Shown: one piece after another, positions 1 to 64,000 of the stretch
Position numbering within the stretch: position 1 is the stretch's first letter
How the letters are laid out: each line of letters begins with the position of its first letter
Notes under the pieces: generated by a model
The model's input: only the letters and a program-made list of their open reading frames with translations
The model's database searches: none
Told to the model about the DNA's origin: nothing
Program-made: the position numbers and the translations under genes
Assembly (NCBI RefSeq): GCF_013343215.1
Contig: NZ_CP039143.1
Location: 868,001-932,000 of the forward strand
Length of the DNA: 64,000 bases
Direction of reading: 5' to 3'
Source: Acinetobacter sp. 10FS3-1
GTDB taxonomy: Bacteria; Pseudomonadota; Gammaproteobacteria; Pseudomonadales; Moraxellaceae

Positions 1-198
1 GTCGAAAGGGCTTTTTAGCGGCTCAACACCGTCTGTATCGATGCCTTTCAGGGTTTCCATCATGCCTAAAATTTTATTTAAACTTTGAGCATATTCAGCA
101 GATTGCGTATCATTAAGAGATAACCTTGCGAGGTGGGCAATAGCTGAAACTGTTTCTGCATTTAAATCTGCAGAAGACTGTGCATCCGATGTAGACAT
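1..198 (-). CDS. gatC: Aspartyl/glutamyl-tRNA amidotransferase subunit C (partial)
   Basis: The reverse strand reads MSTSDAQSSADLNAETVSAI and continues with a HLARLSLND block and a LKGIDTDGVEPLKSPFD block, both typical of GatC. GatC is the small stabilising subunit of GatCAB, which converts Glu-tRNA(Gln) or Asp-tRNA(Asn) to the amidated form in the cytoplasm. The gene runs off the left edge, so the C-terminus is missing. In this genus gatA and gatB usually follow, and they should lie to the left. The gene is divergent from mreB across about 130 bp. Confidence 0.88.
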   Translation of the reverse strand, partial: MSTSDAQSSADLNAETVSAIAHLARLSLNDTQSAEYAQSLNKILGMMETLKGIDTDGVEPLKSPFD

Positions 199-308
199 AA
201 TATTACCTAATCAGTATTAAAAAATTCAAATTATCATGCGTTATGATAAGCGATTGACTTGTCCAAATCATCACATTTAGTTAAAGTGGCCACCTTGCGT
301 CCATATAA

Positions 309-1376
<1,068 letters not shown>

Positions 1377-1392
1377 GACAAGGATTCGGCGG

Positions 1393-2250
1393 GTGCAAGC
1401 ACATCTGTTTTCTCGACAACCGCCATCTTTTCGCTCTTTTATCATTGCATTGGTCACCTGTCTGGTAGTGCTGTTCTTTGACTGGCGCATGCCACATGTG
1501 GTCCAACCTGCACGGGATGTCTTGTACGCGGCTTATAATCCGATTTATGCCGTGGCCAGCTATCCGGTACTGTCGCGAGAATGGCTGAATCAACAAACCA
1601 AATCTGAAGCACAACTGCGTCGTGAAAATACCGCGATGCAGGCTGAGCTGTTGCAGGCCCAAGTCCGACTGCAAAAAATTGCCGAGCTTTCTGCCGAAAA
1701 TACCCGTTTACGTGGTCTGCTGGATACACCGCTGATTATTGATGGACGCATGGAAATTGCCGAGGTGATTGGCACAGATGCCGACCCCCTGCGGCATATT
1801 ATCGTGATCAACCGTGGTTCCAGAAATGACCTGAAAGTAGGACAGACCGTATTGGATGATAAAGGTATCATGGGGCAGATTATCAGTGTCTATCCACATA
1901 GTAGCCGGGTAATGTTGCTGTCTGATAAAGAGCATTCGCTGTCCGTACGTCTGGAACGTACTGGCATGCGTGCCATTGTATCCGGTACGGGCGATCTGGG
2001 ACGTTTAAAGATGGAATATGTACCGACCAGTGCCAACATCAAGGTTGGAGAAAAAGTATATAGCTCCGGGTTGGGCCAGCATTTTCCGGCCGGTTATCTG
2101 GTGGGGACGGTGGCTAAAGTCCAACGGCATAATTCAGGCGAGTTTGCCCAAATTGACATGATTCCGGCAGCACAGCTTGCGGGCGGGCATCATGTGGTGG
2201 TGTTATTCTCCGACTCACTGGCGATGGAGCAGCCGCATGTCAATCGCTAA
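1393..2250 (+). CDS. mreC: Rod shape-determining protein MreC
   Basis: 285 residues with the MreC layout: a short cytoplasmic N-terminus, one membrane segment (about residues 15-33), a coiled coil (about 65-108, heptad-like E/Q/L/R pattern), and a periplasmic beta-domain containing GQTVLDDKGIMGQI and VMLLSDKEHSLSVR. MreC links MreB and MreD to PBP2/RodA. GTG start. It follows mreB by 16 bp and its end overlaps the mreD start, consistent with one operon. Confidence 0.95.
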   Translation: MQAHLFSRQPPSFRSFIIALVTCLVVLFFDWRMPHVVQPARDVLYAAYNPIYAVASYPVLSREWLNQQTKSEAQLRRENTAMQAELLQAQVRLQKIAELSAENTRLRGLLDTPLIIDGRMEIAEVIGTDADPLRHIIVINRGSRNDLKVGQTVLDDKGIMGQIISVYPHSSRVMLLSDKEHSLSVRLERTGMRAIVSGTGDLGRLKMEYVPTSANIKVGEKVYSSGLGQHFPAGYLVGTVAKVQRHNSGEFAQIDMIPAAQLAGGHHVVVLFSDSLAMEQPHVNR

Positions 2251-2728
2251 GATGAAATCAAGAACACAGCGTGATCCTTTTCTGGCAATTGTAATATCGG
2301 TAATCCTCGCTTCGATCTTGATGGTTTATCCCTTGTCCTATACCTTGTCGGGCTGGCGTCCGCTGTTTATGCTGATGGTGATGCTGTTCTGGGTATTGTG
2401 TCAGCCCACCTGGTGCGGGATCTGGTTTGCTTTTGCGACCGGTATTTTTGCGGACTTGTTGCTGGATGCGCCTTTGGGGCTTAATGCCCTCAGTTTTATA
2501 CTTATCGCTTTTCTGGCACGTTTCCTGACCCGTGAACGCCGTATTTTGACCTTTTCCAATCTGTGGATCATCACTGCAATTGCCATTGTGGCCCATCTGA
2601 TGCTGATCTTTTTTGCCCAGATTTTAGCCAGCGTACAGTTTTCCTTTGCCCGGCACTGGATTCCAGTGCTGACCAGTATTCTGGTATGGCCTGTCCTTTA
2701 CTATATGTTGAAGAAATGGCGCATATAA
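2237..2728 (+). CDS. mreD: Rod shape-determining protein MreD
   Basis: 163 residues from the ATG inside the mreC tail (MSIAKMKSRTQRDPF). A second in-frame ATG at 2252, just after the mreC stop, is also possible. The protein is strongly hydrophobic with about five membrane segments and a GIFADLLLDAPLGLNAL block characteristic of MreD. It is the inner-membrane partner of MreC in the elongasome. The open frame extends upstream to 2177, but that part lies inside mreC and is not MreD-like. The 3' end overlaps maf by 13 bp, suggesting translational coupling. Confidence 0.93.
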   Translation: MSIAKMKSRTQRDPFLAIVISVILASILMVYPLSYTLSGWRPLFMLMVMLFWVLCQPTWCGIWFAFATGIFADLLLDAPLGLNALSFILIAFLARFLTRERRILTFSNLWIITAIAIVAHLMLIFFAQILASVQFSFARHWIPVLTSILVWPVLYYMLKKWRI

Positions 2729-3282
2729 TTCTTGCTTCTAGCTCGCCGCGACGTCGCGAGTTGTTACAGCAACTTGGACTGAGCTTTGATATTTATAGTC
2801 CGGATATCGACGAATCTGTGCATGTAGGCGAGTCCGTCGCAACCTATGTGGAACGTCTGGCACGGGCCAAGGCTGATGCCGTGGCGGAGCGTTTTCCAGA
2901 AGCAATTATCATCGCCGCAGATACCAGTTTAGGTGTCGACAATGAAATTTTGGGCAAACCCGCATCAAAACAGCATGCGATTGAAATGTGGACAAAAATC
3001 TCAGGGCGGTGGCATGATGTTTACACTGGGGTGTGTGTGCGTACAAAAGATGAAAAATACAGTATAGTCGTCAGAACCCAGGTTGAATTTCAGATACTGA
3101 GTGTCCAGGATATGGAAAGTTATTGGGCAAGCGGTGAGCCGGTAGGAAAAGCAGGTGCTTATGCAATTCAGGGCATTGCCGCACGCTATATTCCAAGCAT
3201 TCAGGGCAGTTATTCTAATGTGGTGGGTTTGCCCCTTTATGAAACAGTACAGTTATTACAGAGAGTTAAGGCACTAAATTAA
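2716..3282 (+). CDS. maf: Maf-family nucleoside triphosphate pyrophosphatase (YhdE-like)
   Basis: 188 residues from MAHIILASSSPRRREL. The Maf signature SSSPRRREL is near the N-terminus, followed by AADTSLGVDNEILGKP and QGIAARYIPSIQGSYSNVVGLPL. Members hydrolyse non-canonical or canonical NTPs (the YhdE type prefers dTTP/UTP) and affect septation. The longer open frame upstream is read-through of mreD sequence. The position directly after mreD is the usual one for yhdE. Substrate preference is inferred from the family and context. Confidence 0.92.
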   Translation: MAHIILASSSPRRRELLQQLGLSFDIYSPDIDESVHVGESVATYVERLARAKADAVAERFPEAIIIAADTSLGVDNEILGKPASKQHAIEMWTKISGRWHDVYTGVCVRTKDEKYSIVVRTQVEFQILSVQDMESYWASGEPVGKAGAYAIQGIAARYIPSIQGSYSNVVGLPLYETVQLLQRVKALN

Positions 3283-3324
3283 CTACTGATAAAAAAGAAT
3301 TTTTATAATGTTTTGAGTGTTGTT

Positions 3325-4779
3325 ATGTCTGACGAATTGTTGATTAACGTCACGCCAATGGAATGCCGCGTTGCGTTAATTGAAAACGGCACAGTCAATG
3401 AGCTGTTTGTCGAGCGCACGGCCAAGCGTGGTCTGGTTGGAAATATTTATAAAGGCAAAGTGGTCCGGGTTCTGCCTGGCATGCAAGCCGCTTTTGTCGA
3501 TATCGGCCTGTCTAGAACTGCCTTTTTGCACATTAATGACATGGTCTGGCCGCGCAATCAGCCTACACCAAATGTGTTTGAGCTGCTGCAACCGGGACAA
3601 ATTCTTACCGTTCAGGTTATGAAAGACATGTTGGGCACCAAAGGTGCGCGTCTTTCTACCGACCTTTCGATTCCTTCACGTTATCTGGTGCTGATGCCGT
3701 ATGGCAATCATATCGGAGTATCCCAACGGATTGAATCTGAAGATGAGCGAAACCGTTTACGTTCCATCATTGAGCATATTCAGGGTGAATATAAGCTTCC
3801 TGGTTCAGTCATTGTACGCACGGCTGCCGAAGGGATTGAAGAGGCCGCTATTGCCCAGGATATGGCTTATCTGGCCAAGCTCTGGGAATATATTCAGCGT
3901 AAACAAAAAGTCATTGCAGTCCCTTCACTGATTTTTGAAGAACTCCCTTTACCTGAGCGGGTGATTCGTGATCTGGCAAATGAGAATACCGCCAAAATCT
4001 ATATTGATTCACGTGAAATTCATAGCAAGTTGCAAGAGTTTGTCGAAGAATTCGTACCGAGCATGAAGGATCGTTTGCTGCATTATCCAGGTGAACGTCC
4101 GATTTTTGACTTGTACAATGTTGAAGAGGATTTGCAAAAGGCCTTGCAGACCCGTGTCGCACTCAAATCTGGTGGCTATCTAATGATTGATCAGACTGAG
4201 GCCATGACTACGATTGACATCAACACCGGTTCTTATGTCGGTGGCCGTTCCCTAGAAGATACCGTATTCAAAACCAATATGGAGGCTACCCAGGTCATTG
4301 CACGTCAACTGCGCTTGCGTAATCTGGGTGGAATTATCATTATTGATTTCATTGATATGCAGGAAGCCCTGCATCGTGAAGAGGTTATGAAGCAGTTTGA
4401 GCGTATGCTGGAACGGGATTATGCCAAGACCAAAATTACCCAGGTGTCTGAATTGGGTCTGGTGGAAATGACCCGAAAGCGTACCCGGGAATCTTTAGAG
4501 CATTTATTGTGTGAAGCATGTCCAACCTGCCAAGGGCGAGGTTATGTCAAAACAGCAGAGTCAGTGTGTTACGAAATATTTAGGGAAATTCTGCGTTATG
4601 CACGGGCGTATGAGTCACAGAGTGGCTTTACTGTCGTTGCTCATCCTGCGGTGATTGATCGCTTGTTAACTGCAGAAGCACCAGCAGTCGCTGATCTTGA
4701 GCATTTTATTAATCGTGTGATTAAGTTCCAAGTGGAAAATTTATATACGCAAGAGCAATACGATATCATTCTGAGCTGA
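3325..4779 (+). CDS. rng: Ribonuclease G
   Basis: 484 residues beginning MSDELLINVTPMECRVALIE, very close to known RNase G N-termini. That favours the ATG at 3325 over an in-frame TTG 12 bp upstream. It has an N-terminal S1-type RNA-binding domain (about 35-125), the catalytic DNase I-like core with the DINTGSYVGG motif, and the zinc-link CEACPTCQGRG. It matures the 16S rRNA 5' end and degrades some mRNAs. It lacks the long C-terminal scaffold of RNase E. Last gene of the mre-maf-rng series. Confidence 0.95.
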   Translation: MSDELLINVTPMECRVALIENGTVNELFVERTAKRGLVGNIYKGKVVRVLPGMQAAFVDIGLSRTAFLHINDMVWPRNQPTPNVFELLQPGQILTVQVMKDMLGTKGARLSTDLSIPSRYLVLMPYGNHIGVSQRIESEDERNRLRSIIEHIQGEYKLPGSVIVRTAAEGIEEAAIAQDMAYLAKLWEYIQRKQKVIAVPSLIFEELPLPERVIRDLANENTAKIYIDSREIHSKLQEFVEEFVPSMKDRLLHYPGERPIFDLYNVEEDLQKALQTRVALKSGGYLMIDQTEAMTTIDINTGSYVGGRSLEDTVFKTNMEATQVIARQLRLRNLGGIIIIDFIDMQEALHREEVMKQFERMLERDYAKTKITQVSELGLVEMTRKRTRESLEHLLCEACPTCQGRGYVKTAESVCYEIFREILRYARAYESQSGFTVVAHPAVIDRLLTAEAPAVADLEHFINRVIKFQVENLYTQEQYDIILS

Positions 4780-4909
4780 AATTGTAACAGAATATCGTTA
4801 AACACTTGTTACATCTGGAATTTTACAATTGGGTCGAGATTTACAATACTAGAAACATCAAATTAGCCAAAGCCATTTCTCCCCGTTCTAGGCTTAGCAA
4901 AAGGAGTAT

Positions 4910-5086
4910 ATGATGAGTATGAGTAAAGCGGTTGTAAATAAAAGCCTAAAACATGTACTAGAACCAAAAACTGTTCATGCTGGATATATTGTTGATGAGC
5001 GCGGTAATGAAGTTCAGATTACGGCTTCTATGATTCGTACGGTGTGCCATCAGTTATTAAAACAGTGTCGTACTATTAAGGGTTAA
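4910..5086 (+). CDS. Small PA1571-like protein
   Basis: A 58-codon ORF preceded by a strong AAGGAG ribosome site. It reads MMSMSKAVVNKSLKHVLEPK, then HAGYIVDERGNEVQITASMI, then a Cys-containing tail (RTVCHQLLKQCRTIKG). The GY-x-D-x-G-N/R-E-x-x-IT pattern followed by a short helix resembles the uncharacterised PA1571 family found in Pseudomonas and Acinetobacter. No function is known. Starts at 4910, 4913 or 4919 are all possible. A clear terminator follows about 60 bp downstream, so it is probably a monocistronic unit. Confidence 0.75.
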   Translation: MMSMSKAVVNKSLKHVLEPKTVHAGYIVDERGNEVQITASMIRTVCHQLLKQCRTIKG

Positions 5087-5147
5087 TTCAAGTTTAACGA
5101 TTTTATTTTCTGTATAAAAATAATTCACTTGATGTAAATCAATAACT

Positions 5148-5180
5148 AAAGGGATCGATCAGATCCCTTTATTTGTTTTT
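5148..5180 (+). terminator. Rho-independent terminator after the PA1571-like gene
   Basis: A perfect 9-bp stem AAAGGGATC/GATCCCTTT with a 5-nt loop, followed by ATTTGTTTTT. It lies between the small rightward gene and the leftward wax ester synthase gene. Confidence 0.8.
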
Positions 5181-5272
5181 GCAGGATTGGCAAAAGTGCT
5201 TAATGCCAAGTTGTTGAGTTAATGTCTTCCTGTGAGGATGCAATTAAGCTACCGCTTGCAACTTTAGAGGGA

Positions 5273-6625
5273 TTAGCTCTCTATGAGCTGCTCAAAACGT
5301 TGAATTTCTTCTTCTAGATGAGTCAGTAGATTCTGCATTTTTGGTAAGGCATTACGGCAGGCAGTGAGGCCGACTTCAAGTTTGTCCAGATAGCTGGTCA
5401 TCGTGATATTCAGTGCCTGACCGTCCAATATAATCGAGGCAGGGTAGAGGGCTTCCAGACGTGCGCCATTCCAGTAAAGTGGCTCTTGTGGTCCTGGAAC
5501 ATTTGAAATGACCAGATTAAATGCCTGACGTTTAGGCATTAAACCCGATGCAATATTTAAACCGGCTGCACCATAAATAAATGCACTATAGTTTAAAATC
5601 TGATTGGCATTCATGCGTTTAAAACGTTCTTTGGCATTTAATACGCTGCGGCGCACAATGTCTAAACGCTCCAGTGGGTCATCTTTATGCGTACCGAGAT
5701 TTGCCAGAATCATGGTAATCCGATTGGAAAGATCGGAGTCATCGCTGCGTACTGAAGCTGGCACCATGGCAATCAGAGGCTTTTTAGGTAGTGCATTCTG
5801 GCTGAGCAAATATTCACGTAAGGCGCCTGAGCAAATCGCCAGTACAATATCATTAATGGTCACCCCTAATGCCTTGGAAATGTGGCGCAGGCGTGAAAAC
5901 TCAAAAGATTGGGCGGCAAAACGGCGTGAGGAGCTGACCCGCTGGTTTAAAATAGAACAGGGAGCCTGAAAACTGGATACATAGTCGGGATTGCGTCCCA
6001 TGTCTTTCATTATGGTCTGAGACAGCTCGTAAGCGACCCGTGGAGTACATTCAAGCTGCCCTTTAATAGTGCGCAGGATATTTTTTAGCCGGCTCACCTT
6101 CGGGGTCATTAAACGTTTAGCCCGTGGGCCCTGTACACACCAGGGAGGTACAATACTTTTTGCATCCGGATCGTGGGACAGTGATTTTTCGACTAGACGC
6201 ATTCCGGCAATGCCATCTACCATGGCATGATGTATTTTGAAATACATGGCAAAACGGTTATCTTCAATGCCTTCAATAATGTGACAAGTCCATAAAGGCT
6301 TGGCCCGATCAATCAGTGCGCTATGTTCCTGGGAAATATAGCTGAGTAATTCACGAATACGTCCAGGTTTAGGCAGAGCGATATGCCGAAAATGATGCTC
6401 AAGATCAAATTCTTCATCTTCGTCCCAAAATAGGCCGTTTAAGTAATTATTAAAAGGGGGAATCGGAGAAGATTTTGAATTACGAATATCGCTCACTAAG
6501 TCTTGAATAAAAGAGGCGGGTGCATGCTCAGGGATTTGAAACAGAAATAATCCGCCGACATGCATGGGTTGCTGGCGTTTTTCTAAAGTTAAAAAAATAA
6601 AATCAATCGGATGTAATGGACGCAT
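5273..6625 (-). CDS. atfA: Wax ester synthase/acyl-CoA:diacylglycerol acyltransferase (WS/DGAT)
   Basis: 450 residues. The N-terminus MRPLHPIDFIFLTLEKRQQP is nearly identical to A. baylyi AtfA as I remember it. The acyltransferase motif HHAMVDG is at residues 132-138, PLW at 110-112, NDIVLA at about 268 and NVPGPQEPLYW near 375, covering the family blocks in order. It esterifies acyl-CoA with fatty alcohols or diacylglycerol to make wax ester or triacylglycerol storage lipid at the inner membrane. It is monocistronic. About 100 bp upstream is a long perfect inverted repeat (6726-6750). Confidence 0.95.
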   Translation of the reverse strand: MRPLHPIDFIFLTLEKRQQPMHVGGLFLFQIPEHAPASFIQDLVSDIRNSKSSPIPPFNNYLNGLFWDEDEEFDLEHHFRHIALPKPGRIRELLSYISQEHSALIDRAKPLWTCHIIEGIEDNRFAMYFKIHHAMVDGIAGMRLVEKSLSHDPDAKSIVPPWCVQGPRAKRLMTPKVSRLKNILRTIKGQLECTPRVAYELSQTIMKDMGRNPDYVSSFQAPCSILNQRVSSSRRFAAQSFEFSRLRHISKALGVTINDIVLAICSGALREYLLSQNALPKKPLIAMVPASVRSDDSDLSNRITMILANLGTHKDDPLERLDIVRRSVLNAKERFKRMNANQILNYSAFIYGAAGLNIASGLMPKRQAFNLVISNVPGPQEPLYWNGARLEALYPASIILDGQALNITMTSYLDKLEVGLTACRNALPKMQNLLTHLEEEIQRFEQLIES

Positions 6626-6725
6626 AGCGTAGATTGCCTCACTGCATTTTCTTCAGCTGCTTTTGTGCAAGCAACCTTGTTAGAATTATTGGTATCGTAA
6701 GATAAAGTATAGCGATTTTGCCACA

Positions 6726-6750
6726 TACATAAAAGGAGTACTTTTATGTA
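6726..6750. repeat. Perfect 10-bp inverted repeat upstream of atfA
   Basis: Two arms, TACATAAAAG and CTTTTATGTA, flank a 5-nt centre (GAGTA). The element is between the cysH 3' end and the atfA 5' end, with a separate GC-rich terminator next to it. It lacks the GC-rich stem of a terminator, so an operator for a dimeric repressor acting on atfA is possible. This is inference only. Confidence 0.5.
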
Positions 6751-6764
6751 GCGGATAGGTTTAC

Positions 6765-6797
6765 AAAAAAACCACCGACAAGGCGGTGGTTTTTACC
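6765..6797 (-). terminator. Terminator downstream of cysH (bidirectional shape)
   Basis: The stem ACCACCG/CGGTGGT has an A-run on the left and a T-run on the right. It lies immediately after the cysH stop on the reverse strand. Confidence 0.75.
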
Positions 6798-6800
6798 AGA

Positions 6801-7535
6801 TTATTTTTTTAAATTGTCAGCGTGCAAACCGCATTCCTTATGAGTGGCTTCTTCCCACCACCAGCGACCTTCACGTTCATGCTGGTTTGGAAGTACAGGG
6901 CGGGTACATGGCTCACAGCCAATTGAAATAAAGCCTTTTTCATGTAGCGAATTATAAGGAATCTCCATCATGCGGATATAACTCCATATATCGGCGCTTG
7001 ACCAGTTTGCTAGCGGATTATATTTGATCAGCTGTTTGCCGGGGCCAGAAAAGCCGAGATCCGCCTGTACCACTGGGATTTCCTGACGGGTGCCCGGACT
7101 CTGGTCTTTGCGCTGCCCGGTAATCCAGCCATCCAGCGTCGCCAGTTTTTTACGTAAAGGCTGAACCTTGCGAATCCCACAACATTCCTGATGACCATCT
7201 TGATAAAAACTAAACATACCCTTTGTTGTGGTCAGTTGTTGAACGGCTTCAGTTTCCGGAAAGCAGATTTCAATATCAATATGATAGTGTTTGCGAACCT
7301 GCTCAATAAACTGGTACGTTTCGGCATGCAGGCGGCCGGTATCGAGACTAAATACCCGGAACGGCTTGCCCAGATGTGAGGCCATATCAATCAGAACTAC
7401 ATCTTCTGCACCTGAAAAGGAAATCGCAATCTCGCCAGATTGATTTAGCGCAAGCGCCAAAATTTCACTCGGTGATTTATCTGCATATTCGGATGCCAGC
7501 GCATCCACCATATCAATAGTCTGGATTTTGGTCAT
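6801..7535 (-). CDS. cysH: Assimilatory (phospho)adenylyl-sulfate reductase
   Basis: 244 residues. It has the PP-loop region [10 protein letters not shown] (39-48), Cys pairs CC at 118-119 and C207/C210 (GCEPC), and the catalytic ECGLH tail (C235). The four extra cysteines are typical of the [4Fe-4S] class that reduces APS, and often PAPS, rather than of the E. coli enzyme without a cluster. It reduces activated sulfate to sulfite with thioredoxin. It is divergent from thrH and about 6 kb from the sulfate transporter block. The shared intergenic region is a plausible CysB target, but no site was identified. Confidence 0.95.
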
Positions 7536-7740
7536 AAGAGTCCTGGCAACATAGGCCTGGAAGTGACGCGGCCTATCAACTAATTTAATTTATAGGCATT
7601 TTAATAGACTTCACTTAAAGGACTTAGCACTAAAAAATAAATACTTATGAGGAAAATAGATTTTAAAAAGAGCAGTGCAAAATTTATTTCTTCAGCTATC
7701 ATAAGACTGATTTTTTTAATACCGTTCAAAGGGGATAGTC

Positions 7741-8358
7741 ATGGAAGTCGTATGTCTAGATTTAGAAGGCGTTCTGGTTCCAGAAATTTGGATTAACTTT
7801 GCAAAAAAAACCGGCATCAAGGAACTTGAAGCAACGACACGCGATATTCCTGACTATGATGTACTGATGACTCAGCGTCTGAATATTCTTAAACATCATG
7901 GTTTAGGTCTAGATGATATTCAGGCTGTAATTGCGGAGATGGGACCTTTTGAAGGGGCAAAAGAATTTGTAGAGTGGGTAAGTACACATTTCCAGCTGAT
8001 TATCTTGTCAGATACCTTCTATGAATTTGCCCATCCTTTAATGAAGCAATTGGGCTGGCCAACTATTTTCTGTCATAAACTGGAAACAGATGGTAATGGC
8101 ATGATCACAGACTATAAATTACGTCAGCCGGACCAAAAGCGTCAGGCCGTAAAAGCTCTGCATGGCCTGAACTTCCGTGTGATTGCAGCTGGTGATTCCT
8201 ATAATGATACTACTATGCTAGGTGAAGCAGATCATGGTTTTCTGTTTGATGCACCTGAAAATGTGATTGCTGAGTTTCCACAGTTTCCGCCAATCAACGG
8301 TTATGATGCATTAAAAGAAGCGATTCGTAAGGCGTCGGTACGTGATATTCCAGCTTAA
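7741..8358 (+). CDS. thrH: Bifunctional phosphoserine phosphatase/homoserine phosphotransferase ThrH
   Basis: 205 residues of the HAD superfamily. It starts MEVVCLDLEGVLVPEIW, where DLE replaces the common DxD, as in ThrH. ILSDTFYEF gives the motif II Ser, and AAGDSYNDTTML is motif IV. ThrH moves phosphate from phosphoserine to homoserine, linking serine and threonine synthesis. A ribosome site (AAAGGGGATAGTC) precedes the ATG. A terminator follows at once. Confidence 0.92.
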   Translation: MEVVCLDLEGVLVPEIWINFAKKTGIKELEATTRDIPDYDVLMTQRLNILKHHGLGLDDIQAVIAEMGPFEGAKEFVEWVSTHFQLIILSDTFYEFAHPLMKQLGWPTIFCHKLETDGNGMITDYKLRQPDQKRQAVKALHGLNFRVIAAGDSYNDTTMLGEADHGFLFDAPENVIAEFPQFPPINGYDALKEAIRKASVRDIPA

Positions 8359-8374
8359 TTTTTAAGTTTGAAAT

Positions 8375-8402
8375 AAAAAAGGCACCAAAGGGTGCCTTTT
8401 TT
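8375..8402. terminator. Bidirectional terminator between thrH and the FadL-like gene
   Basis: The stem GGCACC/GGTGCC with a 4-nt loop is flanked by A-run and T-run, so it can serve both convergent genes. Confidence 0.85.
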
Positions 8403-8425
8403 ATTAAAGCTAAACTCTTTATCGC

Positions 8426-9595
8426 TTAGAAACGGTAGCCGATTTTTAGACCATAACCCATTGCATGGTTGTCTTCAAAATCACCTACAATAGTACTGCC
8501 AGTTTGTGCTTGAGCATCGCCTAACCAGAAGTATTTAACACCTGCTTGGATAAAATAATTTTCAGCGGGGCTATATTGTCCACCTAAACCGACGCTCCAA
8601 TAGCCTTCGACTGGACCCAATGTTGTCACAGGGTTACCTGCACCAGAGTCATAGCCCAAAGTTACAGAACCAGACCATTTGGATGTAAATTTATGACCTA
8701 CACCTAGGTTTGCAGACCACTGATCGTCAGAATAATCGATTAGGTTTTGACGGTTTCCAGGGTCTTGAATCTCAGATAAATCTCCAAGGAGGGATGGCTT
8801 AACTGCAAATTGGCTCCAATGAACCCAACGCACATTTGCGAAAGCTAAAGTATCTTTGGCAATGCCTGTTTGGAAGTCAAGGTTTACAGATTGAGGTGTT
8901 GTTGCATCAACACTATCAGTACGACTTGTAGGAACACCAGCAGGTAAATGAGGTAAAAGTCCTGCAGGAATACTAATATTTGATGATTGATTTGCTCTAG
9001 CATCATGTTGAATTTCTGAGCGGTAAGTAATTGCTGCTTTTAAAGCAATTTCAGGGATTTGATATGCTAAGCCAGCGATCCAACCCCAAGCTTGTTCTTT
9101 TTCGACTTCAACATTGTAACCAGTATTACCATAAGCTGCACCGCGTAGTTTAATATCAGCCTCTACAGTTTGCCATATTGGACCTGCATAAAAGTTCCAG
9201 TTTTCGTTTGGTTGGTAACCAATTAATGCAGTTAAGTTTTCTGTTTTTACATTAACAGATGTGCCTTCACCATCACTGCCAAATATAAGTGAAGTGGTAT
9301 CATATTCAGCTTCTGCACCATATGGTTGGTCGTAAATAAAGCCAAGAGAGATATTATCAGTTGCCTGAACCTTTACCGCAGCTGAAGGGAAGTAATATGA
9401 CTTTGCCATATCATCGACATTAAGTTTTTTAGATTTTACTTCTGCATCTAGAACTGTAATACCTGCTTCAGCATAGTTACCCGGCTGTAAAAAGGCAGAA
9501 ATAGATTGACCAGAACGGTCTAGGCCAGCTGCTTGAACTACAGAAAGAGGTAAAGTGCTAAGTAGAATAGCAGTATAAATTTTATTGAGCTTCAT
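8426..9595 (-). CDS. FadL-family outer membrane transport protein (copy 1)
   Basis: 389 residues from MKLNKIYTAILLSTLPLSVV, a Sec signal peptide cleaved after about VQA-A. An upstream extension to 9646 is possible but places extra residues before the signal peptide; an AGGGAA site precedes the chosen ATG. The mature start GLDRSGQSISAFLQPGNYAE is the FadL hatch segment, and the C-terminus GYGLKIGYRF ends in Phe, as in beta-barrels. FadL proteins admit long-chain fatty acids or hydrocarbons across the outer membrane. The substrate is unknown. It is paralogous to the next gene, with its own terminator and promoter region. Confidence 0.9.
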   Translation of the reverse strand: MKLNKIYTAILLSTLPLSVVQAAGLDRSGQSISAFLQPGNYAEAGITVLDAEVKSKKLNVDDMAKSYYFPSAAVKVQATDNISLGFIYDQPYGAEAEYDTTSLIFGSDGEGTSVNVKTENLTALIGYQPNENWNFYAGPIWQTVEADIKLRGAAYGNTGYNVEVEKEQAWGWIAGLAYQIPEIALKAAITYRSEIQHDARANQSSNISIPAGLLPHLPAGVPTSRTDSVDATTPQSVNLDFQTGIAKDTLAFANVRWVHWSQFAVKPSLLGDLSEIQDPGNRQNLIDYSDDQWSANLGVGHKFTSKWSGSVTLGYDSGAGNPVTTLGPVEGYWSVGLGGQYSPAENYFIQAGVKYFWLGDAQAQTGSTIVGDFEDNHAMGYGLKIGYRF

Positions 9596-9870
9596 GGTAC
9601 GTTCCCTGATGCCATCTGTAACAAAAATGTGCTGGAAAAGTAACATAATTTCAAAAAGAGTAAATACTCAGCTCTGTTGAAGAAATGAACGAAGGCGGTT
9701 AAATAAAAGAGTTGCTTAGAGTATTTATACTATATTTTGATATTAACTAAATGATAAATAAGAAAATAAAATAAAAAATAAATTTTAAAAAATTGATATT
9801 TGCAGGAGGATTAATTGCTCGTAAAACAAGCAAATGATATGCAAGTGTATAAAAATAAATAGTGAGCAAT

Positions 9871-9899
9871 AAAAAAACCACCCCAAGGGTGGTTTTTTT
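9871..9899. terminator. Terminator of FadL copy 2
   Basis: The stem CCACCC/GGGTGG with a 3-nt loop has seven A on the left and seven T on the right. It lies just downstream of the leftward FadL copy 2. Confidence 0.85.
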
Positions 9900-9914
9900 A
9901 TGAGGTATTAGATA

Positions 9915-11165
9915 TTAGAAGCGATAGCCCATTTTTAAGCCATAACCTAAAGCATGGTTATCTTCAAAGTTACCAACATTTGGATTAGCAACAGTTAATG
10001 CTTGAGCATCGCCTAACCAGAAGTACTTCACACCACCGGCAATAAAGTAATTTGGAGCAGGTGAGAATTGTAGACCTAGGCCAACGTTCCAGTAACCTTC
10101 AGTTGGGCCTAAAGTTGTTACAGGATTATCTACACCTGAGTCCCAACCCACTGATACATTACCAGCCCATTTTTCATTGAATTTACGGCCTACACCTACA
10201 GTAGCCGACCATTGTTCTTCATTATATTCAACAAGGTTGCCACCTGATAATGCAGGAACAACTTGACCTAATGCATCTAAAGCTTGGCCAAAATCATTTG
10301 GACGAATTGCAAATCCATCCCAATCTACCCAGCGTACATTAGCAAATGCTACAGTGTCAGCCATAACTCCAGTCTGAAAATCGAGGTTCACAGATTGAGG
10401 AGTCTTAACTCCTGTTTTACCTGGAGTAAATTGTGGAACCATTGCATTAGCCATAGCTGGTGTAATTTGTCCACCTGATGCCTGCACTAAACCGCCTACA
10501 GCAGCTGTTCGAACGTCAACAGGACCAACATTTTCTGATGTAGAAAGTTCATGATCGATTTCTGAACGATACGTTAACGATGCTTTTAAGGCAATATCAG
10601 GAATTTGGAAAGCTAAACCTGCAACCCAACCTAGTTCACCATCTTTTTTCATGCTTGCATCATAGCCACTTAATAAGCTATATGCTTGGCCACGTAGAGA
10701 TACATTCCCTTGAGCTGTTTGATACGCAGGACCAGCATAGATATTCCAGTTTTCATTAGGCTGGAAACCAAATAAAAAGGTTAAGTTTTCAGTCTTAACT
10801 TCAGCTTGAGTTCCATCAGTACCTGTAGGATTGAAAGCATTCGATTGAGTTGTATAGTCTGCTTCAGCTCCAAATGGTTGATCATAAAGTAAACCAAAAG
10901 AAAAATTATCTGTTACTTGAAGTTTAAGAGCAGCAGATGGGAAGTAATAATCACTTGCCATATCTCCAGTGGCTTGATTCCCTAGAGCAGCTGAACTAGT
11001 ACCAGATACAGAAGGATCTAAAACAGAAATACCTGCTTCAAAGTAATTCCCTGGCTGCAGGAAGGCTGCAATAGATTGGCCTGAACGGTCCATTGCCGCA
11101 GCAAATACACCCGTCATTGGTACAGTCGCGAGAATCATTGCAGTCGTTAATGTTTTTAATTTCAT
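9915..11165 (-). CDS. FadL-family outer membrane transport protein (copy 2)
   Basis: 416 residues: signal peptide MKLKTLTTAMILATVPMTGV...FAA, then AMDRSGQSIAAFLQPGNYFE, a barrel of alternating residues, and the end GYGLKMGYRF. It shares long blocks with copy 1 (EGYW.VGLG, YFWLGDAQA, FEDNHA.GYGLK). The main differences are in the variable middle loops, which is where FadL substrate specificity is expected to lie. The two genes are tandem and separated by about 320 bp with a terminator between, so they are separate transcription units. Confidence 0.9.
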   Translation of the reverse strand: MKLKTLTTAMILATVPMTGVFAAAMDRSGQSIAAFLQPGNYFEAGISVLDPSVSGTSSAALGNQATGDMASDYYFPSAALKLQVTDNFSFGLLYDQPFGAEADYTTQSNAFNPTGTDGTQAEVKTENLTFLFGFQPNENWNIYAGPAYQTAQGNVSLRGQAYSLLSGYDASMKKDGELGWVAGLAFQIPDIALKASLTYRSEIDHELSTSENVGPVDVRTAAVGGLVQASGGQITPAMANAMVPQFTPGKTGVKTPQSVNLDFQTGVMADTVAFANVRWVDWDGFAIRPNDFGQALDALGQVVPALSGGNLVEYNEEQWSATVGVGRKFNEKWAGNVSVGWDSGVDNPVTTLGPTEGYWNVGLGLQFSPAPNYFIAGGVKYFWLGDAQALTVANPNVGNFEDNHALGYGLKMGYRF

Positions 11166-11500
11166 TTATGTCTTTCCTTGAGTTACAAATTTATAGCTGG
11201 CGTTGTTGTTTGCACTTATCAAATTCTTGGAGATTTCAGTGAGTGAGTCGAAATCATTTGTTACTCCATGTGACAAAAATAGCACAATTAAAATAAGAGT
11301 AAATGCTCTAGAAAAAACTATTCAGTCCAAAAAAGCGCCAAAATAGAGTTTTTACACCAAAATATAAGAGTTGATTAGGTTAAGTTATTGATAGTAAAAG
11401 GCATAAAATAATGAGAAGAAAATGTTTTTTTGTTTAAAAAATATTCTAAAAGGATGCAATTTCATGTTTTTTTATGCGGAATAAATCACATTTTTATTCT
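11166..11500. other. AT-rich intergenic region upstream of FadL copy 2
   Basis: About 335 bp with no ORF that I can support. It should hold the FadL copy 2 promoter. The sequence is dominated by A/T runs, and no clear operator was recognised. Confidence 0.5.
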
Positions 11501-11576
11501 TGGTGCGCCCTGCGGGACTCGAACCCACGCCGGTCGCTTAGGAGGCAACTGCTCTATCCAGTTAAGCTAAGGGCGC
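11501..11576 (-). tRNA. tRNA-Arg (anticodon CCT)
   Basis: The reverse strand folds as a cloverleaf: acceptor GCGCCCT/AGGGCGC, T-arm GTGGGTTCGAGTCCC, and anticodon loop CTCCTAA with anticodon CCT, which reads AGG. The 3' CCA is encoded. Confidence 0.95.
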
Positions 11577-11608
11577 AAACAGAAGTTTATTTTACTGCAA
11601 AATGCATA

Positions 11609-11640
11609 AAAAAAGTTACTGCCGGAGCAGTAACTTTTTA
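11609..11640. terminator. Terminator downstream of the amino acid permease
   Basis: A 12-bp stem AAAAGTTACTGC/GCAGTAACTTTT with loop CGGA. It lies between the tRNA-Arg and the 3' end of the leftward permease. Confidence 0.85.
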
Positions 11641-11663
11641 AGTATACAAAATAAATCAGCGTA

Positions 11664-13019
11664 TCAAGTATTTTTTGGCTTAAGCAATTTAAATACACAC
11701 AGCATGGTAATGATCCAGATTGGAATCATCAGTACAGATTCCTTGAAGCCCTGTGTCCACATGATGTACAAGATCATAGCAATAAAGCTTAAGACCAGGA
11801 TATTGCCTGCAGGTGACCAAAGTGCAGGGAAACTGGTTTTTTGTCCTGATTTCTTCATGCTCTGTAAAAACTTGAGATGGGTGAGGGAAATCATGGCCCA
11901 GTTTAAGACCAGCGCACCGACGACAATATAAATCAGATGGCTCAGTGCATTTTCAGGAACAAGGTAATTAAGCAAGACACAACCAAAGATCAGTAGCGCA
12001 GAGAAAAGCACTGCAGGAACCGGCACTCCCTGTTTATTGACTGTTTTGAACACTTTAGGGGCATTCCCTTGATGTGCCAGGCCGTACAGCATACGGCTAT
12101 TTGCATACATTCCACTGTTATAGACAGAAAGCGCAGCAGTCAAAATAATAAAGTTAAGCAGATGAGCAGCCCAGCCAATACCAAGCTGGCTAAAAATCAT
12201 GACGAATGGACTTTTATCCAGGCCACCAAGTTCAAGCTGGTTCCAAGGTACCAGAGACAAGAGAATGGTCAAAGCACCCACATAGAAGATCAGAATACGG
12301 AAAACCACCTGATTAATCGCTTTAGGAATGGTTTTTTCCGGATCATCAGCTTCTGCTGCTGCCATACCAATCAGCTCAATCCCGCCAAAAGCGAACATCA
12401 GAAATGCAAGCATATAGAACAAGCCTTCAAAGCCGTTCGGGAAGAAGCCGCCTGCAGTCCAAAGGTTACTAAAAGATGCTGTTGAGGAGGCATCTGCTGT
12501 TAAAATCAGATAGAGGCCAAAGACAATCATCGAAACGACCGCAGTCACTTTAATAATTGACAGCCAAAATTCTGATTCACCATAGAATTTTACATTGCCG
12601 AGGTTGACCAGGGTAATCACAATAAAGAAAAACAGAACCGATGCCCAGGCAGGAATATGTGGCCACCAGTAGTTAATATATTTTGCGACAGCAGTCAGTT
12701 CGGTCATGGCAACCAAGATATACAAAATCCAGTAGTTCCAGCCTGCAAGAAAACCCGGGAATTTCCCCCAATATGTATAAGCAAAATGGCTAAATGAACC
12801 GGCAACCGGTTCATGAACAATCATTTCACCTAATTGGCGCATGATTAAGAATGCGATTAATCCACCAATGGCATAGCCTAAAATAATAGAAGGGCCAGCT
12901 GATTGGATCACCTGTGCGGAACCTAAGAATAAGCCTGTGCCAATTGCACCGCCCATGGCGATCAACTGAATATGACGGTTCTTTAAGCCACGCTGAAGTT
13001 GTGAAGACTCGTTATTCAA
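11664..13019 (-). CDS. APC-family amino acid permease (AroP/PheP type)
   Basis: 451 residues with about 12 membrane segments. The N-terminal block RGLKNRHIQLIAMGGAIGTG and the following RQLGEMIVHEPVAGSF and SGWNYW-like AGWNYWILY are the AroP/PheP/ProY pattern, closest to PheP as I recall it. It is a likely proton-coupled importer of aromatic or related neutral amino acids; the exact substrate is not determinable. The called start is TTG with no strong ribosome site. The next ATG would remove conserved residues, so the true start is uncertain. Confidence 0.85.
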   Translation of the reverse strand: MNNESSQLQRGLKNRHIQLIAMGGAIGTGLFLGSAQVIQSAGPSIILGYAIGGLIAFLIMRQLGEMIVHEPVAGSFSHFAYTYWGKFPGFLAGWNYWILYILVAMTELTAVAKYINYWWPHIPAWASVLFFFIVITLVNLGNVKFYGESEFWLSIIKVTAVVSMIVFGLYLILTADASSTASFSNLWTAGGFFPNGFEGLFYMLAFLMFAFGGIELIGMAAAEADDPEKTIPKAINQVVFRILIFYVGALTILLSLVPWNQLELGGLDKSPFVMIFSQLGIGWAAHLLNFIILTAALSVYNSGMYANSRMLYGLAHQGNAPKVFKTVNKQGVPVPAVLFSALLIFGCVLLNYLVPENALSHLIYIVVGALVLNWAMISLTHLKFLQSMKKSGQKTSFPALWSPAGNILVLSFIAMILYIMWTQGFKESVLMIPIWIITMLCVFKLLKPKNT

Positions 13020-13537
13020 AGTTTTCAGCCCGACAATGGAAAATAATAAGTCGCTGATTGTAATAGATCAAAGATAAGAAGCCTAGTGCATCATAAAAAT
13101 CAATGAAGGCTATAAAAACAATAATGATTATTTATGGTGGTAAATTAAATATAATATCAATTAATCAAAGGTTTATTTTTATTGAAACGATAATTGACGG
13201 ATTTTTACTTTTTGCGGGGGAATAGGCTGCAAACCAGATGTGACACCTGAGCAATGGGATAAAAACTCAGATATGCTAGAATATTTGGATTTTTAATTTG
13301 TAATTTGAAAGTTTTCAAAGTCCTCATATCTGCAACTTTTCAAGAAAAAAAGACAGAATTTATTCTGCTTGAAATAGTAAAGATGAATCCGCCCGCAAGT
13401 ACAGAAACTTATTTTTAGGCCACTTGAGTGGATTTAAAGAACGATAAACGAAAATAGAGGAAGGGATAGCGCTGTTTTCTTGATTGTACTTGTGCCTTGA
13501 ATCTGTCGTATAGACAGAAGATCAACAGGCACTCATT
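13020..13537. other. Intergenic region with no recognised gene
   Basis: About 520 bp of A/T-rich DNA between the permease start and the cysB terminator. It presumably contains the permease promoter. No ORF with a ribosome site, RNA gene or repeat was seen. Confidence 0.5.
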
Positions 13538-13538
13538 A

Positions 13539-13572
13539 AAAAAGAGGCCATAGCGCCTCTCAATTTTTTAGT
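13539..13572 (-). terminator. Terminator of cysB/sulfate operon
   Basis: The stem AGAGGC/GCCTCT with a 6-nt loop has an A-run on the left, which reads as a U-run on the reverse strand. It lies directly after the cysB stop. Confidence 0.75.
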
Positions 13573-13574
13573 TT

Positions 13575-14498
13575 CTATTCATCCGGATAAGCGACTCTCT
13601 TTAAGGCTTTAATATCAGCATCGGGCGAGCAGAGTGAAATAAACTCATAACCATATCCCCGCAACAGATGACCTTTACGAACTGCGATCCAGGTGGTATT
13701 TAAGCCAAAAATCTCAGTTTTAATCTGTTTTAGGCGATAATCCCGTTCTGAATCATAAGCCACATCATTGACGATTCCCACGCCCATATTCAGCTCCACA
13801 TAGGTCTTGATCACGTCGGCATCAAGTGCAGACATTACAATATTGACATCAACACCTGCATCTTCAAACGCTTTGTCAATTTTAGAACGGCCAGTAAAAC
13901 CACCATGATAGGTAATAATCGGGTAGCTGGCTAAGTCCTCAATCTGAATATGCTCTATAGCTGTTAATGGGTGATTTTGCGGGGTAATAATGCTGTGCTG
14001 CCAAGTATAGTAAGGAACGCTCACCAGATTATCTTCAGTTGTAAGCGCTTCGGTGGCAATTCCGATGTCAGCCTCACCTTGCAGCAGCATTTCAGTAATT
14101 TCGACTGGACTGGCCTGCTGTAAAATCAGATGGACTTTAGGAAACTCTTTTTTAAACTGGTTTACGATGGGCGGCAAAATATAACGTGCCTGCGTATGGG
14201 TCGTGGCAATCGTCAGGGTGCCTTCATCGACTTTGTTAAAGTCATCCGCCAGACGTTTGATATTATCCGCATCGACTAGCATACGTTCGACAATGCCCAA
14301 TAGAGCCTGACCCGGTTCAGTCAGACCAAGTAAGCGTTTGCCTTTGCGAATAAAAAGCTGTACCCCCAGCTCATCTTCCAGATCTTTAATGTGTTTGCTT
14401 ACTCCAGATTGTGAAGTATAAAGTGCTGCTGAAGCTTCAGTTAAATTAAATTTCTGTCTAACCGTTTCCCGGATAATTCTTAATTGTTGGAAATTCAT
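13575..14498 (-). CDS. cysB: LysR-family regulator of sulfur assimilation (CysB/Cbl type)
   Basis: 307 residues from MNFQQLRIIRETVRQKFNLT. An in-frame ATG 30 bp upstream gives a non-conserved extension. It has an N-terminal winged HTH (about 1-60, with TSQSGVSKHIKDLEDELGVQ) and a C-terminal inducer domain that binds N-acetylserine or sulfate-type ligands in this family. It lies 51 bp downstream of cysA on the same strand, so the transporter operon probably carries its own activator. The distinction between CysB and Cbl is not settled by sequence reading. Confidence 0.88.
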   Translation of the reverse strand: MNFQQLRIIRETVRQKFNLTEASAALYTSQSGVSKHIKDLEDELGVQLFIRKGKRLLGLTEPGQALLGIVERMLVDADNIKRLADDFNKVDEGTLTIATTHTQARYILPPIVNQFKKEFPKVHLILQQASPVEITEMLLQGEADIGIATEALTTEDNLVSVPYYTWQHSIITPQNHPLTAIEHIQIEDLASYPIITYHGGFTGRSKIDKAFEDAGVDVNIVMSALDADVIKTYVELNMGVGIVNDVAYDSERDYRLKQIKTEIFGLNTTWIAVRKGHLLRGYGYEFISLCSPDADIKALKRVAYPDE

Positions 14499-14549
14499 GA
14501 TGATATACTCTATAAGAGGATGGGGCATATTATCGCCCCACCTTTGGTC

Positions 14550-15611
14550 TTAAGCGACCTGATTTTCAAACAAATGCAGGTTTAATGCACTTAACCAAAC
14601 GGTCTGATTCGGGCTGAACTGATGTGCTCTGGCTTCTTCTGGGGTCAAAGAAATTTCAATCAGGTTGTCTTGACGATCAGTGAGCTCAGCAATTACTTTG
14701 CCAGCAATCCAGACCTCACGCAAGAAGGTCGCCTGAATGGCATTGTCCTGCGGCTGCGCATGTATACGCAGTTCATCGGGACGTGCAAAAACAATGACAT
14801 TGCCTTGGGCTGACTGTTTGGCGGCATCAAACTGGATGCGGTCCTCACCCAGTTGTAAAATACCGCCATGATTTTGTCCTTCAAAGCGGTTGGCCTGTCC
14901 CAGAAAGTCAAATACAAAAGGTGTGGCTGGAGTTTCATAGACTTCACGCGGTGAACCAATTTGCTCGACATTACCTTTGTTCATTACAATAATTTGGTCT
15001 GCTACCTCAAGCGCTTCTTCTTGGTCATGAGTCACGAAAATAGAGGTGATATGCAGTTCATCATGCAGGGTGCGTAGCCAGCGGCGCAGTTCTTTACGCA
15101 CTTTGGCATCCAGCGCACCAAAGGGTTCATCCAGTAACAGGACACGTGGCTCAACCGCTAAAGCACGTGCCAAAGCAATACGTTGACGTTGGCCGCCAGA
15201 GAGCTGTGCCGGATAACGGTCAGCCAGAAAACCTAACTGAACCAGATCCAGTAAACGTGTCACACGTTTTTTAATTTCTGCTTCGGAAGGGCGAGTGGAA
15301 CGTGGACGTACACGCAGACCGAAAGCGACGTTGTCAAAAACCGTCATATGGCGGAATAGGGCATAGTGTTGAAATACAAAGCCCACTTCACGTTCACGCA
15401 CATGTACCCGGGTTGCATCCTGGCCTTCTAAAATAACCTGACCGCCATCGGCCGATTCCAGACCGGCAATAATCCGCAGCAGGGTGGTTTTACCACAGCC
15501 CGATGGACCCAGGAGTGCAACGAGCTGACCATCTGGAAAATCGAGGGAGATATTTTTCAGTGCATGAAATGCACCAAAGTGTTTTTCAATATTTTTAACT
15601 TGAATACTCAT
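14550..15611 (-). CDS. cysA: Sulfate/thiosulfate ABC transporter ATP-binding protein CysA
   Basis: 353 residues. Walker A GPSGCGKT is at 35-42, the signature is [15 protein letters not shown], and Walker B is [12 protein letters not shown], followed by the switch His in [17 protein letters not shown]-terminal TOBE-like regulatory domain (about 240-353) is typical of CysA. It powers sulfate import with CysT and CysW. It follows cysW by 11 bp. Confidence 0.96.
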
Positions 15612-15622
15612 GTGGGCATTCC

Positions 15623-16516
15623 TTAAGAAACTGTTGAATCTTCATTACGTTTGCTTTGTCGTTCCTGACGCAGTTCCACCCAGGTTTTTAAAATCAGGGT
15701 GATAATCGCGAGGAAAGCCAGCAGTGAGGACACAGCAAACGCAGCACTAAAGGTATATTCGTTATAGAGAATTTCGACATGCAGCGGCAAGGTATTGGTT
15801 TCACCGCGAATATGACCGGAGACGACCGATACGGCACCAAACTCACCCATTGCACGGGCATTACACAGAATCACGCCGTAGATCAGCCCCCATTTGATAT
15901 TAGGCAGGGTGACTTTCCAGAAAGTCTGCCAGCCCGATGCACCGAGTACAATCGCTGCTTCTTCTTCTTCAGTCCCTTGTGCTTCCATTAGCGGAATCAG
16001 TTCACGTGCGACAAAAGGTACAGTAATAAAGATTGTGGCCAAGACAATAGCAGGTACGGCATATAAAACTTTAATGTCATGATCCATCAACCAGCCGCCG
16101 AACCAGCCTTGACTGCCAAAAATTAGGACCAGCATTAAACCTGCAATCACCGGCGATACAGAGAACGGCATGTCAATGATGGTGGTTAATATCGATTTGC
16201 CACGGAAGTTAAATTTCGCCACAGTCCAGGCTGCCGCTACACCAAAAACCACATTCATAGGTACTGCAATTGCGGCAGTCAGTAAGGTCAGCTTCACGGC
16301 AGACAAGGTATCTGGATGTACCAGAGCTTGGGCATACACCCCGACCCCTTGTTTAAATGCTTCTACAAAGACTAAAACCAGAGGCAAAATCAGGCAGCTC
16401 AGGAAGAAAATCATGGCAATCGTGATCAGGGTATAGCGCACCCAGGTCGGCTCTCGAGTCGCATCGCGTGATTGTAGTTTTTCAGCCAGCGCATTGCTGT
16501 TGGTATTTAAACTCAT
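15623..16516 (-). CDS. cysW: Sulfate ABC transporter permease CysW
   Basis: 297 residues with six membrane segments and the EAA-type loop [30 protein letters not shown] that contacts CysA. The ending [14 protein letters not shown] is cytoplasmic. Its start overlaps the cysT stop by 4 bp, indicating translational coupling. Confidence 0.95.
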
Positions 16517-17346
16517 CGCGCAGTTCTCCCGGTACGACGGCTGGCCCAGGCTTGGACTAAGTTAATCAGGAACAAGATTACAAAAGACAATACCAGCATG
16601 ACCACCGCAATGGTGGTGGCACCGGCATAATCATATTCTTCCAGACGGGAGATGATCATTAAGGGCGCAATTTCCGTTTCAAAAGGCTGGTTACCCGCAA
16701 TAAAAATGACCGAACCATATTCCCCGACACCGCGAGCAAATGCTAAGGCAAAACCGGTAATTAACGCTGGCAATAAAATCGGGAAGATGATTTTAGTAAC
16801 AATCTGCAAACGGTTGGCACCCAGCGCAGATGCTGCTTCTTCCAGCTCGGTTTCCAGATCGCTCAGAACCGGCTGAACCGTACGCACCACAAAAGGCAAA
16901 CCGATAAAGATTAAAGCCAGGGTAATACCAATTGGTGTATAGGCCACCTGAATTCCAAGTGGCTCAAGGTACTGGCCAATCCAGCCGGTCGGTGCATACA
17001 AAGAAGTTAGGGCAATACCCGCCACTGCAGTTGGCAGGGCAAAAGGTAAATCGACCAGAGCATCTATAATGCGTTTACCCGGGAAGCTGTAACGTACCAG
17101 ACACCATGCCAGTAACAGGCCGAAAACCACATTGACCAGTGCTGCAATAATGGCGGCACTAAAGCTTAGCTGTAATGATTTTAAAATACGTTCAGAGCTC
17201 AGGATTTCCCATAAGCCATCCCAGCCAATGCCCAGTGATTTAATAAAAACGGCAGAAAGCGGAATCAGAACGATTAATGATAAATACGCTAGGGTAAAGC
17301 CTAGAGAAAGACCAAATCCTGGCAGCACTCGGGATCGCTGCGACAT
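16513..17346 (-). CDS. cysT: Sulfate ABC transporter permease CysT (CysU)
   Basis: 277 residues with six membrane segments and the loop [30 protein letters not shown]. It pairs with CysW as the heterodimeric sulfate channel. The first permease gene after the hydrolase; 86 bp separate them. Confidence 0.95.
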
Positions 17347-17432
17347 GATTACTCCTCAAAAGAGAGAATGCTGGTGGAAGCTGACCAGCGAAAATTAGAA
17401 AACAAATTTGGCACAAGCATAGTTAGCAGCAT

Positions 17433-18038
17433 CTAAAATGCAAATTTAAATAAATACTTGCAGTCATCAGCTTTACTGATATGTGGCATAGTCTTTTCTG
17501 AAATTAAGTATTGTTCAATTTCAGGAAAAGGCCCAAAACCGGAAGAGACATTGACATGACCGACCTGACCTAAATTAATTGGTTTGATGTTCCAGGCTTT
17601 GGCAAGTTGCAGGGCATCTGCAAAATTTAGCCAGGGATCATTTTCACTGATCAATAAGCGAGTCGGTACCTGAATCTTGAGTTGCTGAAAATAGGCGCGG
17701 TAATCCGTCAGGCTATCATCTGCAAACCCATTTTCACCAAAACGTGCCGGATTGGCAGGTGCAACCAGCACCAGATTTTTGATTTTGGCCTTCAGTTCCG
17801 GATACCGGGCAAGGGCCGCCAGACTGGTCAGACAGCCAAAACTATGCGCTACAATCTGCACATCATCTGGAATGGCTTGAAGGGTTTTGACACACTCGGC
17901 CACCCATTCATTCAGGACAGGATGATGCCAGTTTTTTTGCTGTACCCGGGAGCAGCGCATCAGACGATGTTGTAACCATGTCTGCCAGTGGCAGTATTCA
18001 CTTCCACCCACACCTGGAACAATAAGCGTATGTGTCAT
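17433..18038 (-). CDS. RBBP9/YdeN-type serine hydrolase
   Basis: 201 residues from MTHTLIVPGVGGSEYCHWQT, preceded by an AAGGAG site. The longer open frame to 18164 overlaps the sbp 3' end and is unlikely. The catalytic set is visible: nucleophile Ser in VAHSFGC, Asp in SENDPWLNF, and His in GHVNVSSGFG. It is a small alpha/beta hydrolase of unknown substrate. It sits between sbp and cysT on the same strand, so it is probably co-transcribed with sulfate uptake. A role in releasing sulfur from esters is only a guess from position. Confidence 0.85.
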   Translation of the reverse strand: MTHTLIVPGVGGSEYCHWQTWLQHRLMRCSRVQQKNWHHPVLNEWVAECVKTLQAIPDDVQIVAHSFGCLTSLAALARYPELKAKIKNLVLVAPANPARFGENGFADDSLTDYRAYFQQLKIQVPTRLLISENDPWLNFADALQLAKAWNIKPINLGQVGHVNVSSGFGPFPEIEQYLISEKTMPHISKADDCKYLFKFAF

Positions 18039-18066
18039 ATCGATGCTCCTTAAAAGTAATGAGTTG

Positions 18067-19080
18067 TTATTTCGCTTGATTGGCTTTGACGATCTGGTCG
18101 AAAATTCCGCCATTTTCAAAATGGGTTTGTTGTACCTTAGTCCAGCCGCCAAATTCCTGCTCAATCGTCACCAGTTTTAGTGGCTTAAAAGTCTGCTGGT
18201 ATTTTTTAAGTACTGCTTTATTGCGCGGACGGTAATAGTTTTTTGCTGCAACTTCCTGACCTAATGGGGAATAGAGGAAATTCAAATAACCTTTGGCCAG
18301 GTAGCTATTGCCTTTTGCCTGGGCATTTTTCTCGACAATAGCAACCGGTGGTTCAGCCAGAATAGAAAGAGAGGGCGTCACAATTTCAAACTTGCCGGGC
18401 TGTTCACGCAAGGCCAAATGTGCTTCATTTTCCCAAGTCAGCAAGACATCTCCGATACCGCGTTCAGCAAAAGTCGTGGTTGCACCACGTGCACCTGAAT
18501 CCAGAACTTTGGTCTGCTTATATATTTGACGCACAAAATCGCGGGCTTTGGCATCATTGCCACCTTTCTGGTGTTTGGCCCAAGCCCAGGCAGCAAGATA
18601 GTTCCAGCGTGCGCCGCCGGAAGTTTTTGGGTTTGGCGTAATAATGGCCACGCCGGGTTTAACCAGATCATCCCAATCCTGAATCCCTTTGGGATTGGCT
18701 TTACGAACCAGAAAGACAATTGTCGAGGTATATGGGGTTGAGTTGTGCGGTAATTTTTTCTGCCAGTCTGTGGGTAGCAGCTGGGCTTTCTTTGCCAGCA
18801 CATCAATATCGGCTGCCAGTGCGAGAGTAACAACATCTGCCTCTAAGCCATCCAGCACAGCACGTGACTGTTTGCCTGAACCGCCATGCGACTGTTTAAA
18901 ATTAATTTTCTGACCGGTATGGCTTTCCCAGTATTTGCTGAAATTTTTATTGATCTCTTCATACAGTTCCCGGGTTGGGTCATAAGAAACGTTAAGAAAA
19001 TCCTGTGCTATCACACTAAAAGAGCTTGCCGAAATCGCTATAGCTAAAACCCCAAGTTTTAATGTCTGTACAATGCTCAT
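18067..19080 (-). CDS. sbp: Periplasmic sulfate-binding protein
   Basis: 337 residues from [20 protein letters not shown], with signal peptide cleavage likely after VIA. GGGGAT sits at good spacing before this ATG; an in-frame ATG 6 bp upstream is an alternative. It has the sulfate-binding motifs [29 protein letters not shown] and [13 protein letters not shown], and the typical C-terminal YRPRNKAVL. It delivers sulfate to CysTWA. First gene of the leftward sulfate operon. Confidence 0.95.
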
Positions 19081-19226
19081 CTGCATCCCCGCTCTTTTCT
19101 ATGTTTTGTAACTTAAGCGCAGCATAATCCTATTAGCTATGCATAAAAAATAACTAAAAATGAATTCAATATGAAAAAAAGAGATAATAAGCACTTAAGT
19201 TGTGGTCATGAGTCTACGCTTATAAA

Positions 19227-19264
19227 AAAAGCCTGACTGAGTGACCAGATGAGTCAGGCTTTTA
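19227..19264. terminator. Inverted repeat/terminator upstream of sbp
   Basis: GCCTGACT and AGTCAGGC arms are flanked by an A-run on the left and TTTTA on the right. The leftward reading frame ending at 19262 stops inside it. Confidence 0.65.
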
Positions 19265-19690
19265 CGTGATTGCTTGTGACTCTCTCATCCAAGTCCCGAT
19301 AGGGGGATAACTGCTATTTTTGTCCCTGAGTTCAGGCATTATTTTTTCTGAAGGATGGGCGCTTTTAATGACTTGAGTGCAGGACTGTCTTACTTCGATA
19401 CCTTTATATTGCGAAGAGCAATGCTTGATCAGAACCAGTATCCGATGGTTAAGATGAATCATTGGATCGGTAGTTTTTTCCAGCATGGACTCAATTCTGG
19501 ATTCAAGTTGTCGTACAATTTGCAAGTTGGTTCATCAAAAATATTCAGGCAAACTTTTGCAGGTATATTTCCTGTCCTGACTGACAGGAGTGCTGCCAGT
19601 TCCTTGGGCTTGTTAATTACTGAAGATGTATGCCGACCTCGGGTCCTTTGGTTTTGGTTAGATGAGGCGGAAATGACGTGATATTTTTGT
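19262..19690 (-). other. Possible degraded small gene, reverse strand
   Basis: The reverse strand has an 87-codon frame (19262-19525) opening only with TTG. An adjacent frame upstream (about 19525-19690) reads protein-like text such as NIPAKVCLNIFDEPTCKLYDN. The two halves could be one gene broken by a small indel. No family was recognised. A terminator sits exactly at the stop, which favours a former gene. The opposite-strand ORF over the same span looks like a shadow. Confidence 0.3.
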
Positions 19691-19792
19691 ATAAAAAATA
19701 ATGAAAAACCAATGTAAGCTGGGTAACAGAGATATCGGGACTAGGCTTATAATTTCACTACCTCACTTTAAGGCTTAAGAGGCGATCTAAGG

Positions 19793-20608
19793 ATGCTATG
19801 TTTAAGAAATGCTCAAATTGTCAATAATATAGATTTGTTAGATCGTGCTTTTCATTATGGAGATGGCTGTTTTACCACAGCCCGCATCCGGCACAATCGC
19901 ATTGAGTTAGCTGAACGTCATCTGGCGCGATTAAGAATGAGCCAGCAAAAACTAAGCTTAGACGTTGATCTGGGGCTGATTACAAAAAGCCTGGCGGTCT
20001 TGCTTGAATCAGAAACTGCACTGAATGGCACATTAAAAATCGTACTTAGTCGTGGTATTGGTCAGCGAGGTTATAGCTTGCCAGACCATCCTGCGGACCT
20101 GTGGATGTTTTATTATCCGCAAGCCGTATCAGACTTTAGTTATGAGCAGATTCAGAGCGGCGTGCTACAGCAGGCTATAGGCCTGAGTATGCCGAATCTG
20201 GTCGGACTAAAAACCCTGAACCGGCTGGAACAGGTCTTACTCAAGCAGGAAGCAGATTTGCGCGCTTGGCCTGAAGCTTTGGTGACCAATGTACAGGGGG
20301 CAATTGTTGAAGGGGTGAGCAGTAATTGCTTCATTCGTATAAACAATCAATGGGTCACACCGAAACTTCGTTATAATGGCGTCTTCGGTGTTATGCGTGC
20401 AGAAATTATGCAACGGATGCAAGAGCAGCAAATCGTCTGTCAGCAACGTGATGTGGAAATAGATGAAATTCCACATATTGACAGTCTGTTTTTTTGTAAT
20501 GCACTTAGCCCAATGAAAATTGCCACTCAATTTGAGCAACGCGCTTTAAATGTAGATGCTTGTATTGAACTTTTTAACCGTCTTCGATTGAATCAGATGT
20601 CGTATTAA
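19793..20608 (+). CDS. pabC: Aminodeoxychorismate lyase
   Basis: 271 residues of PLP fold type IV. FHYGDGCFTTARI is the early conserved block, LKTLNRLEQVLLKQEA carries the PLP lysine, and VEGVSSNCF is the phosphate-binding region. It converts 4-amino-4-deoxychorismate to p-aminobenzoate and pyruvate for folate. It begins the pabC-mltG-tmk operon; mltG starts 1 bp after its stop. Confidence 0.93.
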   Translation: MLCLRNAQIVNNIDLLDRAFHYGDGCFTTARIRHNRIELAERHLARLRMSQQKLSLDVDLGLITKSLAVLLESETALNGTLKIVLSRGIGQRGYSLPDHPADLWMFYYPQAVSDFSYEQIQSGVLQQAIGLSMPNLVGLKTLNRLEQVLLKQEADLRAWPEALVTNVQGAIVEGVSSNCFIRINNQWVTPKLRYNGVFGVMRAEIMQRMQEQQIVCQQRDVEIDEIPHIDSLFFCNALSPMKIATQFEQRALNVDACIELFNRLRLNQMSY

Positions 20609-20609
20609 T

Positions 20610-21668
20610 ATGTCAGCTTCCAAGTCCAGCAGTAAAAAGACAAATAAAACCAACTCGACAGGTTTTCTAAAGGGGATCGCCTTAGTGCTGATCGGAATCA
20701 TGCTGGTTCTCGGCCTGATCCTGAAAAGCAGCCTATGGAAAGCCTATCCGGTCGAGGGGCAAAAACAGCTATTGGCGATTGGTTCAGGTGAGACCTATTC
20801 GGGTTTTATTGACCGTCTGGCAAAAGAGGGACAGCTCAGCTTTCCGCTTGTTTTAAAGCTTTATCAGCGCATTATGATTCATGACACCATGAAGGCCGGG
20901 GTTTATGAAATCCGTCAAGGCATGAGTATGCGTGAAGTGATGGAGATGATTTCCAATGCTGAAAATGCCCAGATGAACCGTATTCTGGTGATTGAAGGCA
21001 CCACCTTCAAACAGTTAATTGATGCTTTAAAGCAAGATGAGCTAGTCACCAAGGAAGTGGTGTACCTGCCTACTGAACAGCTGCTCAAGGAACTTGATAT
21101 TCCCTTTTCGCATCCTGAAGGGCTATTTGCGCCAAATACCTATTTCTTTGCCAAAGGTGAAACTGACCGCAAAATTTTGACCAATCTTTATCAGCGACAG
21201 ATCAAGACACTGGATCAAGCCTGGGAGCAACGCGCATCAGGTCTACCGTATCAGAATAAATATGAAGCGCTGATTATGGCATCGATTATTGAAAAAGAAA
21301 CCAGTGTTGATAGTGAGCTGCAACAGGTTTCTGGTGTGTTTGTACGCCGTTTGAACATGGGCATGCGTCTGCAAACCGACCCGACGGTTATTTATGGTAT
21401 GGGCGATGCCTATACTGGCAATATTACCCGCAAAGATCTGCGTACCCCAACGCCTTATAATACTTATACCATGGCAGGTTTACCGCCAACGCCGATTGCA
21501 TTGCCAAGTAAGAAAGCCATTGAGGCTGCCATGCATCCGGATAACTCACAAAATATTTATTTTGTTGCTACAGGCAATGGCGGACACAAATTCAGTAGCA
21601 ATCTGCAAGAGCATAACCAAGCTGTGCAGGAATACCTTACCGTTTTACGCTCGAAAAATAAGGAATGA
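20610..21668 (+). CDS. mltG: Endolytic murein transglycosylase MltG
   Basis: 352 residues. It has a short cytoplasmic N-terminus, a membrane anchor at about 20-42, a LysM-like region, and the YceG domain with IMASIIEKETSVDSE (catalytic Glu) and LQTDPTVIYGMG. It cleaves nascent glycan strands and so sets chain length. Its stop overlaps the tmk start in an ATGA junction. Confidence 0.94.
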   Translation: MSASKSSSKKTNKTNSTGFLKGIALVLIGIMLVLGLILKSSLWKAYPVEGQKQLLAIGSGETYSGFIDRLAKEGQLSFPLVLKLYQRIMIHDTMKAGVYEIRQGMSMREVMEMISNAENAQMNRILVIEGTTFKQLIDALKQDELVTKEVVYLPTEQLLKELDIPFSHPEGLFAPNTYFFAKGETDRKILTNLYQRQIKTLDQAWEQRASGLPYQNKYEALIMASIIEKETSVDSELQQVSGVFVRRLNMGMRLQTDPTVIYGMGDAYTGNITRKDLRTPTPYNTYTMAGLPPTPIALPSKKAIEAAMHPDNSQNIYFVATGNGGHKFSSNLQEHNQAVQEYLTVLRSKNKE

Positions 21669-22270
21669 GTATGTTTATTAGCTTTGAAGGCACAGAAGGG
21701 GTAGGCAAAACGACGCTCATTCATCGAATTTATGCTGATCTGATGGCACAAGGCAAAGAAGTCATTCTGACCCGTGAGCCGGGGGGTACGCCCATGGCAG
21801 AGCAAATCCGGGCTTTATTGCTCAGTGTTAGTCATGATGAGGCCATGTGTCATGATACCGAATTGTTGCTGATGTATGCAGCCCGTGCCCAGCATTTGGC
21901 ACAGGTCATTCTGCCTGCCTTGTCTGCCGGTAAAACCGTTCTATGTGATCGTTTTACTGATGCCAGTTTTGCCTATCAGTGTGCGGGACGTGGCGTGAGT
22001 GAAGATAAGCTGAATTTGCTGAATAAAAGCTTTGTGGCACACATGCCAGATTTGACGTTCTGGCTGGATGCTCCGATTGAACTGGGGATGACGCGTGCCC
22101 GCGAGCGCGGAGCATTGGATCGCTTTGAACAAGAAAAAATGACTTTCTTTGAAAAAGTCAGAACAGGTTATGCGACCTTATGGCAGCGTTATCCGGACCG
22201 GATCAAACGTCTCGATGCTACTTTGCTGCCTGATCAAGTATTTGATCAGGCCTTTCAGTATCTGAAATAA
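21665..22270 (+). CDS. tmk: Thymidylate kinase
   Basis: 201 residues. The P-loop GTEGVGKTT is at 9-17, followed by the DR-x motif TREPGGTP and CDRFTDASFAYQ. It phosphorylates dTMP to dTDP. The start at 21665 overlaps mltG; an ATG at 21671 (MFISFEG) is an alternative. In E. coli holB follows; here a gap and a thioesterase follow instead. Confidence 0.95.
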   Translation: MSMFISFEGTEGVGKTTLIHRIYADLMAQGKEVILTREPGGTPMAEQIRALLLSVSHDEAMCHDTELLLMYAARAQHLAQVILPALSAGKTVLCDRFTDASFAYQCAGRGVSEDKLNLLNKSFVAHMPDLTFWLDAPIELGMTRARERGALDRFEQEKMTFFEKVRTGYATLWQRYPDRIKRLDATLLPDQVFDQAFQYLK

Positions 22271-22359
22271 GTAATTTTCAATTATACTTTTGATCTGGTT
22301 TTTCCCTCGATTTTTACCAGCAAAATCTTCTATAGTGTAGGAAATCAGGAAGATTAAAT

Positions 22360-22797
22360 ATGATGAAAAGTACACGAGAAGAAATTATTCAGTTTCTGGA
22401 GCAGGAGTTTCCTCAGAGTCTGGAAAAATGTGAGATTGAAGCCGTTGTTCCTTGCGGTGCCACGATGCTGTATCGGGTTGGCGAGCAGGAATTGCGTCCA
22501 GGGGGAACCGTTTCTGGACCCACAATGATGACGCTGGCGGATTTTGCCTTATATGTCGCAATCTTGGGAGAGATCGGTCTGGTCGGTTTAGCGGTCACCA
22601 CCAATATGAATATTAATTTTTTACGTAAACCTTCGGGTGGCGTGAACTTGCGGGCAGAGTGTAAGTTAATGAAAGTCGGCCGGGTACTGATCGTGGGCGA
22701 GGTCTGGATCTATTCAGTTGATCAGGAACAGCCGGTCGCGCATGTAACCGGAACCTATTCTGTGCCGCCCCAGCCGGCTTCTGCAGTGCAAGCATAA
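22360..22797 (+). CDS. PaaI-type hotdog thioesterase
   Basis: 145 residues with a single hotdog domain. The block RPGGTVSGPTMMTLADFALY (52-71) places an Asp where PaaI-type enzymes keep the catalytic residue, followed by TTNMNINFLRKP. It likely hydrolyses an acyl-CoA; the substrate is unknown. It is 90 bp after tmk and has its own terminator. Confidence 0.82.
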   Translation: MMKSTREEIIQFLEQEFPQSLEKCEIEAVVPCGATMLYRVGEQELRPGGTVSGPTMMTLADFALYVAILGEIGLVGLAVTTNMNINFLRKPSGGVNLRAECKLMKVGRVLIVGEVWIYSVDQEQPVAHVTGTYSVPPQPASAVQA

Positions 22798-22807
22798 GCA
22801 GCTATAA

Positions 22808-22839
22808 AAAAACCGGAACTTGTTTCCGGTTTTTTTTAT
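22808..22839. terminator. Bidirectional terminator between the thioesterase and nadB
   Basis: The stem AACCGGAA/TTCCGGTT with a 5-nt loop, A-run before and T-run after. It serves two convergent genes. Confidence 0.85.
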
Positions 22840-22856
22840 ACAAGCTTAAATCCTCT

Positions 22857-24503
22857 TTAAGCTTCTGCGGTATTGACCAGCACCTGCTCTACTTTAAAGC
22901 TCGGTGGAATCAGCACCGTCTTGCGTAGTTCTGGTAAAAGCTGCGGATAATCCAGAGTAAAGTGCAAGCCCCGCGATTCTTTACGCTCAATGGCACAACG
23001 TACAATCATTTCTGAAACCAGAACCAGATTACGCAGTTCAATCAGGTTTTTACTGACCTGATAGTCCTGATAATATTCTGCGATTTCTTTTTTGAGCATC
23101 TCAATGCGGTGTAGCGCACGTTGCAGACGTTTGGTCGTACGGACAATACCGACATAGTTCCACATGGTTTGACGTAATTCGTCCCAGTTCTGCAAAATGA
23201 CCACATCTTCATCCGGGTTGGTGACTTGTGAATCATCCCAAGCGGGCACCGAAGGGGACTGATAAGATCCCTCAAAATGCGTTTCAATATGTCGGGCAGC
23301 ACTGATGCCATATACAAAGCATTCTAAAAGTGAGTTACTGGCCATTCGGTTAGCACCATGTAAGCCGGTATAAGAGGTTTCTCCAATTGCATAAAGTCCC
23401 TGAATATCGGTTTGGCTGTTTTCATCGACCACAACGCCCCCGCAGGTATAGTGCGCAGCTGGAACAACCGGGATCATACCCTGGGTAATATCAATGCCAA
23501 GTTCGAGCAGGCGTGTATACAGTGTCGGAAAGTGAGTTTTGACAAAATCTGCATCTTTATGAGTAATGTCGAGCCAGACATGACGAATCCCGAGACGTTT
23601 AATTTCATAGTCAATCGCACGCGCTACAATATCTCGGGGCGCCAGTTCAGCCCGCTCGTCAAAGCGCAGCATAAAACGCTCACCGTCCGGTAAACGTAAA
23701 TAGGCGCCTTCACCACGCATGGCTTCAGTAATTAATAAGGAGCGTGCCTGGGGATGATATAAACAGGTGGGGTGGAACTGGTTAAATTCCATATTGGCCA
23801 CACGGCAACCTGCCCGGTAAGCCATGGCAATCCCATCACCGGTTGCAATATCCGGATTTGAGGTATAAAGATAAGCCTTCATCGCACCGCCACAGGCGAG
23901 GGCAGTAAAAGGTGCTAAAAAGGTATGTACTTTTTCCGTTTTTTCATCCAGTGCATATAAGCCGAGCGCACGGTTGGCCTGATCTGCAAGACCAAGTTTC
24001 TGTGAGCAGATCAGATCAATGGCAATATAGTTTTCAAAAATCGTAATATTGTCTTTTTCCTGGGCGCGCTGTACCAATGTGGTGGAAATTGCGCGTCCGG
24101 TGGCATCCGCTGCATGAATGATACGGCGTTGGGAGTGGCCGCCTTCACGGGTCAAATGCAGCTGCTCCTGTTCATCCAGTGTAAATTGCACCCCATGCTT
24201 AAGCAGGAAATCGACAGAAGGCTTGCCGCCTTCGACGGTATGTTTAACCGCGTCCATTTCACACAAATGGACTCCTGCAATCATGGTGTCATCAATATGC
24301 TGTTGAATTGAATCAGTTTCATCCAGTACGGCAGCTACGCCGCCCTGGGCATAGAAGGTACTGGCATCCGTAAGACTGGATTTTGCCAGTACTGCAATAT
24401 TAAAATGTTCTGGCAACGATAGTGCTAAACTTAAGCCGGCGCCGCCACTGCCTACAATAATCACGTCAAAATGATGGGTGAGATGTAAATTAGACATGTC
24501 CAT
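22857..24503 (-). CDS. nadB: L-aspartate oxidase
   Basis: 548 residues of the SdhA/FrdA flavoprotein family. The FAD motif [11 protein letters not shown] is near the N-terminus, followed by [18 protein letters not shown] and [15 protein letters not shown]. It oxidises aspartate to iminoaspartate, the first step of NAD synthesis. An ATG 6 bp inside the called start is equally possible. It is divergent from the mucD-type protease, as in Pseudomonas, where nadB borders algU. Confidence 0.95.
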
Positions 24504-24654
24504 CAGCTAATTTAAAAGAAGTCTGGTAATGACAGCGCTTTTTTGCATAAAAGGCAAGCTTTTAAATACAGATTTATTGATCAAAAAACTAATAAAAGCC
24601 TTAACTTAATGCAGTAAAAAAACCAAGATAGCAGTATTCTGATATGTGAACATA

Positions 24655-24684
24655 TTGTTACTTAAAACCAATGATGTTTATGAT
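24655..24684 (+). promoter_or_regulatory. Putative sigma-70 promoter for the DegP/MucD gene
   Basis: TTGTTA and TATGAT hexamers 18 bp apart, about 48 bp upstream of the ATG. The match is moderate and by eye. Confidence 0.4.
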
Positions 24685-24731
24685 AAAACCTATTTACATA
24701 AATTTATCAACAATTTGAGTGAATAATTTAT

Positions 24732-26117
24732 ATGAAAATTCTGGACTTAAAAAAAGGATTATTTGCAGCTACTGTCACTCTGAGTGCTGCCCAGCTACAG
24801 GCTGCTAACCCTGTAGACTTTTCAAATCTGGTCGAGCAGGTCAGCCCGGCTGTGGTGAGTGTCAATGTTGTCAAGAAAATGAGCGAAGAAGAGCTCCTGC
24901 AGCAACAAGTGCCTGAAATTTTACGGCGCTTTTTTGGCAATCAGGTGATTATTCCACAGCCACGGATGCCACAGGAAAAAACCGGCTATGGAAGTGCCTT
25001 CTTTATCAGTAAGGATGGCTATTTGCTGACCAATCATCACGTAGTTGAAGATGCGTCCAAAGTGACCATTACTTTAAATGATCGCCGTGAAATTGATGCT
25101 ACGGTTGTTGGAAGTGATGAGCGGACAGATGTTGCCCTACTTAAAGTACAGGGCGCTAACTTTCCCCAATTAAGCACGGGCGATGTAGACCGTTTACGGG
25201 TAGGGGAGCCAGTGCTTGCCATTGGTTCTCCTTTTGGCTTTGATTATTCGGCTTCTGCCGGGATTGTCAGCGCCAAAATGCGAAACATGATGGGAGAAAC
25301 GGCAGTTCCGTTTATTCAGACCGATGTAGCCTTAAACCCGGGGAACTCCGGGGGGCCGTTATTTAACCAGCGCGGTGAAGTGGTGGGGGTCAACTCACGG
25401 ATCTTTAGTGGTACAGGCGGCTATATGGGACTGTCTTTTTCAATCCCGATCGATGTGGCCATGGAGGTTGCAGAGCAGTTAAAACGAAACGGAAAAGTGA
25501 CCCGTTCCTATCTGGGAGTCAGTTTGCAGGACATTGACCGTACTCTGGCGGAATCTTATAAGCTGTCTAAACCGGAAGGTTCACTGGTGACCCAGGTCGA
25601 GCCAAACTCTCCGGCAGCTCAGGCCGGACTACGCCCTGGAGACGTGATTCTAAAATATAATGGAACCTCTATTTCAAGAACCAGCGAGCTACTGAACTAT
25701 CTGAACCGTACTGCCCCAAAACAACGCGTTCAACTGGAAGTGTTGCGTGATGATAAACGCCGTCAAATTGCGGCAACTTTAGTCACCGCTCCAGACAATA
25801 CACCAGCCAAAACGGCTACCCCAGCTCGGCCTTCCAAAGGCCCGATCTTGGGGGTCACCATCCGGAATCTGACCCCGGCGGAACTGACTGGGCTGGAAAT
25901 TAAAGGAGGGGTGGTGATTCAGGATATACGCCCGGGCGGAATTGCAGCTCAAGCCCGGATCATGCCGAATGATGTCATTACCCAGGTCAATAATGCACCG
26001 ATACAAGATACCAATGGCTTTATTGAAGCTGTTTCAGAGTTGAAAAAAGGCACAGTTGCACGGGTGACCTTAATCCGTCAGGGACAGCGTGCAATAGTGG
26101 GAATGCGTATTTCCTGA
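24732..26117 (+). CDS. mucD: Periplasmic serine endoprotease, DegP/MucD type
   Basis: 461 residues: signal peptide (to about AQLQA), a trypsin-like domain with H103 (LTNHHVV), D133 (TDVALLK) and S206 (NPGNSGGPL), and two PDZ domains (about 255-345 and 365-455). It degrades misfolded envelope proteins. It occupies the mucD position between nadB and lepA, but algU, mucA, mucB and mucC are absent, so its expression cannot be driven by a linked AlgU operon. Called MucD-like by position; degQ/degP would also be acceptable names. Confidence 0.92.
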   Translation: MKILDLKKGLFAATVTLSAAQLQAANPVDFSNLVEQVSPAVVSVNVVKKMSEEELLQQQVPEILRRFFGNQVIIPQPRMPQEKTGYGSAFFISKDGYLLTNHHVVEDASKVTITLNDRREIDATVVGSDERTDVALLKVQGANFPQLSTGDVDRLRVGEPVLAIGSPFGFDYSASAGIVSAKMRNMMGETAVPFIQTDVALNPGNSGGPLFNQRGEVVGVNSRIFSGTGGYMGLSFSIPIDVAMEVAEQLKRNGKVTRSYLGVSLQDIDRTLAESYKLSKPEGSLVTQVEPNSPAAQAGLRPGDVILKYNGTSISRTSELLNYLNRTAPKQRVQLEVLRDDKRRQIAATLVTAPDNTPAKTATPARPSKGPILGVTIRNLTPAELTGLEIKGGVVIQDIRPGGIAAQARIMPNDVITQVNNAPIQDTNGFIEAVSELKKGTVARVTLIRQGQRAIVGMRIS

Positions 26118-26136
26118 AGTTGAGAAGTTCTATTTA

Positions 26137-26168
26137 AAAACCGTCTTTAAGTGAAGACGGTTTTTTAT
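26137..26168 (+). terminator. Terminator after the DegP/MucD gene
   Basis: The stem AACCGTCTT/AAGACGGTT with a 6-nt loop is followed by TTTTTT. Confidence 0.85.
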
Positions 26169-26245
26169 ATTTTGCAATTTACCCCAGTGAAAATTTCTGT
26201 AGACTGAGGCAAGCCAGAACAGTTGAATGAAAGGACAAATGAAAA

Positions 26246-26707
26246 GTGTCAGGTATTTTTGATCAGGTCTTAGAGGTAAAAAACGAGCATATTGACGCTT
26301 TGGGGCATGTTAATAATGTGGTTTATGTGCAATGGATGCAGGATGTAGCCTCAGCACATATCGAGCATTTGGGGCTGGGACTCAAAGAGTACCTACAACT
26401 TAAACATGCCATGGTCGCTGTGCAACATCAGGTGCAATACCGCAAGGCTGCCTTTGAGGGTGACAAGATTATGTTAAGGACCTGGCTGAATGATCTAAAT
26501 GCCTTGTATTTATTCAGACAATATGCATTTTACCGTCCTCAGGATCAAACTCTGCTATTTACAGGAAGTACACAATGGGCCTGTATAGAAATCGAGACAG
26601 GACGTCCCAAACGTATGTCACCAAGCTTTACCCAAGCTTATCAGCCTATTTCTGCTGAGCTAAATCCGCTTGATTTTTCTCAATCTTATTGCATAGAAAC
26701 TGCCTGA
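26246..26707 (+). CDS. Acyl-CoA thioesterase, 4HBT/YbgC type
   Basis: 153 residues with a hotdog fold. The block HIDALGHVNNVVYVQWMQD carries the 4HBT-type Asp/His pattern. GTG start with an AAAGGA site upstream; the nearby ATG at 26239 is in another frame and stops quickly. Probably hydrolyses short or medium acyl-CoA. It lies between a terminator and lepA and is likely its own unit. Confidence 0.85.
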   Translation: MSGIFDQVLEVKNEHIDALGHVNNVVYVQWMQDVASAHIEHLGLGLKEYLQLKHAMVAVQHQVQYRKAAFEGDKIMLRTWLNDLNALYLFRQYAFYRPQDQTLLFTGSTQWACIEIETGRPKRMSPSFTQAYQPISAELNPLDFSQSYCIETA

Positions 26708-27050
26708 TTCGCTTTTAAGCCAGATAGGTTTTGTTATTCTGCCGAGCGGACTGAATCATAAAGATCTGAGACATTTTTAAGTGGCTTGTTACGACCTGAA
26801 AGCAGGGTTTTTATCAAGAAAAATGATCTGGGTTACTGGCTCATTCAAGCACAAGTGATCTGAACAGAAAAAACATATGCTTGAGTTGCCACAGTAAACA
26901 ATCAGCAAGGCGGAGTGGCGACTTAAAAGCAGGAAAAGATAATCCTTTTTCTGTATCATCATTCTGCTATAATCCTCGGCAATTTCTATTCGGTTTTTGT
27001 TGTGCAGTATCTTTTTTAATTGCATGACACGTTTTTTCTCAAGGTAGCCC
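26708..27050. other. Intergenic region upstream of lepA
   Basis: No gene supported; a reverse-strand open frame here has no ribosome site and looks like a shadow. A TGCTATAATCC extended -10 sequence at about 26966-26976 is the best promoter candidate for lepA. No clear -35 was seen. Confidence 0.45.
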
Positions 27051-28868
27051 ATGGCGCAAGCTAAAAAATCTGTTGATATTAAAAATATTCGTAATTTCTC
27101 GATTATTGCGCATATCGACCACGGTAAATCGACTCTTGCAGATCGTTTTATTCAAACTTGTGGTGGTTTGCAGGATCGTGAGATGCAGGCCCAAGTTCTT
27201 GATTCAATGGAGCTAGAGCGCGAACGTGGGATTACCATTAAAGCCACCTCCGTGACGCTATACTATACGCATCCAAATGGTCAGGAATATCAGCTGAACT
27301 TTATTGACACTCCGGGACACGTGGACTTTTCTTATGAAGTTTCACGCTCTCTGGCAGCATGTGAAGGGGCACTTCTGGTGGTGGATGCCGCACAAGGAGT
27401 AGAAGCCCAGTCTGTAGCCAACTGCTATACTGCGATTGAACAAGGTCTTGAAGTACTGCCAGTCCTCAACAAGATTGACTTGCCGCAGGCTGAACCTGAA
27501 CGTGTGATTCAGGAAATTGAAGATATTATTGGCATTGAGGCGACAGAAGCTCCAACCTGTTCAGCGAAAACGGGTCTGGGCATTGAAGGTGTTCTGGAAA
27601 CTCTGGTCAATGTGATTCCACCTCCAACAGGTGATCGCGAGGCACCCCTTCAGGCGCTGATTGTTGACTCATGGTTTGATAACTATCTGGGCGTTGTCTC
27701 TCTGGTTCGGATCAAGCAGGGTCGTGTGCGTAAAGGCGACAAGATGTTGATGAAATCAACAGGGCAAACGCACATCATTACGTCGGTAGGTATCTTTAAT
27801 CCAAAACATACTGAAACCGACATTTTGGAAGCGGGTGAAGTTGGCTTCGTCATTGCAGGGATTAAAGACATTTTTGGTGCACCAGTCGGGGATACGATTA
27901 CCTTGGCGACCACACCAGAAGTTGAAATATTACCCGGATTTAAAAAGGTGAAACCACAGGTCTATGCGGGGCTTTTCCCGATTGATGCCAGTGACTTTGA
28001 ACCATTCCGCGAAGCCTTGCAGAAACTACAGATCAATGACTCGGCACTGTTTTTTGAACCGGAAAGTTCAGATGCACTGGGTTTTGGTTTCCGCTGTGGT
28101 TTCTTGGGCATGCTGCACATGGAGATCGTACAGGAACGTTTAGAGCGTGAATACGATCTGGACCTGATTTCATCTGCACCGACGGTCATTTATGAAGCGG
28201 TGATGAAAAACGGTGAAATCCTCTATATCGACAGTCCTTCAAAAATGCCGGATGGTACAACCGTTGAAGACCTGCGTGAGCCGATTGCTGAGTGTCATAT
28301 TCTGGTGCCTCAAGAGTATCTAGGGAACGTAATGACTTTGTGTGTGGAGCGTCGTGGCGTACAAAAAGACATGAAGTTCATGAGTAATCAGGTTTCCATT
28401 ACCTTTGAAATCCCGATGGCTGAAGTGGTCATGGATTTCTTTGATAAATTGAAGTCGTGTTCACGCGGCTTTGCTTCGCTGGACTATAACTTTGTGCGTT
28501 TTGAAAGCTCATCACTGGTGAAGGTGGATGTCCTGATCAATGGTGAAAAAGTTGATGCGCTGGCCATGATTTGTCACCGTCAGGATGCCCGTCATCGTGG
28601 TATTGCCCTGGTTGAAAAAATGAAAGACCTGATTCCGCGTCAGATGTTCGATGTGGCGATTCAGGCGGCCATTGGCGCACAAATTATTGCTCGTTCAACC
28701 GTAAAAGCGATGCGTAAAAACGTATTGGCAAAATGTTATGGTGGTGACGTCTCGCGTAAGAAGAAACTGCTTTCGAAACAAAAAGAAGGTAAGAAACGTA
28801 TGAAACAGGTGGGTAGTGTTGAAATCCCGCAAGAAGCGTTCTTAGCTGTATTGAAAGTCGAACGCTAA
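27051..28868 (+). CDS. lepA: Elongation factor 4 (LepA)
   Basis: 605 residues. The GTPase G1 HIDHGKST is at 21-28, ERERGITI is G2, DTPGH is G3 and NKID is G4. The LepA-specific C-terminal domain with [14 protein letters not shown] follows. It back-translocates stalled ribosomes. It is 18 bp ahead of lepB, as in many proteobacteria. Confidence 0.97.
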
Positions 28869-28886
28869 ATAATAAGGATAAAGCCC

Positions 28887-29714
28887 ATGGATTTTGATTT
28901 TAATTTGATTCTTGTTCCTGCGACCTTAATCTTTGTCGCAATCTGGTTGCTGGATAAGTTTGTACTGAAGCAGCGGCAGACCCGGGGCAAGGGCAATGAA
29001 AATTTTATCATCACATGGGCTTATGACTTCTGGCCAGTGCTGACAGTGGTGCTGATCTTACGTTCGTTTTTGTATGAGCCTTTCAATATTCCATCAGATT
29101 CAATGGTACCGACCCTGGAAACGGGTGACTTTATTTTGGTCAATAAGTTTGACTATGGGGTAAAGCTGCCGATTGTAAACACCAAGATTATTGATACCGG
29201 CCATCCGGAGCGCGGTGATGTGGCGGTATTCCGCTATCCGCCACAGCCAACGATCAGTTATATCAAGCGTATCATTGGTTTGCCGGGCGATCATATTGTT
29301 TATGATCATGGTCAGCTCATTATTAATGGTCAAAAAGTCGAAAAGGTTCCGGTAGAATTTAGCCGTGAAAAAGACCGTATGGATACGCCAAATTCGATGT
29401 ATCATAAAGAAACCATTGGCGAGCATACGTTCACCATGCGTGAACTTGAAAACGTGAATGTTGCACGTCAGGCACCATTTATTAACTATGTGGACAATGG
29501 CAAGTATTCCACTGAAAATGGATTGTATTGGGAAATCAAAGTACCAGAAGGGTACTATTTCGCGATGGGGGACAACCGCGATCAGAGTGCTGATAGCCGT
29601 TTTTGGGGATTTGTTCCGGAAGAGAACTTAACAGGTCGAGCATTCTATATCTGGATGCATAAAGAGCCTGGCTTTAAAATGCCATCGTTTAATCGAAACG
29701 GAATGATTGATTAA
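28887..29714 (+). CDS. lepB: Signal peptidase I
   Basis: 275 residues. Two N-terminal membrane segments precede the catalytic Ser S72 in NIPSDSMVPTL and the general base K127 in YIKRIIGLPGD, followed by MGDNRDQSADSRFWG. It cleaves Sec and Tat signal peptides at the periplasmic face. Second gene of the lepA-lepB-DUF4845-rnc-era run. Confidence 0.96.
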   Translation: MDFDFNLILVPATLIFVAIWLLDKFVLKQRQTRGKGNENFIITWAYDFWPVLTVVLILRSFLYEPFNIPSDSMVPTLETGDFILVNKFDYGVKLPIVNTKIIDTGHPERGDVAVFRYPPQPTISYIKRIIGLPGDHIVYDHGQLIINGQKVEKVPVEFSREKDRMDTPNSMYHKETIGEHTFTMRELENVNVARQAPFINYVDNGKYSTENGLYWEIKVPEGYYFAMGDNRDQSADSRFWGFVPEENLTGRAFYIWMHKEPGFKMPSFNRNGMID

Positions 29715-29738
29715 TTGTTTCAGTCAGGAAAATAAAAA

Positions 29739-30110
29739 ATGAAACATCAACAGGGTGCTTCTTATATTGGAGTTTTGGTTGCAATTGTAGGCTTTGCATT
29801 TCTTGCAAAAGTGGCAATTGCAGTGTGGGGGCCGTATTTCGATGACCGTATGGTTGATAACCAAGTTGAGGAGCTACTTAAGACTGCTCCCGCCAATATG
29901 GCACCATCGCAATTCAGTCAACAGATGGATCAGCGCTTACAGATGAATAATATTCGTGATCTGAAGTTTGATGACATTGCCCGAGTCACCAATACGGATG
30001 GCTTGCAGGTACACAAGAATTATGAAATTCGCAAAAATTTTGTAATGAATATCGATTTAGTGATGAAGTTTGAGAAAGAGTTTGATCAAAGCACAGTCAA
30101 AACTAAATGA
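29739..30110 (+). CDS. DUF4845 membrane protein
   Basis: 123 residues: MKHQQGASYIGVLVAIVGFA gives one N-terminal membrane segment with a pilin-like GASYIG start, then a soluble domain with FDQSTVKTK at the end. DUF4845 proteins are commonly found between lepB and rnc; function unknown. The 3' end overlaps the called rnc start. Confidence 0.85.
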   Translation: MKHQQGASYIGVLVAIVGFAFLAKVAIAVWGPYFDDRMVDNQVEELLKTAPANMAPSQFSQQMDQRLQMNNIRDLKFDDIARVTNTDGLQVHKNYEIRKNFVMNIDLVMKFEKEFDQSTVKTK

Positions 30111-30780
30111 TGAACGTCTGACCAGACGAATTGGTTATCAGTTTAAACAGGCTGATTTACTTAAGCTGGCCCTGACTCATCGTTCAGTCAGTCATAAACA
30201 TAACTATGAGCGCCTAGAATTTCTAGGCGATTCACTTTTAGGAATGATCATTGCGAACTATCTGTTCACAGCTTATCCGCACGAAAATGAAGGACGCCTC
30301 ACGCGTATGCGTGCGACCTTGGTGCGTCAGGAAGCGCTGGGTAGAATCGCCAATGATTTAAAACTTAGCCAGAATTTAATTCTCAGTACGGGTGAATTGA
30401 AATCTGGCGGTCATCATCGTGAGTCTATACTTGCAGATACGGTCGAGGCGATTATTGGTGCCATCTATGTTGATTGTGGCGATCTGAATATCCTGGAAGC
30501 GGTTGTGCTAAAATGGTATGAACCATATTTGGACAATATTGAGCCCACCGACCAGTTAAAAGACCCGAAATCACGCTTGCAGGAATATTTACAAGCTTGT
30601 AAAAAACCTCTCCCGGTTTACGAGGTGGTCGATATTCAGGGTGATGCCCCGAATCAACATTTCAAGGTGGAATGCCAGGTTCAGGGAATGTCAGTCATGA
30701 CCGGGGAAGGTTCAAGCCGCCGATTTGCCGAACAGGCTGTAGCGGCAGATATTTTAAAACTTTTGGAGCATAAGTCTTAA
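30070..30780 (+). CDS. rnc: Ribonuclease III
   Basis: 236 residues as called. The catalytic signature YERLEFLGDSLLG and the second acidic site ADTVEAIIGAIY lie in the RNase III domain, and a C-terminal double-stranded RNA-binding domain starts near 160. It processes rRNA precursors and structured mRNA. The start is uncertain: a TTG at 30082 gives MIKAQSKLNDERL, which matches relatives better than the ATG. Either start overlaps the DUF4845 gene. The stop overlaps the era start. Confidence 0.93.
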   Translation: MRKSLIKAQSKLNDERLTRRIGYQFKQADLLKLALTHRSVSHKHNYERLEFLGDSLLGMIIANYLFTAYPHENEGRLTRMRATLVRQEALGRIANDLKLSQNLILSTGELKSGGHHRESILADTVEAIIGAIYVDCGDLNILEAVVLKWYEPYLDNIEPTDQLKDPKSRLQEYLQACKKPLPVYEVVDIQGDAPNQHFKVECQVQGMSVMTGEGSSRRFAEQAVAADILKLLEHKS

Positions 30781-31808
30781 TGACTACTCATTCCGATCAC
30801 ATCGATGCTGATCACGAGTCGCAAAGCGACAGCAATGACTTGATTAGTCAATTCTTTAGTGCAGAAGGTACTGAGATCCCTTCGGATTATCGTAGCGGTT
30901 TTGTTGCGATTGTTGGCCGGCCAAACGTGGGTAAATCTACCCTGATGAACCATTTGCTCGGTCAGAAACTTTCCATTACTTCACGTAAGCCACAAACTAC
31001 ACGTCATAAAATTGTGGGAATTGATTCACGTGAAAAATCTCAGGCAGTCTTTGTGGATACGCCAGGGATGCACAAGAAAGAAGTTCGTGCCATCAATAAA
31101 ATGATGAACCGTGCTGCACATTCGGCCCTACGTGATGTGAACCTGGTGCTGTTTGTGGTCGATGCACAGAAATGGACCCAGAACGATGAGCTTGTGCTGG
31201 AAAAATTAAAGAATGCCGAGATGCCGGTAATTCTGGTCATCAACAAGCTGGACACGTTTGAAAACAAGAATCAGGCCTTACCGCTGATTCAGGAACGTGC
31301 CAAGTTGATGAACTTTGCGGAAATCGTACCAGTATCTGCACTGCGTGGTGCCAATCTGGAGCATTTACGTGACACGATTGCCAAATACCTGCCATTTCAG
31401 CCACCGCTTTATTCGCTAGATCAACTGACAGACCGTTCAGAACGTTTTCTGGCTTCTGAAATTATCCGTGAAAAAATCATGCGTCAGCTCGGTGAAGAAC
31501 TGCCGTATGACCTGACGGTTCAGATTGAATCTTTTAAAATCGAAGAGCCGGTACTGAATGAAAAAACAGGGCGTATGAAGCCTGCCTGTACCTATATCGA
31601 TGCCACAATTTTTGTTGACCGTCCGGGACAAAAAGCCATCGTAATTGGTGAAAAAGGATCTAAACTGAAAAAAATCGGTATGGATGCACGGGTGGATATG
31701 GAAAAAATGTTCGAGCAAAAAATCATGCTGACGCTTTGGGTGAAAGTCAAAGGCGGCTGGTCTGACGATGAGCGTGCATTGAAGAGCCTTGGTTATAGCG
31801 ATATTTAA
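30780..31808 (+). CDS. era: GTPase Era
   Basis: 342 residues. G1 GRPNVGKS is at 46-53, DTPG is G3 and NKLD is G4, followed by a KH RNA-binding domain with VIGEKGSKLKKIG. It binds 16S rRNA in 30S assembly. An acidic N-terminal extension of about 38 residues precedes the GTPase core, longer than in E. coli. TAATG overlap with rnc. Confidence 0.96.
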   Translation: MTTHSDHIDADHESQSDSNDLISQFFSAEGTEIPSDYRSGFVAIVGRPNVGKSTLMNHLLGQKLSITSRKPQTTRHKIVGIDSREKSQAVFVDTPGMHKKEVRAINKMMNRAAHSALRDVNLVLFVVDAQKWTQNDELVLEKLKNAEMPVILVINKLDTFENKNQALPLIQERAKLMNFAEIVPVSALRGANLEHLRDTIAKYLPFQPPLYSLDQLTDRSERFLASEIIREKIMRQLGEELPYDLTVQIESFKIEEPVLNEKTGRMKPACTYIDATIFVDRPGQKAIVIGEKGSKLKKIGMDARVDMEKMFEQKIMLTLWVKVKGGWSDDERALKSLGYSDI

Positions 31809-31834
31809 TCACTGAAATTTTACAGGTAGAGTGC

Positions 31835-32029
31835 ATGATGAAAGTTTTAGCCCTCATGGTATGTGTCTTGTTCTTGCAGGGCTGTATTCACAAAGTCGTG
31901 ACTGTACCTGTAAAAGTGGCCTATAAAACCACGAAAGGGGTGGTCAAAGGTACTGCGGCCGTCGTTGGTGCCGTCATCCCGGATGGGGACGACGAAGATG
32001 AACAACGATCTAAAAAAGATCGTGATTAA
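31835..32029 (+). CDS. Small lipoprotein (NF038104-like)
   Basis: 64 residues: MMKVLALMVCVLFLQGC gives a lipobox with Cys17, then IHKVVTVPVKVAYKTTKGVV, a VKGTAAVVGAVIPDG segment and an acidic/basic tail. This matches a small Acinetobacter lipoprotein family as I recall it. Function unknown. It lies between era and recO on the same strand. Confidence 0.82.
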   Translation: MMKVLALMVCVLFLQGCIHKVVTVPVKVAYKTTKGVVKGTAAVVGAVIPDGDDEDEQRSKKDRD

Positions 32030-32040
32030 GCCAGCAGTCT

Positions 32041-32751
32041 ATGCGTAATGAAGTGCTGCATGGCTATTTGATTCATCATCGTAAATATCGCGAACGTAGC
32101 CATATTGTGTACCTGTTTACGCAGGAATATGGCCGGATGGATGGCATACTTCGACAAACTCCACCCCCTCAATATCAGCCGATCAGTTTGCAGGCTTCAG
32201 GAAAATCCGAACTGAAAAACTTTATCAAGCTTGAAATTGTTAATCAGCCTATTTTCTTTTTTGGTGATGCCTTCTTTTCCGGTTTTTATCTAAATGAAAT
32301 TCTGCTGCGGCTGTGTCCCCTGGAAATGGAAATGCCACAGACTTATGCCAAATATGGCAAAACGCTAGTGGCTTTGCAGCAGCTTTCTGTCCAGACTGAT
32401 CCTCATAGTTATTTAAAGCAAATCCTGCGCCAGTTCGAGCATGTGCTGCTTGAAGAGTTGGGCTACGCTTTGGACTTTTCAGTCGATGCCAATCAGGTGC
32501 CTATCAATCCCTCGCAGCATTATTATTTTCAGTTAAATGATGGCTTTATGCCTACCGCCAAGCCATCTCGCTCAAATTTGTCGGGCCAGCAGATTTTAAC
32601 CATGCTGCATTATGAAAGTGGTAGGGATTTTAGCCCAGAACAGTTACAATTACTGACGAAGCTTTATCGACAGGTGATTACTGCCTTGCTTGGCGATCGC
32701 CCCTTGAAAAGTCGACAATTGTGGATTCAAAACTCTCAATCTCAATCGTAG
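32041..32751 (+). CDS. recO: DNA repair protein RecO
   Basis: 236 residues. MRNEVLHGYLIHHRKYRERS opens the OB-fold, the central part is helical, and no clear zinc Cys cluster is visible. RecO works with RecR to load RecA on gaps. Its position between era and pdxJ is the conserved one. Confidence 0.92.
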   Translation: MRNEVLHGYLIHHRKYRERSHIVYLFTQEYGRMDGILRQTPPPQYQPISLQASGKSELKNFIKLEIVNQPIFFFGDAFFSGFYLNEILLRLCPLEMEMPQTYAKYGKTLVALQQLSVQTDPHSYLKQILRQFEHVLLEELGYALDFSVDANQVPINPSQHYYFQLNDGFMPTAKPSRSNLSGQQILTMLHYESGRDFSPEQLQLLTKLYRQVITALLGDRPLKSRQLWIQNSQSQS

Positions 32752-32764
32752 TTAGGAAGATATT

Positions 32765-33490
32765 ATGGCTGCATTACTTGGTGTCAATATTGACCATGTC
32801 GCAACATTAAGACAAGCACGTGGTACGACCTACCCAGACCCAGTCAATGCTGCATTGATCTGCGAGCAGGCAGGTGCAGAGGGCATTACGTTGCATTTGC
32901 GTGAAGACCGCCGCCATATTCAGGATGATGATGTACGTCGTATGCGTCCCGCACTCAAAACCCGGATGAACCTGGAAATAGCGGTGACGGATGAAATGGT
33001 GGCTTTTGCCAAGGAAATTCAGCCACAGCATGTTTGTTTTGTGCCGGAAAAACGCCAGGAAGTCACTACCGAAGGTGGGCTGGATGTGGTTGGCCATTTT
33101 GAAGATGTGAAAAAGGCGACTCAGGAATTAACAGCGATTGGTTGTGATGTTTCACTGTTTATTGATGCCGATCTGGCACAGATCGATGCAGCAGTGGCAT
33201 GTGGTGCGCCAACGATTGAGATTCATACCGGTGCCTATGCTGATGCAGAAACACCAGCAGCCCAGCAGGCTGAGCTTGAGCGTATTATTCAAGGCGCTGA
33301 ATACGCAGTTTCTAAAGGTCTGATGGTCAATGCTGGCCATGGCTTGAATCTGGATAATGTCACTCCGATTGCTGCCATTCCACAGATTCATGAACTGAAT
33401 ATCGGTCACTCCCTGATTGCAGATGCTGTCTTTGTTGGTTTGGCGCAGGCAGTGCAAGAAATGAAAGCCGTAATTAAAGCTGCCCGCTAA
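32765..33490 (+). CDS. pdxJ: Pyridoxine 5'-phosphate synthase
   Basis: 241 residues. It has the TIM-barrel motifs [34 protein letters not shown] and NAGHGLN. It condenses 1-deoxyxylulose 5-phosphate with 3-amino-2-oxopropyl phosphate to give PNP (vitamin B6). It follows recO by 13 bp. Confidence 0.96.
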
Positions 33491-33505
33491 GATTAAAAGA
33501 TCGTT

Positions 33506-34159
33506 ATGTCAAATATAAATTATGATGAACTCATGAAGCCCGTGATTGGCTTCCTGGGTTGTGAAACGCCCCAAGCCTGGCTCAATGAAGCACTGAATAA
33601 TCTGGATATTCTGATGCAGGATCATGCTAACTGCGAGAAAAAAGCCGCCAGTACGGCGATGAATCTGATGTTTCGCTACAGTTTCTTTGTAGATTTGCAG
33701 GTGAAACTGGCACAGCTGGTCCGTGAAGAGATGCTGCACTATGAGCAAGTGCTGGAATTTATGAGTAAACGTGGTCAGCAATGGATTGGTCTTAGTGCGG
33801 GGCGTTATGCAGGTGGCCTACGTAAAGAAATTCGGACCTATGAGCCAGAAGCCCTGATTGATGTGTTGATCATTGGTGCCTTTGTGGAGGCTCGTTCTTG
33901 TGAGCGTTTCTATGCACTTGCACCTTTGGTCGATGAAGAGCTGGGCCGTTATTATCGTTATCTGCTGAAATCCGAATCTCGCCATTATGAGGATTATCTG
34001 GCACTGGCGATGGATGTGGCAAAAACCGCAAAATGGAAAAATCCAGAAGAGAATATCCAGAGCCGTATTGAGCATATCCGGGAAGTAGAAAAGAATCTGA
34101 TTTTAAGTCCAGATGAGCTTTTTCGTTTTCATAGTGGTGTGCCCGTACAGGCAGCATAA
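33506..34159 (+). CDS. miaE: tRNA-(ms2io6A)-hydroxylase MiaE
   Basis: 217 residues forming a helical diiron protein. Candidate ligands are in CEKKAASTAM, REEMLHYEQV, EARSCERF and ESRHYEDY, matching the ferritin-like E/H pattern of MiaE. It hydroxylates ms2i6A37 in tRNA. Last gene of the rightward series. A terminator and then the CRISPR leader follow. Confidence 0.92.
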   Translation: MSNINYDELMKPVIGFLGCETPQAWLNEALNNLDILMQDHANCEKKAASTAMNLMFRYSFFVDLQVKLAQLVREEMLHYEQVLEFMSKRGQQWIGLSAGRYAGGLRKEIRTYEPEALIDVLIIGAFVEARSCERFYALAPLVDEELGRYYRYLLKSESRHYEDYLALAMDVAKTAKWKNPEENIQSRIEHIREVEKNLILSPDELFRFHSGVPVQAA

Positions 34160-34171
34160 GTTTGACATGAT

Positions 34172-34200
34172 GCAAGCGGGACAAAGTTCCCGCTTTTTCT
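34172..34200 (+). terminator. Terminator after miaE
   Basis: The stem AAGCGGGA/TCCCGCTT with a 6-nt loop, then TTTCT. Confidence 0.8.
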
Positions 34201-34204
34201 TTGG

Positions 34205-34366
34205 GCTGAAGTTGATTAAATAGAGGCTTTATTTAACCCAAAATATTTTAATTTTCTAATTAAATATAAAAATTAGAAACTTATAGATAGATAGGAATAA
34301 GAGGGCTATTGGGGTGTATTTTAGATAATACTATGTTTTTTATCTGGTTTTAGGTATTTTGGTTGT
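34205..34366 (+). promoter_or_regulatory. CRISPR leader
   Basis: About 160 bp of strongly AT-rich DNA abutting the first intact repeat, while the opposite end of the array carries the degenerate repeat. This identifies the left side as the leader. It contains two inverted repeats: TTTCTAATT/AATTAGAAA (34253-34279) and TTAAATA/TATTTAA near 34216-34236. Leaders of this class carry a promoter and an IHF-type bend. No specific IHF site could be confirmed by eye. Confidence 0.7.
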
Positions 34367-36075
34367 GTGTACTGCCATATAGGCAGCTTAGAAAAACTCA
34401 ACAAGGATGGAAAGAAGTATTTGAAAGTGTACTGCCATATAGGCAGCTTAGAAATCAAACGTGGTGGCTTGGTGATCCTGATTCATGTGTACTGCCATAT
34501 AGGCAGCTTAGAAATTAAATCGGTTTTTAGCTCTTGGAGTTCAACAGTGTACTGCCATATAGGCAGCTTAGAAAAATTGCATCAGAAATGAATTCAGTCG
34601 GAACAAGTGTACTGCCATATAGGCAGCTTAGAAATACAACGAGCTTCTAGAAATGCAAAGCTTATCGTGTACTGCCATATAGGCAGCTTAGAAAGTGACA
34701 TTTTAAGAGCCATTAAAAAGCTAGATGTGTACTGCCATATAGGCAGCTTAGAAATAGAGATGGCTAAGCAAGGCATACCACTAAAAGTGTACTGCCATAT
34801 AGGCAGCTTAGAAATTCATGCTGCATTAAAAAGGTAATTGCGTCATGTGTACTGCCATATAGGCAGCTTAGAAATTATTGGTATCACGATCAATATGCTG
34901 TCCACAGTGTACTGCCATATAGGCAGCTTAGAAATAAAAGCATTTTTGCTTGCTTACGCACCGACTGTGTACTGCCATATAGGCAGCTTAGAAAACGTAT
35001 GCAAGAATGTAGGACAGTTTGATGATGTGTACTGCCATATAGGCAGCTTAGAAAAGCCATTATCACCCCGCAATCGACTACCTAAGGTGTACTGCCATAT
35101 AGGCAGCTTAGAAATTGCACACTGTAAAACAAATTAATTTTACCAAGTGTACTGCCATATAGGCAGCTTAGAAAGCGTGCAGATTTACTTTGATCAATCC
35201 AACCGTGTGTACTGCCATATAGGCAGCTTAGAAAACAAGCAGAAAAGCAGGGCGTGGAAGAAAAAGGTGTACTGCCATATAGGCAGCTTAGAAAGAAATG
35301 TCTAAGTATTCGCAAGGTACGGAAAGGTGTACTGCCATATAGGCAGCTTAGAAATTTGGGGTATGAATCGCCCATGTGTAGGCATGGTGTACTGCCATAT
35401 AGGCAGCTTAGAAACATTAATAAGTGCAAGTGATTAGGCTGATTAAGTGTACTGCCATATAGGCAGCTTAGAAATCAAGTAGTTTTAAATAATCGTTTCT
35501 CATAACGTGTACTGCCATATAGGCAGCTTAGAAAGTTCACTGAAGTCATAATTCTGGTATTAAAAAGTGTACTGCCATATAGGCAGCTTAGAAAATAGCC
35601 CCACATAAGAAGCGCAGGACCCGCTTGTGTACTGCCATATAGTCAGCTTAGAAAATAATCGCAGTACGAGTCTCGACTTTGGTAATGTGTACTGCCATAT
35701 AGGCAGCTTAGAAATAAATCAGATATCAGCCCGTTTAGCGATTTTTGTGTACTGCCATATAGGCAGCTTAGAAATGTCGTTATCAGAGTAGCCGTTCGGG
35801 TAGTCTGTGTACTGCCATATAGGCAGCTTAGAAATATACGCAATAGGTTTAGTTACAGAGCAGTATAAGTGTACTGCCATATAGGCAGCTTAGAAAGATG
35901 GAAATGGAATATGTTGGCCATCATGTGCGTGTACTGCCATATAGGCAGCTTAGAAATTGTCCAGATCTGCTGGAATTAAAATCAGGCCGTGTACTGCCAT
36001 ATAGGCAGCTTAGAAAATGCACCAAAGGCAACTGCCAGTGCAAGTAAGGTGTACTGATATAGGCAGCTTAGCAAA
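34367..36075 (+). CRISPR. CRISPR array with type I-F-like repeats, 29 repeats and 28 spacers
   Basis: 28-nt repeats begin GTGTACTGCC and end GGCAGCTTAGAAA, with a CTGCC/GGCAG stem around an ATATA loop. This is the hairpin cut by Cas6f (Csy4) in type I-F. Spacers are 32 nt except number 25 (35835-35868, 34 nt). Repeat 22 has G to T at 35643. The last repeat (36049-36075) lacks CC and has an extra C, a typical leader-distal decay. No two spacers look alike. No cas1, cas2-3, csy or other cas gene lies within the window on either side. Open frames running through the array are period artefacts, not genes. Confidence 0.98.
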
Positions 36076-36130
36076 GCGAGTTGATGATTTTAAGGTCGCT
36101 AAAAGAAGGGAGGGCATAAAATAGAAAATA

Positions 36131-36161
36131 AAAAAGCCCGCTTTAATGCTGCGGGCTTTCT
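36131..36161. terminator. Terminator between the CRISPR array and tRNA-Asn
   Basis: The stem AAGCCCGC/GCGGGCTT with a 9-nt loop, A-run before and TTTC after. It may end the array transcript or the leftward tRNA transcript. Confidence 0.75.
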
Positions 36162-36167
36162 TGAATT

Positions 36168-36243
36168 TGGCTCTCCCACCTGGGCTCGAACCAGGGACCT
36201 GCGGATTAACAGTCCGTCGCTCTACCGACTGAGCTATGGGAGA
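36168..36243 (-). tRNA. tRNA-Asn (anticodon GTT)
   Basis: Reverse-strand cloverleaf: acceptor TCTCCCA/TGGGAGA, T-arm CCTGGTTCGAGCCCAGG, anticodon loop CTGTTAA with anticodon GTT, encoded CCA. It sits about 90 bp from the end of the CRISPR array. Confidence 0.95.
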
Positions 36244-36479
36244 ATCTGCATGCGATTATAGAGACATTTTGACAAGGGTCAAGCAAAAACTTTCATATTT
36301 ATGACAAATCATATTTATCTGATTTTAATTTAAACAATTGCATAAAAATATTGAAAAATACTTGTCAGGAGAATATCCAGTTGCTAGATTGAATCCATAA
36401 AGTCGTTTGATCAAATGGTCAAACAGTGTGGATTTAAACCGACTTGCCAGCACAAAAATGGCTAAACTGGAGAAAGCGA

Positions 36480-36938
36480 ATGAATACGCTCACAATCCCC
36501 CAAATTTTCGCGCAGTGGTCTTTCTATCAAGAGCATTATCTCGATATTATTCAAGATTCGAGCCAATATTTTACTCCTGTTACAGGTGCTGAAATCTGTT
36601 TATGGCCCTTAGCGAATCAACAGTTATATCTCGGGGATCTCTTGCAACTGTGGTTTTCAGAAAAATGGTTGGCTAAAAAAGAACCGCAGTTCGGTATTGA
36701 AATATTCCTACATGTCCCTGAAGTGTCACAAAAAGATTTATATATTTATGCAATTTCAGGTAATTTTTTGACTGGATCGAATCAATCTAAAGTTTGGCAG
36801 GCATCGACTGGCCAGACTCAGGAGTTGAGTCTGGCGTATATCTCGAAACATTATTTTGAATATCGTGCTTTAACCCGACCGAAATCTGTCAAATTAGCAG
36901 ATAGAGTAGGGAGTGCTTTAAAGCATAATATGCTATAA
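36480..36938 (+). CDS. Uncharacterised protein
   Basis: 152 residues from MNTLTIPQIFAQWSFYQEHY, with GGAG 7 nt before the ATG; the frame stays open upstream to 36444 without a ribosome site. Soluble, with aromatic-rich segments (ICLWPLANQQLYLGDLLQLW, GIEIFLHVPEVSQKDLYIYA). No motif or family recognised. It converges on the leftward thioesterase with only 4 bp between stops, so it probably has no terminator of its own. Confidence 0.7.
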   Translation: MNTLTIPQIFAQWSFYQEHYLDIIQDSSQYFTPVTGAEICLWPLANQQLYLGDLLQLWFSEKWLAKKEPQFGIEIFLHVPEVSQKDLYIYAISGNFLTGSNQSKVWQASTGQTQELSLAYISKHYFEYRALTRPKSVKLADRVGSALKHNML

Positions 36939-36942
36939 ACCT

Positions 36943-37374
36943 TTAACGGAGAATCATACATGTGGCTGTTGCGTGTGCATAAAGTTTGCCATCTTCATCC
37001 ACAATTTCTCCTTCTGAAATCGCAAGATTTTTACTCATATTAATCAGCTTGCCAATAGCAGTCAGCGGTTGGTTTTGTGGAACAGGGCGACACATTTTAA
37101 TATTCAGATCAATAGTGCCATATCCAATGCCTGCTTCTAAAGCGCTGTGAACAGCACAACCTGTTACGGTATCGAGTACGGTTGCAGCAAAGCCGCCGTG
37201 TACACCACCTAAAGGGTTTAAATGACGTTGATCAGCCTGTACTTCAAAGGTGACCTGTCCACTTTCAATTACGGTCGGTTTCATGGGGATCGTCTGGCTG
37301 ATACTGGCAGGAGGAATATGGCCGGCGGCCATGGCTTGCAGAAGTTGTAGTCCGGTCATTTCTTTAGGGTTCAT
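36943..37374 (-). CDS. PaaI-family thioesterase
   Basis: 143 residues with a hotdog fold. The blocks LNPLGGVHGGFAATVLDTVTG and DLNIKMCRPVP are the classic PaaI/YdiI pattern. It likely cleaves an aryl- or acyl-CoA. It is divergent from the HxlR regulator across 142 bp, a common regulator-target arrangement. Confidence 0.88.
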   Translation of the reverse strand: MNPKEMTGLQLLQAMAAGHIPPASISQTIPMKPTVIESGQVTFEVQADQRHLNPLGGVHGGFAATVLDTVTGCAVHSALEAGIGYGTIDLNIKMCRPVPQNQPLTAIGKLINMSKNLAISEGEIVDEDGKLYAHATATCMILR

Positions 37375-37516
37375 GGTTATTCCTTTACTTCACTGTTTTA
37401 TCAATATGATTAGATTGTTATTTACAAATTTTCAAGTTCTAAAGTAGAACTTGTGTCGAGAGGAGTCAATTGTTTAAAGTAGAGTTAGTAAAATAATTCT
37501 CTGCGGGCTTACATTT

Positions 37517-37882
37517 ATGAAATGGACTGAAGCAACTGAGCAAAACTGTCCGATTGCCAAAAGTCTGGCAATTTTTGGTGATCGTTGGACCTTGTTAATT
37601 ATTCGTAATGCCTTCTTAGGCATGACCCGCTTTGAACAGTTTCAGCAGAATCTGGGCCTGACCCGTCATGTATTATCTGATCGTCTGTTGCGTCTGGTGA
37701 ATGAAGGGATTTTAGTTAAACAGGCCTATGTTGACCGGCAGCAGCGTTTTGAATATGTACTGACTGAAAAGGGAAAGGCTTTGGCGCCTATGTTGCAAAC
37801 CATGATGCAATGGGGTGTAAAATGGACTGATGCTCAAGTCCCAGAAAAATATCGTGATGCTTTAACAGCTGTAAATGTTTAA
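37517..37882 (+). CDS. HxlR-family winged-helix regulator
   Basis: 121 residues. CPIAKSLAIFGDRWTLLIIR gives the conserved Cys11 and recognition region, then GLTRHVLSDRLLRLVNEGIL and a beta-wing YVLTEKGKAL. HxlR proteins respond to aldehydes, quinones or redox stress. It probably regulates the divergent thioesterase and itself; no operator was identified. Confidence 0.9.
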   Translation: MKWTEATEQNCPIAKSLAIFGDRWTLLIIRNAFLGMTRFEQFQQNLGLTRHVLSDRLLRLVNEGILVKQAYVDRQQRFEYVLTEKGKALAPMLQTMMQWGVKWTDAQVPEKYRDALTAVNV

Positions 37883-37888
37883 AATTAA

Positions 37889-37923
37889 AAAACCCGCGCT
37901 CATATCATGACCGCGGGTCTCTT
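37889..37923. terminator. Terminator between hxlR-type gene and aminotransferase
   Basis: ACCCGCG/CGCGGGT stem with a 13-nt loop, A-run on the left and TCTCTTT on the right. It serves two convergent genes. Confidence 0.75.
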
Positions 37924-37940
37924 TAATCTAATAATTTAGA

Positions 37941-39176
37941 TTATTTTGCAGCTTTTTCAGCTTCAATTGAAGCAATCGCTTCATCAACGCCTTCAATAGA
38001 GTCAGCCGCTTTCTTAATACGTGCAAGCGCATCGACCAGTACTTCATCAGCAGTTGCATAAGAGATACGCATGAAGCCACCCAGGCCGAATGCATCGCCA
38101 GGAACAACTGCAACACCCGTTTCTTCCAGTAACCAGGCAGAGAACTCTGTGCAAGATTTCAAGCCTTTGGCACGAATCAACGGTTTGATGTTGGCATAAG
38201 CATAGAAAGCACCATCAGCAGGTAAGCAAGAAATACCCTTGATGTCATTCAAGCCATTGACCACGAGGTCATGACGACGTTTGAAAGCTTCAACCATTGG
38301 CTCAAGTACATCTTGAGGACCGTTCAATGCCGCTTCTGCCGCAACTTGTGAAATCGAAGTCGGGTTAGAAGTTGATTGAGACTGGATTTTTTTCATCGCG
38401 CCAATTAGTTTTGCAGGACCCGCGGCATAGCCGATACGCCAGCCAGTCATTGCATAGGCTTTAGACACACCGTTTAATACGATGGTGCGCTCATAAAGAT
38501 CTGGTGCAACTGTTGCGATGTTATAGAACTCGTCAGTCCAGCGGATTGGCTCGTACATGTCATCCGAGGCAATAAAGACGTCTGGATGTTTGCGTAATAC
38601 CTCAGCCAAAGCTTCAAGCTCAGCTTTGGTATAAATCATGCCTGTCGGGTTAGATGGACTGTTTAATACCACCAGACGGGTTTTTTCAGTGATGGCCGCT
38701 TCTAATTGTGCAGGGGTAATTTTGAAACGTTGTTCTTCACCACATTTCACAATTACTGGTACACCTTCAGCGATGATGACCATATCTGGATAGCTAACCC
38801 AGAATGGCGCAGGGATAATCACTTCATCGCCTTTATTTAACAGGGCAAGCGCCAGGTTAAAGAAAGATTGTTTACCGCCACAAGATACCAGAATCTGGTT
38901 CGCTGCATAGTCAAGGTTATTGTCACGTTTTAATTTAGCAATGATTGCTTTTTTAAGACCTGGCGTGCCGTCAACAGCGGTGTATTTGGTGAAACCGTTG
39001 TTAATCGCTGCAATTGCTGCATCTTTGATGTGTTGCGGTGTATCAAAATCTGGCTCACCTGCGCCCAGACCAATGACATTATGACCGGCAGCTTTTAATT
39101 CAGCAGCCTTATTCGTCACAGCAAGGGTTGGGGACGGTTTGATGGCATTTACACGATCAGAGAGACGTACGTCCAC
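37941..39176 (-). CDS. aspC: Class I aminotransferase, aspartate aminotransferase type Ib
   Basis: 411 residues. It has GLGAGEPDFDTP at the N-terminus, NSPSNPTG, and NGVSKAYAMTGWRIGYAAGP with the PLP lysine, plus a C-terminal MRISYATADEVL. It transfers amino groups between aspartate and 2-oxoglutarate; some relatives also act on prephenate. Monocistronic, with terminators on both sides. Confidence 0.92.
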   Translation of the reverse strand: MDVRLSDRVNAIKPSPTLAVTNKAAELKAAGHNVIGLGAGEPDFDTPQHIKDAAIAAINNGFTKYTAVDGTPGLKKAIIAKLKRDNNLDYAANQILVSCGGKQSFFNLALALLNKGDEVIIPAPFWVSYPDMVIIAEGVPVIVKCGEEQRFKITPAQLEAAITEKTRLVVLNSPSNPTGMIYTKAELEALAEVLRKHPDVFIASDDMYEPIRWTDEFYNIATVAPDLYERTIVLNGVSKAYAMTGWRIGYAAGPAKLIGAMKKIQSQSTSNPTSISQVAAEAALNGPQDVLEPMVEAFKRRHDLVVNGLNDIKGISCLPADGAFYAYANIKPLIRAKGLKSCTEFSAWLLEETGVAVVPGDAFGLGGFMRISYATADEVLVDALARIKKAADSIEGVDEAIASIEAEKAAK

Positions 39177-39379
39177 GGCAGTATTCCTTCTTATGGGGAT
39201 TAAAAAATAAAAAGCACATTATCTTAGCTCAAAATACTCAATATAGGGCAAAAGAATTTGAAAAACTTGATGAAAAAAAGAGGAGTTGTCAAAGTTTATC
39301 TTGAGTTAAAAATGCTCAGGCAAAGCCCGATGTGCTTTATTTATAAGTTTAATATTTGATTAATAGATGAAATATAAAA

Positions 39380-39411
39380 TAAAAATGGCCACTTTAAAGT
39401 GGCCATTGCTC
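39380..39411. terminator. Terminator downstream of map
   Basis: A 24-bp perfect palindrome with arms AATGGCCACTTT and AAAGTGGCCATT, preceded by AAAAA (a U-run for the leftward map transcript). Confidence 0.8.
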
Positions 39412-39427
39412 TGTTTAAGACTTGCAG

Positions 39428-40255
39428 TTATGCGGTAAAACGTGACAAATCTTCTTCGGGACGAGCGGTGAGGACTTCAACACCATCTTTTGTTACTAAA
39501 AGAGTGTGTTCATATTGTGCTGATAATTTATGGTCTTTGGTGACTACGGTCCACTTATCCCCCAGTAGTTTGGTTTGCCAAACGCCGGCATTTACCATCG
39601 GTTCAATCGTAAAAGTCATACCTTCTTCAAGAATCATGCCGGTATTCGGTTGACCATAATGCAGTACCTGCGGTTCATCGTGGAAAGTCGTGCCGATGCC
39701 ATGACCACAATATTCACGCACTACACTAAAGCGTTCAGATTCAACATATTGTTGAATCACATGGCCAATATCACCGATGGTTGCACCCGGCTTAACTACA
39801 GCGATACCCCGGTACATGGCTTCCTGTGCCACTTTGCAGAGACGGTTGGCCAAAATTGAGGTTTCGCCACCGACGATATACATCATGTTGGTATCACCAT
39901 GGAAACCATCCTTGATGACAGTTACATCAATATTCAGGATGTCACCTTTTTTCAAGGTTTTGTTTTCCGAAGGAATCCCATGACAAACCACATGGTTCAC
40001 CGAAGTACAGATGGTGTGCTGAAAAGCAGGACGACCAGGAGCCGCACCATAGCCCAGACAGGCCGGAATTGCGTCTTGCACATTGACAATATAGTCATGA
40101 CAAATCGTATCCAGTTCCAGGGTAGTGACGCCGGGTTTGATATGCGGTTTGATCATATCCAAAACTTCTGCTGCCAGTCGTCCAGCCACGCGCATCTTCT
40201 CGATATCTTCTGCGGATTTGATTAAACGAGGGGGAGCTTGATAAGTCGTGTTCAT
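39428..40255 (-). CDS. map: Methionine aminopeptidase, type I
   Basis: 275 residues. The metal-binding blocks are ILNIDVTVIKDGFHGDTNMM (Asp ligands), YCGHGIGTTFHDEP (His) and EEGMTFTIEPM (Glu). It removes the initiator Met. It is divergent from rpsB across about 200 bp, as in many gammaproteobacteria. Confidence 0.96.
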   Translation of the reverse strand: MNTTYQAPPRLIKSAEDIEKMRVAGRLAAEVLDMIKPHIKPGVTTLELDTICHDYIVNVQDAIPACLGYGAAPGRPAFQHTICTSVNHVVCHGIPSENKTLKKGDILNIDVTVIKDGFHGDTNMMYIVGGETSILANRLCKVAQEAMYRGIAVVKPGATIGDIGHVIQQYVESERFSVVREYCGHGIGTTFHDEPQVLHYGQPNTGMILEEGMTFTIEPMVNAGVWQTKLLGDKWTVVTKDHKLSAQYEHTLLVTKDGVEVLTARPEEDLSRFTA

Positions 40256-40270
40256 GATCTCTAAAAACTT

Positions 40271-40300
40271 TTGGAAATTTGTGTGTAGCTATGGTATAAA
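40271..40300 (+). promoter_or_regulatory. Putative rpsB promoter
   Basis: TTGGAA and TATAAA hexamers 18 bp apart, leaving a 5' leader of about 155 nt before the rpsB ATG. Confidence 0.55.
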
Positions 40301-40390
40301 TAGCCGCCCATTTTATCAAATGCTTTTTCGTGAATATATTTGCGAGGCTAGATGAATGGTGTATTAAAATCCGCACATATATCGACACAT

Positions 40391-40445
40391 TACTCTGGGT
40401 GCCCTACGGGGTGGAGAATGCGGATATATGGAGGCCTAACCCAAA
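40391..40445 (+). promoter_or_regulatory. Putative structured rpsB leader (S2 autoregulation site)
   Basis: A GC-rich island in AT-rich DNA. It can pair TGGGT (40396-40400) with ACCCA (40439-40443) and holds an internal CCC-TAC-GGG hairpin and GGGGTGGAGAATGCGG. Gammaproteobacterial rpsB leaders are known sites for S2 feedback. Assignment is by position and fold only. Confidence 0.5.
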
Positions 40446-40461
40446 CTTTAAGGTAAAGAAA

Positions 40462-41208
40462 ATGGCAGATTACAACGTAAGCATGCGCGACCTTCTTCAA
40501 GCAGGCGCACACTTTGGTCACCAAACACGTTTTTGGAACCCAAAAATGCGCGAATACATCTTCGGCGCGCGCAACAAAATTCACATCATTAACCTTGAGC
40601 ACACTGTTCCTGCGTTAAATGATGCTTTGAACTTTGCTAACAACTTGGCTAGCAAAAAGAACAAAGTTTTGTTCGTTGGTACTAAACGTGCAGCTTCTGC
40701 AATCATCCGTGAACAAGCGCAACGTGCTGGTCAGCCATATGTAGACCACCGTTGGTTAGGTGGTATGTTGACGAACTGGAAAACACTTCGCCAATCTATC
40801 AACCGTTTAAAAGACCTTCAAACTCAATCTCAAGACGGTACTTTCGCTAAGCTGACTAAACGTGAAGCTTTAGAGCGTAGCCGTGAGATGGAAAAACTTG
40901 AGCGTGCTTTAGGCGGCGTGAAAAACATGGGTGGTTTACCTGACGCATTATTCGTAATTGACGTTGACCATGAAGCGATTGCAATTAAAGAAGCCAAAAA
41001 CCTTGGTATTCCTGTAATTGGTATCGTTGATACAAACTCTAACCCAGACAACGTAGACTACGTTATTCCGGGTAACGACGATGCGATCCGTGCAGTAACT
41101 CTTTATGCTTCTGCTATGGCTGATGCGATTATTGCTGGTAAAGAATACGCTCAATCACAAGCAAATGCACAAGCTAAAGCAGAAGAAGCTCCAGCTTCTG
41201 AGGCTTAA
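40462..41208 (+). CDS. rpsB: 30S ribosomal protein S2
   Basis: 248 residues from [20 protein letters not shown], the conserved S2 N-terminus. The frame is open 132 bp further upstream, but that portion is the structured leader. It contains [33 protein letters not shown] and [23 protein letters not shown]. The C-terminus is Ala/Lys-rich. Paired with tsf, 140 bp downstream. Confidence 0.97.
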
Positions 41209-41348
41209 TGCGTTTGACGCTAGCTTGTCATTTTTGCGACATGTGACAGTGGCAAAGTAAGCGTTAAGTATGCAGGCGGCCCATGAGAATCCTCTGGGCC
41301 GTTTCTGTTCTAAAAGATTTCATTTTCTACCGTATTTAGGAGATAAAC

Positions 41349-42224
41349 ATGACTGCAGTTACAGCAAGCATGGTTAAAGAGTTGCGTGATCGTACAGGTC
41401 TTGCAATGATGGAATGTAAAAAAGCATTGACAGAAGCGGGCGGTGATATCGAACTGGCGATTGACAACCTTCGTAAATCTGGTCAGGCAAAAGCTGCTAA
41501 AAAAGCAGGTAACATTGCTGCTGACGGCGCGATTACCATTGTTCAGGAAGGTAACAAAGCAATCCTTCTAGAAGTAAACTGCCAAACTGACTTCGTTGCT
41601 AAAGACGCAAACTTTGCTGATTTCTCTAACAAAGTTGCAGCAGCTGCACTTGCTGCCAATGAAACTGACGCTGCTAAAATTGCTGAACTTAAACTTGAAG
41701 ATGGTGCGACTGTCGAAGAAGCACGTATCGCTCTTGTTCAAAAAATCGGTGAAAACATCCAGGTACGTCGTGCTTCAATCCTTGAAGGCGAAAAACTGGC
41801 TGTTTATAAACACGGTCTGCGTATCGGTGTTGTTGTATCTTACACAGGTGATGCGGATACTGGTAAAGGCTTGGCAATGCACATTGCTGCATTCAATCCG
41901 GTTGCCGTAAATGCTGAACAGGTTCCAGCTGATCTGATCGCGAAAGAGAAAGAAATTGCTGAAGCGAAAGCACTTGAATCTGGCAAACCAGCAAACATCG
42001 TTGAAAAGATGGTGGTAGGTTCTGTTGAGAAATACCTGAACGAAGTTGTGCTTGAGCGTCAAATGTACGTAATTGACAACGACAAAAAAGTTGCTGACGT
42101 TCTTAAAGCAACAGGTACTACTGTAGCTCAATTCGTTCGTTTCGAAGTGGGTGAGGGTATCGAGAAGAAAGCTGAGCTTTCTTTCGCTGAAGAAGTTGCT
42201 GCTGCTCAGGCTGCTGCACAATAA
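41349..42224 (+). CDS. tsf: Elongation factor Ts
   Basis: 291 residues. It begins MTAVTASMVKELRDRTGLAM with a UBA-like domain and MECKKALTEAGGD, and the TDFVAKD core motif follows. It exchanges GDP on EF-Tu. A GC-rich stretch in the 140-bp rpsB-tsf gap (GGCGGCCCATGAGAATCCTC) could form an attenuator hairpin. Confidence 0.97.
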   Translation: MTAVTASMVKELRDRTGLAMMECKKALTEAGGDIELAIDNLRKSGQAKAAKKAGNIAADGAITIVQEGNKAILLEVNCQTDFVAKDANFADFSNKVAAAALAANETDAAKIAELKLEDGATVEEARIALVQKIGENIQVRRASILEGEKLAVYKHGLRIGVVVSYTGDADTGKGLAMHIAAFNPVAVNAEQVPADLIAKEKEIAEAKALESGKPANIVEKMVVGSVEKYLNEVVLERQMYVIDNDKKVADVLKATGTTVAQFVRFEVGEGIEKKAELSFAEEVAAAQAAAQ

Positions 42225-42240
42225 TTCGGTTAAGAATTTA

Positions 42241-42270
42241 AAAAAGCCCCATTTGATGGGGCTTTTTTTG
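42241..42270 (+). terminator. Terminator after tsf
   Basis: The stem AAAAGCCCC/GGGGCTTTT with a 7-nt loop, then TTT. Confidence 0.88.
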
Positions 42271-42456
42271 GCCTGAACAAAATTTTAGGGGTTGACTCGA
42301 TCATTTACTGACTTTAAACCCGGCGTACAAAATAATTTGCTTTAAAGGGTCTTGAAGTCACGCAACAAGCTATTGGGAGAGCCTGAATTTACCGGGAAAA
42401 CCGATTGCGGAATAGCACTTTCCCGGATTTATAAGTGTAATGATATTACATACGCT

Positions 42457-42912
42457 TCAAATGGGCTGTAAGGCCTCAGATTGACGGGATCTCCAGGATG
42501 GTAGGAATTTACCTAAATATGCATCCATGCACCAGATTGGGCCAATGAGGAGGAATTGCAGGTCTTTAAAGAAAGAAGGCTTTTTACCTTCAATTTTATG
42601 ACCATAAAACTGACCAATCCAGGCAAAAACGAAGAGGGCAATAAAGAATCCGCTGCCCATCGGTAAAATCCAGATCAGCCAAGCCATGACCAGCGTCAGT
42701 GCTGCCATCGCGACAGCCAGTACAATATCAAGGCGAGCATAGAAGATAAACGCTAAAGCCAAGAGCACAGCCGTTAGTAAAGCGCTAAAATGCGCCAGAA
42801 TACCGATAATCGAAAAATAAATAGTCGGGACACACACCCAGTGAATCAGTTTATTGGTTTTATTCTGGTGGCTTTCGCTATATTCAGCAAACCATTCCGA
42901 TACTGTTTTCAT
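42457..42912 (-). CDS. DUF962/Mpo1-like membrane protein
   Basis: 151 residues from MKTVSEWFAEYSESHQNKTN; a GGAG site precedes this ATG, and a second ATG 12 bp upstream overlaps that site. The N-terminal SEWFAEYSESHQNKTNKLIHWVCVP block, followed by several membrane segments and AWIGQFYGHKIEGKKPSFFKD, matches DUF962. The yeast relative Mpo1 is a dioxygenase in fatty-acid alpha-oxidation. The bacterial role is unproven. Confidence 0.85.
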   Translation of the reverse strand: MKTVSEWFAEYSESHQNKTNKLIHWVCVPTIYFSIIGILAHFSALLTAVLLALAFIFYARLDIVLAVAMAALTLVMAWLIWILPMGSGFFIALFVFAWIGQFYGHKIEGKKPSFFKDLQFLLIGPIWCMDAYLGKFLPSWRSRQSEALQPI

Positions 42913-43055
42913 TTTTCGCTCCATCCTTGAACATATTCTAATTAAATCTGAATATAGAACAGAAGTAAGCGTTGGTCAAAATGAAATCGATAGCAGGCAA
43001 GTTGATCAAGTTGAGGTTTCGGAAAAAAACCAAGGTCTAGGGTTTGGGTATCAAT

Positions 43056-43086
43056 AAAAAAAGCCGCATATTACTGCGGCTTTTGT
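43056..43086. terminator. Terminator downstream of rlpA
   Basis: The stem AAGCCGCA/TGCGGCTT with a 6-nt loop, A-run on the left for the leftward transcript and TT on the right. Confidence 0.8.
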
Positions 43087-43108
43087 TAAATGTATTGCAA
43101 GTTAAATT

Positions 43109-43723
43109 TTAAGAATTTGGACCGGCAACACGTTCAATATTTACGTTTGCAGTTCCGGCACTGGTGATTCCCAGCTGCTTTGCTGCACCGTAAGAAAGGT
43201 CAAGAACACGGTTGCCATGGAATGGACCACGATCGTTTACTTTCACAACGACACTTTTACCATTGTTCTTGTTCGTGACACGGATATAACAGTTCAACGG
43301 CAAGCTACGATGGGCGGCTGTTAAAGCATTCATATCGAATGTTTCACCGCTTGCTGTTTTACGGCCATGGAATTGACGGCCATACCAGGATGCAGTACCT
43401 GTTTGGCTAAACTTGCGTACTGTCTTGGAAGCAACAGTATTCAGCTTTTCAATCACTGAAGGCTCTTCTGCAGGTATTTCAATTTTTGCTGCAATGGTTT
43501 CACGACGAACTTTATCGCCTGAACGTTCAGTGATTGAAAGGCTGTTCAAATTGGTGAAATTTGAATTGAAGCTTTGAGCTTCTTTATTTAACACTCGTGC
43601 AGCTAGACGAGAATTGTCATTTTCATGATTGAATGAAGATGACGGAACCATATCTGCCTGTGACTGGGCCAGTGTGACCGTCGCGGCAATAGCCATAAAA
43701 TACTTCAAAAAAGAAGAATGCAT
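43109..43723 (-). CDS. rlpA: RlpA-like septal ring lytic transglycosylase
   Basis: 204 residues from MHSSFLKYFMAIAATVTLAQ, a signal peptide preceded by GGAG; the longer frame to 43744 is unlikely. A C-terminal double-psi beta-barrel has GTASWYGRQFHGRKTASGE, RVTNKNNGKSVVVKVNDRGP and VLDLSYGAAKQLG. There is no SPOR domain and no lipobox Cys, so it is shorter than E. coli RlpA. It acts on denuded glycan strands in this family. Confidence 0.88.
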   Translation of the reverse strand: MHSSFLKYFMAIAATVTLAQSQADMVPSSSFNHENDNSRLAARVLNKEAQSFNSNFTNLNSLSITERSGDKVRRETIAAKIEIPAEEPSVIEKLNTVASKTVRKFSQTGTASWYGRQFHGRKTASGETFDMNALTAAHRSLPLNCYIRVTNKNNGKSVVVKVNDRGPFHGNRVLDLSYGAAKQLGITSAGTANVNIERVAGPNS

Positions 43724-44012
43724 CGAATCAACTCCTAACAGCATATTTAGATTGATTTGTCTAAGTTATTGAAAAATCAACCAAACCTGCCTGACATTTA
43801 ACTTATGCAACTACATTTAACGAAAAGGATGATATTCATGCTGACAATAAGCTGTCTAGTATTTAATTAAAATATTGAAAAAAAGAACGTAAAATACACA
43901 GTGATTGATTAAAAAATAATCAATATTGTAACATTGTATTAAAAACGCCTATTTCTTGCTCATATTTTCTTATAAAAAACTTGACTTTAATAATTTGTAG
44001 CAAAAATTACTG

Positions 44013-45017
44013 TTATCGGCTCGTAATTTCTGTACCTAAAAGCCATAAAGCGGTCGCATACATGCGACTGCGGTTGTAGGTCGTAATTACTTGAAAATTA
44101 GGATAAGTAATATAGTAAATTGGCCCAGAGCTTTCTTGTAATTGAATTAGGTTCACCATGTCCAGATCGTCAATTTTTACGATCGGATTCATCGGGCTGA
44201 CTCCTTGGCTTTTTAGTACTCCATAAGGTACAGGCTGGGTTAAATCCTTGGCAATCACTGCCTCAGGATTGGAGCCACTATAACGCGCCGGAAAGGCCAC
44301 TGGCTGGTTGCGTTGCCAGCCATATTGGGCCAGATAGTTGGCAATGGAACCAATTGCATCCACAGCAGAATTACGCAGGTCAATATGACCATTGCCATCA
44401 TAGTCCACACCAAATTTTGGAATATTGCTTGGCATGAATTGTGGGTAACCAATTGCACCGGCATAGGAACCGACCACTGATGAAGTTGGAATGCCATCTG
44501 TATAGGACCAGGCGATTAAAGCCGCCAGCTCATCCTGGAAATACTGTGCACGACGCTCATAGCCAAAACCTAAAGTGGCTAGGGCATCACGGGTAATAAA
44601 TGAGCCTTTATTGCTCCCAAAACCGGTTTCTACTCCCAAAATGCCTAAAATGATCGCCTGAGGTACTCCAAATTGCTGCTCAGCACGGTTAAGGGTATCT
44701 GCATACTGCTGTTTAAAACGTACGCCACGCTGAATGGTAGACTCAGCCAGAAAATTGGTTTTATAGGCATACCATGGCTTACTTTCGCCCGGACGATTCA
44801 TGATATTGATAATATTCGGAAGATTTTTTGTCCCAGCCATCGCAGAATCGATTTGCCCTGCGGTCAGGCCGTATTTTTGCATGGTACTTTGTTTAAAGCT
44901 GGCATAGGAAGGATGATGTTGAAAGTCATTGGCAGAAACAATACTGCTGCTCAGGCCCAAGGTGGCAAATAGAATTGAATATTGTTTCAATTTTTTATAT
45001 AAATCAAATTTCAACAT
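44013..45017 (-). CDS. mltB: Lytic murein transglycosylase B
   Basis: 334 residues: signal peptide to about VSA, then the MltB domain with catalytic Glu130 in GILGVETGFG, and YAGAIGYPQFMPSN and DYDGNGHIDL. It cleaves peptidoglycan to anhydromuropeptides in the periplasm. No lipobox Cys is visible, so a soluble form is likely. Leftward, 290 bp upstream of rlpA, with no shared operon evident. Confidence 0.9.
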   Translation of the reverse strand: MLKFDLYKKLKQYSILFATLGLSSSIVSANDFQHHPSYASFKQSTMQKYGLTAGQIDSAMAGTKNLPNIINIMNRPGESKPWYAYKTNFLAESTIQRGVRFKQQYADTLNRAEQQFGVPQAIILGILGVETGFGSNKGSFITRDALATLGFGYERRAQYFQDELAALIAWSYTDGIPTSSVVGSYAGAIGYPQFMPSNIPKFGVDYDGNGHIDLRNSAVDAIGSIANYLAQYGWQRNQPVAFPARYSGSNPEAVIAKDLTQPVPYGVLKSQGVSPMNPIVKIDDLDMVNLIQLQESSGPIYYITYPNFQVITTYNRSRMYATALWLLGTEITSR

Positions 45018-45249
45018 CTTGCTATGATTTCCAAATTTCTGGTGAGTTTGTGGCTATGTCATTTGAATCATGCCGCAAAAATAGAAGAATTTGTTTTTCT
45101 CAATTTTCCGGCTTAAAGCTGTGAATAAAGATAACATTGCCGCGAATATGAGTCATATAAAGTGTGGTAAAAATAAAGAAAGGTTGGCTATTTTTAAAGC
45201 ACATTTCATTTTTATGGTCTTTAACTGTAACAAGCTGTTTCATTGAGAC
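45018..45249. other. Intergenic region upstream of mltB
   Basis: AT-rich, no gene seen. It should carry the mltB promoter. Confidence 0.4.
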
Positions 45250-45280
45250 TAAAAAGCCTGACCGGAGTCAGGCTTTTTAA
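45250..45280. terminator. Terminator downstream of the unknown gene at 45305
   Basis: A 12-bp stem AAAAAGCCTGAC/GTCAGGCTTTTT with loop CGGA. The CGGA loop is the same as in the terminator near 11625. Confidence 0.88.
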
Positions 45281-45304
45281 AGGGAGTATGTTCAGGCTGA
45301 GACA

Positions 45305-45958
45305 TTACTCGGTATAGAACAAGGTGTCATGATATTCCGCCATAATCTGCAATTCTTCTTTGGTTAAATTCAGAATGATTTTATCAGCGGCAATATTAAC
45401 GGCTTTAATTACGGCAGCAGCACCAATATCTGCTGCTTTGCGTTTGATCATTCCCAAATCAAGGGTTTTATTAAAGTCGACCATAAAATGACGTACAGTG
45501 GCTTCAGCAAACTGTTTATACAGGTTACTCAGCGTTTGCTTGTCTACCGTATTGCCAGCTTTGAGTTCAGCAAATTGGTGCTTCAGATTAGTGACCAGAC
45601 TGGCGTCGAGCGTTTCACCGATACGCATATGGCCAGCCGGGTCTTTGAACAGACTACGCTCCGAGAAGGCAATCGACTCTTTCACCACCTCATTTGATGC
45701 TTTACCCAGCAACTGCTTGAGTAAAACTGCAACAGTCGACTTGATATAACCCGCCAGTTTTTCTGCTGTATCACGCTTGTCGCTGGCAGGAAAACGGCGT
45801 ACCAGTTCCGTGAGAATCGCGTCGAGGATTTCATCATTAATCATCAATGCGGTTTTGTCACGTAAAGGATAAAGCGGTTCACTTGAGTTTTTATTTTTCT
45901 GTGCAGTCTGAATAGTATTTAATAGTTCTGCAGAAGGAATAAAACCAAAAAATGGCAT
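45305..45958 (-). CDS. Uncharacterised cytoplasmic protein
   Basis: 217 residues: MPFFGFIPSAELLNTIQTAQ, then a mostly helical protein (RRFPASDKRDTAEKLAGYIK; ADIGAAAVIKAVNIAADKII) with no signal peptide or membrane segment. No family recognised; probably genus-level. It begins 19 bp after queF on the same strand, so it is likely the last gene of ABC exporter-queF-this gene. Confidence 0.75.
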   Translation of the reverse strand: MPFFGFIPSAELLNTIQTAQKNKNSSEPLYPLRDKTALMINDEILDAILTELVRRFPASDKRDTAEKLAGYIKSTVAVLLKQLLGKASNEVVKESIAFSERSLFKDPAGHMRIGETLDASLVTNLKHQFAELKAGNTVDKQTLSNLYKQFAEATVRHFMVDFNKTLDLGMIKRKAADIGAAAVIKAVNIAADKIILNLTKEELQIMAEYHDTLFYTE

Positions 45959-45977
45959 TGTTAAACCTCAATGTTTT

Positions 45978-46793
45978 TTATTGTCGCGCTAAACGTATAG
46001 GGCGAGGCATCCATGTTAAATCCGATACACGACAAGGATTGATGTCCAATCCACCACGACGTGTATAGGTGGCGTAAACCATCAGCTTTTCTGGTTTCAG
46101 TTGTTGCCAGATGTCGGCAAACATCTGTTCCACACACTGTTCATGAAAACCATTGTGCTGACGATAAGAGATAATATAAGCCAATATACTCTTATAACAA
46201 GGTTTTTTGCCCTGATAACGTATAAAAACTGTTCCCCAGTCTGGCTGGCCAGTCACCGGGCAATTACTTCTGAGCAAATGAGAGTAAAGCTGGATTTCGC
46301 CTTCTTGTGAATTTTCCAGATCCAAAGCCAGCAGGTTGGCATTCGGATGATTTTCCAGACGTTCTGGCACCAGATCATCAATAGAAATGCCTTCTGGCTT
46401 GGAAACTTCAAGCTCATCTACCTGAAACAGTTCTAGCGTCACTTCCGCTTCAGCCACGCGGGATAAATCTTGTTCTACCGTCTGGATAAAGGCATCTTTT
46501 GAGTTGAACGTCGTAAAGTTCAGACTATTAAAGTAGAGTTTTAAAGATTTAGATTCGATCAGGTTGAGTGAAGATGCCGGTAGGGCAATCCGGCCAATGG
46601 CTACTTGCGGGATGCCGACTGCATTTAACCAGGAAATTTCAAAGACATGCCACCAGTCTTTGCCTTGCTGAATGGCATCTACATGGGCATAGTTTTCACG
46701 GGCAGGTGCGCGTGAAATAGGGAACAGAACATCGGGTTGATATTCTGTCGGGTAGTTGGTGTCTTTACCAAGAAGAGATTGTTCTACACTCAT
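45978..46793 (-). CDS. queF: NADPH-dependent 7-cyano-7-deazaguanine reductase (long QueF)
   Basis: 271 residues of the two-domain QueF class. ESKSLKLYFNS (80-90) is the conserved NADPH-side motif, and C178 in RSNCPVTGQPDWG is the catalytic thioimide Cys. It reduces preQ0 to preQ1 for queuosine in tRNA. Its start touches the stop of the ABC permease gene. Confidence 0.95.
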   Translation of the reverse strand: MSVEQSLLGKDTNYPTEYQPDVLFPISRAPARENYAHVDAIQQGKDWWHVFEISWLNAVGIPQVAIGRIALPASSLNLIESKSLKLYFNSLNFTTFNSKDAFIQTVEQDLSRVAEAEVTLELFQVDELEVSKPEGISIDDLVPERLENHPNANLLALDLENSQEGEIQLYSHLLRSNCPVTGQPDWGTVFIRYQGKKPCYKSILAYIISYRQHNGFHEQCVEQMFADIWQQLKPEKLMVYATYTRRGGLDINPCRVSDLTWMPRPIRLARQ

Positions 46794-47566
46794 TATTCAC
46801 GCATTCCTGAACCACGGGAGAGTAAATGATAGGCAAGCATATACAGTGCTGCACAACATAAGCTGATTACTGTCAGTGAAACGGCAACATTGACATCGCT
46901 ATGACCTAAAATGCCATAGCGGAAGGCATTGACCATATACACCACAGGATTAATCAAAGATAAATTTTGCCAAAATGGACCGAGGGCTGAAATTGCATAA
47001 AACACCCCGCCCAAATAGGTCAGCGGCGTCAATACAAATGTCGGGATGATTGAAATATCATCAAAAGATTTGGCATAGACTGCATTGATAAAACCGCCCA
47101 GAGAAAAGAGCAGGGAGGTAATCAGTACAGTATAAATGGTGACGAACCAGTTGGTAATAGATAAATCTGCAAAAAACAGACTCATTACACTGACAATTAT
47201 GGCGACCAGTACACCGCGGGTGACACCGCCCAGCACATGACCCCATAACACAATGTGCAGAGGTACGGGGCTCATGATCAGCTCTTCAATACTTTTCTGG
47301 AATTTTGAGCTAAAAAAACTGGAAGAGACGTTGGCATAACTGTTGGTAATCACGGCCATCATAATCAAGCCGGGCACAATGAACTCCATATAGCTGTGGC
47401 CACCCATTTCCCCAATTCTTGAACCGACCAGATTGCCGAAGATGACAAAGTACAGGCTCATGGTAATGGCTGGGGGTAATAAAGTCTGTGGCCAGATCCG
47501 CATAAAGCGGCGGATTTCCTTATGCAGAATGGTATATAAGGCGATACCTAGTTGATTCATGTTCAT
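46793..47566 (-). CDS. ABC-2 type transporter permease (YadH-like)
   Basis: 257 residues with six membrane segments. It has HSYMEFIVPGLIMMAVITNS, EELIMSPVP and the ABC-2 block PLTYLGGVFY. It forms an exporter with the overlapping ATPase gene (4 bp overlap). E. coli YadGH is the closest pattern recalled; the substrate is unknown. Confidence 0.9.
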   Translation of the reverse strand: MNMNQLGIALYTILHKEIRRFMRIWPQTLLPPAITMSLYFVIFGNLVGSRIGEMGGHSYMEFIVPGLIMMAVITNSYANVSSSFFSSKFQKSIEELIMSPVPLHIVLWGHVLGGVTRGVLVAIIVSVMSLFFADLSITNWFVTIYTVLITSLLFSLGGFINAVYAKSFDDISIIPTFVLTPLTYLGGVFYAISALGPFWQNLSLINPVVYMVNAFRYGILGHSDVNVAVSLTVISLCCAALYMLAYHLLSRGSGMRE

Positions 47567-48498
47567 TCTGCCGCTCCATCCAGATTTTTTTCAACCATTT
47601 TTACGAATAGCTCTTCCAGACGATTGGATTTATTACGCATACTGCGAACCTGGATATTTTGTGATTCGAGTAACTGGAACAGATCATTCATGGTATGGGC
47701 CTTATCCAGGGTGATTTCCAGAGTCAACGGGTCAATCAGATTAAAACGGACGCCAATAATATCCAGACTGAGGGGCTCAATTGGGGCGGCCAGATCGAAA
47801 ATAAAAGATTCTTCATTGAGCTGGTTGAGGAAGTTTTTCATGCTGGTATCTTCTTTAATGACCCCGCGATCAATGATGGCTATACGACGACACAACATTT
47901 CTGCTTCTTCCAGATAATGAGTGGTCAGAATAATAGAAGTGCCATTTTCATTCATTTCATTCAGGAAATCCCACATAGAACGGCGTAGTTCGATATCAAC
48001 ACCCGCAGTAGGTTCATCCAGAATCAGTAATTTGGGTTCATGCATCATCGCACGGGCAATCATTAAACGGCGTTTCATTCCCCCTGAAAGCATACGTGCC
48101 TGGGTCGAACGCTTATCCCATAAGCCGAGTTTGTTTAAATATTCTTCTGCTCTGGCTTGCGCGATTTTTTTAGGGATACCGTAATATCCGGCTTGAGTCA
48201 CCAGAATATCAAAGGTTTTTTCAAACTGAGCGAAGTTAAATTCCTGTGGAACTACCCCTAGACACTGTTTGGCTTTAGAGGGCTGGGTGTCGAGGTCATA
48301 ACCAAAAATCTCAACCGTGCCAGAGCTTTTTCTTGTTAATGAGCTGATGATGCCAATCGTGGTTGATTTTCCTGCACCATTGGGACCCAACAGCGCATAA
48401 AACTCACCTTCCGGTACATTTAAGTTAATTCCTTTCAGTGCCTGAAAACCATTTCTATAGGTTTTCGATAAATCCCTCAATGTCAGTGCATCAGTCAT
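47563..48498 (-). CDS. ABC transporter ATP-binding protein (YadG-like)
   Basis: 311 residues from MTDALTLRDLSKTYRNGFQA; the frame is open 63 bp upstream without ribosome site support. Walker A GPNGAGKS is at 38-45, the signature LSGGMKRRLMIARAM, and Walker B LLILDEPTAGVD. The C-terminal domain is typical of ABC-2 exporters. First gene of the leftward exporter-queF-45305 group. Confidence 0.92.
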   Translation of the reverse strand: MTDALTLRDLSKTYRNGFQALKGINLNVPEGEFYALLGPNGAGKSTTIGIISSLTRKSSGTVEIFGYDLDTQPSKAKQCLGVVPQEFNFAQFEKTFDILVTQAGYYGIPKKIAQARAEEYLNKLGLWDKRSTQARMLSGGMKRRLMIARAMMHEPKLLILDEPTAGVDIELRRSMWDFLNEMNENGTSIILTTHYLEEAEMLCRRIAIIDRGVIKEDTSMKNFLNQLNEESFIFDLAAPIEPLSLDIIGVRFNLIDPLTLEITLDKAHTMNDLFQLLESQNIQVRSMRNKSNRLEELFVKMVEKNLDGAAE

Positions 48499-48640
48499 GG
48501 ATATCTCAAATGGTGAAAAGTTAAGATATTGTGAGTGATCTTGCAAAATAAGCCAAGTCATCCACTTGGGATTCTATGTTGCGTTTTTGGAATATTGTAT
48601 AAAGCATAAGCATAAAGTTAAATAACTTAGAGATAGGTGC

Positions 48641-48668
48641 TTTACCTTACTGATTTTTTTGTTATGAT
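48641..48668 (+). promoter_or_regulatory. Putative promoter of tRNA-Arg(CCG)
   Basis: TTTACC and TATGAT hexamers 16 bp apart, ending 10 bp before the tRNA 5' end. Confidence 0.5.
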
Positions 48669-48677
48669 GTGCGTCGC

Positions 48678-48753
48678 GCGCTCATAGCTCAACTGGATAG
48701 AGTACAGGTCTCCGAAGCCTGTGGCGTGGGTTCGAGTCCCGCTGAGCGCACCA
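48678..48753 (+). tRNA. tRNA-Arg (anticodon CCG)
   Basis: Cloverleaf with acceptor GCGCTCA/TGAGCGC, anticodon loop CTCCGAA giving CCG, T-arm GTGGGTTCGAGTCCC, encoded CCA. It reads CGG. Confidence 0.95.
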
Positions 48754-49131
48754 TTATTATTTATAAAATCAATACCTTATCTATATTTTGGCGTGATCTG
48801 TATTTTCTCAAAAAAAAACCGCTATTTTTGCGGTGACTGCCTACTATTTTCTGTATCAAATCCCAATCAAAAACTTTAAAAATTATGAAGTAGATTTAAT
48901 GGATAAATAAAAGGTCTATTAAAATCCAGCTTATGAAGTGTCCTGTTTGCCTTTAGTCACGCTTGGTACAAAAGCTGCTCAAAAGAAGATGCCTTTTGAG
49001 TTATGAGAGAAATTTAATATAAAGTCATTTTTTATTTTTTTTAAATATTTTTAGAATAAAAGCTTTAATACATACCAGCCAATAAAAGCCACCTGCGTAT
49101 TTATACAGATGGCTTTTGATATGCTCTGGCC
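48754..49131. other. Intergenic region with terminators
   Basis: About 380 bp without a gene. It has a short hairpin ACCGC/GCGGT preceded by eight A (48811-48834). It also has AAAAGCCA/TGGCTTTT near 49086-49118, which is the tmm terminator on the reverse strand. The rest is AT-rich. Confidence 0.6.
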
Positions 49132-50490
49132 CTACATGGCTTCTTGCTGTTTAGGGTCTTCTAAATAACTTTCCAATGAGTCATCAAGCGCATATAACCA
49201 AGGGGTATGGTGCGGTTGAGCCATTTTTCCTGTCATCACCGAGCGATATACTTTATCTCTGAAGCCCATAATATTTTCTTTTTTATGCTTTTTCCACTGC
49301 ATGAAAATATTATGTACTGCATCAATATCAAAAGATGGATAATCGGTTTGTGCAATTAACTGTTTGATATAGTCGCCTTGAAACTTCGCAGACTGTTCCT
49401 CGGTTATTAATTGCTTCTCTTTCTGATGCAGGGCTTGGGTATGCTGTTGCATTTCTGCAACCTCAGGTAAGGCGATCTTGCCTAAAATAATATCGCGTAC
49501 ATACCAGGCTTGGGCATCAAACATATTAAAGGTATACCACTGATCCTGCATGCCTAGATAAAATAAGCGCGGATTTTTCTCCCATACCACCCCTTGATAT
49601 AAGCCCAGAGGGTACAAGCAGTTATGGGTTCTTAAGCGCAACTTGTCTTCAATGAAGGGGAAATGGTGCAGATAGCCAGTACATAAAATAATGGCATCAA
49701 CCTTTGCTGAGCTGTTATCTCCGAAATAGGCTGTATCTTCATCTACACGAACAAGCTGCTTTTTTTCTGACCAGTTTCTAGGCCATTTAAAGCCCATAGG
49801 CTTGGTGCGATAACATGTGTAAATCTGTTTAGCACCATACTTATAACATTGAGAACCAATATCTTCAGCTGAATAACTGCTGCCCACAAGTAAAACAGAT
49901 TTTCCTTTAAACTCACGAGCATCACGGAAATCGTGAGCATGTAAAACTCGCCCATGGAAGCGGTCGAATCCTTCATATACAGGAACATGTGGGGTAGAGA
50001 AATGTCCAGAGGCAACGATGACATAATCAAACTGCTCTGAGTAATGACATTGGTTCTGATAGTCTTCTACAGAAACTGTAAATTGCTGGCTATGTTCATC
50101 ATAGCTAATCTGTTGTACTGCGGTATTAAACCTCACCTGATCTTTAATATTGGCTTTTTCTGCACGCCCTTTAATGTAATCCCAGAGAACTTCACGGGGG
50201 GGATAAGACGCGATTGGCTTTTTGAAATGTTCATCAAAAGTATAATCGGCGAATTCTAAAGCTTCTTTAGGGCCGTTCGACCATAAATAACGGTACATAC
50301 TGCTGTGGACAGGTTCGCCATGCTCATCTATACCTGTACGCCAGGTATAATTCCATTGCCCACCCCAATCACTTTGTTTTTCAAAACATACAATTTCTGG
50401 AATTTCTAGACCTTTGGCCTTTGCTGATTGAAATGCTCTTAATTGGGCCATACCACTGGGACCAGCACCTATAATTGCAATTCGGTTCAT
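49132..50490 (-). CDS. tmm: Trimethylamine monooxygenase (flavin-containing)
   Basis: 452 residues from [20 protein letters not shown], with GGAG before the ATG; the frame upstream to 50520 is non-conserved. The FAD motif GAGPSG is at 8-13, the NADPH motif is [13 protein letters not shown], and the bacterial Tmm blocks [25 protein letters not shown] and [17 protein letters not shown] are nearly as I recall from Methylophaga and Roseobacter Tmm. It oxidises trimethylamine to its N-oxide with NADPH and O2. No tdm, dmm or gma-type neighbour is present. Monocistronic. Confidence 0.9.
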
Positions 50491-51181
50491 CGCTATCTCC
50501 ATTAGTTTTAACTTATGCATTCACCTCCAATTTTGAGTTTGGTCATTCAGGATCATAGATAAAAATAGATACAATCCTAACTGTATAGATGAATAAAAAA
50601 TCTACTCAAAATAGGACATGAATTAAAAGATGAAGATATGTGCTAAATCACATTGAAAAGTTGAATTTAAGTTGGATTTATAAGAAACACACATCAAAGA
50701 AACTGCATATTATCATAATTCCTTATGAACTTTAAGGGCCTCATTAGAATTGTGATTAGGCCTTAGCAGTTAAAATGATTAATAATGAGGTAAGATATTA
50801 GAGAGAGTATTAAAACACACGCTTTAAATCAAAAAATTTTAATTGTTTTTCAATGGGTTATATTTTTTTATTCCTAGAATAGGAAGCTATTAATATTTGA
50901 CACTCATGCAGAAATAAACCCCGATTTTTCTGCCAGATTTACTGCTCATTTAGCCCCATCATCATATTAAATTATGCAGATAAATCAAAAAATATAAAAA
51001 ATCTGATTAAATATATTAAGAGCCTGTTGTCAGGACAAAGAAGTATTAACAGATGATTATCATGAAGCAAGTATTTTAAATTATATGCAAACACTGGCTG
51101 AAATAAGAAGGTATCAAATAGTTTATAAACACGAGAAATTACAGCCGAGGTTTAATACCTGAATAATTCCATTGAACTCAG
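50491..51181. other. Long AT-rich gap with a possible gene remnant
   Basis: About 690 bp without an intact gene. A stop-free forward frame at 51007-51162 reads protein-like text (DKEVLTDDYHEASILNYMQT, then LAEIRRYQIVYKHEKLQPRF). It has no start except an internal Met and ends 22 bp before a terminator, so it may be the tail of a decayed gene. The tmm promoter should lie near 50500-50600. Confidence 0.35.
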
Positions 51182-51215
51182 TTAAAAAACCCACTGCAAT
51201 AGAGTGGGTTTTTTA
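51182..51215. terminator. Terminator downstream of the GDPD lipoprotein gene
   Basis: AAAACCCACT/AGTGGGTTTT stem with a 7-nt loop, A-run and T-run on either side. Confidence 0.85.
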
Positions 51216-51266
51216 GAGGTGGATGAGTGATGTTCTCAATAAAAGGTCATCTCAAGATGTCGGAAT

Positions 51267-53666
51267 TTATTGAATAGTCACTTTTACAGGTGCTGCATAT
51301 AGCGTATAGCTATAATTCGGTGCCATGGTGTAATTGTAGCGAGGCATTACATAGGCGGTGCCTTTTTCACTAAATGTCACGGCTTGACCCGCTTGAGTGT
51401 ATTTAGCGGATTGAGGTAAAACCAGCATTTCTTTAAATATATAGGTGGTTTTTTCTCCCACTTGAGTCGTGGTTTGACCGGAGATCTCTACAGGTTTGCC
51501 CACTGTGGCAGTGATTTCTGCAGGGGTCTTTAGCTTGACAATTAAATTAGAGGAATCATGTGCATAGTCAGTGGTTAGGCCATGGGTGCCTTGAACATAC
51601 ATACGATTGAAATCTTCTTTATTCAACCGGAATGTCCATGGCCAGAAGGTCACGCCACGTTGACTGGCAAGCGTCATGAGCTCTTTACTTAATCCCCCGA
51701 AAGATGGGTTAAATGTCGAGGAGTACTGTTGGGTGGCATCCAGAATACGACGGGTATTCACAATGTCGCTCTGGGCGGTTGGAGTATTGGTTAAGAAACC
51801 GGTGGATACGCCGGGTAACACATTCTTCATATGAAGGATTTGGGCACCACTAAAGCTAATGACGATAGATTGGTCATAGGCATCATGTTGATCTAGTAGT
51901 GCTTTAATGGCAGGCACAATTTCAGGTTTTGGACTCTTAATTTCAATAAAGTTCACCACATGTGGATATTTCTTCACCTCTGTAAGTACTTCATCCATTG
52001 TTGGAATTTGACGCTGTTTGCCTAAAGTGCGTAATTCCCGAACTTCCGCCAAAGTCATTTCTTCAATCTTGCGCGCAACACCGGTGGTACGTGTAGTGGT
52101 GTCATCATGCATTAAGACTACATGACCATCTTTAGTGATATAGACATCGTATTCAACGGCATCTGCACCGACCTCAATTGCTTTTAACATGCTTTCTAGC
52201 GTGTTTTCGTCATCCAGTGCAGGGATACCACGATGCCCGGTAATTAGCGGCTTACGCAATAAGGTATTAGGTGCCATGCTCTTCATAAGATTCTGGAAAG
52301 TATCGGGCTGAGTGGTCAAAATCCCATTCACACCAGTCGTTAAAATTTGTGCGGCTGAAACTGGAGTAGTCGTGTTTGTGCTTGCCCAAGGGGTAATCAG
52401 TAAACGCTGTAAATGACTCACCACCTCTTGTTTCACTAAATGCGACGGTAAAATCACAATTTTAGAAAGTGAAGAGTTGGTATTGTGTGCAATTTGTACA
52501 ATGTCTTTACGGCTATCAGTTAATCCAGTGTGACGTGAATAATCCAATGCAGTACGAGAGCTTGGAAGAGCAAGACGAACTTTACGTAATAAATCTGCTT
52601 GATCAGACACAAAAGTGAAATCTGCCAAATCATAGTTTGTAGACAGTGCTTTTAATTGCGTGATGGTATTTTCATTTTTGACGGTTAAAAGAGGTAAGGT
52701 ACGGCGGTTGCTATCATTCAGATAATCACGTAAATGCATGACTTTTTGATTATTTGCATTCAATAAATTGAGTTGCTCATCTAGCTGATATGCAATATGG
52801 GTGGCATTGACCGAGGCATTTCCGGTAAGAGGAGCCGGTTGAGCCAGCGTAGGAGCCATTGAAACAGGGAGGCGATGATCGATGATATCGGTCACTTTAT
52901 TTGATTCAGGTAGCGCATCAAGCTGCTCGGTAATTTTTAGACGCTCTACTCGCATCAGCAGACCTGCTGTAGATAATCCAATGCCGCCTTGATCGAGACT
53001 ATACGGTAGCGAAGTATCCAGTACCAGCTCATCATTGATATAGTGGCGCACACGTTTACCATGCACAATCACCGTGGCTTTATAGGTCTTGGTCGGATCT
53101 ATATTTTCTTTATACGCGGATTTGTGTAGGACATTCCAGGCATTGGTCGGTTGACGTAAAGCAAGTTCTAGACCGCTTGCACCTGTGGCATCGCCACGAA
53201 TCGCAAATTGGTAATAGGGTGAAAATGCAGGTTCAGCATAGTGATCTGCAGCACGGTAAATAATACTTCCCCAGCGTCCGCCATTATTACGTTCCACATA
53301 GGCAAACTCCATATCGATACGATAATTACGCAACTTTTGATATTCTTGTGGCAGCATCACCGAGGTCATTTGCGTGTCGTTGGCACGACCATCTAAAAAT
53401 AAACTACCTTCGCTTAAATAGACTGTTCCAGCATTTGATCTTGGCATTGACCAGGTTGCAGGAATCTCCGTCATTTGGTCGAAGTTTTCATCCAGGTAAA
53501 CTTCAGGAACTGGCACAGGTTGTTCTGGTGTTTCAGGCTCAGGATCTGGAACGGTAGGCTCTTCTGGGTTGACTGGCGGTTGCGTTGATGTATTTTCATC
53601 GTCACTTGAACAAGCGCTTAAAGTTAAAGCTAATAAAATAGCTGTTGTTAGGTGTGTAATTTTCAT
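51267..53666 (-). CDS. Large lipoprotein with glycerophosphodiester phosphodiesterase domain
   Basis: 799 residues. Signal peptide MKITHLTTAILLALTLSAC gives lipobox Cys19. A Pro/Glu-rich linker (about 25-57) follows. Next is a beta-sandwich/LamG-like region (about 58-240, VYLDENFDQM to MRVERLKITEQ), then a middle region with repeated LRK/LPS segments (about 260-465). The GDPD domain (about 473-700) has GHRGIPALDDENTLESM, DAVEYDVYITKDGHVVLMHDD and IEIKSPKP, with the catalytic HR, E/D and H residues visible. A C-terminal beta domain (about 705-799) ends it. It probably hydrolyses glycerophosphodiesters at the outer membrane. It is far longer than typical GlpQ (about 350 residues). Confidence 0.9.
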   Translation of the reverse strand: MKITHLTTAILLALTLSACSSDDENTSTQPPVNPEEPTVPDPEPETPEQPVPVPEVYLDENFDQMTEIPATWSMPRSNAGTVYLSEGSLFLDGRANDTQMTSVMLPQEYQKLRNYRIDMEFAYVERNNGGRWGSIIYRAADHYAEPAFSPYYQFAIRGDATGASGLELALRQPTNAWNVLHKSAYKENIDPTKTYKATVIVHGKRVRHYINDELVLDTSLPYSLDQGGIGLSTAGLLMRVERLKITEQLDALPESNKVTDIIDHRLPVSMAPTLAQPAPLTGNASVNATHIAYQLDEQLNLLNANNQKVMHLRDYLNDSNRRTLPLLTVKNENTITQLKALSTNYDLADFTFVSDQADLLRKVRLALPSSRTALDYSRHTGLTDSRKDIVQIAHNTNSSLSKIVILPSHLVKQEVVSHLQRLLITPWASTNTTTPVSAAQILTTGVNGILTTQPDTFQNLMKSMAPNTLLRKPLITGHRGIPALDDENTLESMLKAIEVGADAVEYDVYITKDGHVVLMHDDTTTRTTGVARKIEEMTLAEVRELRTLGKQRQIPTMDEVLTEVKKYPHVVNFIEIKSPKPEIVPAIKALLDQHDAYDQSIVISFSGAQILHMKNVLPGVSTGFLTNTPTAQSDIVNTRRILDATQQYSSTFNPSFGGLSKELMTLASQRGVTFWPWTFRLNKEDFNRMYVQGTHGLTTDYAHDSSNLIVKLKTPAEITATVGKPVEISGQTTTQVGEKTTYIFKEMLVLPQSAKYTQAGQAVTFSEKGTAYVMPRYNYTMAPNYSYTLYAAPVKVTIQ

Positions 53667-53926
53667 AAAGTGCTTTCTCTATATAGAGGCTTCAAAAACG
53701 TTTCTCACCTTAAAACAGCTTGGTTACATTTCTGTTGATTTGTCATAAACTAAAAATTTAATTACATATTAAATATTTATGAAATTTATATGATGGTCAT
53801 AGCGACATGATGAAATGAAAGATTTTATTTTTATCCATTTTTAAATGGCGGGATAATTCGACTTGAATTGATCAGGCTCTTTTGGACACGTCACTCTTGA
53901 AAGAGCCGTTATATAGTCTGGAAGGG

Positions 53927-54268
53927 TCAGGAGGTGAGTATTTTGGCTTGCTCTAAATAGCTCTGCATTTGCGTCATGCTCTTAACCCCGGCAATACGCT
54001 GGATAATGTTGCCTTGATAAAAAATTAAAGTCGAAGGTAAGCCATATACTTGATAGCGCAAAGTCAGAATAGGCGATTGATCAATATTGACCTTACCAAA
54101 CTTGATGGTTGGCTCGGCGTGCATTTGAGTCTTCGCCCATTGTTCAAAGACAGGAGCGTTTTGCACACAGGGCGCACACCAGTCTGCATAAAACCGGATA
54201 ATTGCAAGGCCGTCATACCACTCAAAGTCAGTATAGTTGTTTTCAGTGTATTCAATGATGTCTGCCAT
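53927..54268 (-). CDS. Thioredoxin-family protein
   Basis: 113 residues. The active site ADWCAPC has C31 and C34, and the cis-Pro is in GLPSTLIFY. There is no signal peptide, so it is cytoplasmic. The CAPC dipeptide differs from the CGPC of TrxA. It likely serves as a minor thioredoxin. Divergent from the quinone oxidoreductase. Confidence 0.9.
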   Translation of the reverse strand: MADIIEYTENNYTDFEWYDGLAIIRFYADWCAPCVQNAPVFEQWAKTQMHAEPTIKFGKVNIDQSPILTLRYQVYGLPSTLIFYQGNIIQRIAGVKSMTQMQSYLEQAKILTS

Positions 54269-54400
54269 AGTAGGTCTATTATCCTGCGCCTAAATATGGA
54301 CATGATTATACATAAGTCCATTGCTGTTCAATCTGCTGCATTTATATGTTCAAATAGTTTTAGAGGCTTGAATAGTCAATCATTGAAAAAGGAAGAACAT

Positions 54401-55393
54401 ATGACACCCACCACCATGCAGCAGGTCATTATTACCGAGCCGGGCGGTATCGATAAATTGGCTTATGAAACGGTTGCGATCCCCGAAGCCAAAGCAGATG
54501 AAGTTCTGGTGAAAGTTCATGCTTTTGGTATTAACCGTCCAGATATCTTGCAGCGTCAAGGTTTGTATCCAATGCCGAAAGGCGTAACACCCGTCCCGGG
54601 CCTTGAAGTCGCGGGTGAAGTGATTGCAGTCGGTGGTGAGGTAAGCCAGTTTAAAGTTGGTGATAAAGTCTGTGGCCTGACCAATGGTGGTGGTTATGCG
54701 GAGTATTGTGTCGTACCAGAAAGCCAGACCTTGACCATCCCGGAAGGTGTAAGCTTTACACAGGCAGCAGCCATTCCAGAAACCTTTTTCACCGTGTGGG
54801 CCAATGTCTTTCAAATGGCACATGCCAAAGCAGGCGAGATGGTACTGGTGCATGGGGGTGCCAGCGGTATAGGTACCACGGCATTGATGCTGTGCAAATC
54901 ATTGGGCTTGGAATCGTTTGCCACAGTCGGTTCGGATGAAAAAGTTCAGGCGATTTCCCATCTCACTACAGCCATTAATTACAAAACTCAGGACTTTGAA
55001 CAAGTCATTAATGAGGCGACTGACAATGGTGGTGTAGATGTGGTGCTGGATATGGTGGGTGCGCCGTATCTAGAAAAAAATCTGAACTTGCTGCGCCGTG
55101 ATGGCCGTTTGGTCTATATCGCATTTCTGGGGGGTGCCAAAGCTAAAGAAGTGAAGCTGGGCCAAATTATGATGAAACGCCTGACCATTACTGGTTCAAC
55201 TATGCGTGCCCGTAATACTGCAGAAAAAGCTGAAATTGCCAAAGGCTTACGGGATTATGTGGCGCCACTCTGGGCAAAAGGCGAATGTCTGCCGATGATC
55301 TACAAAACCTTTAAATTTGACCAGATTCAGGATGCGCATGCAGCTATGGATACGGGAGAGCATGTCGGGAAAGTTGTGGTGAAAATCATTTAA
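54401..55393 (+). CDS. NAD(P)H:quinone oxidoreductase, PIG3/zeta-crystallin type
   Basis: 330 residues from MTPTTMQQVIITEPGGIDKL, with AAAGGAAG before the ATG. The open frame upstream to 54050 covers the opposite-strand thioredoxin and is spurious. The MDR family GroES-like N-terminus has NRPDILQRQGLYPMPKGVTP. The Rossmann motif is VHGGASGIGTTAL. No zinc ligands are seen. It reduces quinones or enones with NADPH. Confidence 0.92.
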   Translation: MTPTTMQQVIITEPGGIDKLAYETVAIPEAKADEVLVKVHAFGINRPDILQRQGLYPMPKGVTPVPGLEVAGEVIAVGGEVSQFKVGDKVCGLTNGGGYAEYCVVPESQTLTIPEGVSFTQAAAIPETFFTVWANVFQMAHAKAGEMVLVHGGASGIGTTALMLCKSLGLESFATVGSDEKVQAISHLTTAINYKTQDFEQVINEATDNGGVDVVLDMVGAPYLEKNLNLLRRDGRLVYIAFLGGAKAKEVKLGQIMMKRLTITGSTMRARNTAEKAEIAKGLRDYVAPLWAKGECLPMIYKTFKFDQIQDAHAAMDTGEHVGKVVVKII

Positions 55394-55424
55394 ATTTTCT
55401 CCCTTTTTAAAGGGAGAAGTTCAT
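55394..55424. repeat. Inverted repeat after the quinone oxidoreductase
   Basis: TTCTCCCTTT/AAAGGGAGAA arms around TT, without a following T-run. The AGGGAG core is like the REP-like element near 58.2 kb. Confidence 0.5.
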
Positions 55425-55479
55425 CTGTTGTACAGGACCGTTATTGAGGTAGATATATCATTTATCAACACCCTCTCAT

Positions 55480-55508
55480 AGGAAGCCGGAACGTATCCGG
55501 CTTTTCTT
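55480..55508 (+). terminator. Terminator after the quinone oxidoreductase
   Basis: AAGCCGGA/TCCGGCTT stem with a 5-nt loop, then TTCTTTG. Confidence 0.75.
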
Positions 55509-55688
55509 TGAAAGAAAATAAGATAAATCACTAAAATTAATTGAAAAAATATAAATAAATTTGCCAAAAAGTAAAAAAACGTTAACTGTCCGACACAACC
55601 TGTCAGAAGTGAGGGTTACATTAACTTTAAATTTAACTTGACTAAATTTGTCTAGTTTATGTGAAACATCCTGTAATAAAGGAGATAT

Positions 55689-55871
55689 ATGATGAAGATT
55701 GTATCGGTGCCATTCACGCATGTGCATAGTTTTCGCGCTTTAAGGCGTCTTCATAAAGCGATTATCCGTAATCAATTATATTCGGATGTGCCTAAAACTT
55801 ACCCTGCAATGCTTCATTTAGAACGTTATGTTGAGCGTCTTAATCATAAAGGTAAAAAAGCTGTGTTGTAG
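55689..55871 (+). CDS. Small basic protein of unknown function
   Basis: 60 residues starting MMKIVSVPFTHVHSFRALRR, with an AAAGGAG site 6 bp upstream. Rich in Arg, Lys and His (LHKAIIRNQLYSDVP, LERYVERLNHKGKKAVL). No family recognised. The strong ribosome site and a TTGACT hexamer near 55638 support expression. A reverse-strand frame over the same area lacks such signals. Confidence 0.65.
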   Translation: MMKIVSVPFTHVHSFRALRRLHKAIIRNQLYSDVPKTYPAMLHLERYVERLNHKGKKAVL

Positions 55872-56010
55872 CTTCTGTTAAGTCAGCATATTGAGTGGGT
55901 ATTAGCCTTAAGTTGAAACAAGTATTTGAAAATAAGTTTATATTTAGCTGTATAATTTAATAATTTTACGCATTTTATGCGCTATATTGCTGATTGCAAA
56001 GAGGGTATTT

Positions 56011-56922
56011 ATGAAGGGCAATCCTTCGACACATGAGCGTCTTGCAGAGCGTTTAGCTAGAATTTTAACTAAATTAAATCTTGGTCACCAACTAAATGTA
56101 CAAGAGCTGGCGCACGAGTTTCAGGTAAGTACACGAACAATTGAACGTGATTTTGACCGGCTCAATTCCTATTTACCCTTAATTCAGGATACACAAAGCA
56201 AGCGTTACTATCTTGAACCCTCTTATTTAGGGCGTTTTAAATTACAGGATATTCAAAACTTTGCTCAGTTATCTGGAATCAGTGAATTATATCCTTCTCT
56301 GGACATTTCATTTTTAAAGGAACTATTTGATAATCGTGCCAGCCTGGTTTTTTCAGCTAAAGGTTATCATTTTGAAGATGTAAGCCAATATGCTGAACAC
56401 TTTAAATTAATAACAGCCCACATTCAGAAATGTGTACAAGTGGCTTTTATTTATAAAAGTAAAGTGAGAGTGGTAAAGCCTTACCGGCTGATTCATCATC
56501 ATGGTAATTGGTATGTAGCAGCGGTACGCAAGCAAAAGTTGCGAGTTTATCGTTTAAGCCGGATTGAACGTATAATTACCAGCCATCAACTGGCTCAGTT
56601 TGAACTTGAACCTGATATTTTGCAGCAATTGGATAATGAAGACAGTATTTGGTTTGGGTACGATAAGCAGGAAGTTACCCTATCTGTACATCCAGATGTT
56701 GCGCTGTATTTTAAGCAACGTAAGCTTTTTCCCGAGCAAGTTATTTTAACAGAGTCTGCAGCGGGAGAGTTGTTGATCTCTTGCCAGATTCGGCATCAAA
56801 AACAACTGCATCCTTTGGTTCGTTACTGGATACCCTATCTAAAAATTATTGAACCTGTTCATTTACAGCAAGAGCTGGATGCTGGTTTGCAAGGATATTT
56901 AACATCTTCTCAGTGCAAATGA
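56011..56922 (+). CDS. WYL-domain transcriptional regulator
   Basis: 303 residues from the ATG at 56011, preceded by AGAGGG; the frame is open to a TTG at 55987. The N-terminal HTH (LNVQELAHEFQVSTRTIERD) is followed by a WYL domain (about 140-210, with VKPYRLIHHHGNWYVAAV and YRLSRIERI) and a C-terminal WCX-type extension. WYL proteins sense nucleic acids or small ligands and often control defence or stress genes. No obvious target is adjacent. Confidence 0.88.
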   Translation: MKGNPSTHERLAERLARILTKLNLGHQLNVQELAHEFQVSTRTIERDFDRLNSYLPLIQDTQSKRYYLEPSYLGRFKLQDIQNFAQLSGISELYPSLDISFLKELFDNRASLVFSAKGYHFEDVSQYAEHFKLITAHIQKCVQVAFIYKSKVRVVKPYRLIHHHGNWYVAAVRKQKLRVYRLSRIERIITSHQLAQFELEPDILQQLDNEDSIWFGYDKQEVTLSVHPDVALYFKQRKLFPEQVILTESAAGELLISCQIRHQKQLHPLVRYWIPYLKIIEPVHLQQELDAGLQGYLTSSQCK

Positions 56923-56963
56923 CGGAGAATAAATTAAAATAACAGCCCATTTGAAATTTCAGG

Positions 56964-56998
56964 CATAAAAAAACCAGCTTAATGCTGGATTCTTTATG
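56964..56998. terminator. Weak terminator between the WYL gene and tRNA-Leu
   Basis: CCAGC/GCTGG stem with a 5-nt loop, preceded by seven A and followed by ATTCTTT. It may end the leftward tRNA transcript or the WYL gene. Confidence 0.55.
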
Positions 56999-57023
56999 TA
57001 CACCATCTTAGAAGAGTTAAGAA

Positions 57024-57109
57024 TGGTGCCCGAGGCCAGACTCGAACTGGCACGCTTTGTGGGCGGGGGATTTTAAATCCCCTGTGTCTACCGATTTCAC
57101 CACTCGGGC
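57024..57109 (-). tRNA. tRNA-Leu (anticodon TAA)
   Basis: An 86-nt class II tRNA with a long variable arm. Acceptor GCCCGAG/CTCGGGC, anticodon loop TTTAAAA giving TAA, encoded CCA. Confidence 0.95.
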
Positions 57110-57119
57110 TTTAACAAGA

Positions 57120-57193
57120 TGGAGGCGGAGGTCGGAATCGAACCGGCGTCCACGGAGTTGCAGTCCGCTGCATGACCACTCTGCCACCCCGCC
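57120..57193 (-). tRNA. tRNA-Cys (anticodon GCA)
   Basis: A 74-nt cloverleaf with acceptor GGCGGGG/CTCCGCC, anticodon loop CTGCAAC giving GCA, encoded CCA. It is 10 bp upstream of tRNA-Leu on the same strand, one transcript. Confidence 0.95.
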
Positions 57194-57346
57194 GCGTCTT
57201 GTTGATGCGTATATTATCAAGCTCTGAAAAAAAAACAATAGTGCATTCATTTGTATGCGCAGAAAAACAGCATATAGCGGAAAATATTTAAAATATTCAT
57301 GTAGAATGTGCGAAATTGATTCATATCAACATTTGGGAGAAGTGCC

Positions 57347-58195
57347 GTGGCATTAGTTCTAGACGGTCGTGCATTGGCAAAGCAAATTGAAGCTGACTTG
57401 TTAACTCGCGTGGAAGCGCTGAAAGCAAAAACAGGTCGTACTCCAATTCTTGCAACTATTTTGGTGGGTGACGATGGTGCATCTGCAACTTATGTGCGTA
57501 TGAAAGGCAACGCTTGCCGTCGTGTCGGTATGGATTCACTCAAAGTTGAGCTGCCTAAAGAAACTACAACTGAAGAGTTACTGGCTGAAATTGAAAAACT
57601 CAATGCAAATCCAGATGTTCACGGTATTTTGTTACAGCATCCAGTACCCGCGCAAATTGATGAGCGTGCTTGTTTTGATGCAATTTCACTTGCCAAAGAT
57701 GTAGATGGTGTAACTTGCCTGGGCTTTGGCCGTATGGCAATGGGTGAAGCCGCTTATGGTTCAGCAACACCTGCTGGCATTATGACAATTTTACAAGAAA
57801 ACAAGATTGAGATCGCAGGCAAACATGCGGTGGTCGTGGGTCGTTCTGCGATTCTGGGTAAACCAATGGCAATGATGTTGCTTCAAGCAAATGCAACCGT
57901 CACTATCTGTCATTCACGCACTCAAAACCTGGCTGACTTTGTGAAGCAAGCCGATATTGTTGTGGGTGCAGTCGGTAAAGCGGAGTTGATTCAAAAAGAC
58001 TGGATTAAACCGGGTGCTGTGGTGGTAGATGCTGGTTTCCATCCACGTGAGGGTGGCGGTGTTGGTGATATTCAATTGGTAGGTATTGAAGAAGTGGCAT
58101 CTGCTTATACACCAGTTCCAGGTGGTGTGGGTCCAATGACGATTACCACTTTAATTCGTCAAACTGTAGAGGCTGCTGAGAAGGCGCTAGGTTAA
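57347..58195 (+). CDS. folD: Methylenetetrahydrofolate dehydrogenase/cyclohydrolase FolD
   Basis: 282 residues. GTG start after GGGAGA. It has [20 protein letters not shown] (catalytic Tyr and Lys region), [29 protein letters not shown] for NADP and the tail [15 protein letters not shown]. It interconverts methylene- and formyl-tetrahydrofolate. Confidence 0.96.
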
Positions 58196-58204
58196 TAAAC
58201 AGAC

Positions 58205-58302
58205 CTCTTCCTGACCCTCTCCTGAAAGGAGAGGGAAAAGTTCATTGTGAAAATAATGAATGCTCCTTCCCCCTGTGGGAGAGGGCTGGGATGAGGGTAG
58301 TA
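58205..58302. repeat. REP-like palindromic element
   Basis: The first hairpin is CCCTCTCCT/AGGAGAGGG (58215-58235). The second, less perfect, one is CTCCTTCCCCC...GGGAGAGGGC (58263-58286), followed by TGGGATGAGGGTAG. This paired CCCTCTCC/GGAGAGGG-TGGGATGAGGG layout resembles REP elements scattered between genes in many proteobacteria. It may also end the folD transcript. Confidence 0.6.
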
Positions 58303-58348
58303 CCTAAAATATAAGAGTTCTTCAACACATATAAAGAATAAAAATCCA

Positions 58349-59017
58349 ATGAGCTGTACTTTTCAAATGCCCAAAGCCCCTGCGCATCTTCTTCATGCTT
58401 TGCATGACATCATTCCGTACTGTGAGCTGCAGGCACAGCAATTACCCGGTACACCCATTTCTTTATGGCTGATTCCACCCGTATTTCCAACCGATAAACT
58501 GGATGATGAAGTGATTCGTCGGATTTGGAATGAGACACCATATTGGATCTTTTGCTGGGCATCAGGCTTGGCAATGGCGCAATGGCTTTTAGTCGAACCA
58601 CATCATGTTAAAGACAAGGTCGTGCTGGATTTTGGTGCAGGTTCAGGTGTGGTGGCAATCGCGGCGAAAATGGCAGGGGCAAAACGGGTAATCTGTTGTG
58701 ATATTGATCAGGTGAGTTTAGATGCCTGTCGTGCCAATGCTGAGCTCAATAATGTAGAGCTGGAATATCTGGATGATCTGTATAAAGCTGAGCAGGTGGA
58801 TATTCTATTGGCTGCTGATGTGCTCTATGATCAGTGCAACCGCTTTTTTCTAGATGAGTTTTTAAAGTTTGCTCCAGAAGTCTGGGTGGCAGACAGTCGG
58901 GTGAAAAACTTCAGCCATCCACAATATGTGAAACTGGATGAACGAAGTGCAACGACCTGGCCGGATCTGGATGAGTCACCAGAATTTCGTAATGTCAGTT
59001 TTTATCGAACCAGATAA
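58349..59017 (+). CDS. Class I SAM methyltransferase (ETF-beta lysine methyltransferase-like)
   Basis: 222 residues. The SAM motif I is VLDFGAGSGVVAIAAKMAGA, then VICCDIDQ, and motif post-I LLAADVLYDQ. The N-terminal region with FCWASGLAMAQWLL fits the METTL20-type protein-lysine methyltransferases that act on electron transfer flavoprotein beta; PrmA-like is the alternative. It follows the REP-like element after folD. Confidence 0.8.
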   Translation: MSCTFQMPKAPAHLLHALHDIIPYCELQAQQLPGTPISLWLIPPVFPTDKLDDEVIRRIWNETPYWIFCWASGLAMAQWLLVEPHHVKDKVVLDFGAGSGVVAIAAKMAGAKRVICCDIDQVSLDACRANAELNNVELEYLDDLYKAEQVDILLAADVLYDQCNRFFLDEFLKFAPEVWVADSRVKNFSHPQYVKLDERSATTWPDLDESPEFRNVSFYRTR

Positions 59018-59036
59018 ATAACTGATCAGTTATTCA

Positions 59037-59066
59037 ATAAAAAGGGCCTGTAGCCCTTTTTATGTA
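59037..59066. terminator. Terminator between the methyltransferase and the lipoprotein gene
   Basis: AAAAGGGC/GCCCTTTT stem with a 5-nt loop; serves two convergent genes. Confidence 0.85.
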
Positions 59067-59075
59067 AAGATTTTT

Positions 59076-59498
59076 TTAGGAGCAGCTAAAGCGTATCACT
59101 CTCACGGTGGTCGGATGAGCTTCAAGGGCCTGGCGGGTGCCATAATCTTCACTGTTATATAAGCTAGGAGTATTACTTAAACTGATTTGGGCACGGCTGC
59201 TGCCAATTTGACGGCCAAAGTCAACTTGTTTGTTTGCTGGATTAACAACTTCATTGGTGCTTAAAACTTGAATATTATAATTTTTACTGGCGCCTAAAAC
59301 TTGTTTGCAGGCCGCTTGTAATCTATTTTCGTCCTGACTAGGTCGTCCCGAAAGGATATAGCTCAAAGTTGCTGTATTGTCCGAACGCTCCAGAACCTTA
59401 TAACCATTTTGTCCATTGAACTCATGCGGTGTGGTCTGACAGGCGCTCATTACTAAAGCGCTTGCAGCCAAAGCTAAAATTGCTGTTGTTCTTCTCAT
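59076..59498 (-). CDS. Putative lipoprotein of unknown function
   Basis: 140 residues. MRRTTAILALAASALVMSAC gives lipobox Cys20, followed by QTTPHEFNGQNGYKVLERSD and a small beta-rich domain with TLSYILSGRPSQDENRLQAA. It ends VIRFSCS with a second Cys. No family recognised; probably genus-restricted. Confidence 0.8.
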   Translation of the reverse strand: MRRTTAILALAASALVMSACQTTPHEFNGQNGYKVLERSDNTATLSYILSGRPSQDENRLQAACKQVLGASKNYNIQVLSTNEVVNPANKQVDFGRQIGSSRAQISLSNTPSLYNSEDYGTRQALEAHPTTVRVIRFSCS

Positions 59499-60255
59499 GT
59501 TTATATTTCCTGAACTCTTGGGCTAAGTATGCCATAGATTACTCAAACTGTTGCCTTGAGTAATTATCATCAATTGTTTGGATATCTAATAAGAAGCTGT
59601 TTATAAACTGCATCCAGAAATTAGATATTTTTAGTTTAATATAGTTTGCAATAGAGTATGTACTGTCTTCAACAGGATGTTCCCATGGGGGGAAACTCAG
59701 ACAGTAGCTTAAGTTGATTGCATTATGATAACCATGAAGCATGGATAAGAAATGAAGTTAAACAAGATGGCTGGACTCATAGATAAGTTACGACGCAAAC
59801 TTAAAACCGACTATCTTGTGTTCGAGTTTACGCAACAACTCTGCAGCATTAATGGTGTTTTTTTAAGGTGAAGTGCTTTATTGACAATATCTAAAATAAA
59901 AAGCTTGAATGAAAGCCGGTGATCAAGTGGCCTATGTTGATCTGAAATTGCATTTATTGCAGTGTGCTATAAAAAATCACAACTCCATAACTTTAAGTTT
60001 TTTCATACAGGATCGGGCACTTCTATTGTGCACCAATTAAAGCTTTTCCATCCTATCTATGTATGATTGACTGGGTCAATCAACATCAATTGCTTTTACA
60101 AGTATTACATTGTGGTTTGAGCTGGCCGACTAAAAATCATGGCGCTTGGGTCGATTCTACAATATTACCTGTATACAAAGCAGCTTGTTCGGCCTCATAA
60201 ATTTTAAAAACAAGTCACCACACGCAACAAAAGTCATATTGCTATTTATCAAGCA
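59499..60255. other. Gene-free stretch with decayed coding remnants
   Basis: About 750 bp with no intact gene. Short forward frames look like remnants. One at 59752-59871 has 39 codons (MKLNKMAGLIDKLRRKLKTD then YLVFEFTQQLCSINGVF). Another near 60066-60201 contains NHGAWVDSTILPVYK, which faintly resembles a transposase DST block. Stops and frameshifts interrupt both. No terminal inverted repeats were found, so no insertion sequence is named. Confidence 0.35.
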
Positions 60256-60285
60256 TAAAAAACCACCCGAAAGGGTGGTTTCTTG
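60256..60285. terminator. Terminator of gltA
   Basis: AACCACCC/GGGTGGTT stem with a 4-nt loop and an A-run on the left (leftward transcript). Confidence 0.85.
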
Positions 60286-60304
60286 TCGTTTAACGCTGCC
60301 CGAA

Positions 60305-61579
60305 TTAACGGTTAATGTCGCGTTGAACTTCGCCAGTGTAAAGCTGACGAGGACGACCGATTTTGTAAGGTCCGCTGTGCATTTCTAACCAGTGGCTGAT
60401 CCAGCCTACAGTACGTGCAAGCGCGAAGATTACAGTAAACATTTCAGTCGGGATACCGATCGCTTTAAGGATGATACCTGAGTAGAAGTCTACGTTAGGG
60501 TATAAGTTACGCTTGATGAAGTATTCGTCAGACAACGCAATACGTTCAAGTTCCATTGCAAGAGCTAGCTGTGGATCGTTGATACCAAGCGCACCAAGAA
60601 CTTCGTCACAAGTTTCTTTCATAACTTTGGCACGAGGGTCGAAGTTTTTGTACACACGGTGACCGAAGCCCATGAGTTTAACTTCTTTAGTCTTCACTTT
60701 TTCCATGAAGCTAGCAACGTTCTCTACCGTGCCGATTTCGTCAAGCATCTTAAGAACGGCTTCGTTTGCACCACCGTGAGCAGGACCCCAAAGTGCAGAG
60801 ATACCAGCAGCGATACATGCATATGGATTAGCGCCAGTAGAGCCCGCTAAACGTACAGTAGACGTAGAAGCATTTTGTTCATGGTCAGCATGAAGCGTGA
60901 AGATACGATCCATTGCTTTTGCAAGAATCGGATTAACCTTGTAGTCACGGTCTGCTGGTGTAGCAAACATCATGTACAGGAAGTTTTCAGCGTAGTTCAA
61001 GTCATTACGTGGATAAACGAATGGTTGACCAACGGTGTATTTGTAGCTCCAGGCTGCTAAAGTAGGAACTTTGGCAATTAAGCGGATCGCTGTAATTTCA
61101 CGATGGTTAACATCTTCGATGTCCAGGTTGTTGTGATAGAACGCAGAAAGCGCACCTACCACACCTACCATGATCGCCATTGGGTGAGCATCGCGACGGA
61201 AACCGTTAAAGAAACGGCTAACTTGGTCGTGAACCATAGTATGGTTACGAACTTTAGCGTCAAACTCTTCTTTTTGCTCAGCTGTTGGAAGCTCACCATT
61301 TAAAAGCAGGTAGCACGTTTCAAGGTAATCAGCTTTAGTTGCTAACTGGTCGATTGGATAGCCACGGTGTAAAAGTACACCTTTGTTACCATCAATAAAT
61401 GTAATCTTAGATTCGCAAGAAGCGGTCGCCATGAAACCAGGATCAAAAGTAAAGTGACCTGCAGCCAACACATCTTTAACGTCGATTACATCTGGGCCCA
61501 ATGTGCCGCTGTAAATTGGTAATTCAATTTCTTTGCCATCAAGCTGTAAAACGGCTTTCTTGCCAGTTGCTTCAGACAT
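60305..61579 (-). CDS. gltA: Citrate synthase
   Basis: 424 residues, the hexameric type II form common in Gram-negatives. It has [16 protein letters not shown], the catalytic His in [20 protein letters not shown], and [19 protein letters not shown]. It condenses acetyl-CoA and oxaloacetate. Divergent from sdhCDA across a 1-kb gap, the layout known in Acinetobacter and Pseudomonas. Confidence 0.97.
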
Positions 61580-61667
61580 TCAATAGATCTCCTGTCCTGG
61601 TGAATGTATATCCGATTTGCTATCAATCTTTTAATGTACAAAACGGACGGGTCAAAAATTTGCTATA

Positions 61668-61695
61668 AGATTAGTGGCTACTGAAATTTTGTCAA
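61668..61695 (-). promoter_or_regulatory. Putative gltA promoter
   Basis: On the reverse strand TTGACA and TAATCT lie 16 bp apart, about 85 nt upstream of the gltA ATG. Confidence 0.55.
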
Positions 61696-62460
61696 TTATA
61701 CTTATGGATGAAAAAATGACGCTTGCACAGCGGTTTAGTTAATTCACCAAGAGATAAAAAGTCCAATAGAATCACAGTACCAAGGCGCTATAATAAGTCA
61801 AATTCAAGAGAAGGTGCAGAAAAAAATCACCTGTAGCAGTTATTTATCAGCATTTTTTTAAAACTTAAAAAGAGCAATTAAAATTACTTGAATTTGCCAG
61901 CTTCTCCTGAAACCTATCTAAATCTCATAACTTAGATAATTTTTCAAAATTATTTAAAGGATCAAGAGATTATAAATAAAAGTTCTAGATTGAGACCTGA
62001 TTCTCAGTTTAATTGGTTAAAAAGTAGCTGATATTTATTTGGAAGAGGTTGGAAACCTTATTTATAGAGATTGGGTAAGTGATTTTTTAAATCTAAAATG
62101 CTTAAAAGGGTTGAAAAAACTATCAATAAACCAAGTTGGCTAGGTCTTTCTTTTAATGAGGGGGTTTTGTATATCATTCATTTTGGTCATAATTGTTATT
62201 TGTTTTATAAATGCAGATATTTGATTTAACTCAAAAAAGAAGCCCGTACTTTACAATTTAAGACAAGATTCTTCATCTTTAGTCTAAATTCAAACGGTAT
62301 AGGAATAAATCAGGCAACAGGGCGAATTTATCTACTTAATTATTTAAAAACAATTATATAAGCATAAAACACTAAGCTATATTTTGGTGGGTTCATTGAG
62401 GGGTTTTTGTTAATGATTCTTATTTAAAGGTTTTTTGCCTAAAAAGCCTGAGTGAGCTGT
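61696..62460. other. Gene-free AT-rich region between gltA and sdhC
   Basis: No ORF with a ribosome site, no RNA gene and no clear repeat. It is unusually long for two core TCA-cycle loci and may hold regulatory sites or a small RNA that I cannot recognise. Confidence 0.45.
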
Positions 62461-62489
62461 TTGTGTTTTAATAGTTGACGTTTTATAAT
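62461..62489 (+). promoter_or_regulatory. Putative sdhCDA promoter
   Basis: TTGTGT and a perfect TATAAT are 17 bp apart, leaving a leader of about 90-100 nt before sdhC. Confidence 0.55.
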
Positions 62490-62586
62490 TCAGTGTCGTT
62501 TTACGTTCGGCATGTATTTGCCTGACAATGCCAGCTTTCCTTCGAATTAATTCCAACAAACTCCGGATGGAGTTTTTAACTACAGG

Positions 62587-62985
62587 ATGCCCGCTGTGAA
62601 AAGCAACAGACCTGTCAATTTGTCCATGGGTCAAGTTTTAGAAGTAAACTTAAAATCACCCGTGGCTATTGCATCAATTCTACACCGTCTTTCAGGTGTC
62701 ATCGTATTTTTACTCGTACCGGTCCTTTTGTGGATTTTAGACAAATCATTGTCTTCACCAGAGGGTTTTGCACAAGTACAGGAAATCTTTAACGGTTTTA
62801 TTGTGCGCTTCATCGTATGGGTATTTGTAGCCGGTTTAATTTTCCACTTTATCGCTGGTGTTAAGCATTTACTTGCTGACGTTGGTGTTGCAGAAGAACT
62901 GCAAAGTGGTCGCACAGCAGCTACTATCGCATTAATCTTGTCTGCAATCGGTATCGTTGCGTCATTTGTATGGATCGTACTCTAA
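62587..62985 (+). CDS. sdhC: Succinate dehydrogenase cytochrome b556 subunit
   Basis: 132 residues with three membrane segments. SILHRLSGVIVFLLVP is near the N-terminus, and the heme-ligand block is HFIAGVKHLLAD (His at 87 and 94). A GTG at 62596 gives MKSNRPVNLSMG, which matches other SdhC starts and has AGGA at better spacing, so it may be the true start. It anchors SdhAB and binds heme and quinone. TAATG junction with sdhD. Confidence 0.93.
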   Translation: MPAVKSNRPVNLSMGQVLEVNLKSPVAIASILHRLSGVIVFLLVPVLLWILDKSLSSPEGFAQVQEIFNGFIVRFIVWVFVAGLIFHFIAGVKHLLADVGVAEELQSGRTAATIALILSAIGIVASFVWIVL

Positions 62986-63350
62986 TGAAAAGTGCTACTG
63001 GTTTAACGGGTTCAGGTTCACGCGACTGGTTTATCCAGCGTATAAGTGCCGTTGTTCTTGCTGTTTATACTGTTGTTATTCTAGGTTGGATCCTGTGCAA
63101 CAGCGGTTTTACTTTTGAACAGTGGTACGGCTTTATGATGACAACTCCAATGAAGGTTTTATCTTTATTGTCTGTCTTATCTCTTGTTGCGCATGCGTGG
63201 ATTGGTATGTGGCAAGTATTTACTGACTATGTAACTACTCGTCAGATGGGTCCATCAGCTTCAGGTTTACGCCTTGTACTGACTTCAGCAATGATTATTG
63301 CTGTATTTGCATATGCGATCTGGGCGATCCAGATTTTTTGGGCGAATTGA
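62985..63350 (+). CDS. sdhD: Succinate dehydrogenase membrane anchor subunit
   Basis: 121 residues from MKSATGLTGSGSRDWFIQRI, starting in the sdhC stop codon. Three membrane segments; VAHAWIGMWQVFTDYV carries the heme/quinone-side residues. Second anchor of complex II. Confidence 0.93.
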   Translation: MKSATGLTGSGSRDWFIQRISAVVLAVYTVVILGWILCNSGFTFEQWYGFMMTTPMKVLSLLSVLSLVAHAWIGMWQVFTDYVTTRQMGPSASGLRLVLTSAMIIAVFAYAIWAIQIFWAN

Positions 63351-63362
63351 TAGGAAACAATC

Positions 63363-64000
63363 ATGGGCGCTATAACCCCTAAAGACGATTACACAAATAT
63401 TCCACATGAAACTTTCGATGCAGTTATCGTTGGTGGTGGTGGTTCTGGTATGCGTGCTTCTTACCAGCTTGCTCAAGCGGGTCTGAAAGTAGCAGTACTG
63501 ACTAAAGTATTCCCGACGCGTTCACATACTGTGGCAGCACAGGGTGGTATTGGTGCATCTCTTGGTAATATGCAAGAAGATAACTGGCACTATCACTTCT
63601 ATGACACGGTGAAGGGTTCTGACTGGTTAGGTGACCAAGACGCGATCGAGTTCATGACGCGTGAAGCACCTCAAGTGGTATACGAATTAGAACATTTAGG
63701 TATGCCATTTGACCGTAACGCGGACGGTACAATTTACCAACGTCCATTCGGTGGTCACTCTGCCAACTACGGTGAAAAAGCAGTTCCACGTGCATGTGCT
63801 GCAGCTGACCGTACGGGTCACGCGCTTCTTCACACGCTTTATCAAAGCAACGTGAAAATGGGCACTCAATTCTTTGTAGAGTGGATTGCGCTTGACCTGA
63901 TCCGTAATGAAGAAGGTGATGTACTGGGTGTAACAGCAATTGACCAAGAAACTGGTAAAATTGCAGTATTCCAAGCCAAAGCAACCTTGTTTGCAACTGG
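63363..64000 (+). CDS. sdhA: Succinate dehydrogenase flavoprotein subunit (partial)
   Basis: The first 212 residues are present, from [20 protein letters not shown]. The FAD motif is [14 protein letters not shown] (21-34), the covalent-FAD His is H55 in [12 protein letters not shown], and [20 protein letters not shown] lies further on. It oxidises succinate to fumarate in complex II. It runs off the right edge; sdhB should follow. Confidence 0.96.

Follow-up and report, generated by a model that had tools for sequence, protein, structure and literature searches.

The locus studied here raises the question of which Cas proteins, if any, serve a CRISPR array that has no cas genes beside it. A first-pass annotation of the window (the whole 64-kb stretch of DNA that was analysed, C1:868001-932000 of a 3.65 Mb genome in 13 contigs) had described an array with type I-F-like repeats at 34367..36075, and had left two explanations side by side: service in trans by a type I-F system elsewhere, or survival after the loss of a local cas operon.

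The array itself was recovered with the same coordinates and the same count. There are 28 forward-strand repeats at 34367-36016, each with at most one mismatch, and one damaged distal repeat of 27 nt at 36049-36075 (+), making 29. All but one of the 28 are exact copies of the 28-nt sequence GTGTACTGCCATATAGGCAGCTTAGAAA, the sole substituted copy being repeat 22 (35627..35654, +), where a G has become T. The spacers are almost as regular: 27 of the 28 are 32 nt long and spacer 25 (35835..35868, +) is 34 nt, and comparison of the spacers with each other gave no matches at E 0.01, so that each is unique. The repeat has the features of type I-F (28 nt, a 5-bp hairpin and an 8-nt 3′ handle), and the Rfam family CRISPR-DR4 scored above its cut-off in 27 repeats. 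Across the whole genome, allowing up to three mismatches, the repeat gave 28 forward and 134 reverse matches where a backward-read control gave none, and is thus not a chance pattern. With its AT-rich, leader-like side at the left and the damaged repeat at the other end, the array is read rightward.

A tblastn search with the genome's own six Cas proteins found no I-F cas homologues in the 64-kb window, the best match (E 0.014 over 20 residues) being at the level of noise; the earlier description of a window without cas genes therefore holds for I-F cas. When ten window proteins were compared with Pfam, one had no domain and nine had ordinary ones (an Era-like GTPase, RecO, PdxJ, MiaE, a thioesterase, an HxlR regulator, an aminotransferase, an M24 peptidase and a succinate dehydrogenase subunit).

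A window without cas genes did not mean a genome without them. The genome-wide search for cas1, cas2-3 and csy1-4 that the first-pass annotation had proposed returned a complete type I-F1 operon (cas1, cas2-3, csy1, csy2, csy3 and csy4) at C1:1907236-1915402, on the same contig and 1.0 Mb from the window array. Cas1f, Cas2-3, Cas8f, Cas7f and Cas6f of this locus match PADLOC models and Csy2 matches a Pfam model; its cas1 is the only one that the I-F cas1 model found in the genome. Next to the operon and a leader lies an array of 135 repeats (C1:1899034-1907104), comprising 134 copies of GTTCACTGCCATATAGGCAGCTTAGAAA and one damaged copy, with spacers mostly of 32 nt. A second I-F set, cas3 plus csy1-4 without cas1, is present on the 395-kb, plasmid-like contig C2 (G000:C2:129000-148500). 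It encodes Cas3, Cas8f, Cas5f, Cas7f and Cas6f, and its Cas3 is without the N-terminal Cas2 part, the profile match starting at position 111 of 1110. This set has 14 repeats and a leader without an IHF consensus, and the surrounding 19.5 kb matches part of plasmid pB18-3 from Acinetobacter indicus B18 with 100% identity. The host is thus probably an Acinetobacter and perhaps A. indicus, although plasmids are mobile. With two I-F cas loci in the genome, the window array was rejected as a true orphan, that is, an array in a genome devoid of cas genes.

We compared the window repeat with those of the two cas-bearing loci. The repeats of the window and of the cas-linked array differ only at positions 3-4 (GT for TC); the hairpin CTGCC-ATATA-GGCAG and the 8-nt handle CTTAGAAA are identical in both, as are the predicted fold and its energy (−7.8 kcal/mol). 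Given this identity, the chromosomal Csy4 is thought able to process the window array. The search for other arrays with the same repeat, also proposed earlier, found I-F arrays on C1 and C2, neither with an identical repeat. Overall, the window array resembles the cas-linked one in its 28-nt repeat, hairpin, handle and mostly 32-nt spacers, and differs in that the cas-linked array has a GTTCA head, a leader with the full IHF consensus and 135 repeats, and adjoins cas genes. No spacers are common to the two arrays.

The plasmid-borne set could also be proposed as the main user of the window array, as it resides in the same genome and provides Cas3, Cas8f, Cas5f, Cas7f and Cas6f. However, the plasmid repeats differ from the window repeat in both loop and stem (GTATAGGTAG), whereas the window hairpin is the chromosomal one, and a set that has no cas1 would not be expected to add spacers. 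We consider this assignment very improbable.

The altered head of the window repeat, GTGTA instead of GTTCA, was seen in 1 of 175 genomes of the genus. A collection of species genomes yielded 14 stretches with the same head (GTGTACTGCC), in Photorhabdus, Providencia and Pseudoalteromonas. These arrays resemble the window array in this feature but belong to other genera and have other leaders, and some adjoin cas genes. GTGTA is therefore already known as a head variant, with a single occurrence in this sample of the genus. The exact window repeat gave no matches in a collection of genome contigs or in IMG/VR, sets in which the window genome itself is possibly not included. A cas cluster of Photorhabdus asymbiotica is flanked by two arrays, the one towards cas1 with GTGTA heads and the one towards csy4 with GTTCA heads. 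We did not accept this locus as one complete operon with two array types: cas1 and csy1-4 are present, but almost nothing of cas2-3 was matched (20 residues, E 0.57), and the locus is thus weak support for the use of both heads by a single working system. In the window, GTGTA heads every repeat, the damaged distal one as well as the other 28, so the head change predates the oldest remaining unit.

The sequence upstream of the first repeat (34227..34366, +; positions −140 to −1) was then compared with other Acinetobacter leaders. TAACCC begins at −133, and 11 of the 14 others have either this motif or TACCC in the range −132 to −135; GGGC stands at −64, where 13 of the 14 have GGGT at −64 or −65 (the window leader has a GGGT of its own at −55). 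Ungapped alignment to four leaders found beside miaE in other genomes was best at offset 0, where identity was 53-59%; none of 24 other offsets exceeded 46%. In global alignments with nine leaders, the score of the window leader was reached by none of 1000 shuffles against G063 and G092, and by only 1-2 of 1000 against G122, G047, G086 and the cas-linked leader; against the remaining three (G118, the plasmid leader and G083) it was not significant, with 153, 45 and 41 of 1000 shuffles, respectively. A profile of 13 leaders scored the window leader at 10.0 bits and the best of 1000 shuffles at 5.0. The first profile, whose 17 rows held two repeat-containing stretches and the plasmid leader, had given −2.1 bits, a score equalled or exceeded by 216 of 1000 shuffles. 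Of the window's 1186 AT-rich stretches, a single one attains the score of the leader, and that one overlaps it; the best of 69 miaE loci without an array scores 28 compared with 52 for the window leader. We therefore regard this sequence as a recognizable, in-register but strongly diverged type I-F leader.

Its divergence is marked. In gapped alignments the window leader is 56-65% identical to each of 12 others, whereas all other pairs from different genomes are 65-89% identical, making it the least conserved of the compared set. An IHF-like sequence, AATTAGAAACTTA, occupies the canonical place at −96 with two of six core positions changed, and no site within one mismatch of the consensus, which we take to be that of IHF, was found in the window leader. 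Predicted sites match this consensus in full in 12 of the 14 other Acinetobacter leaders, the exceptions being G020 (one mismatch) and the plasmid leader. A promoter scan likewise found no promoter-like pair in the window leader: its best candidate matches at 7 of 12 positions, compared with 8 to 10 in nine other leaders scanned, a comparison that has no chance control, and four miaE-side leaders keep TTGACA-18-AATATT (10/12). Lacking both the IHF consensus and a promoter-like pair, the array may be silent. In published work, IHF and inverted-repeat motifs are reported for I-F leaders (PMC12259127), and adaptation in A. baumannii is described as requiring one A-rich leader region, a proposed IHF binder, other leader regions not being essential (PMC9602844).

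These leader features are what would be expected of a retired array of the same system, one that grew in the past and whose leader then decayed, so that today it would gain no spacers, be poorly transcribed and persist as a fossil. Against this, 27 of the 28 repeats are identical, including at the head positions that lie outside the hairpin, and a long silence should have scattered changes among them unless selection had prevented it. Retirement is a serious rival, though less likely than not. The earlier description of the array as actively maintained is plausible from the uniformity of the repeats, but the leader is diverged, which could not be seen at first pass.

The identity of hairpin and handle, the in-register leader and the presence of one intact cas set with the sole cas1 found together point to a different reading, in which the window array belongs to the chromosomal type I-F1 system of this genome, although it lies far from the cas genes; we think that it is probably this system that serves it in trans. 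Of the two explanations offered at first pass, service in trans thus gains a complete I-F1 set to provide it and a hairpin and handle common to both arrays, from which we infer the service itself. The array would be transcribed rightward from its leader, the chromosomal Csy4 (Cas6f) would cut each repeat 3′ of the hairpin, and the resulting crRNAs would load into the chromosomal Cascade. The window spacers would have been added by Cas1 and Cas2/3 of the chromosomal locus, or by a forerunner of it. Uniform repeats behind the most diverged of the compared leaders suggest that the array gained its present units when the leader had already done most of its drifting, in which case this leader and the GTGTA head might still function, perhaps weakly. 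Selection on the repeats, or a recent exchange of the leader, would produce the same pattern. Carried further, cas-distant service would make the locus a still functional, naturally evolved I-F integration site with an altered head and a leader without a consensus IHF site or the usual promoter, such that, within a single cell, Cas1-Cas2/3 of the cas-linked locus would extend two arrays that differ in their site rules. We regard this stronger form as rather unlikely.

The array is ordinary in kind, and the drifted leader and head are its unusual parts. Orphan arrays are reported from the A. baumannii complex (PMC11035748). In the account given in PMC12814883, distance from the cas genes makes little difference to the growth rate of arrays whose repeats are identical, and distant arrays with outlying repeats are possibly inactive. 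Since leader and head have drifted but the hairpin has not, the window locus separates the needs of crRNA processing from those of spacer integration, a question that leader mutants of A. baumannii have begun to answer (PMC9602844). It thus offers a natural test of what such a distant site needs to keep working.

The position of the array is also not peculiar to this genome. It lies downstream of miaE, a tRNA hydroxylase gene (33506..34159, +; Pfam PF06175, E 1.1e-68) that was matched in 148 of 149 genomes of the genus and serves as the anchor of the site. A candidate terminator-like hairpin from a consensus scan (34174..34195, +) separates miaE from the leader, and a tRNA-Asn(GTT) gene (36168..36243, −) forms the downstream border. 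We examined this site in 76 of the 149 genomes, which include all 50 with an exact match to an I-F repeat pattern (a pattern that misses some repeat variants); 30 of the 77 miaE loci covered extend less than 1.6 kb downstream. An I-F array was present downstream of miaE in seven: the window genome, G122, G063, G092, G047, G118 and G086, the last on a contig that ends inside the first repeat. The other six arrays share with the window array their place and an in-register leader, and the five that are not cut off are likewise followed by tRNA-Asn, but the six have GTTCA heads and leaders with the full IHF consensus. On a single-gene miaE tree without support values the genomes with such an array occupy three separate positions; G134, G060 and G114, the three closest to the window genome, have no array within the stretch examined. 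An I-F array site beside miaE therefore recurs in Acinetobacter.

The survival of the array after deletion of a former cas operon at this site was weighed against the same loci. The relative G118 offers a precedent, as it keeps a miaE-side array in a genome where cas1 is matched over just 41 residues and csy2 not at all. In G047, another bearer of such an array, the cas1 match is in two pieces and no csy2 match was found, and in both genomes the arrays appear to have outlived their cas genes. A stretch before the G047 leader that resembled the tail of csy4 by eye was unsupported by tblastn. For the window genome, cas loss finds no such support, because a complete cas set is kept elsewhere. Furthermore, no cas remnant was detected in 77 miaE loci (best E 0.10; 30 of the 77 cover less than 1.6 kb downstream), and the first repeat begins 209-233 nt after miaE in five of the six array loci with whole repeats (409 nt in G047), leaving no fit for an upstream cas operon. 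Cas loss at the miaE site is thus highly unlikely. An assembly artefact, for which no evidence was found, is scarcely credible, since the flanks are normal neighbours (36 of 69 array-less genomes have the tRNA-Asn gene no more than 400 nt from miaE) and an I-F array starts beside miaE in six other species. In G063, a further I-F array (G063:C9:1195000-1207000) lies approximately 300 kb from csy2, in addition to the one beside miaE.

The window array could also be imagined as an anti-cas array, with spacers directed against I-F cas genes. The orphan CRISPR4 of E. coli, as cited in PMC12814883, is a type I-F array with anti-cas spacers, and on that description it resembles the window array in lying away from cas genes. 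The window array differs from it in that no anti-cas spacers were found and the genome has I-F cas genes, in two sets: with hits up to 75 nt from repeats dropped, no window spacer had a match of at least 16 nt (E up to 0.1) to the genome's own two cas loci or the fetched cas loci. We give this explanation almost no weight. Self-targeting was likewise discarded, all 14 own-genome matches at E 0.05 falling within the three arrays.

To look for other targets, we searched phages, plasmids and IMG/VR. The contiguous window array gave no match in 50,697 phage records, and seven of the 28 spacers, used as patterns that miss mismatched targets, gave none in IMG/VR. Two plasmid records were returned in near mode; they proved to be I-F arrays of the GTTCA type, with 29 and 17 repeats in the stretches, and we rejected them as targets because the matching 30- and 28-nt words consist of the repeat and a few bases, with no window spacer whole. 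No protospacer, and hence no CC PAM, was seen for the window array in these searches of phages, plasmids and, for seven spacers, IMG/VR. The 135-repeat array provides a yardstick: its 7996 bases gave three phage records with one full-length exact match, a yield so low that a blank for 28 spacers says little. That match is of cas-linked spacer C43 to the Acinetobacter phage vB_AbaS_qsb1 (32/32 bases) with CC on the PAM side, and CC has been reported as the PAM for I-F interference in A. baumannii (PMC9602844). Within the cas-linked array, spacers 31 and 35 have 31/31 bases in common, and spacers 39 and 129 have 18 nt in common in opposite orientation.
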